DNA from: Candidatus Pseudothioglobus singularis PS1
Lineage (GTDB): Bacteria > Pseudomonadota > Gammaproteobacteria > PS1 > Pseudothioglobaceae
DNA: 64,000 nucleotides
Direction of reading: 5' to 3'
Assembly: GCF_001281385.1 (NCBI RefSeq)
Contig: NZ_CP006911.1
Span: 434,001-498,000 of the forward strand
Shown: in pieces, positions 1 to 64,000 of the stretch
Layout: each line of letters starts with the position of its first letter
How positions within the stretch are numbered: position 1 is the first letter of the stretch
The notes under the pieces: model-generated
The model's database searches: none
Seen by the model: only the letters and a program-made list of their open reading frames with translations
What the model was told of the DNA's origin: nothing
Translations under genes and position numbers: made by a program

Positions 1-148
1 ATCTCTATTAGAAATTTATCAAGTTGAAGAGCTCAGTTTTGGTAAAGATTATTTCATTCCAAAACCTTTTGATCCTAGACTCATTGACCTGATTCCAAAA
101 GCTATATTTGATGCCGCAGTAAAGAGTGGAGTTTCACGCTTAAAATAA
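1..148 (+). CDS. maeB: NADP-dependent malic enzyme, C-terminal end (partial)
   Basis: Partial gene running in from the left edge, read in the frame that begins at base 2 and stops at the TAA at 146-148. The visible 48 residues include FGKDYFIPKPFDPRLI, a hallmark of the end of the malic-enzyme NAD(P)-binding domain. The enzyme oxidatively decarboxylates malate to pyruvate. Many proteobacterial MaeB proteins continue with a phosphotransacetylase-like domain of about 300 residues, but this one stops about 30 residues after the motif, so it is a short form. The choice between MaeB and another short malic enzyme rests on this one motif. Confidence 0.75.
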   Translation, partial: SLLEIYQVEELSFGKDYFIPKPFDPRLIDLIPKAIFDAAVKSGVSRLK

Positions 149-183
149 TCATTTTTATACCTCATAATTAGCTTATTTAATCC

Positions 184-212
184 TTGCTAAGCAGAATTAG
201 TTATGGGATAAT
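184..212 (+). promoter_or_regulatory. Promoter of the tRNA-tuf operon
   Basis: TTGCTA at 184-189 and GATAAT at 207-212 are separated by 17 bases and match a sigma-70 promoter. Transcription would start near 219, just ahead of tRNA-Tyr at 229. It could drive the three tRNAs and tuf together. Confidence 0.65.
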
Positions 213-228
213 GTCCGATTGTTTTTTT

Positions 229-313
229 GGAGGGGTGGCCGAGTGGTTAAAGGCGACGGACTGTAAATCCGTTCTCTCTGAGTACGTTGGTTCGAATCCA
301 ACTCCCTCCACCA
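229..313 (+). tRNA. tRNA-Tyr (GTA)
   Basis: Class II tRNA with a long variable arm. The 7-bp acceptor stem pairs 229-235 with 303-309 (one G-U pair), the discriminator is A310, and CCA is encoded at 311-313. The anticodon GTA is at 263-265. It is first in a tRNA-Tyr/Gly/Thr/tuf group, as in enterobacteria. Confidence 0.97.
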
Positions 314-334
314 GAGAAAAAAGAAAAGGAAATT

Positions 335-408
335 GCGGGTGTCGTATATTGGTATTACCTTAGCCTTCCAAGCTAATGAGGTGGGTTCGATTCCCATCAC
401 CCGCTCCA
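335..408 (+). tRNA. tRNA-Gly (TCC)
   Basis: The acceptor stem GCGGGTG pairs with CACCCGC at 398-404. The discriminator is T405 and CCA is encoded at 406-408. The anticodon loop CTTCCAA gives anticodon TCC at 367-369, and the T-loop GGTTCGATTCC is intact. Confidence 0.97.
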
Positions 409-423
409 AGTGGTTAGGACTGT

Positions 424-499
<76 letters not shown>

Positions 500-530
500 C
501 TTTAATTTGAATGTATACAGAGGATTAAAA

Positions 531-1721
531 ATGGCAAAAGAAAAATTTGAAAGAACCAAACCACACGTAAATGTGGGAACAATTGGTCACGTTGACCATG
601 GTAAAACGACTTTAACTGCAGCCCTTACTAAGGTGATGGCTGAAGCCCGTGGCGGTGAGTTCAAGGATTACGCAGATATTGATAATGCTCCTGAAGAAAG
701 AGAGCGTGGTATCACTATCTCAACAGCACACGTAGAGTATGAGTCAGAAGCTCGTCACTACGCACACGTTGACTGTCCAGGACACGCTGACTATGTAAAG
801 AACATGATTACAGGCGCTGCACAGATGGACGGCGCTATTATTGTAATCGCTGCTACTGATGGACCAATGGCTCAAACACGTGAGCACATTCTATTGTCTC
901 GTCAGGTCGGTGTTCCATATATTGTTGTTTACATGAATAAAGCGGATATGGTTGACGATGAAGAACTCGTTGAACTTGTTGAAATGGAAATCCGTGAGCT
1001 TCTAACAGAATATGAATTCCCAGGTGATGACACGCCGGTTGTTTTTGGTTCAGCACTAAAAGCACTCGAGGGTGACACATCAGATATCGGTGTTCCTTCA
1101 ATCCTGAAGTTGGTTGAAGCGTTAGACACTTATATCCCAACACCAGAGCGTGATACAGATAAGACATTCCTTATGCCAATTGAGGACGTGTTCTCAATCT
1201 CAGGTCGTGGAACGGTTGTTACTGGTCGTATCGAGCGCGGCGTTGTAAACGTGGGTGATGAAATCGAAATCGTAGGTATTAAAGACACTCAGTTGACAAC
1301 TTGTACAGGTGTTGAAATGTTTAGAAAGTTGCTTGACTCAGGTGAAGCAGGTGATAACGTCGGTGTTCTTCTTCGTGGTACCAAGCGTGAAGAAGTTGAG
1401 CGTGGTCAAGTACTCGCTAAGAAAGGTACGATCAACCCGCACACTAAGTTTGAAGCTGAAGTCTATATCTTAAGCAAAGAAGAAGGTGGCCGTCATACGC
1501 CATTCTTCAACAACTATCGTCCACAGTTCTACTTCAGAACAACAGACGTAACTGGCGCATGTGAATTACCATCAGGTACTGAAATGGTGATGCCAGGCGA
1601 CAATGTGAAGATGACAGTTGAGTTACTTGCTCCAATTGCAATGGAAGAGGGTTTAAGATTTGCAATTAGAGAAGGCGGACGCACGGTAGGTGCTGGAGTC
1701 GTCTCGAAGATTACGAGTTAA
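531..1721 (+). CDS. tuf: Elongation factor Tu
   Basis: EF-Tu delivers aminoacyl-tRNA to the ribosomal A site as a GTP complex in the cytoplasm. The 396-residue protein starts [20 protein letters not shown]. It contains the P-loop GHVDHGKTT, the [12 protein letters not shown] switch II region, and NKAD for guanine recognition, followed by the two beta-barrel domains. I chose ATG 531 because cagagga lies 7 bases upstream and the family starts here; an in-frame ATG at 507 would overlap spacer next to tRNA-Thr. It sits between tRNA-Thr and tRNA-Trp in the standard gammaproteobacterial context. Whether a second tuf copy exists elsewhere cannot be seen. Confidence 0.98.
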
Positions 1722-1736
1722 AAAGTATTTAAAGTA

Positions 1737-1763
1737 GGTGGCTACTCTTGAGTGGCCACTTTT
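1737..1763 (+). terminator. Hairpin terminator after tuf
   Basis: A stem pairs 1738-1747 with 1750-1759 (one G-T wobble) around a very short loop, and TTTT follows. It stands 16 bases after the tuf stop codon and before tRNA-Trp, so it probably terminates or attenuates tuf transcription. The tight loop means the innermost pairs may not form. Confidence 0.65.
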
Positions 1764-1777
1764 AGGATTTGATATAT

Positions 1778-1853
1778 AGGCAAGTGGCTCAATTGGTAGA
1801 GTAGTGGTCTCCAAAACCATTGGTTGGGGGTTCGAGTCCCTCCTTGCCTGCCA
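1778..1853 (+). tRNA. tRNA-Trp (CCA)
   Basis: The acceptor stem AGGCAAG (1778-1784) pairs with CTTGCCT (1843-1849), with G1850 as discriminator and CCA at 1851-1853. The anticodon loop CTCCAAA gives anticodon CCA at 1811-1813. Its place between tuf and secE matches other gammaproteobacteria. Confidence 0.97.
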
Positions 1854-1868
1854 AATTAAAGGATATAT

Positions 1869-2252
1869 GTGGCTAAACAAATAGACAATTTAAAGAGTGG
1901 TTCTGATCAATGGAAGACTATCCTGGCAGTTGTTGTAGTTATTGCTACACTTGCTTTGTATTATGTAAACCCTCTCAATTTCAATTCTCTGACTAAGGTG
2001 CTTGTCACTCTTGCGTTTTTTATTGCTGCAGGTGGAATATTTACTAAATCTAGCCAAGGTGATACCTTTGTACATTTCTTGAAAGAGACACGTATAGAGC
2101 TTAGAAAGGTAGTTTGGCCTACAAGAGAAGAGACATTGAAAACAACTGGAATCATTATGATTGCAGTGATCGTGGTGGCAATTTTCCTTTGGATTGTGGA
2201 TGCATTCTTTACATGGGGTGTTCAGTCAATTTCTTCAATTAACATATTTTAA
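1869..2252 (+). CDS. secE: Preprotein translocase subunit SecE
   Basis: SecE is the essential small subunit of the SecYEG translocon in the inner membrane. The 127-residue protein has three hydrophobic segments (about residues 17-34, 42-58 and 94-118), the long gammaproteobacterial form. It has the conserved amphipathic stretch FLKETRIELRKVVWPTREE before the last helix. It starts at GTG 1869, with AAAGGA at 1858-1863 five bases upstream; the ATG two bases earlier is out of frame. nusG follows 13 bases downstream. Confidence 0.95.
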   Translation: MAKQIDNLKSGSDQWKTILAVVVVIATLALYYVNPLNFNSLTKVLVTLAFFIAAGGIFTKSSQGDTFVHFLKETRIELRKVVWPTREETLKTTGIIMIAVIVVAIFLWIVDAFFTWGVQSISSINIF

Positions 2253-2265
2253 GTAAAGGATTTTC

Positions 2266-2799
2266 ATGTCTAAGAATTGGTTTGTAATCCACGCAAGAAG
2301 CGGCTATGAAGCGAAAGTAAAGTTAGCCATTGAGGAAGCTGTTGCTAGGGAAGGAATAGAGGACTTGGTTGGTGAGATATTAATTCCTACTGAGCAGGTT
2401 GTTGAACTTAAAGGTGGAAAGAAAAAAGAAACTGAGAGAAAATTTTTCCCAGGGTATATGCTTATTAAGATGGAACTAACTGAGCCAAGCTGGCTGTTGG
2501 TAAAGAATACAAATAATGTTATTGGTTTTATTGGTGGATCTTCAGGAAAGCCCTCTCCGATTACACAAAGAGAGGTGGATAGAATTTTTGCTCGTGTTCA
2601 AGAGGGAGCAGACAAACCTAAACCAAAGGTTGCATTTCAACCTGGTGAAGAAGTTCTTGTTATTGATGGTCCATTTAATGAGTTTAATGGAACTGTTGAA
2701 AGTGTGAATTATGAAAAAAGTATACTGACAGTAGAGGTTTTAATTTTTGGTCGAACTACTGCAGTTGAACTAGAGTTTTCTCAAGTAGAGAAAACATAA
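2266..2799 (+). CDS. nusG: Transcription termination/antitermination factor NusG
   Basis: NusG binds RNA polymerase, suppresses pausing, and links it to Rho or the ribosome. The 177-residue protein has an N-terminal NGN domain (starting WFVIHARSGYEAKV, with FFPGYMLIKM) and a C-terminal KOW domain near residues 125-160 (PGEEVLVIDGPFNEFNGTVE). Its length matches the family. It is cotranscribed with secE and followed by the rplK leader. Confidence 0.97.
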   Translation: MSKNWFVIHARSGYEAKVKLAIEEAVAREGIEDLVGEILIPTEQVVELKGGKKKETERKFFPGYMLIKMELTEPSWLLVKNTNNVIGFIGGSSGKPSPITQREVDRIFARVQEGADKPKPKVAFQPGEEVLVIDGPFNEFNGTVESVNYEKSILTVEVLIFGRTTAVELEFSQVEKT

Positions 2800-2864
2800 C
2801 ATAGCCCATTGGGTTAATTTGTTAACGGGGAGCTTGATAGGCGTTTGTACCCATAGGAGATAAA
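2800..2864 (+). promoter_or_regulatory. rplK leader, possible L1-binding autoregulatory site
   Basis: This 65-base leader holds GGGGAGC...GATAGGCG...GTACCC followed by the ribosome-binding sequence TAGGAGA. In enterobacteria, L1 represses the rplKA mRNA by binding here a structure that mimics its 23S rRNA site. The GGGAG stretch and the GGG/CCC pairing are compatible with that, but I have only matched it by eye. Confidence 0.45.
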
Positions 2865-3293
2865 ATGGCAAAAAAAATTGAGTCGTATATTAAACTACAG
2901 GTCCCAGCGGCAGAAGCTAACCCTTCGCCACCTGTTGGGCCAGCTTTAGGTCAGCATGGTGTAAATATCATGGACTTTTGTAAGGCATTCAATGCCCAAA
3001 CACAAGAGCTTGATAAGGGCATGCCTGTTCCAGTAATTATTACTGTTTACAATGATAGAAGTTTCACATTTGTAACGAAAACACCTCCTGCAGCTGTCCT
3101 TCTCCGAAAAGTGACGGGCATTGCAAAAGGAAGTGGTGAGCCTCATATTAATAAAGTTGGTACAGTTACTCGTGCCCAACTTGAGGAAGTTGCAAATATT
3201 AAAATGAAAGATTTAAATGCGAATGATTTAGATGCTGCTGTCCAAATCGTTGCCGGAACTGCCCGTTCTATGGGCCTTGTGGTGGAGGGTTAA
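2865..3293 (+). CDS. rplK: 50S ribosomal protein L11
   Basis: L11 forms part of the GTPase-associated centre of the large subunit and binds 23S rRNA. The 142-residue protein contains the diagnostic [20 protein letters not shown] near the start and [18 protein letters not shown] near residue 90. ATG 2865 follows TAGGAGA. The stop codon overlaps the first of two candidate rplA start codons by one base. Confidence 0.98.
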
Positions 3294-3295
3294 TG

Positions 3296-3991
3296 ATGGC
3301 TAGTCTAACGAAAAATCAAAAAGCGAATATATCAAAAATTAAAGAAGGTGAAAAGTATAAAATTTCTGATGCTATAGCGCTAGTGAAAGAATGTGCAACT
3401 GCAAAATTTGATGAGTCGGTTGACGTAAGTATCAATTTGGGAATTGACACTAAAAAATCTGATCAAACTGTTCGGGGAGCTGTTGTTCTTCCGAATGGAA
3501 CTGGTAAGGTTGTTCGTGTTGCAGTATTTACTCAAGGTGATAATGTTCAAAAGGCTACTGATGCAGGGGCAGACATCGTGGGTATGGACGATCTAATGAA
3601 AACTATGCAAGATGGAGATTTAAACTATGACGTTGTTATAGCCTCTCCAGATGCAATGGGTGTTGTTGGAAGATTGGGACAAGTTCTAGGGCCTCGAGGT
3701 TTGATGCCTAACCCTAAAGTAGGAACTGTTACTCCTGATGTTGCAACAGCCGTAAAAAATGCAAAAGCTGGACAGGTGCGCTATCGTGCAGATAAGTCCG
3801 GTATTGTTCATGCAGGTATTGGTAAAGCTTCTTTCGATGTTAAAGCACTAGAAGAGAATGTAACTGCTTTAATAGACGCTATTAAGAAAGCAAAACCAAG
3901 TTCAGCGAAAGGCGTGTACTTTAAAAAAATTAGTGTTTCTTCAACAATGGGCCCAGGCTTGAGTGTTGATGGAGCAAGCTTAGATATTTAA
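3296..3991 (+). CDS. rplA: 50S ribosomal protein L1
   Basis: L1 forms the mobile stalk near the ribosomal E site and in enterobacteria represses its own operon. The protein is about 231 residues, with the family motif [20 protein letters not shown] near residue 120 and [15 protein letters not shown] after it. Two tandem ATGs occur at 3293 and 3296. I prefer 3296 because GGAGGG at 3284-3289 then lies 6 bases away and the protein begins MASLTKNQ, much like other L1 proteins. Confidence 0.96.
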
Positions 3992-4207
3992 ATAGATTTA
4001 ACTACTGATAATTAATTTATCAGTTATGAATTCTTTGGGCGACAAGGTTACTTGTTTAGCCTCAAAGACCATAGGTGTGATGAGCTGCTAGCAGTTAATT
4101 ACTTAATAAATTGATCCTTCAATTTGCCTATGTAGAGGGTATGGAAATACCTTGTGGCGAAAGTTGTAATTTTATAGCTTTCTTTTTTTAATTGTTCAGG
4201 AGAGACT
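3992..4207 (+). promoter_or_regulatory. rplJ (L10) leader region
   Basis: This 216-base untranslated leader lies between rplA and rplJ, where enterobacteria place the site bound by L10(L12)4. It has several possible hairpins: CTGATA/TATCAG near its start, GGTAT-GGAA-ATACC at 4138-4151 with a GNRA-type loop, and the terminator-like hairpin listed separately. The ribosome-binding sequence AGGAG is at 4198-4202. The L10-leader assignment follows from position, length and hairpins; no covariance model was run. Confidence 0.7.
4159..4189 (+). terminator. Terminator-like hairpin (attenuator) upstream of rplJ
   Basis: Bases 4159-4169 pair with 4172-4182 in order (GAAAG with CTTTC at the base, two G-T pairs inside), and seven T bases follow at 4183-4189. 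The realistic form is about 9 pairs with a 6-base loop. It ends 18 bases before the rplJ ATG, so it could cut off transcription into rplJL-rpoBC. Confidence 0.6.
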
Positions 4208-4729
4208 ATGGCTCTTAATTTTGAAGCAAAAAAAGCAGTTGTCGAACAGGTCAATGCAGTCGCTATAGGCGCTGTATCTGTTGGTGCTGCTGAGTATCGC
4301 GGATTGAATGTTGAACAAATGACTAACTTACGAAGCGCTGCTATTGAAGCAGATGTTTCTTTGCGTGTAGTTAAAAATACACTAGCAAAGAGAGCGTTAG
4401 CAGAGACAGGGTGTGAATGTATTTTACCTGTCTTAAGTGGACCGGTTATTTTGGGTTTTTCTCAAGAAGATCCGGGCGCTGTTGCGCGCGTTTTTCGTGA
4501 CTTTATTAAAGAGAATAAAGACTTAGTCGTTAAAGGTTTGGGAGTATCCGGAGAGTTTGTTGATGCAGATCAACTCAAGCGAATCGCGAGTCTTCCAACT
4601 AAAGATCAAGCAATCAGTATGTTGATGGCGTTAATGCTTGCACCAACAGAGAAACTAGTTAGAACTTTAAATGAAGTTCCAACAAAGTTAACTCGCGTTG
4701 TGGCGGCAGTGCGTGATCAAAAACAATAA
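4208..4729 (+). CDS. rplJ: 50S ribosomal protein L10
   Basis: L10 anchors L7/L12 dimers to the ribosome and in enterobacteria represses its own mRNA. The 173-residue protein has the typical N-terminal RNA-binding domain ([17 protein letters not shown]) and a C-terminal helix that binds L7/L12. ATG 4208 follows AGGAG by 5 bases. rplL begins 24 bases after the stop codon. Confidence 0.97.
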
Positions 4730-4753
4730 TAATTATATAGAGGAGTAAATATC

Positions 4754-5134
4754 ATGGCGAAATTAAGTAACGAAGATATTTTAGGCGCAATTGCAGATAT
4801 GTCTGTAATGGACGTTGTTGAGTTGGTTTCAGCAATGGAAGAAAAATTTGGCGTTTCTGCAGCAGCAGTTGCAGCAGCACCAGTAGCGGCCCCAGCAGAA
4901 GCTGGTTCAGCAGCTGAAGAAAAGACTGAATTTGATGTAATGCTAACAAGCTTTGGAGACAAGAAAGTTGCTGTCATCAAAGCCGTACGTGGAATTACAG
5001 CACTAGGTCTTAAAGAAGCAAAGGATCTTGTTGAAAGCGCTCCAGCAGCAGTTAAAGAAGGTGTATCAAAAGCGGAAGCTGATGATATCCAAAAGCAGCT
5101 TGAAGAAGCTGGCGCTAGCGTAGAACTTAAGTAA
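4754..5134 (+). CDS. rplL: 50S ribosomal protein L7/L12
   Basis: This stalk protein recruits translational GTPases. The 126-residue protein has an N-terminal dimerisation domain ([20 protein letters not shown]), an alanine-rich hinge near residues 36-55, and the C-terminal domain with [19 protein letters not shown] and [11 protein letters not shown]. The hinge codons are GCA-rich. Confidence 0.98.
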
Positions 5135-5152
5135 TTTGTTCAATGCAAAAAA

Positions 5153-5185
5153 CCAAAATCCCCAAAAGGGGATTTTGGTGTTTTT
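5153..5185 (+). terminator. Attenuator between rplL and rpoB
   Basis: A perfect 11-bp stem pairs CCAAAATCCCC (5153-5163) with its complement at 5168-5178 around an AAAA loop, followed by TGTTTTT. It lies 18 bases after rplL. A partial terminator at this junction is known in enterobacteria, where it lets ribosomal protein genes be transcribed more than rpoBC. Confidence 0.9.
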
Positions 5186-5233
5186 ATTCAAAAGTAATTT
5201 TGAAAACAATTTGGTGATTAATACGGGGCATTC

Positions 5234-8200
5234 ATGACATATTCATTTACAGAAAAAAAACGTATCAGAAATAATTTTGGAACTAGAGAATCAATTCTTA
5301 AAGAGCCAGATCTATTGTCTATTCAAATTAATTCATTTAATAGCTTCATTCAAGAGGGAGCGGTCGAAAAAGAAAACATCGGCCTTCACTCAGTTTTTCA
5401 ATCTGTATTTCCAATTACAGCCCTGAACGGATATGCAGAAATTGAGTACTTGGATTACGAGCTTCAAGAACCAAAATATAATGTCAAAGAATGTAAACTT
5501 AGAGGCGTGACTTATGCTGCAACACTGCAGGTAAAACTCAATCTAGTTCTATTTGATAAGAATGGATCCAATTTAAAGAAAAAGCGTCGCGTTAAGCAAG
5601 TTATTGAGGAAAGTGTCTATCTTGGCCAACTTCCACTCATGACTGACACAGGTACTTTTGTTATTAATGGTACAGAACGTGTTGTTGTCTCTCAGCTTCA
5701 TCGTTCACCAGGTGTTATTTTTGAGCATGATAAGGGAAAGACACACTCTTCAGGAAAAATATTATTTTCTTCGCGTGTGATTCCATATCGCGGCTCATGG
5801 TTAGATTTTGAATTTGATCATCACGAACATTTATTTGTTCGAATTGACAGAAGAAGAAAGTTACCTGTTACGACTCTGCTCCGTGCTATGGGGCAGTCAA
5901 CTAATGAAATTATTGACACTTTCTTTGATCATATTTCTGTGAAGATGAAAACTAAATCATGTGATTTAGTTATCAAGCCTGAACTTTTAAGAGGAATTAT
6001 TGCTGAATTTGATATCAAAATTGGTAAGGATGTTGTAGTTGAGCAAGGCCGTAGAATTACTGCTAAGCATGTTAAGATGATGCAAACTGCAAAAGTTGAC
6101 TCAATTAATGCACCATTAGAGTACCTGACCGGGAAAGTTATCTCTTCAGATATAGTTGATACTGATACCGGTGAAATCTTATTGGCTGCCAATACCTTAA
6201 TATCAGAGGAATCAATTGAGGTTTTAACTGCAACTAAAATTAAGAAAATTAACATTATCTATATTAATGATGCTGAAAATGGTATTTACATTTCAGATAC
6301 ATTACGTCTTGATGAGCTTCAAACAGAGATTGAAGCCCGCATGTCCATTTACCATGTAATGAGACCTGGTGAGCCTGCGACAGAAGATGCAGTCAATGCA
6401 CTTTTTTCAAATTTATTCTTTAATAATGATCGATATGACCTCTCAAAAGTGGGTCGTATGAAATTAAATAGACGCCTAGGAATCGAAAGTGAAACTGGTG
6501 AGCACGTTCTAACACATGATGACATTATTAATGTAATCAAAAAACTCATTGACATTAAAAATGGACATGATGTTGTAGATGACGTCGACACACTAGCTAA
6601 TAGACGTGTAAGGGCTATTGGCGAAATGATTGAAAACCAGTTTAGAATTGGTCTAATCCGTGTTGAAAAAGCAGTCAAAGAAGGGTTAAATCTTGCTGAA
6701 ACTGATGAGTTAACTCCTCAAGACTTGATTAATTCTAAGCCAGTTTCTGCTGCTGTTAGAGAGTTTTTTGGTTCTTCACAATTATCTCAATTTATGGATC
6801 AGGTTAATCCGCTATCAGGTGTTACTCATAAGCGCCGTATTTCTGCTCTTGGACCTGGAGGTCTAACAAGGGAGCGTGCAGGCTTTGAAGTGAGAGATGT
6901 TCATCCATCTCATTATGGAAGATTGTGCCCGATTGAAACTCCCGAGGGCCCAAATATTGGACTAATTAATACATTAGCAGTCTATGCCAAAACAAATTCA
7001 TATGGTTTTTTAGAGACTCCTTATCAAGTTGTTAAGAATGGTCAAGTTACGAAAGAAATAGTTTACGTTTCTGCAATTGATGAGATTGATCATACGATTG
7101 CTCAGGCTAATTCTAAAGTAGATGCAAAAGGAAAGCTTCAAGATGATTTAGTCTCTGGAAGACATAAAAATGAATTTGTTTTAGTAGATAAGTCTGAAGT
7201 GACTCTTATAGATATTGACTCTAAACAAATTTCATCGGTTGCTGCTTCGTTAATTCCTTTTCTTGAGCATGATGATGCGAACCGTGCACTAATGGGTTCA
7301 AATATGCAGCGTCAAGCTGTTCCTGTGCTTCGCGCTGAAAAGCCATTAGTTGGAACAGGAATTGAGCGCGTTGTTGCAACTGACTCTAGAGTTTGTGTTG
7401 TTGCTGATCATGATGGAGTAGTAGAAACAGTAGACGCATCTAGAATCGTAATTCGAGTTGATTCTAAACAAGCTAAAGCCGGTGAACTAGGTGTTGATAT
7501 TTATAGTTTAATTAAATATTCTCGTTCAAACCAGAATACTTGTATTAACCAGAAACCACTTGTGCAGCCTGGTGATAAGGTGGCTACTGGTGATGTTTTG
7601 GCAGATGGCCCTTCTACAGATTTAGGAGAGCTTGCATTAGGTCAAAACATGATGATTGCGTTTATGCCTTGGAATGGTTACAACTTTGAAGATTCTATTC
7701 TAATTTCTGAGAAGGTTGTTCAGGAAGATCGTTACACTTCGATTCATATCGAAGAGCTGACAGCTTACGCAAGGGATACGAAACTTGGTGCTGAGGAAGT
7801 TACTGCAGATATTCCGAACGTCAGTGAATCTGCCCTTTCAAAGCTTGATGATGTGGGTATTGTATATGTCGGAGCAAGAGTAAAAGGTGGTGACATACTA
7901 GTAGGTAAAGTTACACCAAAAAGTGAGACTGTCTTATCACCAGAAGAAAAATTATTACGTGCTATCTTTGGAGAAAAGGCCAATAACGTAAAAGATACTT
8001 CATTGAGAATGGGTGCTTCAAAGTCTGGTGTTGTCATCGACGTTCAAATCTTCACTAAAGATCGGGTTGCCAAAGATTCCCGTGCATTAGTAATTGATGA
8101 AGAGCGATTAGAGAATATTAAAAAAGATATTGATGATGAGTTTGGAATTATTGATGGAGATATTTTCCGAAGAATCCGTTTAAAAATATCTGGCAATGTT

Positions 8201-9316
8201 TCAACTAGTAACGTTGGCACTATTAAGAGTGGCGATAAGATTGCTGCAAAAGACTTGAAGTCTCTAGAGAACAGTGAGATTGCAAAAATAAAAGTTAAAG
8301 ATGCTGCAGTGAATAAAGAAGTAGCTGCATTGGTAAAACAATCTAAAGCCAAACAAGAAGAGTTTGATGTATTTTTTGAGCAAGAAAGTGCCAAAATTAA
8401 AGAGGGTGCTGAATTACCACCTGGAGTCCAGAAGATGGTTAAAGTTTACGTGGCAACTCGTAAAACTCTACAAGTTGGCGACAAGATGGCTGGCCGTCAT
8501 GGAAATAAAGGCGTAATCTCTAGGGTTTCTCCAGTAGAGGATATGCCTCATTTAGCTGACGGTACTCCTGTTGATGTTGTATTAAATCCGCTTGGTGTTC
8601 CATCTCGTATGAATGTTGGACAAGTTTTAGAAGTTCACCTAGGATGGGCTGCTAAAGGTCTTGGGTATAAGATTGGAAATCTTTTGGATGAGCATCGCAA
8701 AGATACCATTAAGCAAATCCGCTCAATGCTTGATTCTATTTACAATAGTTATGGAAAGGCCGAAGATTTGAAGTCATTTAGTGACGATGAGATATTAGAA
8801 TTAGCTAATAATTTGAGAAGTGGTGTGCCAATGGCAACTCCAGTTTTTGATGGGATCAAAGAGGAAGATATTAAATCATTACTTAAGATGGCTGATTTAC
8901 CTGAGAGTGGTCAAATTCAATTATTTGATGGCAGAACAGGAGATGCATTTGATCGTAATGTGACCGTTGGTTACATGCACATGTTAAAGTTAAATCATTT
9001 AGTAGACGATAAGATGCATGCTCGTTCGACTGGACCATACTCGTTAGTCACTCAGCAACCATTGAGTGGAAAAGCTCAATTTGGTGGCCAAAGATTTGGT
9101 GAGATGGAAGTATGGGCTCTTGAAGCATATGGAGCCGCTTATACTCTAAGAGAAATGTTAACAGTCAAATCTGATGATGTTAGTGGTAGAGCTAAGATGT
9201 ATAAGAATATCGTTGATGGTGAAAATCGTACAGAGTCAGTCATGCCTGAGTCTTTTAATGTTCTAGTAAAAGAAATTCGATCTCTAGGTATTGATACTGA
9301 ACTTGAACAAAATTAA
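5234..9316 (+). CDS. rpoB: DNA-directed RNA polymerase subunit beta
   Basis: This is the large catalytic subunit of RNA polymerase, 1360 residues against about 1342 in E. coli. The rifampicin region [20 protein letters not shown] and the following [13 protein letters not shown] are present, with the key D, H and S residues retained. The position equivalent to E. coli N518 is valine. [11 protein letters not shown] and the C-terminal [18 protein letters not shown] motif are intact. It starts at ATG 5234 after the rplL-rpoB hairpin; rpoC follows 14 bases downstream. Confidence 0.98.
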
Positions 9317-9330
9317 ATTAGGAGAATCCT

Positions 9331-12300
9331 TTGAAAGATTTATTACAAATTTTAAAACAGCAAAATAAAGAACAAGATTTTGATGCAATTAGAGTTGGTT
9401 TAGCTTCTCCTGAAAAGATTCGTTCTTGGTCTTTTGGTGAAGTTAAAAAGCCAGAAACAATAAACTATAGAACCTTTAAGCCAGAAAGAGAAGGTTTATT
9501 TTGTGCTAAGATTTTTGGTCCAATGAAAGACTTTGAGTGCTTGTGCGGTAAATACAAACGTATGAAGTTTAGAAATGTTGTTTGCGAAAAATGCGGTGTT
9601 GAGGTTACGCTTTCTAAAGTAAGAAGAGAGAGAATGGGGCATATAGAGCTTGCAGCTCCAGTAGCCCATATCTGGTACTTAAAGTCATTGCCATCTAGAT
9701 TAGGTCTTCTTATGGATATGACGCTTAAAGATATTGAAAGAGTATTGTATTTTGAAGCTTTTTTGGTAACTGATCCAGGTAGTACTCCATTAATTAAGAA
9801 ACAACTTCTTACTGAAGAGATGTATTTTGACGCACTTGATCAGTATGGTGATGATGAGTTTGTTGCTAAGATGGGCGCTGAAGCTATGCAAGATGTTCTT
9901 TCTGAAATGCAGCTTGAAAAAGAAGCGGCTAATTTACGTGAAGATGCACTAAATACAAAATCTCAAACTAAACTTAAGAAAATTAATAAAAGACTTAAGC
10001 TTGTCGACTCATTAATTAAATCTGGAAATAAACCTGAGTGGATGGTTCTTAATGTGCTCCCAATTTTACCACCTGATTTAAGACCGCTTGTTCCACTGGA
10101 CGGTGGTCGATTTGCAACATCTGACTTGAATGATCTTTATCGTCGAGTAATTAACAGAAACAATCGTCTTGGTAGGCTTTTGGAGTTAGATGCACCTGAA
10201 ATAATTGTCAGAAATGAGAAGCGTATGCTCCAAGAAGCTGTCGATTCATTAATTGATAACGGTAGACGTGGTCGTGCTGTTATGGGTAATAACAGGCGTC
10301 CTCTCAAGTCGATTGCAGATATGATTAAAGGAAAGCAAGGTCGATTCCGTCAAAACTTGCTTGGAAAGAGAGTTGATTATTCTGGACGCTCAGTTATTGT
10401 TTGTGGTCCATACCTAAAACTCCACCAATGCGGTCTTCCGAAGAAGATGGCATTAGAGCTATTTAAACCATTCATCTACAACCGCCTTCAGGCCAATGGA
10501 CTTGCTTCAACAATTAAGGCTGCTAAAAAAATGGTTGAAAGCGAAATCCCTGAGGTTTGGGATATTCTTGAGCGTGTTGTTCATCAGCATCCAGTTCTTT
10601 TAAATCGTGCACCAACACTTCATAGACTTGGAATTCAAGCTTTTGAACCTTTACTAATTGAAGGCAAGGCTATTCAGCTTCATCCACTTGTTTGTACAGC
10701 TTTTAATGCTGACTTTGATGGTGATCAAATGGCTGTCCATGTCCCACTTTCAGAAGAAGCTCAGTTAGAAGCAAGAACACTCATGTTGGCCTCTAATAAT
10801 ATACTTCACCTTGCAAGTGGTGATCCAATTATTATTCCTTCACAAGATGTTATTCTTGGGCTTTATTATATGACTCGAGAGATGGTCAATCAAAAGGGCG
10901 AAGGTATGGTTTTTGCAAATACCAATGAAGCTCTTGCAGCTTACGATTCTAAACTAGTCAGTCTTCACTCTATGATTAAGCTTAGGGTTCAGGATTATGA
11001 AAAGACAGATTCTGGCTTTGTTCCTAGCACGACTCGAATAGTTGATACAACTATTGGAAGAGCGATTTTCTCTAGAATTCTACCCAAAGGTTTGTCATTT
11101 GACTTAATTAACGAAGCTTTGACAAAAAAGGTAGTATCAAACTTAATTCATGTTTGTTATAGAACTCAAGAACTCAAAGAAACAGTTATCTTTGCAGATC
11201 AAATGATGTACATGGGTTTTGAGTATTCAACTAAATCTGGTATTTCATTTTGCTCGAATGATATGATTATTCCAAGTGAAAAATCTGAAATGATTGACAA
11301 AGCGAATAATCAAATCAAAGATGTCCAGCAGCAATTTGCATCTGGAGTTGTAACAAATGGTGAGCGCTATAATAAAGTCATTGATATTTGGTCTAGAACT
11401 TCTGAGGAAGTTGCAAAGGCGATGATGGACAAAGTTGGCTATGAAGACATAACAGATTCTGAAGGAAAGACTGAAAAGAAACCATCTTTTAATTCAATCT
11501 ATATGATGGCAGACTCTGGTGCTCGAGGTTCTCCTGCACAAATCAGGCAGTTAGCTGGAATGCGTGGTCTGATGGCCAAGCCAGATGGTTCAATTATTGA
11601 GACTCCAATTACAAGTAACTTCCGTGAAGGTCTTAATAACATGCAGTACTTTATTTCAACACACGGAGCCCGAAAGGGTCTAGCAGATACGGCTTTAAAA
11701 ACTGCTAACTCTGGTTATTTGACTAGACGACTAGTGGATGTTGGACAAGACCTAGTGGTCACTGAAGAAGATTGTGGCACTGAAAATGGTCTCGTTATGA
11801 AGGCTGTTATTGATGGTGGCAATGTGGTTCAAACATTGGGTTCTGCCGTTCTTGGTAGAATTGTCTCTGAAGATGTTTTAATGCCAAATAGTAATAAAGT
11901 ATTTTTAGAAAAAGACCATTTAATAACCTTATCCGATTCTGACCGTATCAATGAGTTAGGGATTGAATTTATTAAAGTAAGGTCTGCCATTACTTGCGAA
12001 ATATCATATGGTGTGTGCGCGTCTTGTTATGGTAATGATATGGCAAGAGGACATAAGATTGGAGTCGGTGAAGCAGTTGGAGTGATTGCTGCTCAATCGA
12101 TTGGTGAGCCAGGGACACAGCTCACAATGCGTACTTTCCACATTGGTGGTGCTGCTAGTTCATCAACTGCTGTCAATAGTATTAATATTGGCGCCAGCGG
12201 TATAGTGCACTATGAGAATATGAAATCAATTACCAATGCAAATGGAGATTTAGTTGTTGTTTCAAGATCTTCAGAAGCCTCTATAAGAAATGATTTAGGA

Positions 12301-13518
12301 CAAGTAAAGGAAAGATATAAACTTCCTTATGGTGCTGTAGTTCATTTTAAAGATGGTGGTAAAGTTAAGGTAAAAGATAAGATTGCTGACTGGGATCCTC
12401 ATACTCATCCAATCATTGCTGAAAACTCTGGAAGAGTTTCTTTTATTGACTTTGTTGAGGGTAAAACTGTTGTAAAGAGCTCTGATCCCCTTACAGGACT
12501 CACTTTCTTTGAGATGATTGAAGAAACAGAGAGGACTTCAGCAGCTAAAGATATGAAGCCAATGATCAAGCTGGTTGATAAAAAAGATAAGAAATCTATT
12601 CTATCTACTCACTACTTGCCTTCAGGTGTCAAAATTAATCTTGAAGATGGACAGCTTATTGCTGCAGGTGAAATACTTGCAAAGATTCCTAAAGCTGTTT
12701 CAAAAACGAGTGATATTACAGGTGGTTTGCCACGCGTTGCAGATTTATTTGAGGCTAGAAAAGCAAAGGATCATGCTATTCTTGCTGAGAATGCGGGTGT
12801 TGTTAGTTTCGGAAGCCCAACTAAATCTAAAGTACGTATGCTGATTACCAATGAAGAGGGTGACGTTACTGAAATGATGATTCATCATTGGAGAGCAATC
12901 AATGTATTTGATGGTGAAACCGTTGAGAAGGGTGATGTGATTTCTGATGGCCCTTCAAATCCTCATGATATTCTTAGATTATTGGGTGTTGAGGCTTTGG
13001 CTAACTACATTGTAAAAGAAGTTCAAAATGTTTATCGACTTCAGGGCGTTAAGATTTCTGACAAGCATATTGAAGTTGTCGTAAAGCAAATGCTTAGAAA
13101 AGTTGAAATTCTTGATAACGGTGATTCAAACTATGTGAATGGTGAAACTGCTGAACATGCTCATGTTGTTGAGAAAAATAAGCAATTAAAGGCCCAGAAT
13201 AAGAAGGAAATTGTTTTCCAGAGATTATTAATGGGAATTACTAAAGCTTCATTATCTACTGAGTCGTTTATCTCTGCCGCTTCATTCCAAGAAACAACAA
13301 GAGTTCTTACTGAGGCTTCGATTACAGGAAGAGTCGATGACCTTAGAGGCCTTAAAGAGAATGTAATTGTAGGTAGGCTTATTCCTGCTGGTACAGGTTT
13401 TAAGCATCATCAAGAGAAGAGGAAAAAGCGTGTAGCTGATTCTTTTATGCAAACTAGTGAAGCGGAGCAAGAGCTGTCAGAGCAGCTAAGTGAAGTCGAA
13501 GCAGAAGCTGAAGAATAA
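9331..13518 (+). CDS. rpoC: DNA-directed RNA polymerase subunit beta prime
   Basis: This 1395-residue subunit carries the catalytic magnesium site [16 protein letters not shown], the N-terminal zinc motif [20 protein letters not shown], and the second zinc cluster around [33 protein letters not shown] in the trigger-loop region is intact. Translation starts at TTG 9331, with TAGGAGA centred about 8 bases upstream; no in-frame ATG fits the family start. The operon ends at the strong terminator about 20 bases after the stop codon. Confidence 0.98.
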
Positions 13519-13535
13519 TTAAGCTTAAAGCGATG

Positions 13536-13574
13536 AAGGGGATTTCATTTATTAAATGAAATCCCCTTTTTTTT
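13536..13574 (+). terminator. Terminator of the rpoBC operon
   Basis: A 15-bp stem, including GGGGATTTCATTT at 13538-13550 paired with 13554-13566, has a 3-base loop and is followed by eight T bases (13567-13574). It is a textbook Rho-independent terminator placed directly after rpoC. Confidence 0.95.
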
Positions 13575-13634
13575 ATTCCCTTTTCTTAAGATTATTTTCA
13601 GGGGGGTATTCTAAAGTTTTCATAAACTTGGTAA

Positions 13635-13643
13635 TGATAAAAT
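13635..13643 (+). promoter_or_regulatory. Extended -10 promoter element of trpE
   Basis: TGATAAAAT fits an extended -10 element (TG-N-TAAAAT). No good -35 is visible; TTTTCA lies 15 bases upstream. The -10 ends only 6 bases before the trpE ATG at 13650, so the transcript may start at or next to the start codon. Confidence 0.45.
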
Positions 13644-13649
13644 ACATTT

Positions 13650-15104
13650 ATGGAAAAATCTCAATTCAATAGTCTTATTGAAAAAGGCTTTAATCACATT
13701 CCTCTCTCAAGAGAGGTTTTAGTAGATACTGATACGCCTCTCGCTTTGTATCTTAAATTAGCAAATAATCCCTATAGCTATTTTTTAGAATCAGTACAGG
13801 GAGGTGAAAAATGGGGGCGTTACTCATTTGTTGGGCTAGCTGCAGAGACAGTTATTAAGGTGAATGATTACGATGTTTCAATCGAAAAAAAAGGGAAGCT
13901 GAATAAGCAATATAAAGTAGAAGACCCTCTTACATGGATTGAAGATTATCAAAGTAAATTTAAGGTTCCACAATTAGATGAACTGCCAGATTTCAATGGG
14001 GGATTTGTTGGATATTTTGGCTATGAAATTATTAAATATATTGAGCCAAAACTCAAAAACATAAAAAAGAAAGATGAGCTTAATGTTCCAGATATTCTAT
14101 TGATGGTTTCAAACGATTTGTTGGTTGTCGATAATTTAACCAGTAAGGTTCATATCATTACTCACATTAATCCTGAGAAAGAGTCATTTGAGGATGGACT
14201 GTCAAAACTAAATATAATTGAAAAAAATATTAGAGAGCTATTTAATTTTGAATCAACATCCACTGAAAAGATTGAGTCTGAGGATTTTGTTTCCAGTTTT
14301 GGTAAAGAGGGCTTTATTAATGCAGTTGAAAAAGTTCAGAAATATATAACTGCAGGAGATGTTATGCAGGTTGTTCCATCTCAAAGATTAAGTTGTTCAT
14401 TTAAGTCAGACCCTATAGAGCTATATCGTCAACTTAGAATACTAAATCCTTCTCCTTATATGTACTTTCTGAATCTAGATGGTTTTGCTATAGTTGGATC
14501 ATCTCCTGAAATTCTAACACGAGTTGATAATAATAATGTTGCAACAATAAGACCAATAGCTGGAACTCGCTCAAGAGGTAAGAATATTAAAGAAGATCTT
14601 GAAAATGAAAAAGATCTCTTGTCGGATGATAAAGAAATTGCTGAGCACTTAATGCTGATTGATTTAGGCCGGAATGATTTAGGGCGAATTGCCAAAACTG
14701 GGAGTGTGAATTTGACGGATAAAATGTTCATTGAGCGCTATTCTCACGTCATGCATATAGTCTCAAATGTTGAGTGCGAGTTAAAAGAAGATATGAGTTC
14801 AATTGATGTCTTAAAGGCTACTTTTCCAGCAGGCACTCTAAGTGGTGCTCCAAAGGTTAGGGCGATGGAGATAATTGATGAAGTAGAGACCTTAAAAAGA
14901 AATATCTATTCTGGTGCCATAGGAAATCTTTCTTGGCATGGTGGTATGGATCTTGCCATTGCCATTAGAACAGCTGTAATTAAGGATGAGGTTCTTTATG
15001 TCCAAGCTGGCGCAGGAATTGTTTATGACTCAATACCTGAGATGGAATGGCAAGAAACAATGGATAAGGCTCAAGCCCTAATAAAGGCTGCACAAAATAT
15101 ATAG
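13650..15104 (+). CDS. trpE: Anthranilate synthase component I
   Basis: TrpE makes anthranilate from chorismate, the first step of tryptophan synthesis, using ammonia supplied by TrpG. The 484-residue protein has the N-terminal feedback-site segment SYFLESVQGGEKWGRYSFVG near residue 45 and the catalytic core with PIAGTRSRG, LGRNDLGR and ATFPAGTLSGAPKVRAMEII. The N-terminal LES motif favours TrpE over the related PabB. No trpG, trpD or attenuator peptide is adjacent, and dnaE follows 114 bases later, so it appears to be a lone transcription unit. No Shine-Dalgarno sequence precedes the ATG. Confidence 0.93.
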   Translation: MEKSQFNSLIEKGFNHIPLSREVLVDTDTPLALYLKLANNPYSYFLESVQGGEKWGRYSFVGLAAETVIKVNDYDVSIEKKGKLNKQYKVEDPLTWIEDYQSKFKVPQLDELPDFNGGFVGYFGYEIIKYIEPKLKNIKKKDELNVPDILLMVSNDLLVVDNLTSKVHIITHINPEKESFEDGLSKLNIIEKNIRELFNFESTSTEKIESEDFVSSFGKEGFINAVEKVQKYITAGDVMQVVPSQRLSCSFKSDPIELYRQLRILNPSPYMYFLNLDGFAIVGSSPEILTRVDNNNVATIRPIAGTRSRGKNIKEDLENEKDLLSDDKEIAEHLMLIDLGRNDLGRIAKTGSVNLTDKMFIERYSHVMHIVSNVECELKEDMSSIDVLKATFPAGTLSGAPKVRAMEIIDEVETLKRNIYSGAIGNLSWHGGMDLAIAIRTAVIKDEVLYVQAGAGIVYDSIPEMEWQETMDKAQALIKAAQNI

Positions 15105-15218
15105 GTTTACTTAAGTATTTTCCTCTATATAGTCTAATTTAAATAATTTTATAAAAAGCCAAAGGCGAAATATAAAATTGTTTGTAAAATATGATTTTAA
15201 TTACCATATTTTTTTTAA

Positions 15219-18200
15219 ATGAATTCTGTGGATTTTGTTCATCTTCAATGCCAAAGCGAATATTCTGTAAAGAATAGTTTAGTTCGCATATCAAATCTGA
15301 TTGATAGTGTGAAAGATTTAGGTATGAAAAGTGTCGCACTTACAGATGATATGAGTCTTTTTTCAGCAATTAAATTTTATCAAAAAGCTATTAATGCTGG
15401 AATAAAGCCAATCATTGGAGCAAAGATTTCATTGTCTTATGAAGAGGGTCATTATGATGTTCTTTTGCTTTGCCAGAATCATGAAGGATACTTGAACCTT
15501 TCTGAGCTTATTTCAAAAGCCTATTTGAATGAACAAGGCATTTCTATTGTAAGTGTTACAGAAGAGCAACTGATAACTCATCAGAAAGGCTTATTAATGA
15601 TTGCATCTCCTGCCTCTTCAGACATTTCAAAATATCTGTTATCTAATAATTTTGAGATTGCAAAAAAAACAGCTTTGAAGTGGAAGTCTGTTTTTAAGGA
15701 TCGCTACTACATGTCAGTTCAGAGAACTGAAAGGCCATTGGATGAAAGCTTACTTAACCTAATAATTGATTTAGGATTAGAAGTAGAGGTTCCAATTGTA
15801 GCGACTAATGATGTCCAGTTTATAGATCAAAATGACTTCGAAGCTCACGAAGCTAGAATTTGTATTGCGGAAGGTGGATTATTAGATGATGCAAGAAGAT
15901 CTAAAAACTTTAGTAACCACCAATATTTGAAAACTTCTGAAGAAATGTTGTTGTTGTTTGAGGATTACCCTCAAGTTATTAAAAATAGCTCTGAAATTGC
16001 AAAGCGTTGTAATCTTCATTTTGAACTTTTTGAGAAGAACTATCTTCCACTTTTTCCAACACCAGAGGGTATGTCAATTGCTGATTTTTTTAGTCAAGAG
16101 TCAAAAAAAGGTCTTGAAGTTAGACTTAAAGACCTTGAAGTGAATAAAAAATTTTATATTGAAAGATTAAATTTTGAACTTTCAGTAATATTAGAAATGG
16201 ACTTTCCAGGTTATTTTTTAATTGTTTCTGATTTCATCAGATGGGCAAAAGAAAATGGCATTCCTGTGGGTCCGGGGCGAGGCTCTGGAGCTGGATCTCT
16301 TGTTGCATGGGCCCTTTCAATTACAAATGTTGATCCAATTGAGCATGATCTTTTATTCGAACGTTTTTTAAATCCTGAGCGTATTTCTATGCCAGATTTT
16401 GATATAGATTTTTGTACAGATAGGCGTGATGAAGTTATTGCGTACGTTGCTGAAAAATATGGATCTGAAAAAGTTTCTCAAATAATTACTTATGGAACTA
16501 TGGCTGCAAAAGGAGTTGTTAGGGATGTTGGAAGAGTGCTTGGCCATCCTTATGGATTTAGCGATCAAATATCAAAAATGATTCCAAATGAGTTAAAAAT
16601 GACCTTGGATAAAGCCCTCGTGGATTCCGTAGAACTAAAATCTAGATATGATTCAGAAGAAAGTGTATCAACCTTGATAGACTTGTCACAAGACCTTGAA
16701 GGAATTATTAGAAATGTTGGGACTCATGCTGGAGGCGTGGTTATTGCGCCAAGTAAGATTAGTGACTTCTGTCCAATCTATAAAGGTTCTGATGAATCAG
16801 ATGTAGTGGTCTCACAATTTGATAAAGATGATGTTGAGGCTGTAGGATTAGTCAAGTTTGACTTTCTAGGTCTATCAAATTTAACTGTCATGGATAAGGC
16901 AGTAAAGATCATAGCCAAAAAAGGCCTTAGTAAGGAATTAATTGATATTGATAAACTGAAACTGGATGATCCTAAAGTATTTAAGCTTCTTCAAGATTGT
17001 GATACAACAGGTGTTTTTCAGCTAGAGTCTGAAGGAATGCGTGGTTATTTAAAAAAACTTAAGGCGGACTGTTTTGAAGATATTGTAGCCATGTTAGCGT
17101 TATATAGGCCTGGGCCTCTTGATGCGGGTATGGTTGATGATTATATTCAAGTAAAGCATGGTGCAAAGGTGAGGTACCCACACCAAATGCTTGAAGAAAT
17201 TCTAAAGCCAACTAATGGTGTATTTTTATATCAAGAGCAGGTTATGAAATCTGCTCAAATTATGGCTGGATACTCTTTAGGTGGTGCAGATATCTTAAGA
17301 CGTGCAATGGGTAAAAAGAAGGTTGAGGAGATGGCTCAGCAGCGTGAAGTATTTGTAAACGGCGCCTCTAAGAAAAATATTGATGAGAAAAAAGCAAATG
17401 AAATATTTGATCTTATTGATAAGTTCTCTGGTTATGGGTTCAATAAATCCCATTCGGTAGCCTACGCCTATATTTCATATCAGACGGCATGGCTTAAGGC
17501 TCACTTTCCAGCGCCATTTATGGCCGCTGTTTTGTCCGGCGTTATGGATGATACTGATCGAGTTGCTTTTACAGTTGGAGAGTCAAAGAAAAAAGGAGTT
17601 AAAGTTATTTCTCCAGATATCAATCAATCAGAGTATGAATTTAGTATAAATGATAATAAAACAATTGTTTATGGTCTTGGAGCAATCAAAGGGGTTGGTG
17701 AGGCGCTGGTAAATGAAATTGTCCTTGAAAGAGAACAAAATGGTGACTATTTAGATATTTTTGATTTTTGCTTTCGAATACAGAAAAAATATTTAAACCG
17801 CAGGGCTATTGAAGCGCTTATTTATGCTGGTGCATTTGATATCTTTGATATTAAAAGAGCTACTTTAATATCAACTTATCCAAGTGCGGTCAGACAAGCA
17901 GAGCAAAGACAAAGTGATCTATCAAAAGGCCAAAGTAGTCTTTTTTCTGATGTTGATAGTCATATTGAGTATGAAAAGAAATACATAAAAGGTGATTTTT
18001 TATCTTTTAAAAATATTATGATGTATGAAAAAAAGGTCATGGGTTACTATTTAGATCGACATCCTACTGACTGGTATAAAGCAGACTTAAAGTCAATTGT
18101 TTGCACGTTACCAAAAGACATTGTGTTTAGAAATAATCGAGATGTAAGAATACTATCTCTTATATCTGACATTGTTTACAGAAATACAAGAAAAGGACAG

Positions 18201-18629
18201 ATGGCTAGCATAACTATTGAAGATTCAGAAAGAAAGATAAATGCAGCAATTTTTTCTCAAAAGTTAGCGCAAACTAGTGAAAAATTAGTTTTAGACGAGG
18301 TGGTGGTCATTTCTGGAAAAGTCAATAAAGATTTTAGAGAACAGTGGCAAGTTGTTGTAGACAGAGTAGATTCAGTAGATAAAGTTCAATTAAAATTTGC
18401 AAAATATTTAAAAATTCATCTGAGTCAAAAAAATAAAAATGACTATATAGAGTTATGTAGTTTGCTAAAAGAATATCATGGATCTTGCCCAGTGATTATA
18501 GAGTACGAATCAGAACAATCTTCAGGAAGAATACCATTATCAGAGGAGTTTGATGTATCACTGGATCGAGAATTGCTAGATTCAATTGAAAAAAAATTAG
18601 GGCACGGGAAATACAAGATTAACTATTAA
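15219..18629 (+). CDS. dnaE: DNA polymerase III subunit alpha
   Basis: This is the replicative polymerase catalytic subunit, 1136 residues (E. coli 1160). The N-terminal PHP domain begins FVHLQCQSEYSVKNSL. The polymerase core has GPGRGSGAGSLVAWAL and PDFDIDFCTDRRDEVI, whose aspartates coordinate the metal ions, and YQEQVMKSAQIMAGYSLGGA. A helix-hairpin-helix region and an OB-fold segment follow. There is no clear Shine-Dalgarno sequence before ATG 15219, which sits after a T-run. The C-terminal region is somewhat short. The gene stands alone, converging on coaBC. Confidence 0.96.
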   Translation: MNSVDFVHLQCQSEYSVKNSLVRISNLIDSVKDLGMKSVALTDDMSLFSAIKFYQKAINAGIKPIIGAKISLSYEEGHYDVLLLCQNHEGYLNLSELISKAYLNEQGISIVSVTEEQLITHQKGLLMIASPASSDISKYLLSNNFEIAKKTALKWKSVFKDRYYMSVQRTERPLDESLLNLIIDLGLEVEVPIVATNDVQFIDQNDFEAHEARICIAEGGLLDDARRSKNFSNHQYLKTSEEMLLLFEDYPQVIKNSSEIAKRCNLHFELFEKNYLPLFPTPEGMSIADFFSQESKKGLEVRLKDLEVNKKFYIERLNFELSVILEMDFPGYFLIVSDFIRWAKENGIPVGPGRGSGAGSLVAWALSITNVDPIEHDLLFERFLNPERISMPDFDIDFCTDRRDEVIAYVAEKYGSEKVSQIITYGTMAAKGVVRDVGRVLGHPYGFSDQISKMIPNELKMTLDKALVDSVELKSRYDSEESVSTLIDLSQDLEGIIRNVGTHAGGVVIAPSKISDFCPIYKGSDESDVVVSQFDKDDVEAVGLVKFDFLGLSNLTVMDKAVKIIAKKGLSKELIDIDKLKLDDPKVFKLLQDCDTTGVFQLESEGMRGYLKKLKADCFEDIVAMLALYRPGPLDAGMVDDYIQVKHGAKVRYPHQMLEEILKPTNGVFLYQEQVMKSAQIMAGYSLGGADILRRAMGKKKVEEMAQQREVFVNGASKKNIDEKKANEIFDLIDKFSGYGFNKSHSVAYAYISYQTAWLKAHFPAPFMAAVLSGVMDDTDRVAFTVGESKKKGVKVISPDINQSEYEFSINDNKTIVYGLGAIKGVGEALVNEIVLEREQNGDYLDIFDFCFRIQKKYLNRRAIEALIYAGAFDIFDIKRATLISTYPSAVRQAEQRQSDLSKGQSSLFSDVDSHIEYEKKYIKGDFLSFKNIMMYEKKVMGYYLDRHPTDWYKADLKSIVCTLPKDIVFRNNRDVRILSLISDIVYRNTRKGQMASITIEDSERKINAAIFSQKLAQTSEKLVLDEVVVISGKVNKDFREQWQVVVDRVDSVDKVQLKFAKYLKIHLSQKNKNDYIELCSLLKEYHGSCPVIIEYESEQSSGRIPLSEEFDVSLDRELLDSIEKKLGHGKYKINY

Positions 18630-18920
18630 AAGTAACTATCAGACATAATAGTTTTTTAACCCTTGAGATGACCCTTAAAGTCTTAATATTAATCGAATTA
18701 TTACACTATTTAATACCAATTCAATACTATTATATTGAGGGCAAAATTCAGTCAAAAAATAAAATATTGGTTACTTATAATTTTTAATAAGAGTGGATTG
18801 AAATATCCTCTAAGCCCCTATATTAAAGGGCTAAACTTCAAAAGTTATCCGCGATTCGTTAATTTACAGACTTTCTAAATAAAGTTGAATTAGATTGATA
18901 TTTAAAAAAAATATAACTTG

Positions 18921-18949
18921 TTGATTTATATATAAAAATTAGATATGAT
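18921..18949 (+). promoter_or_regulatory. Orphan sigma-70-like promoter in the dnaE/coaBC gap
   Basis: TTGATT (18921-18926) and TATGAT (18944-18949) are spaced by 17 bases. A transcript from about 18956 would run toward coaBC in antisense and contains no open reading frame. It could make a small RNA, or it may be a chance match in AT-rich DNA. Confidence 0.3.
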
Positions 18950-19024
18950 TATTTATTAACCAAAACCGTAGAAATTACCAGTGTAGGGCTTTATTTACCT
19001 CTAAATATGAAGATATCACCAGAG

Positions 19025-19046
19025 TTATCCACAGTTTTGTGGGTAA
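19025..19046. promoter_or_regulatory. Inverted pair of DnaA-box-like sequences
   Basis: TTATCCACA at 19025-19033 is an exact match to the consensus DnaA box. TGTGGGTAA at 19038-19046 is, on the other strand, TTACCCACA, one base from consensus. They face each other across 4 bases. A weaker TTATCCGCG lies at 18845-18853. Binding is inferred only. Confidence 0.4.
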
Positions 19047-19147
19047 GTCTATTAAGCCTTGATTTATAAGCATTTGTGAAGATTAGAAATAATAATGTAT
19101 GATTTTTTGAATTACTTTCTCTGCAATAATGTGCTTGCTATTTTTTT

Positions 19148-20278
19148 CTATTTTTTCACAATCTCTTCTTTAGTAATGAAGTGAACTTCATTTTCATCTG
19201 AATTAAGACCAATTTCACTCTGAGACACATCATTGAGTATGATAGCTTCACACTGCTTGCTTGCAAGTTTCGCTCTTGCATTATCTATTAAATTTTCAGT
19301 TTCAGCCGCAAAACCAATACAAATTGGTTTTTTGTTGAGCTGGCATACACTGGCTAGAATATCTTTATTTTTGATAAGTTCGATAGTCACCGAATTATTA
19401 TTTTTTTTAATCTTGTTATTGCTAATATTTTTTGGCCTAAAATCTGCAACTGCAGCACAGCTTATAAATAAATCTTGAGACTCAATTCTTTGCATTACAG
19501 CTTTGTACATATCCTCCGCACTGACAATACGAATGACCTCAGCCCTTGTTTCAATATCTATAGATATCGAGCCAATAATTAATGTTGTCTTTGCACCTGC
19601 TTGAATGCATTCATGGGCAAGTGCCATTCCCATTTTTCCGCTACTATGATTTGAGATGTATCTCACAGGATCAATTGCCTCAATTGTGCCACCTAAGGTG
19701 ATTAAAACTTTTTTTCCACTGAGTGAGCTTGAGGTAAAAAGATCTGCTGCTTGTTTTGCAATCTCTAATGGTTCAGCTAGTCTTCCCTCACCGATATCTC
19801 CGCAAGCCTGCTCTCCAAAGCCTGGTTCAATCAAAACAATGCCTCGTTTTAGTAGAATTTTTAAATTATCTTTGATGGCTTTTGATGCAAACATTTGCTG
19901 ATTCATGGATGGCGCTAACATGACTTTGGCGTCAGTCGCCAAGATAACTGTTGACAATAAATCATCTGCCCTACCATGACAGAGTTTTGCTATTGTATTG
20001 GCTGAGGCTGGAGCTATAATAACAATATCTGACCACTTTGCTAGCTCGATATGGCTCATAGCAAGCTCAGCTTCTTTATCCCATAGGTTGCTATAAACTT
20101 TATTCTTTGATATTGTTTGAAGGGATCTCTCACTTACAAATTTTTTGCCACCATCAGTTACAATGACTCTCACTTCAGCACCTAAATCTTGAAGTCTACG
20201 AACAATATCAGGCGATTTGTATGCAGCAATTGAGCCACTTACACCTAACAGAACGCGTTTGTTGGTTAAGGTATTCAT
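19148..20278 (-). CDS. coaBC: Phosphopantothenoylcysteine decarboxylase/synthetase
   Basis: This bifunctional coenzyme A biosynthesis enzyme couples cysteine to 4'-phosphopantothenate (CoaB) and decarboxylates the product (CoaC, FMN-dependent). Of 376 residues, the N-terminal half has GVSGSIAAYK, the active-site histidine segment MSHIELAKW, PASANT, APSMNQQM and ACGDIGEGRLAEP. The C-terminal half has LITLGGTIEAIDPVRYISN and NHSSGKMG. The end is a little shorter than in E. coli. Its ATG overlaps the ribD stop codon in an ATGA junction, so the two are translationally coupled. Confidence 0.95.
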   Translation of the reverse strand: MNTLTNKRVLLGVSGSIAAYKSPDIVRRLQDLGAEVRVIVTDGGKKFVSERSLQTISKNKVYSNLWDKEAELAMSHIELAKWSDIVIIAPASANTIAKLCHGRADDLLSTVILATDAKVMLAPSMNQQMFASKAIKDNLKILLKRGIVLIEPGFGEQACGDIGEGRLAEPLEIAKQAADLFTSSSLSGKKVLITLGGTIEAIDPVRYISNHSSGKMGMALAHECIQAGAKTTLIIGSISIDIETRAEVIRIVSAEDMYKAVMQRIESQDLFISCAAVADFRPKNISNNKIKKNNNSVTIELIKNKDILASVCQLNKKPICIGFAAETENLIDNARAKLASKQCEAIILNDVSQSEIGLNSDENEVHFITKEEIVKK

Positions 20279-21318
20279 AGAGGCACTGCTCTTATTTTGA
20301 TGTCATCTGCAACTTGAGTAAGTTCAATGATCTTAAGAGAAATTTTCTCTGACATTTCCTTTAATGGAATTTGCATCATGGGCTTGGCATCACTTCCAAG
20401 AATTATAGGCGCCGTGTAAATAACAAATTCATCTATGAGGCCTGCGTCCATCATTGCGCCATTTAAGCCGCTTCCAGCTTCTAGCAGAATATTATTAATG
20501 CCAAGTGATCCAATTGTCTCTAGTGCAGATTCGAGATTAAGTTTACCATTTTCTAATATTTTTGTATTACTTTCATTGAGTATGAGAGTCTCTGAATCAT
20601 TCGAAAATATGTTGAGAGACTTATCTGTAATTTGATTATTGCTGTCTATTACAACTCGAAGCGGATTTGAATTTAATTCCTGGATTCTGACTGTCAGCAT
20701 AGGGTTGTCATTTAAGACTGTTCCTGAACCAGTCAGTATAGCTTGATTTTGGCTTCTCAGTTTTTGCACATCATTCCTGGAAGCGTCAGAGGTGATCCAT
20801 TTACTTTGACCATTTTTCATAGCTATCCTCCCATCCAGACTCATAGCAATTTTTGAAGTTACAAAGGGGAGTCCAGTCTTCATTCTTTTGAAAAAACCTC
20901 GATTTACCTCTAGAGCCGCATTCTCAAGTAAGCCAACTTCTACTTCAATGCCATTTTCTCTCAGAAGTCTTACTCCACTTCCAGAGACTTTTGGGTTAGA
21001 ATCAAGCGTTGCAACAAATACTTTAGATACATTGGCATTTATGAGCGCCTTAACGCAAGGCGGCGTTTTACCTTGGTGGGAGCATGGCTCAAGAGTGACA
21101 TAAACGTTGCAATTATGAGCTTTATGATTGATTTGATCTAGTGCATTGACTTCCGCATGACTCTCACCATAGTGCCGATGATAGTCTTGAGCAATGATAT
21201 TATCATCTCGAGTAATGACACAACCAACCATAGGGTTCGCTCCCACACTTCCTCGACCAAGCTTGGAAAGTTTGAGTGCAAGAGCCATACATTCTGTATC
21301 TTGTTGATTGAAAGCCAT
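20275..21318 (-). CDS. ribD: Bifunctional riboflavin biosynthesis deaminase/reductase
   Basis: RibD deaminates and then reduces the pyrimidine intermediate of riboflavin synthesis. The N-terminal deaminase has the zinc ligands in HAEVNAL and PCSHQGKTPPC; the C-terminal reductase includes SKIAMSLDGRIAMKNGQSKW. I chose the ATG at 21318 (MAFNQQDTECMALAL, 347 residues) because longer in-frame starts would run into recA. It is coupled to coaBC by a 4-base overlap. This pairing of riboflavin/FMN synthesis with an FMN enzyme may be functional or accidental. Confidence 0.93.
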   Translation of the reverse strand: MAFNQQDTECMALALKLSKLGRGSVGANPMVGCVITRDDNIIAQDYHRHYGESHAEVNALDQINHKAHNCNVYVTLEPCSHQGKTPPCVKALINANVSKVFVATLDSNPKVSGSGVRLLRENGIEVEVGLLENAALEVNRGFFKRMKTGLPFVTSKIAMSLDGRIAMKNGQSKWITSDASRNDVQKLRSQNQAILTGSGTVLNDNPMLTVRIQELNSNPLRVVIDSNNQITDKSLNIFSNDSETLILNESNTKILENGKLNLESALETIGSLGINNILLEAGSGLNGAMMDAGLIDEFVIYTAPIILGSDAKPMMQIPLKEMSEKISLKIIELTQVADDIKIRAVPL

Positions 21319-21337
21319 TATAATAATTACATATAAA
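21308..21337 (+). promoter_or_regulatory. recA promoter
   Basis: TTGAAA (21308-21313) and TATAAA (21332-21337) are spaced by 18 bases, giving a start near 21344, 23 bases before the recA GTG. The -35 lies inside the 5' end of divergently transcribed ribD. No CTGT-N8-ACAG LexA box is visible here. Confidence 0.5.
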
Positions 21338-21366
21338 TTTATTAACATTTTACGCGGGAGAGCGGA

Positions 21367-22386
21367 GTGGATGAACAGAAAAAACAAGCACTAAAAGTTG
21401 CCCTTGGTCAAATTGAAAAACAGTTTGGTAAGGGCTCAGTTATGTTTCTTGGCGATGAGGAAGCTAGAACTGATATTGAGGCTGTATCAACTGGAAGTTT
21501 AAGTCTTGATATAGCGCTTGGAATCGGTGGCCTCCCTAGAGGTCGGGTTGTAGAGATTTATGGTCCAGAGTCGTCCGGAAAAACAACAATGACATTACAT
21601 GTTATTGCAGAAATGCAAAAACTGGGGGGAACAGCAGCATTTATTGATGCAGAACATGCTTTAGATCCTTCATATGCGAGGAAACTGGGTGTTAACACTG
21701 ATGATCTTCTCATTTCTCAGCCTGATACTGGGGAGCAGGCTCTAGAAATTACGGATATGCTTGTCAGGTCAGGTAGTGTAGACATTGTAGTTGTTGATTC
21801 AGTTGCTGCATTGACACCTAAGGCTGAAATTGAGGGTGAAATGGGAGCCTCTCATATGGGTTTGCAAGCAAGGCTGATGTCACAGGCATTAAGAAAACTG
21901 ACATCAAACATTAAAAGAACTAACACGATGGTGATCTTTATTAATCAGCTTCGCATGAAAATTGGAGTCATGTTTGGCAATCCTGAGACCACTACTGGTG
22001 GAAACGCGCTCAAGTTTTACGCTTCAGTGAGGTTGGATATTCGAAGAATTGGAGCCATAAAGAAAGGTGATGAAATCCTTGGTAATGAAACCCGAGTCAA
22101 GGTTCTCAAAAATAAAGTTGCCCCTCCTTTTAAGAAGGCAGAATTTCAAATTTTATATAATCAAGGAATATCTCGAGAAAGTGAGATTATTGATTTAGGA
22201 GTAGAACTTGGATTTGTTGAGAAAGCAGGTGCGTGGTATAGCGTCGATGGTGAGAGAATTGGCCAGGGTAAAGACAATGCTCGTGAGTACCTCAAAGAAC
22301 ATACAGATATGAGTCAAGGGCTTGAAATAAAAATTCGTGAAAAATTGATGAGTAGCGATCATGACGACTCCGAATCATCAGATTAG
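21367..22386 (+). CDS. recA: Recombinase RecA
   Basis: RecA catalyses strand exchange and, in SOS-competent bacteria, stimulates LexA cleavage. The 339-residue protein carries the Walker A sequence GPESSGKTT, the Walker B region [17 protein letters not shown], and the L2 loop region [20 protein letters not shown]. The start is GTG 21367 with GGGAG at 21356-21360; the nearby ATG is out of frame. The C-terminal acidic tail ([11 protein letters not shown]) overlaps the recX start. Confidence 0.98.
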
Positions 22387-22786
22387 ATGCTACTCTGCTG
22401 CATTAAAAATGTTGATGAGGCGTGAGCACTCTAAATTAGAATTATTTAATAAACTTCAACTTAAGGGCTATGATGATGAAATCATTGATAGTGCTATTAC
22501 TCAATTAGTTGAACAAAATTACCAGAGTGATGAACGTTTTGCTGAAGCCTTTATTCTGATGCGCTTTAACCAGGGCAAGGGGCCAGTCAGAATTGCCTCA
22601 GAGCTAAAATTAAGGGGCATCAGTAGTTTTAATCTTTCTGATTTTGATTGGTTTAAATCTGCTAAAGAGATAAGGAAAAAAAAATTTGGAGATATCGTCT
22701 CCTTAGACTTTAAAGAGCAGGCAAAACAAAAGCGATTTCTGCAATCAAGAGGTTTTAACCTCGACCAAATAAATCAATCATTTTAA
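22361..22786 (+). CDS. recX: Regulatory protein RecX
   Basis: RecX caps or disassembles RecA filaments. The 141-residue protein has the three-helix repeats of the family, beginning [18 protein letters not shown] and continuing with [20 protein letters not shown]. Its ATG at 22361 lies inside recA, overlapping by 26 bases in another frame, with no ribosome-binding sequence of its own. Translation therefore probably depends on recA translation, which keeps RecX low. Internal starts would remove the first conserved helix. Confidence 0.85.
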
Positions 22787-23917
<1,131 letters not shown>

Positions 23918-23925
23918 CTAGCTTG

Positions 23926-25776
23926 CTAAAGCTTTTCAGAGTCAACAGGATTCCTTATAAAATATTCATCTAGAAGCGCCCTGGCTAATGGTGCAGCTTT
24001 TGAGCTACCACTGCCAGCATTTTCAACAATAATTGCTATCGCCACTTTTGGGTTTTCTATTGGCGCGTAGCCAGTAAATAGAGCATGATCTCTTAATTTT
24101 TCATCAATATTATCGGCAATATATTTTTCCTCAGGGTCTAGGCCAAAGACTTGTGCTGTTCCTGTTTTTCCAGCCAGGGTGTAGCTTAGTTTATTGTTTA
24201 ATCTCTTTGCTGTTCCTAGTTTGCCATAAACGGTCTGTCTCATCGCCTTTTCAATTAAATCCCAGTTGCTTATATCTTTGATAGGTATCTGCTTTGATTG
24301 GACCTGTGATTCAAGGTAAGACTCTCCATTTTTAGATTGAGTATGCATGAGAACTCTTGGCGTATAAAGCTGCCCCTTGTTTGCTATTGCCCCTGTTGCC
24401 AATGCTAACTGCATTGGACTTGCAGTCATAAATCCTTGACCTATTCCGGTGATGAGGGTCTCACCCCTATACCATGGCTCATCTTTGTTGATTTTTTTCC
24501 ATTCTCTTGATGGTAGAATACCACCTAACTCACCTGGAATATCAATACCTGTTTTCTTGCCGAATTGAAAGAGAGAAAGGCTCTCATGAATTTGGTCAAT
24601 TCCCATTTTATAAGCCAAGTCATAAAAAAAGACATCACAAGATTGAGCAATTGCCTCAATAGTGTCAACACTGCCATGACCAGTTCGCTTCCAATCATTA
24701 AATTTTCTAGAATAATTAGAGAGCTTATAAAAACCTGGGCAAAAAGTTGTATGCTTTATGGTTATATTTTTTTGTTCAAGTCCTGCAAGCGCTACCATTG
24801 GTTTAATGGTTGACCCAGGAGGATATAGCCCCTTAGTACTCCTATCAAAAAGAGGCAGATCTTCATTATTTTTAAGCTCATCATACTGCTTAACTGATAT
24901 TCCATCGACAAACCAATTAGGATCAAAAGAGGGGGTGCTAACTAAGCTAATCACTGAGCCATCTGTAACATCAATAAGCGCAATAACACCTCTAGTGTCG
25001 CCTAAAAGGGATTCTGCTTTTATTTGTAAATCGATATCAATATTCAGATAGATGTCTTGACCAGGGATAGAAGGATCAATGACTTTTGAGTCTACAACTC
25101 TTCCTGCAACATTTCTTTCAATCTGTTTAATACCTGATCTTCCATGAAGTAAGTTTTCATATTGCCTTTCAATACCAATCTTCCCTACAAAACTTGTACC
25201 AGCATAATTTTTCTTGTCATATTTACTTTTATCTTCCTTACTCATAGCAGCAACATAACCAATAAGGTGTGAGCTAGAGGCGCCATAGGGATAAACGCGA
25301 TGAAAGTAGGGCTCAATTTCAACACCTGGCATTTGGTTATTAACCAGAAATGATGAGGCTTCAGATTCAGGAAGATTAAACTTGATTGGAATGTTATGAA
25401 ATTTTTTAAAGCGATTTAAATTTTTATTAAACTTTTCAATATCAATTGCATCAATGTAATCATTGATTTCTAGTTCAACAAGAGTGTCATTTAAATTAGT
25501 GACTTTCTCAGGAGTTATGGTCAATCTATAACCAAATTCATTCGTCGCTAAAACCTTTCCATTACGATCTAAGATATCACCCCTTATAGGCGTAATAGGA
25601 AGATTTTGCATTTGGTTTCCGAGTGCTTCTTCAACATAAAAATCATGCTTTGTTATTTGAAGATTAAAGAGCCTCAGTGTCAAAATTAAAGTCATTGAAA
25701 GCATAATGACTACAGAGAAAATAACTCTAGATCTGAATACTTTTTTTTCGCGCTTTAAATTCCCAATTTTATCCAT
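23926..25776 (-). CDS. mrdA: Penicillin-binding protein 2 (peptidoglycan transpeptidase)
   Basis: PBP2 cross-links peptidoglycan during cell elongation with the Rod complex. The 616-residue protein has one N-terminal membrane segment (about residues 17-38), a PBP dimerisation domain, and a transpeptidase domain with the serine motif PPGSTIKPM, SCDVFF in the SxN position, and AGKTGTAQV. It lies directly after mreBCD on the same strand, 13 bases from mreD. The usual partner gene rodA is not next to it; tgt converges on its 3' end. Confidence 0.96.
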   Translation of the reverse strand: MDKIGNLKREKKVFRSRVIFSVVIMLSMTLILTLRLFNLQITKHDFYVEEALGNQMQNLPITPIRGDILDRNGKVLATNEFGYRLTITPEKVTNLNDTLVELEINDYIDAIDIEKFNKNLNRFKKFHNIPIKFNLPESEASSFLVNNQMPGVEIEPYFHRVYPYGASSSHLIGYVAAMSKEDKSKYDKKNYAGTSFVGKIGIERQYENLLHGRSGIKQIERNVAGRVVDSKVIDPSIPGQDIYLNIDIDLQIKAESLLGDTRGVIALIDVTDGSVISLVSTPSFDPNWFVDGISVKQYDELKNNEDLPLFDRSTKGLYPPGSTIKPMVALAGLEQKNITIKHTTFCPGFYKLSNYSRKFNDWKRTGHGSVDTIEAIAQSCDVFFYDLAYKMGIDQIHESLSLFQFGKKTGIDIPGELGGILPSREWKKINKDEPWYRGETLITGIGQGFMTASPMQLALATGAIANKGQLYTPRVLMHTQSKNGESYLESQVQSKQIPIKDISNWDLIEKAMRQTVYGKLGTAKRLNNKLSYTLAGKTGTAQVFGLDPEEKYIADNIDEKLRDHALFTGYAPIENPKVAIAIIVENAGSGSSKAAPLARALLDEYFIRNPVDSEKL

Positions 25777-25789
25777 AGCAAAAACTCAA

Positions 25790-26257
25790 TTATTGCTTTA
25801 GTTTTGCCAACAAAAAGCGAACAACTGGCCACATCAAGGCGCCTGTAAATGGTACAAATAAGATGAGCCATTGGATTTGAAGACCTTGAACGACTAGATG
25901 CGTCATTAAAAATAATACGAGATAAATGAGTGAAGCAATAAACACATAGACCTGCTGGGTTGTCAAATTGGATACAAAAAAAGACTTCTTTACACTTAAT
26001 ATGAATGCAGAACTAACGATAAGCGCAAGTGCATTCTGTCCCAAGATAGCTCCTTGAAGAACATCTAAGAGTAAACCAAGTATCAACGCCGCACTGAAGA
26101 TTCCATTACTATCAGAGTAAATCAGCCAGTAAATAAAAAACATTAATAACCAAAATGGTGAAATCAACTCAAGAATAATAGGCAGAGATATAGATCCTAA
26201 AATAAAAGCCAGAATCGTTACTTTTAGTAAGAGAAGGAGCTGTGTTTGATTAATCAT
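25790..26257 (-). CDS. mreD: Rod shape-determining protein MreD
   Basis: This small inner-membrane protein of the elongation complex has 155 residues and about five hydrophobic segments. The family is weakly conserved; the call rests on size, topology and position between mreC and mrdA. Its start overlaps mreC by 8 bases, which indicates coupled translation. Confidence 0.88.
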   Translation of the reverse strand: MINQTQLLLLLKVTILAFILGSISLPIILELISPFWLLMFFIYWLIYSDSNGIFSAALILGLLLDVLQGAILGQNALALIVSSAFILSVKKSFFVSNLTTQQVYVFIASLIYLVLFLMTHLVVQGLQIQWLILFVPFTGALMWPVVRFLLAKLKQ

Positions 26258-27053
26258 TTTTATCCTTAACGATAAGAACTAATTCTAATTGATTCATATT
26301 TTGAGTGGGGTCAATAGAAACCCTCATAAACGATGAGTTAGGAGATTCATCAACTGATTTCACTCTTCCAACGGAATAGCCAGACGGATAAGAATTTCCA
26401 ATACCACTGGTTACAAATATATCTCCAATCTTAATATCAGACTCTAGAGGAATAAATTCAACGACCATACCCTTTTCATTTGAGGCCAAGCCTTTCGTGA
26501 TACCCCGCGCACCTGTTCTTGAGTTTTTTACAGGTATATGAAGGGTTGGGTCAGATAAGAGTTTTACGGTCGCAAATAAAGCCGTAACTTCTGTAACCTG
26601 ACCGACAACTCCATCAGAGCCGATAACCAGGTCTGAGAGAGTAACAGCATCATTGAGACCTTTATTAATGATGATTTGCTTTGAGAGTCTTGACTGAGTG
26701 ACTGATTTAATTCTTGCTAGCATGACGTTATGATCAGGAATCAAGTAGCTTGATTCAAGAAGTTTAGATATTTTTTGATTTTCTAAAGCTAAATTATTGT
26801 AGGTCTGAAGCTTAGCTTTAAGTTCAATCAGTTGCCCTTCAAGATAGTCATTTTGGGAGACAAGCAATTCATTTTCTGTGCCTTTGTCATTGACCCAATC
26901 AATAACATGGCCGGGTAAGTCAACAATGACATAAATTGGACTGAGAAGTGTAAGTGTAAAACGCTTAAAGTTATCTAGATATGAGAATCTAGCATCCAGA
27001 AAGATAAGAATTATAGAGAGCAATACAGGAACAAAAAGTTTTAAAAGTCGCAT
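26250..27053 (-). CDS. mreC: Rod shape-determining protein MreC
   Basis: MreC is a bitopic periplasmic scaffold of the elongation complex. The 267-residue protein has one N-terminal membrane helix (about residues 6-20), a coiled-coil segment (about 75-115, NDYLEGQLIELKAKLQTYNN), and the beta-rich domain with VIGSDGVVGQVTEV and GDIFVTSGIGNSYPSGYSVG. It lies between mreB and mreD in one operon. Confidence 0.94.
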   Translation of the reverse strand: MRLLKLFVPVLLSIILIFLDARFSYLDNFKRFTLTLLSPIYVIVDLPGHVIDWVNDKGTENELLVSQNDYLEGQLIELKAKLQTYNNLALENQKISKLLESSYLIPDHNVMLARIKSVTQSRLSKQIIINKGLNDAVTLSDLVIGSDGVVGQVTEVTALFATVKLLSDPTLHIPVKNSRTGARGITKGLASNEKGMVVEFIPLESDIKIGDIFVTSGIGNSYPSGYSVGRVKSVDESPNSSFMRVSIDPTQNMNQLELVLIVKDKND

Positions 27054-27078
27054 TATTAAGATCTCGACTTATGTTGAA

Positions 27079-28110
27079 TCACTCTGCTGCCAAGAACCCC
27101 ATATCATGTTGATTAATCATTTCTAGGGCTATTCCACCACCTCTAGCAACACAAGTGAGAGGATCATCTGCAATAGTGACCGGTAAATTTGTTTGACTGT
27201 GAATGAGTTTATCAAGTCCCTCAAGAAGGGCACCTCCACCCGTAATAACTAATCCATTTTGAGCAATATCAGATGATAATTCAGGCGGCGTTTGTTCTAA
27301 CGCTGTCCTTAAAGCTGCAATAATCATTCCCAAAGGTTCGCTAAGAGCCTCTAGGATTTCAGAGTTTGTGACTTCAAAACTAACTGGGAGTCCAGTTGAA
27401 ACAGCGCGTCCTCTAAATTCGTTTTTTCTAATAATTTTTGATTCAAAAGCGCTACCTACTTCTTCTTTAATCTGCTCAGCTGTAGCCTCACCAATAATAA
27501 TTCCATGAACCCTTCTGACAAACTTTACAATGGTATCGTCAAAAACGTCCCCACCCACCCTGAGTGAGTCAGAATATACAATTCCATTAAGTGAAAGGAT
27601 AGCAATTTCTGATGTTCCGCCTCCAATATCTAAAACCATTGCGCCAGATGCCTCTTCAATGGCCATGCCAGCACCCAATGCTGCAGCCATAGGCTCTTCA
27701 ATTAGATAGACATCTCTTGCACCTGCGCCCACAGCACTTTCTTTAATGGCTCGTCTTTCAACTTGCGTAGCACCGCAAGGAACACAAATTAATACTTTAG
27801 GGCTAGGAGAAAAAAAACCTGACTTTAGTACCTTTTTCATGAAGAATTGAAGCATTTTTTCAGTTACCTTAAAGTCCGCAATTACGCCATCCTTCATGGG
27901 CCTGATTGCTTCAATAGCGCCAGGCGTCCTTCCAAGCATATTTTTTGCTTCCTGTCCTACAGCTATTACAGACGACTCTGAGGCACCTTTTTCATGCCTT
28001 AACGCTACAACAGAAGGCTCATTCAGGACGACTTTTCCATCCATATAAATAAGAGTGTTAGCTGTACCAAGGTCAACAGAAAGATTTTGGCCTGTGAATA
28101 AATTGAACAT
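27079..28110 (-). CDS. mreB: Rod shape-determining protein MreB (actin homologue)
   Basis: MreB forms membrane-associated filaments that direct lateral wall synthesis. The 343-residue protein starts [20 protein letters not shown], with the actin-family phosphate loops DLGTANT and [10 protein letters not shown] and the late [11 protein letters not shown] segment. It is first in mreB-mreC-mreD-mrdA, transcribed from the promoter at 28153-28181, and implies a rod-shaped cell. Confidence 0.97.
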
Positions 28111-28152
28111 AAGGGGTCCCTAGCAAAAAAAATAAAAATGATTAGAGGTTAT

Positions 28153-28181
28153 AATATAACCTGATTGCCCTCTTTAGACAA
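28153..28181 (-). promoter_or_regulatory. mreB operon promoter
   Basis: On the minus strand, TTGTCT (28181-28176) and TATATT (28158-28153) are separated by 17 bases. Transcription would start near 28146, 36 bases before mreB. The -10 lies in a perfect 7+7 palindrome, GGTTATAATATAACC (28147-28161), which also contains TATAAT (28150-28155) facing the fumarase gene, so the element may serve both directions. Confidence 0.6.
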
Positions 28182-28200
28182 TACCAAAGCCTAAATAAAT

Positions 28201-29697
28201 ATGATTATAAAACAAGAGCATTTAATAGAAAGTATCCATTCAGCACTGCAGTATATCTCTTATTATCACTCACCTGATTTTATCAATGCAATGGTTTCAG
28301 CTTATGAAAGAGAAACGAATCAGAGTGCTAAAAATGCAATAGAACAAATTTTGATTAATTCTAAAATGTGTGCGCTTGGGAAAAGACCCATTTGTCAAGA
28401 TACTGGAATTGTTAATATATTTCTAGAGGTTGGGATGAGCGTTCAGTGGGAGTCAGAATTGTCTTTAGAAGATATGATTAATGAGGGCGTAAGACGAGCA
28501 TATAACGAACCGGATAATCGTTTGAGAGCTTCGATAGTAGATGATCCATTATTCAGTAGAAAGAATACCCAAGATAACTCACCAGCAGTTATTCATACCA
28601 AAATAGTTAAGGGCGATATATTAGATATTACAGTTGCTGCAAAGGGAGGAGGATCTGAAAATAAGTCAAAGTTTACGGTGCTTAATCCTGATGATAGTCT
28701 GACTGACTGGGTCCTTAAAACGATCCCAACAATGGGCGCCGGCTGGTGTCCACCAGGTATGATTGGGATTGGTGCTGGAGGTACAGCTGAAAAAGCGATG
28801 CTGATGGCTAAAGCATCCCTAATGGAGCCCATCGATATCAATAGCATTAAAACGAAAGCTAACCCAAGTGATATTGAAAAGTTAAGAATTGATTTATTTG
28901 ATAAGATCAATGGACTCGGTATTGGTGCTCAAGGTTTGGGAGGTCTTACAACCGTTCTTGATGTCAAAATAAATGACTACCCAACGCATGCTGCTTCGCT
29001 GCCAGTGGCTATGATTCCAAACTGCGCTTCGACGAGGCATGTCCACTTCTCACTCGATGGAACGGGTGTTGCAGAGTTGCCAGAAGTTGATTTAAGTCTT
29101 TATCCTGACCTAGAGATGGATGTTTCAAAATATACAAAGGTTGACCTAAATAGCCTGACTCAATCTCAGATGAATGAATGGAATATAGGTGACACTTTGC
29201 TTCTCACTGGAACCATTATTACTGGAAGAGATGCAGCGCACAAAAGACTGAAGACAATGATTGAGAATGGAGAGGGTTTACCAAAGGGTGTAAATTTTGA
29301 TAACAAGTTTATTTATTATGTTGGCCCTGTGGATGCTGTTGGTGATGAAGTGATTGGTCCTGCAGGCCCAACAACCGCAACTCGAATGGATAAATTTACT
29401 GATTTAATGCTTGAAAATACAAAAATTCTTGGGATGATTGGTAAGGCTGAGCGAGGTGATGAAACAGTTGCAAGTATAAAAAAACACAAAGCGAGTTATT
29501 TAATTGCTGTAGGAGGCGCTGCTTATTTAATTTCTAAATCAATTAAAAAGGCTAAGGTTGTGGCATTTGAAGAAATGGGTATGGAGGCGATCTATGAAAT
29601 GGAAGTTAAAGATATGCCTGTCACCGTTGCAGTTGATACTGATGGTGAAAATATTCATAAAGCCCAATATAGTATTCCTGTGTCATTCAAGAGCTAG
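28201..29697 (+). CDS. fumA: Class I (iron-sulfur) fumarate hydratase
   Basis: This enzyme interconverts fumarate and malate in the TCA cycle using an oxygen-sensitive [4Fe-4S] cluster. The 498-residue single chain fuses the alpha and beta parts of class I fumarases. Candidate cluster cysteines are in KRPICQDTGI, AGWCPPGMIGIG and PNCASTRHVHF. The C-terminal part has VGPVDAVGDEVIGPAGPTTA. Homology to L(+)-tartrate dehydratase means the substrate is inferred. It is a single-gene unit followed by the RNase P RNA. Confidence 0.93.
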   Translation: MIIKQEHLIESIHSALQYISYYHSPDFINAMVSAYERETNQSAKNAIEQILINSKMCALGKRPICQDTGIVNIFLEVGMSVQWESELSLEDMINEGVRRAYNEPDNRLRASIVDDPLFSRKNTQDNSPAVIHTKIVKGDILDITVAAKGGGSENKSKFTVLNPDDSLTDWVLKTIPTMGAGWCPPGMIGIGAGGTAEKAMLMAKASLMEPIDINSIKTKANPSDIEKLRIDLFDKINGLGIGAQGLGGLTTVLDVKINDYPTHAASLPVAMIPNCASTRHVHFSLDGTGVAELPEVDLSLYPDLEMDVSKYTKVDLNSLTQSQMNEWNIGDTLLLTGTIITGRDAAHKRLKTMIENGEGLPKGVNFDNKFIYYVGPVDAVGDEVIGPAGPTTATRMDKFTDLMLENTKILGMIGKAERGDETVASIKKHKASYLIAVGGAAYLISKSIKKAKVVAFEEMGMEAIYEMEVKDMPVTVAVDTDGENIHKAQYSIPVSFKS

Positions 29698-29729
29698 AAT
29701 AGCTTTTGATTCTGCATCATCGGGCAGTA

Positions 29730-29757
29730 TTTAAATACTCTATTCATAGCGTATAAT
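29730..29757 (+). promoter_or_regulatory. rnpB promoter
   Basis: TTTAAA (29730-29735) and a perfect TATAAT (29752-29757) are spaced by 16 bases. The -10 ends 7 bases before the first base of the RNase P RNA at 29765, the expected distance to a transcription start. Confidence 0.75.
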
Positions 29758-29764
29758 TTTCCCT

Positions 29765-30114
29765 GAAGTTGGCCGGATAGTCGCTGGATGCTATTGCATT
29801 GAGAGGAAAGTCCGGGCTCCATAGAGCAAAGTGCTAGTTAACGGCTAGGCGCAGTGATGCGACGGAAAGTGCAGCAGAAAATAAACCGCCTACTTAGGTA
29901 GGTAAGGGTGAAATGGTGTGGTAAGAGCACACCGCAAACTTAGTGATAAGTTTGGCATGGTAAACCCCACTTGGAGCAAGCTCAAATAGGGAGGCATTGG
30001 CGCTGCTCGCGTTGTCTTCGGGTAGAGTGCTCAAGATTCTTGGTAACAGGTTTCGTAGATGAATGACTATCATGGCTTCGGTCATACAGAACCCGGCTTA
30101 TAGGCCAACTTCAA
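29765..30114 (+). ncRNA. rnpB: RNase P RNA (type A)
   Basis: This catalytic RNA removes 5' leaders from tRNA precursors. Conserved blocks are recognisable: GAGGAAAGTCCGGGCTCCAT near 29800-29820, GGTAAGGGTGAAA near 29900, GGTAAGAGCACACCGC near 29920-29936, GGTAAACCCCAC, CAAATAGGG, and GATGAATGACT with ACAGAACCCGGCTTA near the 3' end. The 5' GAAGTTGGCC pairs with GGCCAACTTC at the 3' end to form P1. The P3 arm is short compared with E. coli. The ends are placed from the P1 pairing. Confidence 0.96.
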
Positions 30115-30201
30115 CTTATAGACTTATTCTGTAAATCAATATACAAAGTTCCAATTACAGCTCATTTATTCTATAAATTGATCCAAAAATACCTCTTAGT
30201 T

Positions 30202-30210
30202 TGATATAAT
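30202..30210 (+). promoter_or_regulatory. Extended -10 promoter of the inverse autotransporter operon
   Basis: TGATATAAT is a perfect extended -10 element. It lies 34 bases upstream of the ATG at 30245, without a convincing -35. Nothing else between the RNase P RNA and the gene looks like a promoter. Confidence 0.5.
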
Positions 30211-30244
30211 TTTTTGTATATATAAAAATTCAAAAATCCCAATT

Positions 30245-31135
30245 ATGAAAAATAAATTAGCAAAAGTTTTTGTACTTTTTTTATTTGCTTGTAGTGTTCA
30301 TGCAGATGATTCAGAAGCTATTAAGCAAGGTTTACTTTCAAGCATGACCTCTGGAATCGCATCTAGTATTGAGAGTGTGATTGGTGGTAAAGGTGATACT
30401 GAAGTTCAATTTAGTATGAAAGAAAGCAACAAGCCTGAATTTTCAATTATGACTGTTCGTCCAATATCTATCCATCCAGGAAAGGATGCCTGGTTTGTGC
30501 AGCTTCAACTGAGTAATACTCAAATTAGAAGTAAAAGTAGGCTGACAACCAATATTGGTCTTGGTTACAGGACATTATCTGATAATAAAAAATCTATGAT
30601 TGGCGGAAACGTTTTTGTTGATTATGATGAAGAAGGCAACTCAAGATACAGCTTAGGTTTTGAATTTAGAACGACAGTCTTTGATGTCTTAATTAACCAC
30701 TATGAAGCAATCTCGGGTCAAAAGACGGTGGGTGACTTTAAAGAAAGAGCGCTTAATGGAAATGACATGAGCATTAATGGTCAGATCCCCTATCTGCCCT
30801 GGGCAAAAATTAATCTCATGCACTATGAATGGAAGAAGGTCAATAATTCAAAAAACTCAAAGGGTGACAAGCTAAGCTTTGACTTACTTTTGACTCCTAA
30901 TGTCATTATGGAGTTTGGTGTTAATGACAACAACATTCAAAAGAAGGACAACTTTGCTAAAATAACAATTGTCTTTCCTCCAAGAAAAGGACCATCTGCA
31001 TCAACAGACTTTATTTCAGATGAAGCATTCCCAGATGGTGATATGAGCTCACAGCTTTTATCTAAAGTTAAACGATCAAATAAAATTACGCTCGAGTCTG
31101 AGGGTGTTGGTGTAACTATTTCGAGGCTTGACTAA
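30245..31135 (+). CDS. Stand-alone inverse-autotransporter (intimin/invasin-type) beta-barrel protein
   Basis: This is a predicted outer-membrane protein of 296 residues. A signal peptide (residues 1-20) ends SVHA. Residues about 65-245 resemble the intimin/invasin beta-domain: a LTTNIGLGYRTL strand, IGGNVFVDYDEEGNSRYSLG, FEFRTTVFDVLINHYEAISG, and KERALNGNDMSINGQIPYLP followed by KINLMHYEW. In known members this barrel carries a long C-terminal passenger of immunoglobulin-like repeats. Here the chain ends about 50 residues after the barrel, with no passenger and no LysM domain. Its stop codon overlaps the ATG of the next gene. Assignment is by motif recognition. Confidence 0.75.
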   Translation: MKNKLAKVFVLFLFACSVHADDSEAIKQGLLSSMTSGIASSIESVIGGKGDTEVQFSMKESNKPEFSIMTVRPISIHPGKDAWFVQLQLSNTQIRSKSRLTTNIGLGYRTLSDNKKSMIGGNVFVDYDEEGNSRYSLGFEFRTTVFDVLINHYEAISGQKTVGDFKERALNGNDMSINGQIPYLPWAKINLMHYEWKKVNNSKNSKGDKLSFDLLLTPNVIMEFGVNDNNIQKKDNFAKITIVFPPRKGPSASTDFISDEAFPDGDMSSQLLSKVKRSNKITLESEGVGVTISRLD

Positions 31136-31980
31136 TGAATAAAATATATAAACTTCTACCATTATTTTTAGGATTAATTTCATTGCAAGTATATTCAGCT
31201 GGCTGTGCAGGTAGTAATGGTAATTGTGCTGAACCTTCTAAGTATATATTAACTATGACTAAACTGGAGCTTTGCACTAGTGTTCCAAATACTGGTCCTT
31301 ACGATGTGACTTGTAATGGAGCAACGACGGTTGGAACAGGCTCCTTAGAGTTTGATGTTACTTCAGTATCCGCTGGACAGGCTATTGCGACATTTGCTTC
31401 AACGAAAGGCCTTCCAATTGGAACGACCTTTACCCATATTAAGCCAACAATGTTAAGAAAAATTCAGTTGCAAGGATCAGTTTCAGTTTCAGGAAGTGGC
31501 TTTACAACATTCACTTGTCATACAGACTCTTCTGCAACTCTTAATGGCGCTAATAAATATAATAGACTTCTTGCTGGAAAAACTAGTGGTTCCCCAACTT
31601 TGATGACTTATTATTTGAATACTGATAGTGGTGAACAAACTCAAAATGGGGTTACTTACACTAGTCAAAATGCAGCAAATTTAATGAAACAGTGTCTTAA
31701 TCAAGATTGTAGTAGTACTTATAGTTGGACAAACTATAATAAAGATCTGCCTACTTCTACTGATTCTCGTTTTGGTTTAAGCATTGAAGATATTACCAAC
31801 TCTGATGATGACTTTTCGATGATATTTGCATTAAAGGAGCCTTATACGGTATCTGAAGTTGCACCCAAAATAGACATTGCATTTGGTACAAAAATGTCTC
31901 TGAGTGCAGATACATCAAATGGAACTTCTTGCTCTATTTCACCATATTATGTCAAAAGTGAAATAACTATTACTGATTAG
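31135..31980 (+). CDS. Secreted cysteine-containing protein of unknown function, coupled to the beta-barrel gene
   Basis: I do not recognise a named family. The 281-residue protein has a clear signal peptide (about residues 1-22, ending VYSA). After it, eight cysteines are visible (C24, C31, C47, C60, C128, C187, C192, C266), compatible with periplasmic or surface disulfides. The sequence is rich in Ser, Thr, Asn and Gly with beta-type alternation. C24 follows SAG, so a lipoprotein is not excluded, though the -3 residue is atypical. The ATG shares one base with the stop codon of the barrel gene, which suggests the products work together, for example as barrel and surface partner. Confidence 0.7.
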   Translation: MNKIYKLLPLFLGLISLQVYSAGCAGSNGNCAEPSKYILTMTKLELCTSVPNTGPYDVTCNGATTVGTGSLEFDVTSVSAGQAIATFASTKGLPIGTTFTHIKPTMLRKIQLQGSVSVSGSGFTTFTCHTDSSATLNGANKYNRLLAGKTSGSPTLMTYYLNTDSGEQTQNGVTYTSQNAANLMKQCLNQDCSSTYSWTNYNKDLPTSTDSRFGLSIEDITNSDDDFSMIFALKEPYTVSEVAPKIDIAFGTKMSLSADTSNGTSCSISPYYVKSEITITD

Positions 31981-32038
31981 ATTAATTATGAAATATAAAA
32001 TTTCGAATATTATTTGTTAGTTGGCTAAGTTAAATCCT

Positions 32039-32067
32039 TTGTAAAGATTATTTCTTAAGGTTATACT
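32039..32067 (+). promoter_or_regulatory. Promoter of the SMR transporter/EutA-like unit
   Basis: TTGTAA (32039-32044) and TATACT (32062-32067) are spaced by 17 bases. Transcription would start near 32074, 22 bases before the transporter ATG at 32096. Confidence 0.6.
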
Positions 32068-32095
32068 GTGATTTTTTACAGAAACTTTAATCATA

Positions 32096-32425
32096 ATGAC
32101 CTATGTATATTTAGCTCTTGCAATCGCAGCAGAGGTTGCTGGAACAACACTTCTAAAGGCTACTGAAGAGTTTACGAAACTCATACCAACTACGTTCTTG
32201 GTTATTTTTTACCTAATCTCTTTTTGGTTGATGACTCTTGCACTTAGGGAGTTACCATTGGGCGTTGTTTATGCTGTTTGGTCTGGACTTGGAATTGTTT
32301 TAGTAGCTTGTTCTGGGGCAATTATTTATAAAGAGATGCCAGATTTGGCTTCAATAATTGGTATGTTGTTAATTATTTCAGGTGTAGTAGTGATGCACCT
32401 ATTCTCAACATCAATCAAACATTAA
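32096..32425 (+). CDS. emrE: Small multidrug resistance (SMR) family transporter
   Basis: This 109-residue inner-membrane protein with four hydrophobic helices works as an antiparallel dimer exchanging protons for cationic compounds. The essential membrane glutamate is in AIAAEVAGTTLLK (residue 13), and AVWSGLGIVLVAC matches the third-helix motif. The whole length aligns closely with E. coli EmrE. SMR proteins include drug, guanidinium and compatible-solute (betaine/choline) transporters, so the true substrate is open. A EutA-like gene begins 6 bases after its stop codon. Confidence 0.88.
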   Translation: MTYVYLALAIAAEVAGTTLLKATEEFTKLIPTTFLVIFYLISFWLMTLALRELPLGVVYAVWSGLGIVLVACSGAIIYKEMPDLASIIGMLLIISGVVVMHLFSTSIKH

Positions 32426-32431
32426 TTTATT

Positions 32432-33166
32432 ATGACAATAGAATCAAAAAAATATCAGATATCCGATGCTTTGAGTGAGAGGAGGGATAGGCCATCAGTA
32501 GGTCTGATAGTCTTGAATACTGATTTCACCTTTGAACGTGATTTTGTAAGAATGTACACCGAGCAAAAGCCAGACTATGACTTCTATTTTAATAGGATTT
32601 ATTTCGCAAACCCAATGACCCCAGAGTCCTTAGCTGCAATTGGCGATGATTTGACTGAAGCAGCTGCCCTTATACTTCCCAATTATGACCTTGATTTAGT
32701 TGTATTTAATTGTACTTCATCTTCATCCATTGTCGGTGATGAAGCAATAGAGCTTGCAATTCAAGAGAGCAAGCCAACTGCAAAAGTTTTATCTACCTCT
32801 CAAGCAGTTGTTGCCAATTTTAAGGCGCGAGGTTTTAAAAAAATCAGTGTATTAACGCCTTATAGCGAAGAGGTCTCCTCTCTTTTAAGAGGTTATCTAG
32901 AGCGTAATGGAGTTGAAATGGTATCCTCAATGCATATGGATATGGATGATGATAGGGATGTCGCTATGCTTCCGGCTGATGAAATTATTAAAGCAGCTAA
33001 AGCTGCAATACATAATGATGCTGACGCCATTTTTATATCGTGCACAGCAATGAGATCGGCAGAAATCATCCCAGAGATTGAGGCTGCAATTGGTAAGCCT
33101 GTATTCACATCTAACCAAGCTACTTTTGATCAAATTTCTAATATGATTGAGAATCTTCATACCTAA
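32432..33166 (+). CDS. EutA-like maleate isomerase/Asp-Glu racemase superfamily protein
   Basis: A cytoplasmic enzyme of 244 residues with the two-cysteine active site of the Asp/Glu racemase, maleate isomerase and arylmalonate decarboxylase superfamily: C94 in VFNCTSSSS and C204 in FISCTAMRS. RPSVGLIVLNTDFTFERDF and ILPNYDLDLVVF resemble EutA of ectoine utilisation loci. EutA's reaction is not well established. The nearby AsnC regulator and EutD-like hydrolase support that link. It is probably cotranscribed with the SMR transporter. A simple maleate isomerase role is the main alternative. Confidence 0.75.
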   Translation: MTIESKKYQISDALSERRDRPSVGLIVLNTDFTFERDFVRMYTEQKPDYDFYFNRIYFANPMTPESLAAIGDDLTEAAALILPNYDLDLVVFNCTSSSSIVGDEAIELAIQESKPTAKVLSTSQAVVANFKARGFKKISVLTPYSEEVSSLLRGYLERNGVEMVSSMHMDMDDDRDVAMLPADEIIKAAKAAIHNDADAIFISCTAMRSAEIIPEIEAAIGKPVFTSNQATFDQISNMIENLHT

Positions 33167-33206
33167 AAATAGTTCCATATAATTTTGTAAATCACTGATT
33201 AATATC

Positions 33207-33234
33207 AAAAATTCATACTTGATTGAATTTTTTT
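33207..33234 (+). terminator. Probable terminator after the EutA-like gene
   Basis: AAAAATTCA (33207-33215) pairs with TGAATTTTT (33224-33232) around an 8-base loop, with further T bases. It lies 41 bases after the stop codon at 33166, ahead of the AsnC-type regulator. Confidence 0.5.
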
Positions 33235-33270
33235 GATAATTTAAGTTTCATTTAGAGCGATAATGTACTT

Positions 33271-33762
33271 ATGCATAAGCTCGATGAAAGAGATATCCAA
33301 ATTTTATCTATTCTTCAAGTAGAGGGAAGGATTACCAAGACTGCACTCGCTGACAAACTGAATTTATCACTTACCCCATCTTGGGATAGGCTTCAAAGAC
33401 TTGAAGAGGCTGGAATCATTGAAAGTTACGGTGCTAAGCTATCTTCATCCTTTTTAAGTAACTTTCATCTTGTCATTACAGAGGTTGAGTTAGAGAGCCA
33501 CAAGCAGGGCGAGTTCGCTAGATTTGAAGAGGCCATTATGGAGTTTGATGAGGTCCTCTCCTGTTGGTCAGTGGGCGGGAGCCTGGATTATATTCTGAGA
33601 GTATTTGTAAAGGATGTGAGTGATTATCAAGACTTCCTTAAGAGAGTTCTAAAGGCAGACATAGGCATGAGGCGTTATTTCAGTTATGCGGTATTAGATA
33701 CAATCAAGCATACTGATATGATCTCTGAGACCTTAATCAAAAGATCTGATCTAGCAAAATAA
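33271..33762 (+). CDS. Lrp/AsnC family transcriptional regulator
   Basis: This DNA-binding regulator of 163 residues has an N-terminal helix-turn-helix (residues about 7-50, with GRITKTALADKLNLSLTPSWDRLQRLEEAGII) and a C-terminal RAM/ligand domain. Ectoine catabolic loci commonly carry an AsnC-type regulator (DoeX/AsnC), so it likely controls the adjacent EutA-like and EutD-like genes. A GATAAT hexamer ends 6 bases before the ATG, so the message may be leaderless. It converges on the hydrolase gene 10 bases away. Confidence 0.88.
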   Translation: MHKLDERDIQILSILQVEGRITKTALADKLNLSLTPSWDRLQRLEEAGIIESYGAKLSSSFLSNFHLVITEVELESHKQGEFARFEEAIMEFDEVLSCWSVGGSLDYILRVFVKDVSDYQDFLKRVLKADIGMRRYFSYAVLDTIKHTDMISETLIKRSDLAK

Positions 33763-33772
33763 GCTGAAAAAG

Positions 33773-34951
33773 CTATTTAACTAATAGCTTTCTTGGGACA
33801 GCTGATAAACATTCTCCGCCATTACTTCCAACACGAATACTTTCAGTCATCTCAAAACCCCAGTCATCGAACCAGATCGCTGGCATAAAATGAAAAGTCA
33901 TATTTTCTTCAAGTACAGTTTGATCATTTCCACGAAGACTCATCGTGCGCTCACCCCAGTCTGGTGGGTAACTACAGCCGATGGGATATCCACATCGATT
34001 ATTCTTTTCATAGCCATATTTTTTTAGCGTTGCAGTAAAGTTATCTGATATTTGTGCACAAGTATTACCTGGCTTAAACATTCCAATCGCATTCTCAATG
34101 CACTCATTAATAACTTTTTCAATATCAAGGTATTGTTGCGGAGGTGTTCCTAGAAATAAGGTTCTTGAGCAGGGACAGTGATACCTCGCATAGGCAGCTC
34201 CAAGCTCTAAGAACATGCCTTCGTTATTTTTTAGTGGCTCATCATTCCAAGTCATATGACACGCAGCAGCTTCTTCACCTGCACCAATCAATGGCACAAA
34301 AGAGGCGTAGTCACCATAGTGACCCTGATGACCCTTGACTCCAGCATGATAGATTTCAGCTACCAAATCATTTTTTCTCATCCCTGGCTCTGCGACCTGC
34401 ATAACTCTCTCGTAAACCCCTTCAATTACCTTACCAGCCCTTTTCATGTAGGTAATTTCAGTTTCAGATTTAACGGCTCTTTGCCAGTTAATAAGACCCG
34501 TATGATCGCTAAATGTCGCATCCGGAAGTGAGCTATATAAAGATTCAGCAGCTCTGGCTGAGAAATAATAATTATCTTTCTCTAAGCCAATTCTTTTATT
34601 GGAGAATCCCTTTTCTTTGAGAATTCCAGCAAGATGCTCCATAGGATGTTTCTCAGGGGTCATCACGTAGTCGTCAGGATAAGAGAGAATATTTTTTAAT
34701 TTTAGATCTGTAGTGAGTTCAGCACCCTTTGCATCAATCCCTCTGCCATACCAAAAAAGATCACCATTTGTTGAAATAACAACACACTGATGAACATAGA
34801 ATGACCATCCATCATAGCCTGTCAGCCAGAACATGTTGGCAGGATCATAAATTATGAGAGCATCAACATTTGAGGCATTCATAGATTGCCGAACTTTTAA
34901 TTGTCTTGCTAGATACTCCTCCTTGCTAAATCTTCTTCTCTCTTTCTTCAT
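33773..34951 (-). CDS. doeA: M24-fold hydrolase, ectoine hydrolase (EutD/DoeA)-like
   Basis: This cytoplasmic pita-bread-fold hydrolase of 392 residues has LTGYDGWSFYVHQ, VKSETEITYMKRAG, YPIGCSYPPDWGERTMSLR and CLSAVPRKLLVK, closely resembling ectoine hydrolase. That enzyme opens the ectoine ring to N-acetyl-diaminobutyrate. In metallo-M24 peptidases two aspartates sit where this protein has the segment 247-264 (FLELGAAYARYHCPCSRT); they are replaced, fitting a metal-free creatinase-like enzyme as known for EutD. GGGAGGGG precedes ATG 34951. It lies 11 bases after a PLP-enzyme gene in the same operon. The substrate is inferred. Confidence 0.78.
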   Translation of the reverse strand: MKKERRRFSKEEYLARQLKVRQSMNASNVDALIIYDPANMFWLTGYDGWSFYVHQCVVISTNGDLFWYGRGIDAKGAELTTDLKLKNILSYPDDYVMTPEKHPMEHLAGILKEKGFSNKRIGLEKDNYYFSARAAESLYSSLPDATFSDHTGLINWQRAVKSETEITYMKRAGKVIEGVYERVMQVAEPGMRKNDLVAEIYHAGVKGHQGHYGDYASFVPLIGAGEEAAACHMTWNDEPLKNNEGMFLELGAAYARYHCPCSRTLFLGTPPQQYLDIEKVINECIENAIGMFKPGNTCAQISDNFTATLKKYGYEKNNRCGYPIGCSYPPDWGERTMSLRGNDQTVLEENMTFHFMPAIWFDDWGFEMTESIRVGSNGGECLSAVPRKLLVK

Positions 34952-34962
34952 GACCCCTCCCT

Positions 34963-36156
34963 TTAAGATATATGTGTAAATGCTTGCTTCAAATCATCTA
35001 TTAGATCCTCAACATCCTCAATTCCTGTGGAATACCTTACTAGACCTTCAGGAATGCCTGCAGCCTTTCTCTCTTCAGCACTGCACTCCACATGACTTGT
35101 CGTCAAAGGAGGGCCGACTACCGTCTCAACACAACCTAAGTTCGCTGCCATATGGGCATATTTGAGTTTGGGTAGAAATTTTTTGATTGACTCCAGACCC
35201 CCTTTGACAGAAAAACTAAGCATCCCACCATAGCCACCATTCATTTGAACTTTCGCAATCTGATGGCCAGGATGAGATTCTAATCCTGGGTAGTTTACCT
35301 GCTCAACTAGTGGATGGTTTTCAAGGAAATTTGCAATTTTGAGAGCGCTCTCATTCTGCCTCTCAACGCGAAGCTTTAAAGTTTTCATACCCCTTAGGAG
35401 GCTATAGGCATCCATCGGTGCAAGCGTTGCACCATTGATTTCACGGTAGTGATAAACCTTCTTTACTAAATCTTTGTTGCCACATATGACACCTCCAAGG
35501 GCGTCAGCATGACCGCCAAGATACTTAGATGCAGAGTGAAGCGTGATGTCGGCCCCAAGCAGTAAAGGGTTTTGATTAATAGGGGTAGCAAATGTATTGT
35601 CAACAACGACAAGTGCCCCCACTTTTTTGGCCGCAGCGCTCAGTCTTTTAATGTCCGTTATTTTTATGGTGGGGTTTGTTGGTGTTTCCAGATATAGCAA
35701 GGTACAACCTTTAGCTATTTCTGCTTCTATTTGCTCATAGTCGCCTGTTTCGCATAGGCTTACAATAATATTTAGTGGGGGTAAAAACTCATTAAAGATA
35801 ACATTAGTGCCTCCATAGCTGTCCTTGATAGAAACAACTCGGTCTCCTGGCTTTAAAAAGGTGGCCAGCGTATTACTAATGGCGGCCATGCCAGAGGCAA
35901 AGCTGGTAGCAGCCTGGGCGCTCTCTAACTCCTTTACCTTGTCCTCAAAAGCACGAACAGTTGGATTCGTATTTCTAGAGTAAATATGTCCTTCAGCCTC
36001 CTCTAGGGCGACTTTGTGCCATGTATCAATATCTTTATAAGCAAATGAAACACTGTGAACAACGGGCACCTGAGTAGAGCGCTCATAAAGCTCATGTTCC
36101 TGTTCACCGCTCCAGATACTTTGAGTAGACTTTCCGATTTGTTTTTTATCAAGCAT
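34963..36156 (-). CDS. PLP-dependent Cys/Met metabolism enzyme (cystathionine gamma-synthase/lyase family)
   Basis: A fold-type I PLP enzyme of 397 residues with FASGMAAISNTLATF, DNTFATPINQNPL and the PLP-lysine segment LHSASKYLGGHADALGG. The family covers cystathionine gamma-synthase, cystathionine gamma- and beta-lyase and methionine gamma-lyase; the sequence alone does not tell me which. I chose ATG 36156 because AAAGGA then lies 6 bases upstream; the in-frame ATG at 36162 would touch the ribosome-binding sequence. It leads the two-gene operon with the EutD-like hydrolase, an uncommon partner for sulfur amino acid enzymes. Confidence 0.85.
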   Translation of the reverse strand: MLDKKQIGKSTQSIWSGEQEHELYERSTQVPVVHSVSFAYKDIDTWHKVALEEAEGHIYSRNTNPTVRAFEDKVKELESAQAATSFASGMAAISNTLATFLKPGDRVVSIKDSYGGTNVIFNEFLPPLNIIVSLCETGDYEQIEAEIAKGCTLLYLETPTNPTIKITDIKRLSAAAKKVGALVVVDNTFATPINQNPLLLGADITLHSASKYLGGHADALGGVICGNKDLVKKVYHYREINGATLAPMDAYSLLRGMKTLKLRVERQNESALKIANFLENHPLVEQVNYPGLESHPGHQIAKVQMNGGYGGMLSFSVKGGLESIKKFLPKLKYAHMAANLGCVETVVGPPLTTSHVECSAEERKAAGIPEGLVRYSTGIEDVEDLIDDLKQAFTHIS

Positions 36157-36352
36157 AGCCATTCCTTTAAATTGCATTGAGTTTAAATAAAAATATCTTT
36201 TTATTCTATTTTCAAGGCAGCGCTTTAAAAGCCTTTATCTTGATAAATTTGATTATACATCGAGATCGAATCGTTTGACAATCCAAGAAATGTTGGCTAA
36301 GAAAAAAAACATCATTAAATAAAGTTTTCTGATATATTTCAAACCTTTATTG

Positions 36353-37324
36353 ATGTTAGATAGTTTTGCAACTGTTATGAATAGCAATCCCCAAAAAAAT
36401 CAAGCTGAAAAAGATAAAGGCGCTATTAAGTCTAATTTAATATGTGTCTTTTCAATCCTTTTATTTGCAATGGGCTTTCCTGCTGCAGAGTACTTATTGG
36501 ATGACTGGGATGTCGTCAGCGTTATTACTGCTCGAAATGTATTTTCATTTATTTTAATTTTCTTAATATGGTTATCCATTGAGGGGATTCAAAAGGTTAA
36601 ATCTGCTAAATGGCTTAAAGGTTTTTTTATTGGGGTCTCGGGATTTGGTATTGGGGCATTTTTGATTCTTTACCTACAGTCTATTACAACTCCAGTGATT
36701 GCGGCATTAGCGGTAGCCACGATGCCTGTATTTGCGGTTTCACTTGAGATGCTCCTTGATGGACGCAAAATGACGTTTTGGTTTTTCTTTGGTGTTGTTT
36801 TGGTTCTTTGGGGCGGCTATATTGCTTCTGGAGCTTCATTGGTTGAGAGTAATATTGGATTTGCTATTCTGATTGGGTTTCTAGGGGTAGCACTATTTGC
36901 ATGGGGATCTAGAGCAACCGTTAAAAACCTTCCAGGTATGACTACTTTAGGTCAGGTAGCAGTGACATCATTTGGAATGGCTGGGCTTTCAATTGCGCTG
37001 TATTTTATTTGCACTATTTTTATGGATTTAACGAATAGCGCCTCATCAATAACACTCAAGCATCTTGGTTTAGTCCTAATCTATGCTTGGCTTGGTCTAG
37101 GCATTTCACAAATCTTATGGATAAAGGCTGTGAGTCAGCTGGGTATTGGTATTTCGTCATTTCATTTGAATGCGGTTCCATTCTACGTCATGTTTATGCT
37201 GTTTCTTCTTGGTGATCGCTGGATATGGCACCAAGCTGTTGGGGCTCTAATCGTAATTTCTGGGGTCATATTAGCGCAACAAAAGTCTTCGAAGAAAAAA
37301 GCAGATTTTTTTGAGCTACCTTAG
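36353..37324 (+). CDS. EamA/DMT family transporter
   Basis: An inner-membrane protein of about 323 residues with ten hydrophobic segments arranged as two EamA repeats (about residues 25-160 and 175-310). The family exports metabolites or amino acids; the substrate is unknown. The start is uncertain: TTG 36350, ATG 36353 and ATG 36377 are in frame and none has a good ribosome-binding sequence. Its 3' end overlaps prmC by 9 bases on the opposite strand. It is divergent from the PLP-enzyme operon. Confidence 0.82.
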   Translation: MLDSFATVMNSNPQKNQAEKDKGAIKSNLICVFSILLFAMGFPAAEYLLDDWDVVSVITARNVFSFILIFLIWLSIEGIQKVKSAKWLKGFFIGVSGFGIGAFLILYLQSITTPVIAALAVATMPVFAVSLEMLLDGRKMTFWFFFGVVLVLWGGYIASGASLVESNIGFAILIGFLGVALFAWGSRATVKNLPGMTTLGQVAVTSFGMAGLSIALYFICTIFMDLTNSASSITLKHLGLVLIYAWLGLGISQILWIKAVSQLGIGISSFHLNAVPFYVMFMLFLLGDRWIWHQAVGALIVISGVILAQQKSSKKKADFFELP

Positions 37325-38101
37325 TTTTGCAAGGATTGCCCTGTCAACCTTGTTCAGATCTTTAAATGTTTTGATACTTGTATAAGACTCTTCTAATAAC
37401 TTCACAATTCTATCTTTTTGATCATACCCATGCTCAAGGAGTAAGTAACCACCACTATTAAGAAATAATGTTGATTTGTTGATAATTTCTCTAATGTCAT
37501 TTAGACCATCATCGCCTGAAACTAAGGCCTCTATAGGCTCATATCTTAGATCTTGTAAGTGTGGGTCATGCTCATTAATATAGGGTGGGTTACTAACAAT
37601 TAAATCAAATGTTTCAGGTGGGACTGGATCAAACCAACTGCCACAATAAAAATCAATATTTTTAGTTGAATTGAGTCTGGCAATATTAAGCGCATCTAAT
37701 GACAGATCAGTAGCTGAGAGTTTCCATTTAGGACGCTTTTCAGAAATTGTAATTGCAATAACCCCGCTACCTGTTCCTAAGTCTAATACATTGAGATTTT
37801 TATTTTTATCAAGTAAATTGAGTGTTATGTCTATTAATAGTTCAGTTTCAGGTCGAGGAATAAGGGTTGCAGGTGATACTATAAAATCTAAATCATAAAA
37901 GCCTTGACTGCCTTTGATATAGGCGAATGGCTTACCTTTTTTTCTTTGGTCGATATAGCCTAAGAGAACTGATAGTTCAGTATCCACCAGTTGGTAATCT
38001 AAATTAGCATATAGCTGCTCTTGGGTTTTGTTAAGCGCCAGACACAACAGTTTAGAAATATCTTCAACATCATTCCTTAGAAAGTCTTTAATTGATTTCA
38101 T
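37316..38101 (-). CDS. prmC: Peptide chain release factor N5-glutamine methyltransferase
   Basis: PrmC methylates the GGQ glutamine of release factors RF1 and RF2 using S-adenosylmethionine. The 261-residue protein has the SAM motif VLDLGTGSGVIAI (about residue 100) and the catalytic IVSNPPYI. LIPRPETELLID precedes the SAM motif as usual. The customary neighbour prfA is not here. Confidence 0.95.
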   Translation of the reverse strand: MKSIKDFLRNDVEDISKLLCLALNKTQEQLYANLDYQLVDTELSVLLGYIDQRKKGKPFAYIKGSQGFYDLDFIVSPATLIPRPETELLIDITLNLLDKNKNLNVLDLGTGSGVIAITISEKRPKWKLSATDLSLDALNIARLNSTKNIDFYCGSWFDPVPPETFDLIVSNPPYINEHDPHLQDLRYEPIEALVSGDDGLNDIREIINKSTLFLNSGGYLLLEHGYDQKDRIVKLLEESYTSIKTFKDLNKVDRAILAKLR

Positions 38102-38173
38102 ATAAATAATTAGACCAGACTTTGAGGGCTTGTATTAACTGAGATACTTTTTAAGTTATCTTGCACGAGCGAT

Positions 38174-38182
38174 ATTATATCA
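38174..38182 (-). promoter_or_regulatory. Extended -10 promoter for prmC
   Basis: On the minus strand TGATATAAT forms a perfect extended -10 about 70 bases upstream of the prmC ATG at 38101, in the divergent prmC/trmL gap. No convincing -35 is present. Confidence 0.4.
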
Positions 38183-38249
38183 ATCAGTGAGTTTTGAAAA
38201 ATGTTTTATGTTCTATGGGATGATAGCATTATTTATATAAACTAACGAC

Positions 38250-38699
38250 ATGTTAAATTTAGTGTTATTTGAACCTGAGATTCCTACTAATACAGGGAGC
38301 CTTATTCGATTATCAGCAAATATGGGTTCTAATCTCCACCTCATTAAACCATATGGATTTGAGATTAATGATAAGCGATTGAGACGCGCTGGGCTTGATT
38401 ATAAAGAGTTAGCAAATTTATATGAATACGATAATTTTGATGATTATTTAGATAAGGCTTGTCCAACTAAAATTTATATAGTGAGCACAAAAGTAAAAAC
38501 GAGTTATGCCGATGTTAAATATCATAGGGGGGATTCATTTCTTTTTGGCTCCGAGACTAAAGGGCTTCCAAAAGAAATAATGGATGAATATGATGGCATC
38601 ACACTTCCAATGCAAAAAGGCTCAAGGAGTTTAAATCTCTCAAACTGTGTTTCAATAGTTGCATACGAGGCATGGCGTCAACTAGGGTTTGAGACTTAA
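38250..38699 (+). CDS. trmL: tRNA (cytidine/uridine-2'-O-)-methyltransferase TrmL
   Basis: TrmL methylates the 2'-O of the wobble nucleotide in tRNA-Leu species. The 149-residue SPOUT enzyme has FEPEIPTNTGSLIRL at the N-terminus and the knot motifs LFGSETKGLP and SRSLNLSNCVSIVAYEAWRQ. Its length is typical of the minimal YibK form. It is a single gene converging on fmt. Confidence 0.94.
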   Translation: MLNLVLFEPEIPTNTGSLIRLSANMGSNLHLIKPYGFEINDKRLRRAGLDYKELANLYEYDNFDDYLDKACPTKIYIVSTKVKTSYADVKYHRGDSFLFGSETKGLPKEIMDEYDGITLPMQKGSRSLNLSNCVSIVAYEAWRQLGFET

Positions 38700-38715
38700 C
38701 CTTTTATAGTGATTT

Positions 38716-39645
38716 CTAGCTGAGTTTAATGAGCTGATAGGCATTATTGAAGTCTCTAATGGAAACCTCATTTTTGCCCGCTAGCTGAACTCTTTTGATG
38801 CTTAATAGTCCACTTCCAGTGGCAATATGGCAAGAGTCCTTTTTCTGCTCAACAACCATTCCAGGGGATTTTGAGCACTCAATGTTTAATGGTTCAGCAT
38901 CAATAATTCTAATAACCTTATCTTTAAACTGTTTCGCCTCAGCTTGAGATTGCGCAATAGGGCGTGGATTAAAAGCCCTTATTTTTTGACTGATTGAAAG
39001 AGCACTTTGACTCCAGTCTATTTGTGCTTCAGCTTTCAGTATTTTTTTTGCATAGATGGCATCACTCGAATTTTGAGGTAAATGTTTTATTTGATTTATG
39101 CTATCTAGAGTCTTAAGAATTAGATGGGCGCCCATAACTGATAAAGACTCTGTTAACGAGCCAGAGGTTTCTGTATTTGAGATAGGGTGTTTATCCTTCA
39201 GGAGAATGTCACCAGTATCGAGTCCTTCATTCATCTGCATAATGGTGATTCCTGTTTCGTTATCTCCTGCAATAATAGCTCTTTCAATAGGTGCAGCGCC
39301 TCTCCATCGCGGCAGAAGAGAAGCGTGTATATTTAGGCAACCAAACTTTGGCACTTCGAGTATTTCTTTGGTAAGAATCTGGCCATAAGCTGCAACAATC
39401 ATTACATCGGGATTAAGAGACAATAACCTCTTATAATTTTCTGGATGGCTTAATTTTTCTGGCTGTACAACAGTTAAATTATTCTCAAGGGCATAGAGCT
39501 TAACTGGGCAAGGAGTTAAGACTTTTCCTCTTCCTTTAGGTCTATCTGGCTGACAATAAACAGCAATAATCTCATGATTAGAATTGTGAAGGTGAGATAG
39601 TGCTTTGACCGCAAAATTGGGTGTACCTGCGAAAACTATGCGCAT
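38716..39645 (-). CDS. fmt: Methionyl-tRNA formyltransferase
   Basis: Fmt formylates initiator methionyl-tRNA using 10-formyl-tetrahydrofolate. The 309-residue protein has FAGTPNFAVKALSHL, CLNIHASLLPRWRGAAPIER (catalytic Asn/His/Asp family motif), and a C-terminal OB-like domain. The usual partner def is absent; instead it is coupled to argH, whose stop codon shares one base with its ATG. Confidence 0.96.
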   Translation of the reverse strand: MRIVFAGTPNFAVKALSHLHNSNHEIIAVYCQPDRPKGRGKVLTPCPVKLYALENNLTVVQPEKLSHPENYKRLLSLNPDVMIVAAYGQILTKEILEVPKFGCLNIHASLLPRWRGAAPIERAIIAGDNETGITIMQMNEGLDTGDILLKDKHPISNTETSGSLTESLSVMGAHLILKTLDSINQIKHLPQNSSDAIYAKKILKAEAQIDWSQSALSISQKIRAFNPRPIAQSQAEAKQFKDKVIRIIDAEPLNIECSKSPGMVVEQKKDSCHIATGSGLLSIKRVQLAGKNEVSIRDFNNAYQLIKLS

Positions 39646-41030
39646 TACTTTATAGCTTTGCGACCAGCTTTAATGGCAATCAGGATTTGCTCAGGAGAGG
39701 TTCCACCTATATGATTACGTGATTGAATAGACCCCTCTAGTGAGATCACTTCAAATACATCATTTTCGATAGATGTATCAAATTCTTTTAACTCATTTAA
39801 AGTAAATTCACTTAGATCTTTATTTTCTTTGATTCCAAAGGCAACAGCTTTACCGACAACATCATGGGCATCCCTAAAGGCCAAACCTTTTTTGACAAGA
39901 TAGTCTGCCAGATCGGTAGCAGTGGTGTACCCCTTAATTGCTGATTGATACATATTATCCTTATTGGCTTTAATTGTAGGCATCATTTCAGAAAAAACAT
40001 GGAGGCAAGAGTAGATTGTTTCTACGCTATCAAAGAGCGGCTCTTTGTCTTCTTGATTATCTTTGTTATAAGCTAATGGTTGGCCCTTCATCAGAGTAAG
40101 AAGAGCAATCAAATTACCATTAACCCTTCCTGTTTTTCCTCGAACCAGCTCTGGCACATCTGGATTTTTCTTTTGGGGCATAATCGATGAGCCCGTACAA
40201 AAACTATCAGGAAGAGCAATAAATTCAAACTGAGCGCTAGACCAAAGAATGAGTTCCTCGGAGAACCTAGAAAGATGCATCATGATGAGGCTCGCATTTG
40301 AGGCAAACTCAATTGCAAAGTCACGGTCACTAACGGCGTCCAAAGAGTTCAAGCTGATACGCTCAAAGCCCAAGAGTTCAGCGGTTCGTTCACGATTAAT
40401 TGGATAACTCGTTCCTGCAAGGGCAGCACTACCAAGAGGCATTGTATTGATTCGCTTAAAGCTATCCTCAAGACGCTCTTTATCACGCTTAAACATTTCG
40501 AAGTAGGCTAATAGGTGGTGCCCAAAACTGATTGGCTGAGCAGCCTGAAGATGAGTAAAACCGGGCATAATGGTCTCATTTTCTTGTTCGGCAAGATCGA
40601 GAAGGGCGTGCAGAAGTTTTTGAAGCTCATTCTGGATGCGCTGGACATTATCTCTTAGATAGAGCCTAATATCTGTAGCAACCTGATCATTTCGAGAGCG
40701 CCCAGTATGAAGTTTTTTACCTGGCTCGCCACAAATCTCTGTTAATCGAGACTCAATATTCATGTGAACATCTTCAAGATCAACTGACCAGGTAAATTCT
40801 CCTGAAATGATCTCTTGTTTGACTTGTTCAAGCCCTTTTAAAATCTTCTTTAACTCGTCACTGGTTAGTACTTTAGCTTCCATGAGCATAGTTGCATGCG
40901 CTATAGAGCCTTCAATATCATAGAGCGCAAGGGTTTTATCAAAAGCAACAGATGCGCCAAATATTTTGACAAACTCATCAGTTGGCTCATTGAAACGGCC
41001 ACCCCATAAATGATTTGTTTTAGAAGTCAT
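39645..41030 (-). CDS. argH: Argininosuccinate lyase
   Basis: ArgH releases fumarate and arginine from argininosuccinate, the last step of arginine synthesis. The 461-residue protein has [20 protein letters not shown] at the start, the signature [12 protein letters not shown], and [10 protein letters not shown] chose ATG 41030 ([13 protein letters not shown]) because the family begins just before WGGRF; a longer in-frame start is possible. It is translationally coupled to fmt. Confidence 0.96.
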
Positions 41031-41250
41031 TCTATTTTTACTCTCTATTAAATACAAATTTAAATTACTGCACATTATTCCAGCATATGGAAGATAAGTT
41101 ACTGAAAATGATATAAAAAGCTTTTTTAAGTAGATATTTAAAGCGGATATATTTCAATGTTTTCACTACAATATTGTCCTAATAGCCCACATTATCAAGA
41201 AACACTCGATAAAATATTGATGAAATTGATATTTTGGAGAAATCAAAGTA

Positions 41251-42159
41251 GTGCTTAGAATTGCAACACGCAAAAGTCCACTGGCTCTTTGGCAGGCAGA
41301 GTTTGTTAAGTCAAGGCTAGAGCATTTCTATCCTGAGTTGAAGATAGAGTTAGTAAAAATGACGACTCAGGGTGATAAGATACTTGATACTCCCCTTTCA
41401 AAAATTGGTGGCAAAAACCTTTTCATTAAGGAGCTTGAAATTGGAATGATCGAAGGTAGGGCTGATATAGCAGTTCATTCAATGAAAGATGTTCCCTATG
41501 AATTACCGGAAGGTTTTGTTGTTGGAGCTATTCTGGAGCGTGAAAATCCATTTGATGCTTTTGTATCAAACCATTTCAACAGTATTACAGACCTTCCAAT
41601 TGGTTCACGAGTTGGCTCATGTAGTCTAAGACGAATCGTCCAATTAAAGGCATTGAGGCCAGACTTAGTTATTTTAGACTTAAGAGGAAATGTCAATACC
41701 CGCTTACAAAAACTTGATGATGGTGAGTATGATGCAATCATTCTGGCCTGCTCAGGCCTTATGAGGCTTGGTTTTGAGGATCGAATCAAGCAGCATCTTA
41801 ATGCTCAACAATCGTTACCAGCTGTTGGACAGGGCGCCCTTGGAATTGAGGTGAAAGAAAACGATAGTCAAATTATCAAGCTTTTAGAGCCACTCATTCA
41901 CAAGAAAACGATGGATGAAGTAAGTGCTGAAAGAGCTATGAATGCATCACTTCAGGGAGGTTGCTCGGTTGCAATTGGTGCTTATGCTACAAGCAATGGG
42001 AGTGAATTAAACCTTAGAGGCATGGTTGGTAATGTTGATTCTGGGAAAGTGATAAGGGTAGATGAGCATGGTGATTTGAGCCAACCAAAAGATTTGGGCG
42101 AACGAGTAGCCAATAAGCTTTTATCTTTGGGTGCAAGAAAACTATTAAGCGGAGTATGA
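41251..42159 (+). CDS. hemC: Porphobilinogen deaminase (hydroxymethylbilane synthase)
   Basis: HemC assembles four porphobilinogens into hydroxymethylbilane for heme and siroheme. The 302-residue protein starts LRIATRKSPLALWQAEFV and has VHSMKDVP, GSCSLRR and C238 in LQGGCSVAIGA, the dipyrromethane attachment cysteine. It uses GTG 41251, with TTGGAGA about 10 bases upstream. hemD is not adjacent. The dehydratase gene starts one base after its stop codon. Confidence 0.95.
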   Translation: MLRIATRKSPLALWQAEFVKSRLEHFYPELKIELVKMTTQGDKILDTPLSKIGGKNLFIKELEIGMIEGRADIAVHSMKDVPYELPEGFVVGAILERENPFDAFVSNHFNSITDLPIGSRVGSCSLRRIVQLKALRPDLVILDLRGNVNTRLQKLDDGEYDAIILACSGLMRLGFEDRIKQHLNAQQSLPAVGQGALGIEVKENDSQIIKLLEPLIHKKTMDEVSAERAMNASLQGGCSVAIGAYATSNGSELNLRGMVGNVDSGKVIRVDEHGDLSQPKDLGERVANKLLSLGARKLLSGV

Positions 42160-42160
42160 T

Positions 42161-42451
42161 TTGATCTTGTCTAATGAACAACTAGTGCAATTTTTAATAG
42201 AGCTTGCTGAATGGCGTATAAAAGATGAAAAACTATTTAGAGTTCTTCGCTTTAAAGACTTTAATAAAGCTATTGAGTTTATGAATCAAGTTGCAATCAC
42301 TGCAGAGGCAATGGATCACCATCCTGAGTGGTCGAATGTCTACAATAAAGTAGAGATATATCTAGTGACTCATAGTGAGGGCGGAATTACGCAGCTTGAT
42401 ATTGATTTAGCGAGAGAGATTGATTCTCATTTCAGTACTTTTAAGCTCTAA
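42161..42451 (+). CDS. phhB: 4a-hydroxytetrahydrobiopterin dehydratase (pterin-4a-carbinolamine dehydratase)
   Basis: This small cytoplasmic enzyme of 96 residues carries the signature AMDHHPEWSNVYNKVEIYLVTH followed by GGIT and a conserved aspartate. It recycles pterin cofactor for aromatic amino acid hydroxylases; in bacteria without phenylalanine hydroxylase it has been linked to molybdopterin metabolism. No phhA is in view. The TTG start at 42161 is supported by GGAG 6 bases upstream; the nearer ATG is out of frame. Its end overlaps ftsY by 4 bases on the opposite strand. Confidence 0.9.
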   Translation: MILSNEQLVQFLIELAEWRIKDEKLFRVLRFKDFNKAIEFMNQVAITAEAMDHHPEWSNVYNKVEIYLVTHSEGGITQLDIDLAREIDSHFSTFKL

Positions 42452-43401
42452 TCAAATAAAGCGTTGACAAAATCTTTTGCATTAAAAGGCTTTAGATCTT
42501 CAATTGCTTCCCCAACTCCAATATAGCGAATAGGCAACTTTAAGGAATCTGATATTGAGAATAAGACGCCACCTTTCGCTGTGCCATCTAGTTTAGTGAT
42601 GGCTAAACCTGTTAAATTAATGGACTTGTGAAATTCATTTGCTTGTTGAATGGCGTTCTGCCCTGAGCCTCCATCAATCACAAGAAGGGTTTCATGAGGC
42701 GCATCCTCATTATGCTTTTTAAGCACTCTCTTAATTTTTTCAAGCTCTTGCATTAAGTTATCTTGAGTATGAAGTCTTCCCGCTGTATCAGCAATTAATA
42801 TATCAATATCTTTAGCAATCGCTGACTGATAGGCATCATATACAACCGAGGCTGCGTCAGCCCCTGTTTTTTGAGCGATGACGGGAATATCATTTCTCTC
42901 ACCCCATACCTGAAGCTGCTCAACCGCAGCCGCTCTAAATGTGTCTCCAGCTGCAAGCATAACTGATTTACCTTCACCTTGAAATAACTTTGAAAGCTTA
43001 CCAATAGTTGTCGTTTTTCCAGCACCATTTATTCCCACCACAAGAATGACAAAAGGATTGTTAGAGCTAGGCTGTAATAGACTTTCCTTGATTAATAACG
43101 ACTCTAGTTCCTCCTTAATCAGCTGATAGAGGCTATCCTCATCTTTTAATTCCTTTCTGGATGCTTTTTTTCTAACGACTTCAATTACTTTATCAGTTGT
43201 TTGGATTCCAATGTCTGATCCAATTAAGAGCATTTCCAACTCTTCAAGGAGGTCTTCATCAATCTTTTTTTTGCCAATAACAAGTGAAGAGAGGCCATCA
43301 CCAAGCTTTTTTTTGGATTTAAATAGTCTTTCCTTAAGCGAAGTTTTATTTTTTACTTCCTGAGAATCTTGGCTTTGCGTTTTTTTAAAAAAATTTAGCA
43401 T
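42448..43401 (-). CDS. ftsY: Signal recognition particle receptor FtsY
   Basis: FtsY is the membrane-associated GTPase that receives SRP-ribosome complexes. The 317-residue protein has NG-domain motifs GINGAGKTTTIGKLS (P-loop), DTFRAAAVEQL, DTAGR and TKLDGTAKGG. The long acidic A domain of E. coli is missing; only about 40 basic residues precede the N domain. I chose ATG 43401 (MLNFFKKTQ); the upstream TTG extension is less likely. ftsE and ftsX do not follow. Confidence 0.95.
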   Translation of the reverse strand: MLNFFKKTQSQDSQEVKNKTSLKERLFKSKKKLGDGLSSLVIGKKKIDEDLLEELEMLLIGSDIGIQTTDKVIEVVRKKASRKELKDEDSLYQLIKEELESLLIKESLLQPSSNNPFVILVVGINGAGKTTTIGKLSKLFQGEGKSVMLAAGDTFRAAAVEQLQVWGERNDIPVIAQKTGADAASVVYDAYQSAIAKDIDILIADTAGRLHTQDNLMQELEKIKRVLKKHNEDAPHETLLVIDGGSGQNAIQQANEFHKSINLTGLAITKLDGTAKGGVLFSISDSLKLPIRYIGVGEAIEDLKPFNAKDFVNALFD

Positions 43402-43502
43402 TCTATAAAACTGTATGTTTGATATCAAATTTTACTCTGTCATAAGTCATAAGATAAATTAATGAGTAAATGATAAATAAACTAATCTTTGCGAATATCC
43501 GA

Positions 43503-43531
43503 CATAATAACCGGTCAAAAACGGTATTATG
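43503..43531 (+). promoter_or_regulatory. Hairpin in the hemJ leader
   Basis: CATAATA-A-CCG (43503-43513) pairs with CGGTATTATG (43522-43531) in a 10-bp stem with one bulged A and the loop GTCAAAAA. A T-rich run (TTTATATTTTTTTT) follows before the hemJ ATG at 43555. It could act as an attenuator or protein-binding site in the hemJ message; the function is unknown. Confidence 0.4.
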
Positions 43532-43554
43532 ATTTATATTTTTTTTGGATTATT

Positions 43555-43980
43555 ATGCTTTGGGTTAAGGCCATACACGTTTTTGGATTTGTTTCTTGGA
43601 TGGCAGGAATGTTTTACTTGCCTCGGTTATTTGTTTATCACTCGATGGCGGAAGATGCGATCAGCATAGAGCGCTTTAAGGTTATGGAAAGAAAGCTTTA
43701 CAACGGCATCATGATGCCAAGCTTTATTTTAACCACTATAATGGGTCTATGGATGCTTCAGAGCTATGCCTGGGAGGTATACAGTAGCATGTATTGGCTT
43801 AAGACTAAGCTGTTTCTTGTGGCTATTCTTATAGCGTATCACTTTTACTGTGGGCATCTAGTCGGCGTTTTTGCGGCTGATAAAAATGATAAGTCTCATG
43901 TTTTTTTTAGGTGGTTTAATGAATTTCCAGTCGTTTTCCTGATTTCTATTATCATCCTCGCAGTCGTTAAACCTTTTTAA
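43555..43980 (+). CDS. hemJ: Protoporphyrinogen IX oxidase HemJ
   Basis: HemJ is the membrane protein that oxidises protoporphyrinogen IX in bacteria lacking HemG and HemY. The 141-residue protein has about four membrane helices. The N-terminus LWVKAIHVFGFVSWMAGMFY matches the family, with the conserved heme-binding histidine (residue 8), and LPRLFVYH follows. LKTKLFLVAILIAYH contains the conserved lysine. I chose ATG 43555 because the longer TTG-started frame runs through a hairpin. It leads a probable operon with the oxygenase and aldolase genes. Confidence 0.92.
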   Translation: MLWVKAIHVFGFVSWMAGMFYLPRLFVYHSMAEDAISIERFKVMERKLYNGIMMPSFILTTIMGLWMLQSYAWEVYSSMYWLKTKLFLVAILIAYHFYCGHLVGVFAADKNDKSHVFFRWFNEFPVVFLISIIILAVVKPF

Positions 43981-43988
43981 GGACTTTT

Positions 43989-44645
43989 ATGAGTATTTCT
44001 GAAGATACAAAAGAATTAAATTCATATATTAATGAACGAGTTGATATTGATTCCGTTGCGACTTTTAAAGGGAATGAGCATATAGTCAAGCTTAAGCTTA
44101 AGTTTGATATTGAAAGCATTAGAGGGGCTCTTGATCATATCAAGTCGACCTCGGAGTTCAAGACTGCTGCGTCTGGTTTTCATGCGCTTGCGATGACGCG
44201 AAGGAAAGATGGTACAGCAGACTCTGACAACGATTTAGTGGGCCGCTACTATACACGTGTTGATGACAGCTACGAGGAGATAGCCAAAGATGAGCTGGTT
44301 GATGAATCATTATTTAGCGAGCTTGTTGATATCTTTAAGGGGACTTACTTTGAGACAATCTACAAAGAATTAACGGCACGCTACCCCATTGGAAGAGTCA
44401 GAATACTTGAAAAAGATAGCTATAACTGTAATTCTTGGCATAGAGACCCAGAGCCTAGAATTCATATTCCCATTTATACTAATCCAGGCTCTTTATTTAT
44501 AGTCAACCACCACTGCACCCATCTACCTGCTGACGGCTCAGTGTATTTTACGGATACGCGTGGTTACCACACAGCTCTAAATGGTGGTGAGCATCCCAGA
44601 ACACACCTTGTCGCCACGCTAGCCTATCCTGAGTACCAGCCTTAA
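43989..44645 (+). CDS. Putative iron/2-oxoglutarate oxygenase of the aspartyl/asparaginyl beta-hydroxylase type
   Basis: A cytoplasmic protein of 218 residues. The C-terminal half carries an HxD...H facial triad (H151, D153, H194) and an arginine ten residues later (R204), the usual iron and 2-oxoglutarate ligands, in NSWHRDPEPRIHIPI and YHTALNGGEHPRTHLV. This resembles the aspartyl/asparaginyl beta-hydroxylase family. The N-terminal half is not recognised. It sits 8 bases after hemJ and 12 bases before a threonine aldolase gene, suggesting cotranscription. The substrate is unknown; a hydroxylated amino acid is one possibility. Confidence 0.7.
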   Translation: MSISEDTKELNSYINERVDIDSVATFKGNEHIVKLKLKFDIESIRGALDHIKSTSEFKTAASGFHALAMTRRKDGTADSDNDLVGRYYTRVDDSYEEIAKDELVDESLFSELVDIFKGTYFETIYKELTARYPIGRVRILEKDSYNCNSWHRDPEPRIHIPIYTNPGSLFIVNHHCTHLPADGSVYFTDTRGYHTALNGGEHPRTHLVATLAYPEYQP

Positions 44646-44657
44646 ATCTAAATCAAT

Positions 44658-45728
44658 ATGAATCAATACAAAAGAAATAGTAGTCATTCTCGAAAAAATG
44701 AATTTAAAAATCTTATTGATTTTAGAAGTGACACCGTAACTCTTCCTTCTAAAGAAATGTTATCAAGCATTCAAGAAGCCAAGATGGGTGACGATGTATA
44801 TGAGGAGGATGAGGAGGTTAATGAGCTGCAGGAATATGCAGCTAACTTATTAGGAAAAGAGGCAGCCTTATTTTTTCCAAGTGGGACTCAGAGTAATTTA
44901 ACGGCAATGCTCTCCCATTGCCAGCGTGGTGATGAGGTGCTCATTGGAAAAAACTACCACACCAATGTTTATGAAGCGCGGGGAGTTTCTGTTCTAGGAG
45001 GTGTAGGTATTTGTCCCATTGAAACTTCTGATTCAGGTTTGATGGATGTTGCTGACATGCTTGGTGAAATTAAAGATGATGATCCGCATTATGCAGTCAC
45101 TAAATTACTTTGCTTAGAAAATACTATTTCAGGAAAAGTTCAGCCTCAAAATCATCTTGAAGTGCTAGCTAATGCTGCGCATCAAAAAAATCTTAAAGTG
45201 CACTTAGATGGTGCTCGACTATTTAATGCGCATATTTATTCGGGCACCTCAATGAAAAGTTTAACAAACTGTTTTGATAGTATTTCAATATGCCTATCTA
45301 AAGGCCTTGGAGCACCTATTGGTTCCTTGCTTGTTTCAGATCAAACTACCATTGATAAAGCCCGCCGTCTAAGGAAAATGCTTGGCGGAGGAATGAGGCA
45401 AGTTGGTGTAATTGCTTCATGCGGAATGTATGCATTAAAAAATAATGTTAAAAGACTTCAGAAAGACCATGATAACGCAAAACTTCTTGCTGATGGGTTA
45501 TCATCGATTTCAGAGTTATCAATTGATTATGCTAATAATCAAACCAATATGGTATTTGTCAATTGTCCTAAAAAGCATAGAGAGTCTCTAGAAAAATTCC
45601 TATCGGATAGAGAAATTATGATCTCTAATCTGGATAGAGGGCGTTTAGTTTGCCACCTTGGTATAGAGGAAAAAGATATATTATTTGTGATTGATTCTTT
45701 TAAAGAATACTTTAAAAAGACTAGCTAA
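44658..45728 (+). CDS. ltaE: Low-specificity threonine aldolase
   Basis: This PLP enzyme of 356 residues cleaves beta-hydroxy-alpha-amino acids such as allo-threonine to glycine and an aldehyde. It has [42 protein letters not shown], and the PLP lysine in [14 protein letters not shown]. About 20 extra residues precede the usual start. It follows the putative oxygenase closely and overlaps the end of the ABC ATPase gene by 8 bases tail-to-tail. Confidence 0.93.
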
Positions 45729-46482
45729 GAATCTGATTTAAAAAGGTTTTTGTGCGTTCATTTTGAGGATTATTAAAGAATTCTTCTGGCGTATTCTCCT
45801 CGACAATCTCACCAGCATCCATAAAGATAATTCTATCCGCAACTTGCCTTGCAAAACCCATTTCATGTGTCACACAAATCATTGTCATCCCACTTTTTGC
45901 GAGCTCAATCATAGTATCCAAAACTTCTGAGACCATTTCAGGGTCTAGTGCAGAAGTTGGCTCATCAAAAAGCATAACTTTAGGTTCCATACACAAGCTT
46001 CTTGCAATCGCAACTCGCTGCTGCTGTCCACCTGAAAGCTGCTCTGGGTATTTATCAGCTTGCTCAGGAATCTTTACTTGTTTAAGAAGTGCCATTGCTC
46101 TTTCTTTTGCTTCATTTTGGTCAATACCTCTGACCCAATTAGGTCCCGCCATACAATTCTCTAAAACTGTTAAGTGAGGAAATAAGTTAAAACTTTGAAA
46201 CACCATGCCGATATCTTGTCGAATAATATCAATATCTTTCATAGTTTCATGAAGCTCAACATCAGTGACATGTATCTGGCCTTCTTGGTGCGCCTCTAAT
46301 CGATTAAGACATCTAATTAGGGTGGATTTTCCTGAACCTGATGGGCCACATATTACAATCTTTTCTTTTGGATTAATCTCTAGATTGATATCTTTAAGGG
46401 CCTGAAAATCTCCATACCATTTATTGACTCCTTTTAAAGAGATGACTGGCTTTTCATTTTTTATACTATCATTCATAGTCAA
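45721..46482 (-). CDS. Polar amino-acid ABC transporter, ATP-binding protein
   Basis: This cytoplasmic ATPase of 253 residues is of the GlnQ/HisP type. Walker A is [12 protein letters not shown], the signature [16 protein letters not shown], Walker [13 protein letters not shown], and the switch histidine VTHEMGF. It overlaps the permease stop codon by 4 bases. It is last in the order binding protein, permease, ATPase; the substrate is probably a polar amino acid. Confidence 0.95.
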
Positions 46483-47444
46483 GTTTTTTGTTGATATTTT
46501 CTTTCAATGCGCGCCTGAATCATCTCTAGAATAATCGTTAAACCCCAATAAATCATTGCGGCTGTTAGAAGCATCTCCATGTGCCTAAAATCTCTTTGGC
46601 CTAGTGTTTTAGCAAGGTACATCAACTCCCAAATTCCGAGCACAGAGACCAATGAACTATCTTTAAGCATTGCAATAAATTGGTTTCCAGTTGGAGGAAC
46701 TATAATTGGGATCGATTGAGGTAAGATGATTTTTCGCAGAATGAGACTGGACTTAAAGCCTAAAGCTCTTGATGCTTCCCATTGCCCTTTAGGTATGCTT
46801 TGTATACCAGCACGAAAAATTTCAGTCATATAGGCGCCATAGCAAAGTGAGAGTGCTGCAATTCCTGATGGTATGGCGTCAACCATAAATCCTAGCTGAG
46901 GTAATCCTTTATAAATCAAATACACTTGAAGTAGAAGAGGGAGACCTCTAAACAAGGATGTATAAAAACTGGCGATAGCATAAGCAAAGCCATTATTGGA
47001 TAATTTAGCTATTGCGCCAACTATTGCAATAGCAGTTGCAATAACAATTGATACTGCTGAAATATATATTGTGGTAAATAGGCCTTTGGATATCATGAGG
47101 CCAATTCTGCTTTGAATGAATGAGAGTTTTAAGTCAAATGAGTATGCAAACGCAAGAAACAAAAGAAATAACTCTATCCACACAATGAAAATTTGTACTT
47201 TTATTCTAGTTAAACTAATTGCAAGCAGATTAAGTACAAAAATTACTGATAGGACAAAAGAGACTACAAGTCTTCCAAAAAGACCACTTTCTTCAGGGTT
47301 TCCAATGACAGGACTAAGAAATTCACCAAAGATTGTATTGGTGAAATTAAAGGCAAAGAAAAACGCCAATACCGTTACTGAGAGTCCGATAAGGAAAGCT
47401 GGCTTATGCAGCGCCTTATCTTCAACAACGGTATCGACGAACAT
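46479..47444 (-). CDS. Polar amino-acid ABC transporter, permease
   Basis: An inner-membrane protein of 321 residues. Its C-terminal domain is the HisM/GlnP-type permease fold with the EAA loop [22 protein letters not shown]. The N-terminal 110 residues add three or four further hydrophobic segments not found in the minimal family. A single permease implies a homodimer. It lies 46 bases after the binding-protein gene. Confidence 0.92.
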
Positions 47445-47490
47445 ACCTTTTTCTAAAGCTTAAGTAAAACTTTTACTAATAATAACTATA

Positions 47491-48348
47491 TTAGTATGCA
47501 GTAGTGTAATCGTTAGAGCTACCATCTGCATTCTTAAACCACTTCATTGACAGAGAAGTCAACGTGTAGTCTTTTTGCATTTCTAAAATAATTCTAGCAA
47601 TCTCAGCATCTAGCTCAGAATCACTATTGCCTTTATCAGTTGCAACTATTAGCGGCTCATAGAAAGCAGGATCACCTAAGAACTTGATTGGGTAGCCTGC
47701 ATCAATTGCATTTTGAATCATTGGGACAGAATCAATAATACCATCATTACGAACACCTGCACCTAGGCGAGTGTCATCTAGACAAGCAGAGCCATCAACC
47801 AAAGATGTAATGGTTCCTGGAGTCACCTTGTATTTAAATGCAGGAGCATCTAGCATATCAAGACTTCCTTGAAGATACATTTCCCAAGTTGAAGCTGCTG
47901 TAGTACAAACATTCTTACCATTTAATCCAGCTAATGTCGTTACAGGTGAGCCAGTATGAACTGCAAATGCAGCTGGCGTGTAATAGTATACAGCCGGGAA
48001 GTTTAGGACTTCAGAGCGACTTTCAGTTGGAGTCATTGACCCAACTGACACGTCCCAACGCATATTCCAGTTACCGGAAGTAATCACATCCCAAGCAGGT
48101 GTGATGAATCGAGCTTCAACTCCCATACGCTTAGCAATTTCTCTACCGACGTCTACATCAAAGCCTTCCATTTCACCCGCATCATTAATGTATGAGAATG
48201 GTGCCCAGTTTGCATCGGTTGCAATCATTAATTCATTATTGTTTTTAATGTAATCATAAACAACTCCTGCTTTAGCAGTCATTCCTATTGATAGAAGTGC
48301 TACTGCAAAAACAATTGATGACTTTTTAAAGCCTAACTTAATACTCAT
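47491..48348 (-). CDS. Polar amino-acid ABC transporter, periplasmic substrate-binding protein
   Basis: A periplasmic protein of 285 residues with a signal peptide (about residues 1-26, ending MTAKA). The type 3 solute-binding domain has ATDANWAPFSYINDAGEMEG and SVGSMTPTESRSEVLNF, typical of polar amino-acid receptors. ATG 48348 follows AAGGAG. It is the first gene of the transporter operon. The specific amino acid cannot be read from the sequence. Confidence 0.93.
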   Translation of the reverse strand: MSIKLGFKKSSIVFAVALLSIGMTAKAGVVYDYIKNNNELMIATDANWAPFSYINDAGEMEGFDVDVGREIAKRMGVEARFITPAWDVITSGNWNMRWDVSVGSMTPTESRSEVLNFPAVYYYTPAAFAVHTGSPVTTLAGLNGKNVCTTAASTWEMYLQGSLDMLDAPAFKYKVTPGTITSLVDGSACLDDTRLGAGVRNDGIIDSVPMIQNAIDAGYPIKFLGDPAFYEPLIVATDKGNSDSELDAEIARIILEMQKDYTLTSLSMKWFKNADGSSNDYTTAY

Positions 48349-48439
48349 TTATCTCTCCTTTATATGTTTAAGAATTTATGAACCTACAATTGTACACATA
48401 TTTTGAAATGAATCTAGTCATCAAAACAGATTAAACAAT

Positions 48440-48473
48440 AAAAAAAGTGAAGCGTTTTATGCTTTAAAAACGC
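48440..48473 (-). terminator. Terminator overlapping the cysM stop codon
   Basis: On the minus strand GCGTTTT (48473-48467) pairs with AAAACGC (48458-48452) across an 8-base loop, and a seven-T run follows at 48446-48440. The hairpin overlaps the last codons of cysM and separates it from the transporter operon. Confidence 0.65.
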
Positions 48474-49356
48474 CTGTAGAAAGGTACCTGTCCCCGCGAT
48501 CACATATGATTGTAACAATCACAGCATTATCAACTTGTTTAGAAAGCTCAATGGCTGAAGCAACTGCACCGCCAGCAGATATGCCAGAAAAAATACCCTC
48601 ATGAATAGCAAGATCCCTTGTTGCTTGCTCAGCGTTTGCCTGTGAGACATCCATAATTCTGTCAACGCGGGATGGCTTGAAAATGGTTGGTAAGTATCCC
48701 TCTGGCCACCTTCTAATGCCAGGAATATGAGAGTCACCATCAGGCTGAATGCCAATGATTTGAATGGATGGTTTTTTTTCTTTAAGGTATTTTGAAACGC
48801 CCATAATGGTTCCTGTAGTCCCCATTGAGCTTACAAAATGAGTAATTTCACCGTTCGTGTCGTTCCATATTTCTTTTGCAGTGGAAGAGGTATGGGCATT
48901 TGGATTATCTTCATTAGCAAACTGATTGAGTTGAAGCCCTTTTCCATCTTGACTCATCTCATTCGCTAAATCTCTAGCACCTTCCATACCAAGCTGCTCA
49001 GAAACGAGGATTAGTTCAGCGCCATAGGCTGTCATCGCATCCCTTCGTTCTTGCGATAAGTTTTCTTGCATGACAAGAATCATCTTATAGCCTTTGATTG
49101 CTGCAACCATAGCAAGTGCAATTCCTGTGTTTCCACTTGTAGCCTCTATCAAGGTGTCTCCAGGCTGAATTTCACCTCTCTTTTCAGCTCCAGATATCAT
49201 TTTGAGAGCTGCACGATCTTTGACTGAGCCGGCAGGATTATTCCCTTCTAGCTTGCCAAGGATAATATTTGAAGGGTTTGGGTTTAATCTTTGAAGGCGA
49301 ACGAGTGGCGTTCCACCGACACATTGATCAATTGTTTTGTAGGGCTGTTTGCTCAT
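48457..49356 (-). CDS. cysM: Cysteine synthase B
   Basis: This PLP enzyme forms cysteine from O-acetylserine and sulfide or thiosulfate. The 299-residue protein has the PLP lysine in LEGNNPAGSVKDRAAL, EATSGNTGIALAM, and the B-isozyme segment GIRRWPEGYLPTIF. These features favour CysM over CysK. It follows thrC by 39 bases on the same strand. Confidence 0.93.
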   Translation of the reverse strand: MSKQPYKTIDQCVGGTPLVRLQRLNPNPSNIILGKLEGNNPAGSVKDRAALKMISGAEKRGEIQPGDTLIEATSGNTGIALAMVAAIKGYKMILVMQENLSQERRDAMTAYGAELILVSEQLGMEGARDLANEMSQDGKGLQLNQFANEDNPNAHTSSTAKEIWNDTNGEITHFVSSMGTTGTIMGVSKYLKEKKPSIQIIGIQPDGDSHIPGIRRWPEGYLPTIFKPSRVDRIMDVSQANAEQATRDLAIHEGIFSGISAGGAVASAIELSKQVDNAVIVTIICDRGDRYLSTGVFKA

Positions 49357-49395
49357 AAATCTTAGATAGTATCATAAACTTATAGCCTTAAAAAG

Positions 49396-50469
49396 CTACA
49401 TGTTGTCCAGGATAGCTTTTTTAACTTCATCTAATGTTGGGTTGATATTAATCATTGCCCCCGTGTCACATTGAGAGATCGCTGTATCTGGATCTTTCAG
49501 GCCATGACCTGTCAGCGTACATACAACGCTTGAGTGATCAGGAATTTTTCCAGATTTAATATCTCTTAATGCTCCTGCCACTGAAATAGCTGAAGCAGGC
49601 TCACAAAAAATTCCTTCCTTTTCAGTTAACAATTTTTGAGTGGCTAGAATTTCTTTATCAGAAAATGAATCAAACCAACCGTTTGACTCTTTGCTTAGTT
49701 TGAGTGCTTGATCCCAACTTTGAGGATTACCAATTCTAATTGCAGTTGCAATCGTTTCAGGTTTTTCGACCCTAGAGCCCTTGATAAATGGTGCAGCACC
49801 CTCTGCTTGATAGCCAAGCATTGTAGGGGTTGAGGAGGCTTTTCCAGCTTTAAAATATTCTGTATAACCCATCCAGTGTGCCGTTATGTTTCCTGCGTTA
49901 CCTACAGGCAAACAATGAAAATCTGGGGCATGACCGAGCTCTTCAATGATTTCAATTTCAAATGCTGCCGTTTTTTGACCTTGAAGTCTGAAAGGATTGA
50001 TCGAGTTTACGATGGACACTGGTGCGAATTCAGCTACCTCTTTAACAAGCTGCATTCCGTCATCAAAGTTACCTTTAATCTGAATAATGGTTGAGCCGTG
50101 GATCATGGCTTGCGCGAGCTTACCTAAAGCAATTTTCCCCTCAGGTATAACAACAAAAGCTTTAATTCCAGCTCTTGCAGCATAAGCGGCTGCAGCGGCA
50201 GAGGTATTTCCAGTTGATGCGCAAATGATCGCCTTGGAGCCACTCTCGACAGCTTTAGTGACTGCCATAGTCATACCTCGATCTTTGAAAGAACCAGTAG
50301 GATTTAATCCTTCATACTTGATATAGAGCTCAACCTGAGTGCCCATTTCGCATGGAATGTTTTCCAGTTTTATTAGTGGGGTGTTACCCTCACCTAGGCT
50401 TATCAGACGAGTCTTTTCACCAACAGGTAGTCTGTCTCTATATTTCTCAATTAATCCTGTGTATCTCAT
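49396..50469 (-). CDS. thrC: Threonine synthase
   Basis: ThrC converts O-phosphohomoserine to threonine with PLP. The 357-residue protein is the shorter form like that of Bacillus rather than the longer enterobacterial enzyme. The PLP lysine is in EGLNPTGSFKDRGM, ASTGNTSAAAAAYAARAG follows, and VGNAGNITAHW lies near residue 185. It sits 13 bases after hom, giving a hom-thrC unit without thrB. Confidence 0.95.
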   Translation of the reverse strand: MRYTGLIEKYRDRLPVGEKTRLISLGEGNTPLIKLENIPCEMGTQVELYIKYEGLNPTGSFKDRGMTMAVTKAVESGSKAIICASTGNTSAAAAAYAARAGIKAFVVIPEGKIALGKLAQAMIHGSTIIQIKGNFDDGMQLVKEVAEFAPVSIVNSINPFRLQGQKTAAFEIEIIEELGHAPDFHCLPVGNAGNITAHWMGYTEYFKAGKASSTPTMLGYQAEGAAPFIKGSRVEKPETIATAIRIGNPQSWDQALKLSKESNGWFDSFSDKEILATQKLLTEKEGIFCEPASAISVAGALRDIKSGKIPDHSSVVCTLTGHGLKDPDTAISQCDTGAMININPTLDEVKKAILDNM

Positions 50470-50482
50470 AATTATTAATATT

Positions 50483-51760
50483 TTAGTCTAGTAGTTCAAT
50501 ATGAATGAGTTGGACTTCAGCTTGGTTAAAGTCACTTGCTTCAATTGCTTTCTTAATATTCATCACTGTCTTAGTGCTGACTCTGTCAGTTGTGATTGCA
50601 ATATGTGCATTTTTATTCTCATCAACTTGTTTTTGAATTAAGGCTTCTATACTGACATTGTGATCGTTAAAAATTCCTGTTACTTTTGAAAGAACACCCT
50701 TAATATCAGACACTAGTAGCCTTAAAAAGAATTCACTAACTATTGCGTCGTTGTCAACTACATTAATCTTTTCTTGAGATTTCCATCCTAGTATGTGGTT
50801 GCTGGTTTGATTATTGATAATATCATTAAGGTCTGCAATGACGGCAGATGCAGTGGCTTCGTCACCAGCACCAGCACCATAATATAGGCTCGTCCCGAGC
50901 GCATCACTCTTAACCAGGACAGCATTCATTACGCCATCCACCTGTGCAATTAATTGACTGTTAGAAACCAGGGTTGGATGAACACGAAGTTCTATACCAT
51001 CTTCTACTCTTTTTGCAATTCCGAGATGTTTTATTGTGTAACCCAACTCTGTTGCATGGAGGATATCTTCCGTTGTAATTTTGCTAATACCTTGCGTATA
51101 GACTTTACTGAATTGAATTTCTGTTCCAAAAGCAATTGCCGCAAGGATTGAGAGTTTGTGTGCAGCGTCAATTCCTTCAATATCAAAGGTAGGGTCTTCT
51201 TCTGCATAGCCAAGAGCCTGAGCTTCTTTTAATACATCATCAAAGTCTCTACCCTTTTCCTTCATGTCGGTTAGGATGAAGTTTCCAGTTCCATTAATAA
51301 TACCTGCCACTGATTCAATGTTATTAGCGCTTAAGCCTTGGCCTAAGGCCTTTATGATTGGAATTCCTCCAGCAACTGAGGCTTCAAATAAGAAGCGAAC
51401 TTGTTTCTTATTTGCAAGCTTCATTAACTCGTTACCATGATTACCAATGAGTGCTTTATTAGCCGTAATAATATGCTTACCATTATTGATAGCAGCCTCA
51501 ACCAATTCTTTGGCTAGACCAAAACCACCAATAAGCTCCAAAACAACATCAATGTCAGGATGATTGACAACCTCGAATGGATCTTCCGTTAATTTAATAT
51601 TAGAGGTGTCACAAATTCGTTTTTTTGTTACATCTCGAACACCCGCTATGACGAGCTCTATTTGAACACCAGTGCGCCTTTCTATCGATGCACTATTTTT
51701 TTGTAACACATTGATAACGCCACCACCAACTGTCCCGAGACCAAGAATTCCAACTTTCAT
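50483..51760 (-). CDS. hom: Homoserine dehydrogenase
   Basis: This enzyme reduces aspartate semialdehyde to homoserine, the branch to threonine and methionine. The 425-residue protein has the NAD(P) motif GILGLGTVGGGV, ANKALIGNHG, NGTGNFILTDM and GIDAAHKLSILA, and a C-terminal ACT domain (about residues 345-425) for feedback control. It is a monofunctional enzyme without aspartate kinase. It leads the hom-thrC operon. Confidence 0.96.
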   Translation of the reverse strand: MKVGILGLGTVGGGVINVLQKNSASIERRTGVQIELVIAGVRDVTKKRICDTSNIKLTEDPFEVVNHPDIDVVLELIGGFGLAKELVEAAINNGKHIITANKALIGNHGNELMKLANKKQVRFLFEASVAGGIPIIKALGQGLSANNIESVAGIINGTGNFILTDMKEKGRDFDDVLKEAQALGYAEEDPTFDIEGIDAAHKLSILAAIAFGTEIQFSKVYTQGISKITTEDILHATELGYTIKHLGIAKRVEDGIELRVHPTLVSNSQLIAQVDGVMNAVLVKSDALGTSLYYGAGAGDEATASAVIADLNDIINNQTSNHILGWKSQEKINVVDNDAIVSEFFLRLLVSDIKGVLSKVTGIFNDHNVSIEALIQKQVDENKNAHIAITTDRVSTKTVMNIKKAIEASDFNQAEVQLIHIELLD

Positions 51761-51788
51761 TATTGTATTTTATAAATTCGAATGCGCC

Positions 51789-51797
51789 ATTATACCA
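51789..51797 (-). promoter_or_regulatory. Extended -10 promoter of hom
   Basis: On the minus strand TGGTATAAT is a perfect extended -10. It lies 28 bases upstream of the hom ATG. The -35 region is poor (TGATGA at 17 bases), as expected of an extended -10 promoter. Confidence 0.55.
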
Positions 51798-51883
51798 AGC
51801 AGCGAAATGACTCATCAGAAATCATGTTTAAAAATGTTGCTACAGTAATTGAACTCTGATAACCAACAATTTATATGAGTCAA

Positions 51884-53338
51884 TTATTTAAGTCCACCCA
51901 TACAGATGTACTTAAGTTCCATGAAGTCATCAATACCATAGTGAGAGCCCTCTCTTCCAAGTCCCGATTCTTTCACGCCACCAAATGGAGCTACTTCATT
52001 AGATATAACGCCTTCATTAATACCCACCATGCCATACTCTAAAGCTTCTGAGACCCGCCAAATGCGATTAATATCCGTTGTGTAGAAATAAGAAGCTAAG
52101 CCAAACTCAGTATCGTTTGCAAGTTGGATTGCCTCTTCCTCAGTTTTGAACTTAAAAACGGGTGCAAGAGGTCCAAAAGTCTCCTCTGAGGCCATTTTCA
52201 TGGAGGCATCAACGTTTCCAATAACGGTTGGCTCAAACATAGTGCCGCCATTCTTATGGGGCTTTCCGCCAGCAACAATGACAGCGCCACGATCTAAAGC
52301 ATCTGCCAAGTGATTTTTAACTTTGTCAAGTGCTTTAAAGCTAATAAGTGGGCCCTGATTAACGCCTTCATCCATTCCATTGCCAACGTTAAGCGTTTTA
52401 ACGGCTTCTCCTAGTTTTTCAACGAAATGATCATAAATGCCTTCTTGGACAATAAAGCGGTTTGTGCAAACACAGGTCTGTCCCGTGTTTCTAAATTTTG
52501 AGATGAGCGCGCCGGCCACCGCAGAATCTAAATCAGCATCATCAAAAACGATAAATGGGGCATTGCCTCCAAGCTCCATTGAAACCTTTTTCATAGTATC
52601 AGCACAGTTACGTGTTAAGATTTTTCCAACAGCTGTAGATCCGGTAAATGATAGTTTTCGAACAATAGGACTATCGGTTAAAGCCTTTCCAATTTCACTC
52701 GATTGAGTCCCAACCACGACATTTAAAATACCACTAGGGATTCCAGCTTGCTCAGCCAGTTCAGCAATTGCAAGAGCTGATAATGGGGTCTCTGCAGCTG
52801 GTTTAATGACCACTGGGCAACCTGCAGCTAAGGCAGGAGCACACTTTCTAGTGATCATTGCAATTGGAAAATTCCATGGCGTTATTGATGCAACAACACC
52901 AATAGGCTGCTTGATAACTAAAATCCTTCTGTCATTTGATGGAGTCGGGATAATGTCTCCATAGGTTCTTTTACCTTCTTCTGCGAACCATTCAATGAAT
53001 GATGCGCCATAACCCACTTCTCCTCTTGCTTCAGCAATTGGCTTACCTTGTTCGGCTGTCATTAATATAGCAAGGTCTTCTTGGTTTGCCATAATCAGAT
53101 CAAACCACTTTTTGAGGATGATTGCTCTCTCTTTGGCAGTTCTAACTCTCCAATCTGGCCAGGCCTCGTTGGCAGCATTGATGGCTTCATCGGTCTCTTT
53201 CTTGCCCATATCAGGAAGAGTGCTTATGACTTCATTGGTGTAGGCATTTGTAACATCAAAGCGAGAATCTGCATCATCGCCAACCCATTTTCCATTGACA
53301 TAACCGTGCGCTTTCAAAAGACTAGAGTTTGTTAACAT
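51884..53338 (-). CDS. gabD: Succinate-semialdehyde dehydrogenase (NAD(P)+)
   Basis: An aldehyde dehydrogenase of 484 residues with the GabD pattern: ITPWNFPIAMITRKCAPALA, FTGSTAVGKIL, MELGGNAPFIVFDDAD with the catalytic glutamate, and NTGQTCVCTNR with the catalytic cysteine. It would oxidise succinate semialdehyde from GABA to succinate. It lies 76 bases downstream of potI, ending the polyamine transport cluster. It may also oxidise 4-aminobutanal-type intermediates, since no puuC is visible. Confidence 0.93.
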   Translation of the reverse strand: MLTNSSLLKAHGYVNGKWVGDDADSRFDVTNAYTNEVISTLPDMGKKETDEAINAANEAWPDWRVRTAKERAIILKKWFDLIMANQEDLAILMTAEQGKPIAEARGEVGYGASFIEWFAEEGKRTYGDIIPTPSNDRRILVIKQPIGVVASITPWNFPIAMITRKCAPALAAGCPVVIKPAAETPLSALAIAELAEQAGIPSGILNVVVGTQSSEIGKALTDSPIVRKLSFTGSTAVGKILTRNCADTMKKVSMELGGNAPFIVFDDADLDSAVAGALISKFRNTGQTCVCTNRFIVQEGIYDHFVEKLGEAVKTLNVGNGMDEGVNQGPLISFKALDKVKNHLADALDRGAVIVAGGKPHKNGGTMFEPTVIGNVDASMKMASEETFGPLAPVFKFKTEEEAIQLANDTEFGLASYFYTTDINRIWRVSEALEYGMVGINEGVISNEVAPFGGVKESGLGREGSHYGIDDFMELKYICMGGLK

Positions 53339-53414
53339 AATTTATCCTAATTGCTGAATTATTTAAAGATGCTAATTATAAAGTCCTATTCACTAAATGT
53401 GTATAGCAAACTTA

Positions 53415-54209
53415 TTAGACTTTTATGACGTTTTGCTTTTGCCTTCTGCCAATGATGGATGCACTAATAACACCAAGCGTAACGAGACCCACCAGAATAG
53501 TTGAAACTGCATTGATTTCAGGTGTAACCCCAAGTCTTACCATTGAGTAAATCTTCATAGGCAGTGTGGTTGATCCAGGGCCAGAGGTAAAACTTGCAAT
53601 GACTAAATCATCAAGCGATAAGGTGAAAGATAAGAGCCATCCTGCAACAACTGCAGGAAGGATAATGGGAAGAGTGATCAAGATAAAGGTTCGAAAAGGA
53701 GTGCAGCCTAAGTCAAGTGCAGCCTCTGTAATGCTGTCATCATAGCTAGACATTCTTGACTGAATGACAACAGCAACGTAACACATTGAAAAGGTTATGT
53801 GAGCAAGTGTAACTGTAAAAACTCCTCGATCAACTGCTAAAGCAACAAACATCAGTAAAGTTGAAAGTCCAATAATGACCTCTGGCATAACCATTGGAGC
53901 GTAGATCATCCCTGAAAAAAGTGTGCGACCCCTAAAATGGCCAAAACGCGTCATGACTAGGCCTGCAATAGTTCCAAGAATGGTTGCAACAGTTGACGAT
54001 ACAAATGCGACCTTGATTGTTACCCAGGCTGCATCTTTTATACCTTGATTCTGCATCAGTTCGCCATACCACTTAGTAGAAAATCCACCCCAGACAGTAA
54101 CCAAGCGTGACTCATTAAAGCTAAATAAGATTAGCAGGATGATGGGTATGTATAAGAACGAAAACCCAATTACCAAAGCTAAAATGTTGAAGTTTCCAAA
54201 CTTTTTCAT
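53415..54209 (-). CDS. potI: Putrescine/spermidine ABC transporter permease PotI-like
   Basis: An inner-membrane permease of 264 residues with six hydrophobic segments and the EAA-type loop ITEAALDLGCTPFRTFILITLP. I chose ATG 54209 (MKKFGNFNIL), which overlaps the potH stop codon in an ATGA junction; a longer in-frame start would lie inside potH. It pairs with PotH as a heterodimer. PotC is the close paralogue. Confidence 0.92.
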   Translation of the reverse strand: MKKFGNFNILALVIGFSFLYIPIILLILFSFNESRLVTVWGGFSTKWYGELMQNQGIKDAAWVTIKVAFVSSTVATILGTIAGLVMTRFGHFRGRTLFSGMIYAPMVMPEVIIGLSTLLMFVALAVDRGVFTVTLAHITFSMCYVAVVIQSRMSSYDDSITEAALDLGCTPFRTFILITLPIILPAVVAGWLLSFTLSLDDLVIASFTSGPGSTTLPMKIYSMVRLGVTPEINAVSTILVGLVTLGVISASIIGRRQKQNVIKV

Positions 54210-55120
54210 GAGATAGCCTTTTCTTGAGATCTTTGATAAAGCATTATTGGAACCACAAGCAAAGCTAGTAATATTATAGCAACGGCTGATGCAACTGGCC
54301 AATCGCGATTATAGAAGAACTCAGTCCAAAGCACTTTTCCAATCATAAGAGTCTCTGAGCCTCCTAGTAAATCTGGAATGACAAACTCACCCATGACAGG
54401 AATAAAGACTAAGAAGCAGCCTGCTAAAATGCCTGGAAGAGAGAGCGGAACAGTGACTGTCCAAAAAGTTTTAAAAGGCCTGCATCCAAGATCAGCTGCA
54501 GCCTCTAAAAGACTCATATCCATTTTTTCTAAATTGGCATAGAGCGGCAAAATCATAAATGGAAGATACGAGTAAACAATACCAATGTAAACGGCAAGGT
54601 CAGTGTTCATAATAATTAAAGGTTTTTCGATGAGCCCAATGGTCATCAAGGCCAAATTTAATAAACCCTCTGTTTTCAAAATACCAATCCAAGCGTAGAC
54701 CCTGATGAGGAATGAGGTCCAGAATGGAAGAATTACAAGCATTAACAGTATCCCCCTCCAACGCGTTGGCGCTCTTGCCACGCTGTATGCAATTGAATAT
54801 CCAATGATGAGGGTCAGGACTGTTGAAATGACGGCAATTTTTAGGCTTGATAGGTATGCCTTAATATAAAGAGAGTCACTGAAAAGAAATAAATAACTCT
54901 CAAGACTTGCTTGGACTGATGGAAACCAAGAATCTCCCCAATCCAGAAGAGAAGTATAGGGCGGTATCGCCATAATCGGTTCAGCAAGGCTGATCTTGAG
55001 AACAAAGATAAAGGGGAGAAGGAAAAACAACAAAAGCCATACATAGGGAACTGCTATGACTGCAAGTCTGCCACTCAGTAAAGATCTGAAGGGGCTTGAC
55101 ATTTTTTGCTTGTTTTTCAT
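54206..55120 (-). CDS. potH: Putrescine/spermidine ABC transporter permease PotH-like
   Basis: An inner-membrane permease of about 304 residues with six hydrophobic segments and the EAA loop LLEAAADLGCRPFKTFWTVTVP. In-frame ATGs at 55162, 55120 and 55102 are possible. I prefer 55120 because it leaves potG intact with a 5-base gap, but none has a strong ribosome-binding sequence. It is coupled to potI by a 4-base overlap. Confidence 0.9.
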   Translation of the reverse strand: MKNKQKMSSPFRSLLSGRLAVIAVPYVWLLLFFLLPFIFVLKISLAEPIMAIPPYTSLLDWGDSWFPSVQASLESYLFLFSDSLYIKAYLSSLKIAVISTVLTLIIGYSIAYSVARAPTRWRGILLMLVILPFWTSFLIRVYAWIGILKTEGLLNLALMTIGLIEKPLIIMNTDLAVYIGIVYSYLPFMILPLYANLEKMDMSLLEAAADLGCRPFKTFWTVTVPLSLPGILAGCFLVFIPVMGEFVIPDLLGGSETLMIGKVLWTEFFYNRDWPVASAVAIILLALLVVPIMLYQRSQEKAIS

Positions 55121-55125
55121 GATGG

Positions 55126-56256
55126 TTACGACAGAAGAACGACCGCTGAGTGGGGTGCCCATTGTAAATAAACCTCATCTTCCCAGGTTAGATGGTGTTC
55201 TTCAGTTCTTTCACGATTTGCCCGAATTGCTTTGAGAATTCTTCCATTATCAAGCCTGACATGGTAAGTTGAAAAGCTACCACCATAGGCTATATCCTCA
55301 ATTTTTCCTTTTAATATATTGTGATTATCAGACGGCTTCTTTTTAGAGATTTCAAGCTTTTCAGGCCTAATCGCAAACCACATCATATCTCCAGGAGATG
55401 CATCAACCTCCTGCGTTGCAAAAACAATGGATTTAGAGTCCTCAGATTCTAGTTGAGTACCAGTTTCATTTTGGCCTTTATAGATGCCTTGTAATATATT
55501 GACATCCCCGATAAAGTCTGCCACATCCTTGTTGATTGGCGCCTCATAAATTTCAGTAGGTGTTGCCACCTGGACTAGGTTTCCTGAGTCCATCACCCCA
55601 ATCCGACTGGAGACTGTCATCGCTTCCTCTTGGTCGTGAGTCACAATAACAAAGGTGACCTCAAGTTTTTCTTGAATGTCCATAAGTTCGAATTGTGTTT
55701 GCTCTCTGAGCCTTTTATCAAGGGCTCCAAGAGGTTCATCAAGAAGTAATAGTTTTGGTCGTTTGGCAAGACTTCTAGCCAAAGCAACGCGCTGACTTTG
55801 ACCACCAGAAAGTTGATTGGGTTTGCGTTTAGCAAAATCTGTCAGCTCGACCAGTTCAAGCATTTCTTCAACCCTTTGCCTGATTTCATTTTCCGGAAGA
55901 TTGTCCTGCTTCAAGCCAAAGGCAATATTTTTTTCGACTGTCATATGCGGAAAAAGGGCGTAGGACTGAAACATCATATTGATGGGTCTGAGGTGAGGCG
56001 GTATTTCTGAGATATCGTCACCGTCCAGAAGGATTCTTCCATCAGTTATTTTCTCAAACCCTGCTAGCATTCTAAGAAGAGTTGTTTTGCCACAGCCAGA
56101 GGGCCCTAATAACGAGAAAAACTCATTCTTATATATATCAAGGTTAAGGTTATCAATAGCGGTAAAGTCGCCGAATTTTTTAGTGACATTTTCTATTTGA
56201 ATGTAAGGCTTTTCAGACGAATTGAGCCACGGTGAAGCTGATAGTGTTTCAGACAT
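55126..56256 (-). CDS. potG: Putrescine/spermidine ABC transporter ATP-binding protein PotG-like
   Basis: This cytoplasmic ATPase of 376 residues has Walker A GPSGCGKTTLLRML, Q-loop MMFQSYALFPHMTV, signature LSGGQSQRVALARSLA, Walker B LLLLDEPLGALD, and a C-terminal TOBE domain (about residues 295-376). A terminator-like hairpin lies between it and potF, so it is probably expressed at lower level than the binding protein. Confidence 0.95.
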   Translation of the reverse strand: MSETLSASPWLNSSEKPYIQIENVTKKFGDFTAIDNLNLDIYKNEFFSLLGPSGCGKTTLLRMLAGFEKITDGRILLDGDDISEIPPHLRPINMMFQSYALFPHMTVEKNIAFGLKQDNLPENEIRQRVEEMLELVELTDFAKRKPNQLSGGQSQRVALARSLAKRPKLLLLDEPLGALDKRLREQTQFELMDIQEKLEVTFVIVTHDQEEAMTVSSRIGVMDSGNLVQVATPTEIYEAPINKDVADFIGDVNILQGIYKGQNETGTQLESEDSKSIVFATQEVDASPGDMMWFAIRPEKLEISKKKPSDNHNILKGKIEDIAYGGSFSTYHVRLDNGRILKAIRANRERTEEHHLTWEDEVYLQWAPHSAVVLLS

Positions 56257-56273
56257 GATTTTAAATTAAAGAG

Positions 56274-56307
56274 AAAAAACCTTCATGATGCGAGGCATCA
56301 TGAAGGT
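56274..56307 (-). terminator. Terminator between potF and potG
   Basis: A perfect 13-bp stem pairs 56295-56307 with 56279-56291 around a 3-base loop. On the minus strand six T bases (56279-56274) end the structure. It lies 18 bases beyond the potF stop codon and 18 bases before the potG start, inside the operon, so read-through must be partial. Confidence 0.88.
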
Positions 56308-56324
56308 AATTTTGATTTTTTCAA

Positions 56325-57419
56325 CTACTGACCAGTTTTTACTTTAGTCCATGTTCTAGTGACCACTCTTTGAATTTTGGGATCACTATAGCTTGGGCTA
56401 ATATAAGTATTCTGCATGACTTCTTCTGTAGGATAGACAGCTGGATCACTCAGCAAATCAGGCTCAAGTAATGGCTGAGATGCAAAGTTACCATTAGCAT
56501 ACCAAACATAGTTTGTTGCAGTCGCAATCTGCTCAGGGTCCATTATCCAGTTGATGTACTTATGAGCATTAGCAGTATTTGGGGCATCCTTAGGAATTGC
56601 TAACTGATCGAACCACATAAGAGCTCCTTCATCTGGAATTGCGTAGACAATCTCGACACCATTTTCAGCTTCTTCAGCTGCATATAATGCCTGAAATACA
56701 TCTCCAGACCAGCCAACTACGAGACAGATATCTCCATTTCCAAGAGCATCAATATATTGTGATGAATGGAATTTCTGGATGTATGGTCGAACTGCAGTCA
56801 GAACATCCTCAGCTTTCGCTATGACATCCTTATCAGTACTTCTTGGATCTTCACCAAGATAGGCTAGGGCTGCTGGAATTATTTCTTCAGGAGCATCTAG
56901 AAGATGAACACCACAGTCTGCGAATTTAGAAACAACATCCGGATCAAAAACCATCGCAAGAGAAGTCGTTGGCGCATTATCCATCCTTTCGTTTATCATT
57001 TCAACGTTGTAACCAATTCCAGTTGTTCCCCACATGTAGTTGACTGAGTAGTCATTCAGAGGGCCAAATTGTTCCACTTGCTCTTCAATCTTTCCCCACA
57101 TGTTGCTAATATTTGATAATTTTGATTTATCTAGTTTTTGAAAAACACCTGCTTGAATTTGACGTGCTAAGAAGCTGCTCGATGGAACGACTACATCATA
57201 CCCAGATCCTCCTGCTAGCAGTTTAGACTGCAAAAACTCGTTAGAATCGAATACGTCGTAGACAACTTTAATACCTGTTGCTGCAGTGAAGTCCTCGTTA
57301 ACTTGCTCGTCAATATAATCTGACCAGTTATAAACATTAACCACTTCTTCTGCAATCACCGCTTGAGCTGAAAACGTCAGTGCTCCAGCTATGAGCAGCT
57401 TATTTAACTTATTTTTCAT
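56325..57419 (-). CDS. potF: Putrescine-binding periplasmic protein PotF-like
   Basis: A periplasmic polyamine receptor of 364 residues. The signal peptide (about residues 1-23) ends VIAEE, followed by VVNVYNWSDYIDEQVNEDF, the typical PotD/PotF start. GGSGYDVVVPSSSFLARQ and VVGWSGDVFQALYAAEEA line the binding cleft in the family. AAAGGAG precedes ATG 57419. It is listed as PotF rather than PotD by operon partners; the specificity was not tested. Confidence 0.94.
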   Translation of the reverse strand: MKNKLNKLLIAGALTFSAQAVIAEEVVNVYNWSDYIDEQVNEDFTAATGIKVVYDVFDSNEFLQSKLLAGGSGYDVVVPSSSFLARQIQAGVFQKLDKSKLSNISNMWGKIEEQVEQFGPLNDYSVNYMWGTTGIGYNVEMINERMDNAPTTSLAMVFDPDVVSKFADCGVHLLDAPEEIIPAALAYLGEDPRSTDKDVIAKAEDVLTAVRPYIQKFHSSQYIDALGNGDICLVVGWSGDVFQALYAAEEAENGVEIVYAIPDEGALMWFDQLAIPKDAPNTANAHKYINWIMDPEQIATATNYVWYANGNFASQPLLEPDLLSDPAVYPTEEVMQNTYISPSYSDPKIQRVVTRTWTKVKTGQ

Positions 57420-57514
57420 TATTACTCTCCTTTTATTTTTTACTTTTAAGTTATTGGATTATATTAAATTTTTATATTTAATAATCACCTTTTTTAAAAA
57501 TACAGTCCATTTGA

Positions 57515-58873
57515 TCAAAGATGACGCAAATATGAATTGTATTCAAAATCTGTAATTGTGCTATCAAACCTATTGATTTCGGATTCTTTAACAACTTGAT
57601 AAGATTTTTGAAATTGCTCACCAAAAAACTCCTTCACAACTGAAGATTGACTTGTTTTTTTAACGGCCTCCCTCCATGTGATTCCTAATTCAGGCTTATG
57701 CTGAGCATGAGCATTGCCAATCGTTTCATTATCGAGTAGATCTTTATTTTGAATTCCTGAAAGAACGCTTGAGAGAATAGAGGCAAAGACAAGATATGGG
57801 TTTGCATCTGCACTTGGTAATCTGAATTCTAATCTCGTTGCGCTTGAAGATGCTTCTGGAAGTCTAATGAGTGAGGTCCTATTTTCATTTCCCCAGCTCA
57901 GAGTCGTTGGCGCATGATCAGCATTGTGAACGAGTCTTCGATATGAATTCGCACTGGGTGCATAAAACGACAGAAAGTCTGGTGTTGTTTTTAATAGACC
58001 AGCTATTGAGTTTGCAAAGATGCCTTTGGGTTGCTTGTCTTTATCAACTTCAAAGACATTATTGCCATTTTTATCAATAAGGCTAAGATGAGCATGCATC
58101 CCATTGCCTGCATGTTCTGAAAATGGTTTTGCCATAAATGTAGCGTTAAGATTAAATTTTTTCGCGCTGTTTTTGATAGAGCGCTTCATTAAGAAGGCTT
58201 GGTCTGCTATTAATAAAGCGTCATCATGATGCAGTAGGTTAATTTCAAACTGTCCAGGAGCACACTCTTTTATAGCAGTTTCAGCAGGTATCCCTAGTAA
58301 GTGTGCACTTTTTTCTACCAGGTCAAAAAACCCTTCGAAGTCATCCATTTCATTTAAATTTAGAAGTTGAACCTCTTCATATCTTCTATTGGTGCCAGGA
58401 ATGAGTGGCATTTGGGGATGACCGTTTTTTTGAAGTTTTTGATCAATTAAATAAAACTCCATTTCAGGCGCAATAACTGGCTTAAGTTCTAGCTCTTCGA
58501 AGCGTTTCAAAACTGTGCTGAGGATATGCCTTGGGTCAGCGTAAATAGGATTCCCATCGCCATCTTCCATACTGACCAGGCACTGCGCATTTTTACGAGA
58601 ACTCCAAGGGGTAATGGCAAGGGAATTCTCAACGACTCTGCATATGGCGTCGCCATCGCCGGACATAACCAGTCCTGTCCCTTTAGGATTGTCTCCCCAA
58701 ACATCGAGAACATAGCTTGAGATAGGCATTTTTAATCCACCTTTGGAGGCTTTAATCAAAGTTTTAGGAGAGGCATTTTTACCTCTAGGAATCCCATTAA
58801 AGTCAACATAGATAAACTCAACTTTCTCAAGATCAGGATTTTCATCAAGAAATTTTTCTGCAAAATTCTTCAT
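57515..58873 (-). CDS. puuA: Gamma-glutamylpolyamine synthetase (glutamine synthetase family)
   Basis: PuuA ligates glutamate to putrescine using ATP, opening the gamma-glutamylated pathway. The 452-residue protein has the glutamine-synthetase fold: FIYVDFNGIPRGKNASPKTL, PVIAPEMEFYLID, ECAPGQFEINLLHHDDALL, and the ATP-region MAKPFSEHAGNGMHAHLS. It lies upstream of potF on the same strand. The context favours PuuA over assimilatory GlnA, which has a different C-terminus and an adenylylation site. The operator at 58929-58944 precedes it. Confidence 0.9.
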   Translation of the reverse strand: MKNFAEKFLDENPDLEKVEFIYVDFNGIPRGKNASPKTLIKASKGGLKMPISSYVLDVWGDNPKGTGLVMSGDGDAICRVVENSLAITPWSSRKNAQCLVSMEDGDGNPIYADPRHILSTVLKRFEELELKPVIAPEMEFYLIDQKLQKNGHPQMPLIPGTNRRYEEVQLLNLNEMDDFEGFFDLVEKSAHLLGIPAETAIKECAPGQFEINLLHHDDALLIADQAFLMKRSIKNSAKKFNLNATFMAKPFSEHAGNGMHAHLSLIDKNGNNVFEVDKDKQPKGIFANSIAGLLKTTPDFLSFYAPSANSYRRLVHNADHAPTTLSWGNENRTSLIRLPEASSSATRLEFRLPSADANPYLVFASILSSVLSGIQNKDLLDNETIGNAHAQHKPELGITWREAVKKTSQSSVVKEFFGEQFQKSYQVVKESEINRFDSTITDFEYNSYLRHL

Positions 58874-58928
58874 AGATTGTTTTTGAAAATATTATTTGCC
58901 TACATTAAATGTGAGATAATTCTATCAT

Positions 58929-58944
58929 ATTTGTGATCACAAAT
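58929..58944. promoter_or_regulatory. Palindromic operator between puuA and the GntR gene
   Basis: ATTTGTGATCACAAAT is a perfect 16-base palindrome in the divergent control region, 55 bases upstream of puuA and 34 bases upstream of the regulator gene. A near copy lies before spuC. GntR/FCD proteins bind such symmetric sites next to their own genes, so autoregulation is likely. Confidence 0.7.
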
Positions 58945-58977
58945 TAATAATATAAAAAAATATTATAAAAGATTAGT

Positions 58978-59583
58978 ATGGATATTTTATCGAAAGTTGA
59001 GCCAAGGGATTTAAAGCTAAATGCAAATGAATGGGTTTACAACTCTTTATGCCAGTTAATTCTTTCTGGAGAATTTGTTCCTGGTATTTCTTTTACTTTT
59101 AGAGGGATTGCTAATTCATTTGGAGTTAGTACTATGCCTGTGCGTGAGGCTGCTAATAGACTTATTTCAGAGGGTGCTCTTGATATGTCTGAAAAACGAA
59201 GAATTACTGTATCGCAAATGACTCAATCTAAGTTTGATGAGTTGAAAGTTGCTAGATTAAATTTAGAGCCACATTTAGCAGGTCTTGCTTTAAATCATAT
59301 AAATTCTAAAAGAGTTAACCTACTTATAAATATAGATAAAAATCTTGATTATGCTATCTCAACGGGAAATGTTGTAGACTACATTAAATACAATTACCAG
59401 TTTCATTTTGGTATTTATGAGGCTGGATCATCACCAGTATTGCTTCCTCTTGTAAGGACTTTATGGCTTCGTTTTTCACCTTTTTATAGAATTGTTGCAG
59501 GAAGAGCAGGGACTCAAACTATGAAAGATTTTCATAAATCAGCTATTGATGCTATTAAAGATAAAGATTCTGTTGCATTGTAG
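58978..59583 (+). pseudogene. GntR family regulator with FCD domain, ended early by an in-frame TAG
   Basis: A DNA-binding regulator whose winged helix (residues about 13-80) contains RGIANSFGVSTMPVREAANR, followed by an all-helical FCD ligand domain with FHFGIYEA and FHKSAIDAIKDKD. The TAG at 59581-59583 ends it at residue 201. The same frame continues with 20 more sense codons (PRMHSDILEGMEMLNESLNE) to TAA at 59644-59646. That continuation looks like the normal last FCD helix, including its conserved histidine. The gene may be inactivated, read through at the amber codon, or misread in sequencing. It likely controls puuA, pot and spuC. Confidence 0.72.
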
Positions 59584-59691
59584 CCACGTATGCATAGCGA
59601 CATATTAGAAGGAATGGAAATGCTGAATGAATCGCTAAATGAGTAAAAATGATTTAACTTAATTCTATTTGCACATAAGCGTGAAAATTTC

Positions 59692-59720
59692 TTGCGTTTA
59701 TTCTCTTTTCTCTATATTAT
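59692..59720 (+). promoter_or_regulatory. spuC promoter
   Basis: TTGCGT (59692-59697) and TATTAT (59715-59720) are spaced by exactly 17 bases. The start would fall near 59727, inside the palindrome at 59722-59737, which is a natural place for a repressor to block transcription. Confidence 0.6.
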
Positions 59721-59721
59721 T

Positions 59722-59737
59722 ATCTGTGATCACAAAT
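59722..59737. promoter_or_regulatory. Second palindromic operator, before spuC
   Basis: ATCTGTGATCACAAAT matches the operator at 58929-58944 at 15 of 16 positions and keeps the core TGTGATCACA. It covers the predicted transcription start of spuC. Confidence 0.68.
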
Positions 59738-59776
59738 TTTATTAAACCAATTATTTACATTTAAATGAGGAATATA

Positions 59777-61150
59777 ATGAATATCAGTACTTCTGCTCTC
59801 CAAGAAAAAAATGCAAAGCATTTAATTCAGTCTTTCAGTGACTTAAGTTACATCAAAAATCCCGAGTCGACGCACATTATAAGTAAAGCAGATGGCGTAT
59901 ATATTTACGACAACGATGGTAAGAAAATTTTAGATAGCATGTCTGGCCTCTGGTGTGTCAACATGGGCTATGGTCAGCAATCAATCATTGAGGCAGTGAA
60001 TAAGCAAATGAAAGAGCTGGTTTATTATAATAATTTCTTTGGATCGAGCCACCCATCTGCTATCAAATTATCTGAAATGATTGCAAATAAAACCCCAGAA
60101 GGCATGAATAAGGTTTATTTTTGTGGTTCTGGATCTGAGGCGAATGATACTGTTGTCAGGTTGGCAAGGCACTACTGGGCTGCCAAAGGAAAACCTTCTA
60201 AATCAGTCATTATTAGCCGCACAAATGCTTATCATGGATCAACCATGGCGGGAGCTAGTTTAGGCGGAATGAGCGCTATGCATGCTCAAGGTGGTTTGCC
60301 AATAGCTGATATTGAACATGTGGATCAGCCCTATTATTATGATGCTTGCGTTGAGGCAGGCGGTAAGATTGATGCCGATGAATTTGGAATTAAAGTTGCT
60401 CAAAGCCTGGCTAAAAAAATTGATGAGCTTGGCGAAGACCGAGTTGCTGCATTTATTGCAGAGCCAATTCAGGGGGCAGGTGGCGTTATTATTCCTCCAA
60501 AAACTTATTGGCCTGAGATTAGTAAAATTTGTAAGGAGAGAAATATTCTTTTGGTTGCGGATGAGGTGATCTGCGGCTTTGGAAGAACGGGTGAATGGTT
60601 TGGATCAGGCCACTTTAACTTTAAGCCAGATTTAATGCCTTTTGCAAAGGGAGTCACTTCAGGATATCTTCCAGTTGGAGGCGTTATTGTTAGAGATGAT
60701 ATTGTTGAGGTGTTGGCTGATGCAAAACAAGAATTTGCTCACGGTTATACCTATTCAGGGCATCCAGCCTGTATGGCTGCCGCTGTTGCAAATCTCGAGC
60801 TCATGGAGAGCACAAATATCTTGCATCAAGTCAAAAATAATACTGCACCATACCTTGGCGACAAGTGGAAGGATCTTGAGAGTCATTCTTTGGTTGGAGA
60901 GGCGAGACATCTTGGGATGCTTGCGGCTATAGAAATTGTTGAAGATAAAGAGAACTGTAAGAGATTTGACAATAGCGCAGAGATTGTTGGAAGATGCAAA
61001 AACTTTTGTTATGAAAATGGCATCGTAATGAGAGCTATTAAAAACAAGATGGTTATTGCGCCACCATTAATATGCAATAACGAACATATTGATGAAATTA
61101 TTGCAAAGGTTTGGAAGTGTCTTGATTTAACAGCTCAGTCAATAAAGTAA
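59777..61150 (+). CDS. spuC: Putrescine-pyruvate aminotransferase (class III)
   Basis: This PLP enzyme of 457 residues transfers the amino group of putrescine (or related omega-amines) to pyruvate. It has SMSGLWCVNMGYGQ, FCGSGSEANDTVVRLARHYW, AYHGSTMAGASLGG, ADEVICGFGRTG and the PLP lysine in FAKGVTSGYLPVGG. I chose ATG 59777 because GAGGA lies 5 bases upstream; the in-frame ATG at 59765 has none. It leads the operon spuC-puuB-ureohydrolase. A GABA or beta-alanine transaminase role is possible. Confidence 0.9.
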   Translation: MNISTSALQEKNAKHLIQSFSDLSYIKNPESTHIISKADGVYIYDNDGKKILDSMSGLWCVNMGYGQQSIIEAVNKQMKELVYYNNFFGSSHPSAIKLSEMIANKTPEGMNKVYFCGSGSEANDTVVRLARHYWAAKGKPSKSVIISRTNAYHGSTMAGASLGGMSAMHAQGGLPIADIEHVDQPYYYDACVEAGGKIDADEFGIKVAQSLAKKIDELGEDRVAAFIAEPIQGAGGVIIPPKTYWPEISKICKERNILLVADEVICGFGRTGEWFGSGHFNFKPDLMPFAKGVTSGYLPVGGVIVRDDIVEVLADAKQEFAHGYTYSGHPACMAAAVANLELMESTNILHQVKNNTAPYLGDKWKDLESHSLVGEARHLGMLAAIEIVEDKENCKRFDNSAEIVGRCKNFCYENGIVMRAIKNKMVIAPPLICNNEHIDEIIAKVWKCLDLTAQSIK

Positions 61151-61163
61151 TTTAAATTTTCGC

Positions 61164-62432
61164 GTGCAATCATATTATCAGGCTAGTAGAAATACCCAGA
61201 TAGATCAGCCAGAACTCATTGGGGACCATGTTGCAGATGTATGCGTTATTGGCGGCGGATATACCGGTCTGTCAACCGCTCTTTATTTAGCAAATGAAGG
61301 CGTCAATGTCCTTCTTATTGAGTCAAATCTAATTGCATCAGGCGCCTCTGGGGCAAATGGTGGTCAGGTTTCTGGCGGCATGCGAAGAGATCAATTTTAT
61401 TTGGAAAAAACTTTAGGCGTGGATTACGCCAAAGTTTTATGGGGAATTGGAGAAAAGTCAAAATACCATGCCAAAGAGCTGATTGATAAATACCAAATCC
61501 AGTGCGACTATAAAAAGGGGATTGCCCACCCAAACCACAAGCAGAAATATTGTGAAGAATCAAAGCAATATGTTGACCATATGATTCAGAACTATGACTA
61601 TAAGGATATGGTCTATCTTAGTGATGATGAAATGAGGGAGGTTACAGGCTCGGATACTTATTATGGCGGAAGTTATGATGAAGCTGAGGCCCATTGCCAC
61701 CCTTTAAACTATGCTCTAGGCATTGCAAAGGCTACGCTATCTGCAGGTGCAAAAATCTATGAAAATAGTCCTGCGACTAGTTATAAGGTTTTAGATGATC
61801 ATGTCAGGGTAAACACTAAGAATGGCTCAATTAAAGCTGACCGAATTGTCCTTGCTTGTAATGGATATCTTGAGAATTTAGAGAAAAGCTTAACATCTAA
61901 AATTTTACCAATGAACAACTATATTGTTGCAACTAAGCCACTTGATGATGAAACGGTTCAAAAGATAAACCCTAAAGATATTGCCTTTGCTGACTCAAGA
62001 TTCGTAATCAATTATTTTAGAATGAGTGCAGATAAGCGCTTACTATTTGGTGGTGGAGAGAATTATTCACAAGAATTATCTAAGAATATAGTTCCCATTG
62101 TTACTAGACCCCTAGAAAAAATTTATCCATTTCTTAAGGGTATTAAAATCGATTACGCTTGGGGCGGCAAACTTGCAATTACAATGAATCGCCTTCCATT
62201 CTTTGCATCTCTTCACAATGAAAAGGTTATTTCGGCTCAAGGTTACTCTGGGCAAGGCGTTGCTTTAGCAAGCTATTCTGGCAAAATAGTATCTGAGAAA
62301 ATAACAGGCACTGGAGAAGTATTTGATATTATGTCTAAAATTCCAAGGCCAAGCTTTCCAGGAGGCCGGTTTTTACGAAATCCTAGTATGAAAATTGGTA
62401 TGCTTTACTACTCGTTGTTGGACAGAATATAA
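61164..62432 (+). CDS. puuB: Gamma-glutamylputrescine oxidase (FAD-dependent)
   Basis: A flavin oxidoreductase of the DAO family, 422 residues. The N-terminal dinucleotide-binding motif is CVIGGGYTGLSTALYLA, followed by SNLIASGASGANGGQVSGGM, typical of PuuB. The C-terminus has YAWGGKLAITMNRLPFF and SAQGYSGQGVALASYSGKI. It would oxidise gamma-glutamylputrescine to the aldehyde. It uses GTG 61164, 13 bases after spuC, without a strong ribosome-binding sequence. Confidence 0.9.
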   Translation: MQSYYQASRNTQIDQPELIGDHVADVCVIGGGYTGLSTALYLANEGVNVLLIESNLIASGASGANGGQVSGGMRRDQFYLEKTLGVDYAKVLWGIGEKSKYHAKELIDKYQIQCDYKKGIAHPNHKQKYCEESKQYVDHMIQNYDYKDMVYLSDDEMREVTGSDTYYGGSYDEAEAHCHPLNYALGIAKATLSAGAKIYENSPATSYKVLDDHVRVNTKNGSIKADRIVLACNGYLENLEKSLTSKILPMNNYIVATKPLDDETVQKINPKDIAFADSRFVINYFRMSADKRLLFGGGENYSQELSKNIVPIVTRPLEKIYPFLKGIKIDYAWGGKLAITMNRLPFFASLHNEKVISAQGYSGQGVALASYSGKIVSEKITGTGEVFDIMSKIPRPSFPGGRFLRNPSMKIGMLYYSLLDRI

Positions 62433-62462
62433 TAGCCTTGTTTATTTAAAAAAGAGAATTGC

Positions 62463-63434
62463 ATGAGTATTGATGATTTTGAAGATATGAAGACTGACCA
62501 AGCCTTCACTAGAAAAAGTCTTTATAGCAGGGCTAATGAAATGACCTATGGCGGCGCTCTAAGCTTTCTTAGGCGAAAATATACAAAAAATTTAGAGGGT
62601 GTCGATATAGCAGTCAGTGGCATCCCATATGACGCTGCAACTAGTTTCAGGCCAGGCGCTAGATTTGGTCCAAAGGCAATAAGAGAGGCATCAGTACAGC
62701 TTGCAGAATTGTTGGCTTTTCCAGATGGGATTGATCCATTTAAAACCCTAGCTGTTACAGACTATGGAGACTGTGAGTTGGATTATGGTTTTCATGGGAA
62801 CATTGTGTCTGAAATTGAAAATCATGCTGATACTATATTAGACTCTGGAGCCGAAATGCTGACTTTTGGCGGAGATCATTTTGTAACTTATCCTCTTTTA
62901 AGGGCTCACGCAAAAAAACATGGCCCTATCGCACTTGTGCATTTTGATGCGCATACAGATACATGGCCTGATGAAGATGGAAGACTTGACCATGGAACGA
63001 TGTTTTCAAGAGCCATTAAAGAGAACTTAATTGATACGGAGCATTCTATACAGATTGGAATTAGGACTCATAACAGTCATACCAAAGGCGTTAAAATTCT
63101 AGATGCACCATGGGTCCATGAGAATGGAATTAATCAAGTCATCAAAAAAATTATTGAGACAGTCAAAGATCGACCTGCTTACCTTACATTTGATATAGAT
63201 GGCCTTGATCCAGCCTATGCCCCTGGAACTGGAACACCAGTTGCTGGCGGACTAACCTCTGCGCAAGCCTTGGGAATTGTTAGAGGCTTGGGAGATTTGA
63301 AATTTATAGGTGCTGATGTCGTAGAAGTGGCACCTGCCTATGATCATGCCGATATAACTGCTATTATAGCTGCCACGATTGCTCATGACTATTTGGTACT
63401 AAGGGCAAAACAAAAAAGAAGCCAAGACAAATAA
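62463..63434 (+). CDS. speB: Agmatinase-family ureohydrolase
   Basis: A manganese ureohydrolase of 323 residues. Metal ligands are in FGGDHFVTYPLL, VHFDAHTDTWPD and LTFDIDGLDPAYAPGTGTPV; DAATSFRPGARFGPKAIREA matches agmatinases. It would release urea from agmatine to give putrescine, which spuC and puuA/puuB could consume. Guanidinobutyrase is an alternative in the same family. It lies 30 bases after puuB. Confidence 0.9.
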   Translation: MSIDDFEDMKTDQAFTRKSLYSRANEMTYGGALSFLRRKYTKNLEGVDIAVSGIPYDAATSFRPGARFGPKAIREASVQLAELLAFPDGIDPFKTLAVTDYGDCELDYGFHGNIVSEIENHADTILDSGAEMLTFGGDHFVTYPLLRAHAKKHGPIALVHFDAHTDTWPDEDGRLDHGTMFSRAIKENLIDTEHSIQIGIRTHNSHTKGVKILDAPWVHENGINQVIKKIIETVKDRPAYLTFDIDGLDPAYAPGTGTPVAGGLTSAQALGIVRGLGDLKFIGADVVEVAPAYDHADITAIIAATIAHDYLVLRAKQKRSQDK

Positions 63435-63452
63435 ACCAAACCAAAAAAAATA

Positions 63453-64000
63453 ATGAAAATAGGAATACTGTTAGTAGGAAGAGCGACTGATGATTTAGTT
63501 GAAAAATATGGAACATATGCTGAAATGCTTATTTCACTTATCAACTCTAAAGAGGAAGTATTTGAGTTTAAGACATTTAATATTCTAGATTCTGTGCTTC
63601 CTAAAAACCATTTAGAGTGCGACGGCTGGATTGTTACTGGCTCTCCACACGGTGTCTACGAAGAGCACTCATGGATACCAACTGTGAGTGAGCTTATTAA
63701 TGATATCTATCATGCGAGCTTACCCATTTTTGGGGTCTGTTTTGGGCATCAACTGATCGCCCCCGCTGGCTTGGCGGCCATGTTGAGAAATCCATTAAGG
63801 GCTGGGGTTTGGGTCTGCATACCTATGAAATTAATAATAAGACAGACTATATGGGTAATTTGCCAAAAGAGTTGACTCTGAACATCTGCCATCAAGATCA
63901 GGTTCTTCAGGTTCCTGAGGGTGCTAAGGTATATGCTAAATCTGATTTTTGTGAAAATGCTGGCTTTTATATTAAAGACAAAGTCTTAACAATGCAGGCT
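63453..64000 (+). pseudogene. Type 1 glutamine amidotransferase-like gene, frameshifted and cut by the window edge
   Basis: The N-terminal part reads as a class I glutamine amidotransferase: WIVTGSPHGVYEEHSWIP and the nucleophile C96 in PIFGVCFGHQLIA. Just after this, between about 63761 and 63772, the reading frame shifts by one base deleted or two inserted. The family sequence resumes as LGGHVEKSIKGWGLGLHTYE in the other frame, open to the window end. Read uninterrupted, the original frame stops at 63875 with an unrelated tail. By position it might hydrolyse gamma-glutamyl intermediates as PuuD does, though it looks more like GuaA/YfeJ-type proteins than like PuuD. Confidence 0.75.

Follow-up and report, generated by a model that had tools for sequence, protein, structure and literature searches.

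An in-frame stop codon in a GntR/FCD regulator gene of Candidatus Pseudothioglobus singularis PS1 lies in an eight-base block that is probably an artefact of the deposited assembly

Background

Regulators of the GntR/FCD type carry a GntR winged-helix DNA-binding domain and an FCD domain, and in the metal-binding subgroup of FCD proteins the ligand set is D, H, H, H. The protein analysed here, from Candidatus Pseudothioglobus singularis PS1, has the same two domains, and its best sequence match among solved structures is E. coli McbR (4p9f), but as deposited it is 21 residues short.

The PS1 genome is a single contig of 1,714,148 bases. PS1 has been described as the first mixotroph of its clade to be cultured, and its genome was assembled with SEAStAR from a SOLiD v3.0 mate-pair library, after which 177 gaps were closed by PCR and irregularities were later checked by PCR and coverage (PMC4616169). 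According to the SATRAP paper, one colour string in the SOLiD two-base code is common to four base strings, any misread colour throws the translation out of frame, and regions enclosed between unreliable colours are handled as a separate case (PMC4569514). In another report, a palindrome of 24-26 bp could not be sequenced across on the SOLiD 5500xl (PMC3521181). A literature search found nothing on SEAStAR together with SOLiD colorspace.

The regulator gene and its missing C-terminus

The features discussed here are collected in Table 1; "the window" is the whole stretch of DNA that was analysed, 64,000 nucleotides in length.

Table 1. Features at and around the regulator gene (positions in the window)
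Feature	Positions	Strand	Remarks
Candidate operator, exact TTGTGATCACAA palindrome, upstream of the regulator gene	58931..58942	.	Sequence match
GntR/FCD regulator ORF as deposited	58978..59583	+	201 aa, ended by TAG; Pfam GntR and FCD matches
Place where L033 and L034 have a perfect 14-bp palindrome	59575..59588	.	Absent from the deposited window sequence
In-frame TAG with which the odd block opens	59581..59583	+	Deposited sequence
Eight-base block, every base unlike both nearest relatives	59581..59588	+	Colour-shift pattern 3,3,3,1,1,3,3,3 (3 = unreversed complement)
Frame after the TAG, 20 codons and TAA (59644-59646)	59584..59646	+	C-terminus conserved in orthologues
Place where L034 has a perfect 12-bp palindrome, over the right edge of the block	59587..59598	.	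L034 sequence
Candidate operator, second copy, with one mismatch, ahead of the aminotransferase gene	59724..59735	.	Sequence match

The N-terminal GntR winged-helix DNA-binding domain of the regulator (PF00392, 45 bits, cut-off 27) and its FCD ligand-binding domain (PF07729, 52 bits against a cut-off of 24.3, over positions 4-113 of the 125 in the profile) are both found in the deposited protein; the nearest NCBIfam model is PRK11414, at 77.5 bits under its cut-off of 225. A preliminary description of this DNA had reported that the TAG is in frame and that the same frame continues to a TAA, which is what the deposited sequence contains, and had taken the continuation for the normal FCD C-terminus; the tail does align with the C-termini of 7/7 orthologues. 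When X is put in place of the TAG, the FCD match still stops at residue 202 (53 bits, profile positions 4-116), and the Pfam FCD profile itself does not reach the tail of the regulator. In the alignment the complete C-terminal helix is missing from the deposited PS1 protein and present in all seven orthologues. A structure model of the orthologue L034, of low confidence (mean pLDDT 46.9) and no more than a hint, places the last helix at residues 198-221, so on this model a real stop would cost almost the whole of it.

The regulator was sought in 83 family genomes, the window genome included, at a threshold of E 1e-30 or better. Matches were found in eight of them, and the stop occurs only in the window genome; a second search, of 58 relatives (PS1's own genome included), gave the identical eight strong matches. 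No stop lies inside the regulator in any of the seven other genomes with an orthologue, and the comparison with relatives that the preliminary description had proposed finds 0/7 orthologues ending at the truncation residue. No relative was found in the viral contigs searched.

The tail had also been credited with a histidine at a metal-ligand position. We aligned 24 FCD proteins, the seven orthologues and 17 others (six candidate loci were left out), and in this alignment the column of the C-terminal ligand histidine is residue 208, which is His in 17/17 of the other proteins (one of these, L032, being poorly aligned) and Asp in 6/7 or Asn in 1/7 of the orthologous group. The tail histidine is His206, two residues before that column. 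At ligand columns 139, 143, 186 and 208 the seven orthologues have N, H, H and D (N in one), a set that differs from the Asp and three His of the metal-binding FCD subgroup.

The eight-base block

At 59581-59588 PS1 has TAGCCACG in place of the ATCAATGC of both nearest relatives (locus L033, whose contig is as long as that of genome G018, and locus L034, whose contig is as long as that of genome G012). The flanks of the block are nearly unchanged: the 12 preceding bases are identical in both relatives, and the following bases are identical at 12/12 positions in G012 and 11/12 in G018. An origin of the TAG by point mutation is ruled out, since eight consecutive bases differ from the relatives. 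The stop and tail of the original observation stand; the change is one of eight adjacent bases and not of a single base, and the metal-ligand histidine falls away. It is extremely unlikely that stepwise substitutions at a fast-evolving site gave the eight differences and the stop: the two residues following Leu201 are indeed variable among the orthologues, but divergence is only about 9-13%, the 24 flanking bases show no more than one further difference, and the block is the sole mismatch run of at least 8 in the 155,555 columns compared with G012 (the control pair described below has four such runs, none with clean flanks).

At six of its eight positions the block carries the unreversed complement of the base found in the relatives. 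Among the three possible shifts, each compared with the relatives, shift 3 fits 6/8 bases, shift 1 fits 2/8 and shift 2 fits 0/8. When the block is decoded with shift 3 the stop is gone, residue 202 is Ile as in both nearest relatives, Ala204 is restored, and the remaining differences from the relatives are two A-to-G transitions; residue 204 is Ala in 7/7 aligned orthologues and Arg in the deposited PS1 frame. The chance of at least six complements among eight substitutions is 0.003-0.02, depending on the assumed share of the complement type. A colour shift is favoured over a random 8-base replacement by a likelihood ratio of 46, or of 114 at GC 0.36 (the GC of the window is 0.38), under a post hoc model that is rough and indicative only and that takes its divergence from a loose-gap scan and its transition share from a stiffer-gap scan.

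We think it likely that the TAG is an artefact, introduced with the PS1 assembly as deposited, rather than something that the organism carries. SOLiD reads encode the transition from one base to the next as a colour. In the mechanism that we propose, the misreading of one colour at either end of eight bases, with the inner colours unchanged, would turn all eight into their unreversed complement. In colour space a stretch cannot be told from its own unreversed complement, so that one bad colour per edge would yield such a block. In the shifted frame 59581-59588 would be sense codons, and the gene would encode an ordinary GntR/FCD regulator of the polyamine locus, about 222 residues long. The two wrong edge colours, a contribution of the palindromes at the site and the regulatory role are what we infer. 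Colour-space decoding is fairly likely to be the mechanism behind the artefact, and another assembly or gap-closing error is quite unlikely to be. Evidence against an artefact is that two of the eight bases misfit and would have to be real differences, that PS1 lacks a general excess of complement blocks, that mismatch runs of at least 8 bases are in themselves no rarity, and that the assembly had coverage checks and further PCRs (PMC4616169). Should the block prove to be a colour-space error, no biological meaning is to be given to the truncation as annotated, and the complement test can be used to screen clustered oddities in PS1 and in other SOLiD-only genomes.

The eight bases could instead have been swapped by a real PS1-specific event at the palindrome, for example by template switching at a hairpin, with removal of the last 21 residues of the protein; we regard this as unlikely. 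A single event would suit the sharp bounds of the block and its position at a palindrome of the relatives, and PS1 also has isolated runs of mismatches, 7 and 12 bases long, that are not colour shifts. However, we know of no mutational route to an unreversed complement, and the block destroys an Ala that all seven orthologues conserve. Nor was a near template for such a switch found, the sole other copy of the 8-mer in the window being 22.9 kb away and the 12-mer around the block having no second occurrence in the genome even with one mismatch allowed. A truncated regulator would probably be misfolded or unresponsive and the locus deregulated. The preliminary description had likewise expected a truncation to alter sensing and perhaps to leave the locus constitutive or uninducible, but that reading is weakened because the TAG belongs to an 8-base block whose pattern is that of a SOLiD colour-space decoding error, in a genome assembled from SOLiD reads.

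Read-through of a real amber codon had been put forward as a further option, and would give a short and a long protein; the tail is indeed in frame, and from residue 207 onward it has the relatives' sequence. It is very unlikely: the search for an amber suppressor proposed along with it was negative, with the anticodon CTA (CUA in the tRNA) in 0/38 of the tRNAs found and typed in the genome, none of the seven orthologues has a stop at the site, and the block also turns Ala204 into Arg.

Similar blocks elsewhere in the genome

We scanned for segments of constant shift in 155,555 aligned columns of PS1 and G012, 91,824 columns of PS1 and G018 (the two column sets partly overlap) and, as a control from which PS1 is absent, 127,199 columns of G012 and G018. 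A stiff gap penalty was used in these scans, since a loose one hides the focal block. The focal block is the only complement segment scoring at least 5, in PS1-G012 and in PS1-G018 alike, and the control has 0; weaker complement segments of 4 bases number two in each PS1 pair and 0 in the control. No second complement block as clear as the focal one occurs in the 155,555 and 91,824 PS1 columns. PS1 is thus without a general excess of complement blocks, and the colour-space artefact, if real, is rare in its assembly. Another pair without PS1, G012 and G002, has two complement-like segments scoring at least 5. A 9-base block at 63432 that differs from G002 (pattern 333311333) is not specific to PS1, G012 differing from G002 likewise.

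Isolated mismatch runs (at least 4 bases, with at most one other difference in each 12-base flank) number 15 in PS1-G012, three in PS1-G018 and two in the control, where the longest is of 5 bases; a possible excess over the control has p 0.006 for PS1-G012 (Fisher) and p 0.66 for PS1-G018. One isolated run, at position 12567 of L054 (PS1, outside the window), comprises 12 mismatches.

In a post hoc test that counts in the focal site and has slightly unequal scan widths for the two kinds of site, a palindrome arm of at least 7 accompanies 2/17 distinct sites of isolated mismatch runs and 13/1,699 random sites (p 0.009). By analogy with the reported SOLiD failure, the relatives' palindromes at the site of the block are a plausible cause of a misreading there. 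Elsewhere in PS1, at position 9860 of L126 (outside the window), an isolated run of four mismatches lies directly next to a place where the relative has a perfect 16-bp palindrome, and this may be a similar assembly problem.

The polyamine locus

On one side of the regulator gene, a divergent gene of the glutamine-synthetase family stands between it and PotF-like and dehydrogenase genes; on the other side are genes for an aminotransferase, an FAD oxidoreductase, an agmatinase and a glutamine amidotransferase. The aminotransferase, the agmatinase and a succinate-semialdehyde dehydrogenase score above their own NCBIfam cut-offs and the PotF-like binding protein below its own. By this gene content and these matches, the label of polyamine locus in the preliminary description is reasonable; a literature search for Pseudothioglobus with polyamine found nothing. 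The PotF-like binding-protein gene (56325-57419) departs from all of L033, L034 and L035 at several clustered positions, as if PS1 carried a divergent or recombined allele.

A pair of TTGTGATCACAA sequences, one exact and one with one mismatch, flanks the regulator gene in 6/7 orthologous loci, and the seventh has a single copy. The genome as a whole holds one exact and six one-mismatch places, which is not above the backward control (six per strand). We regard TTGTGATCACAA as a candidate operator of the regulator.

The glutamine amidotransferase gene (63453-63875) has a frame-breaking 2-base insertion near 63768 relative to L034 and L035, and its second half runs on in another frame to the end of the window. 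When ORFs of at least 120 residues from the relatives were compared with 144 kb of PS1 (84 from G002, 57 from G018 and 23 from G012 were found there), the regulator stop and this insertion were the PS1-only lesions that we judged clear. The other candidates listed lie, in our reading, at start sites, at protein ends or in overlapping frames. The two lesions are 4.2 kb apart, and could represent decay of the locus, which would speak for a real mutation in the regulator and against an artefact, or a badly assembled stretch. A real truncation that together with the amidotransferase frameshift amounts to a strain-specific loss of control over the polyamine locus seems doubtful to us; were the truncation real, such a regulatory loss would be of modest interest.

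Comparison with known systems

The palindromes of PMC3521181 are longer (about 24-26 bp) than those at the PS1 site and were tested on another SOLiD model. The translation errors treated in the SATRAP paper (PMC4569514) differ from the PS1 block in that two inner bases of the block are off the shift and in that the sampled part of PS1 holds no second clear case. The block nevertheless resembles such an error in being short and sharp-edged, in the offset of 6/8 of its bases from those of the relatives by one constant (the complement) and in coming from a SOLiD assembly.
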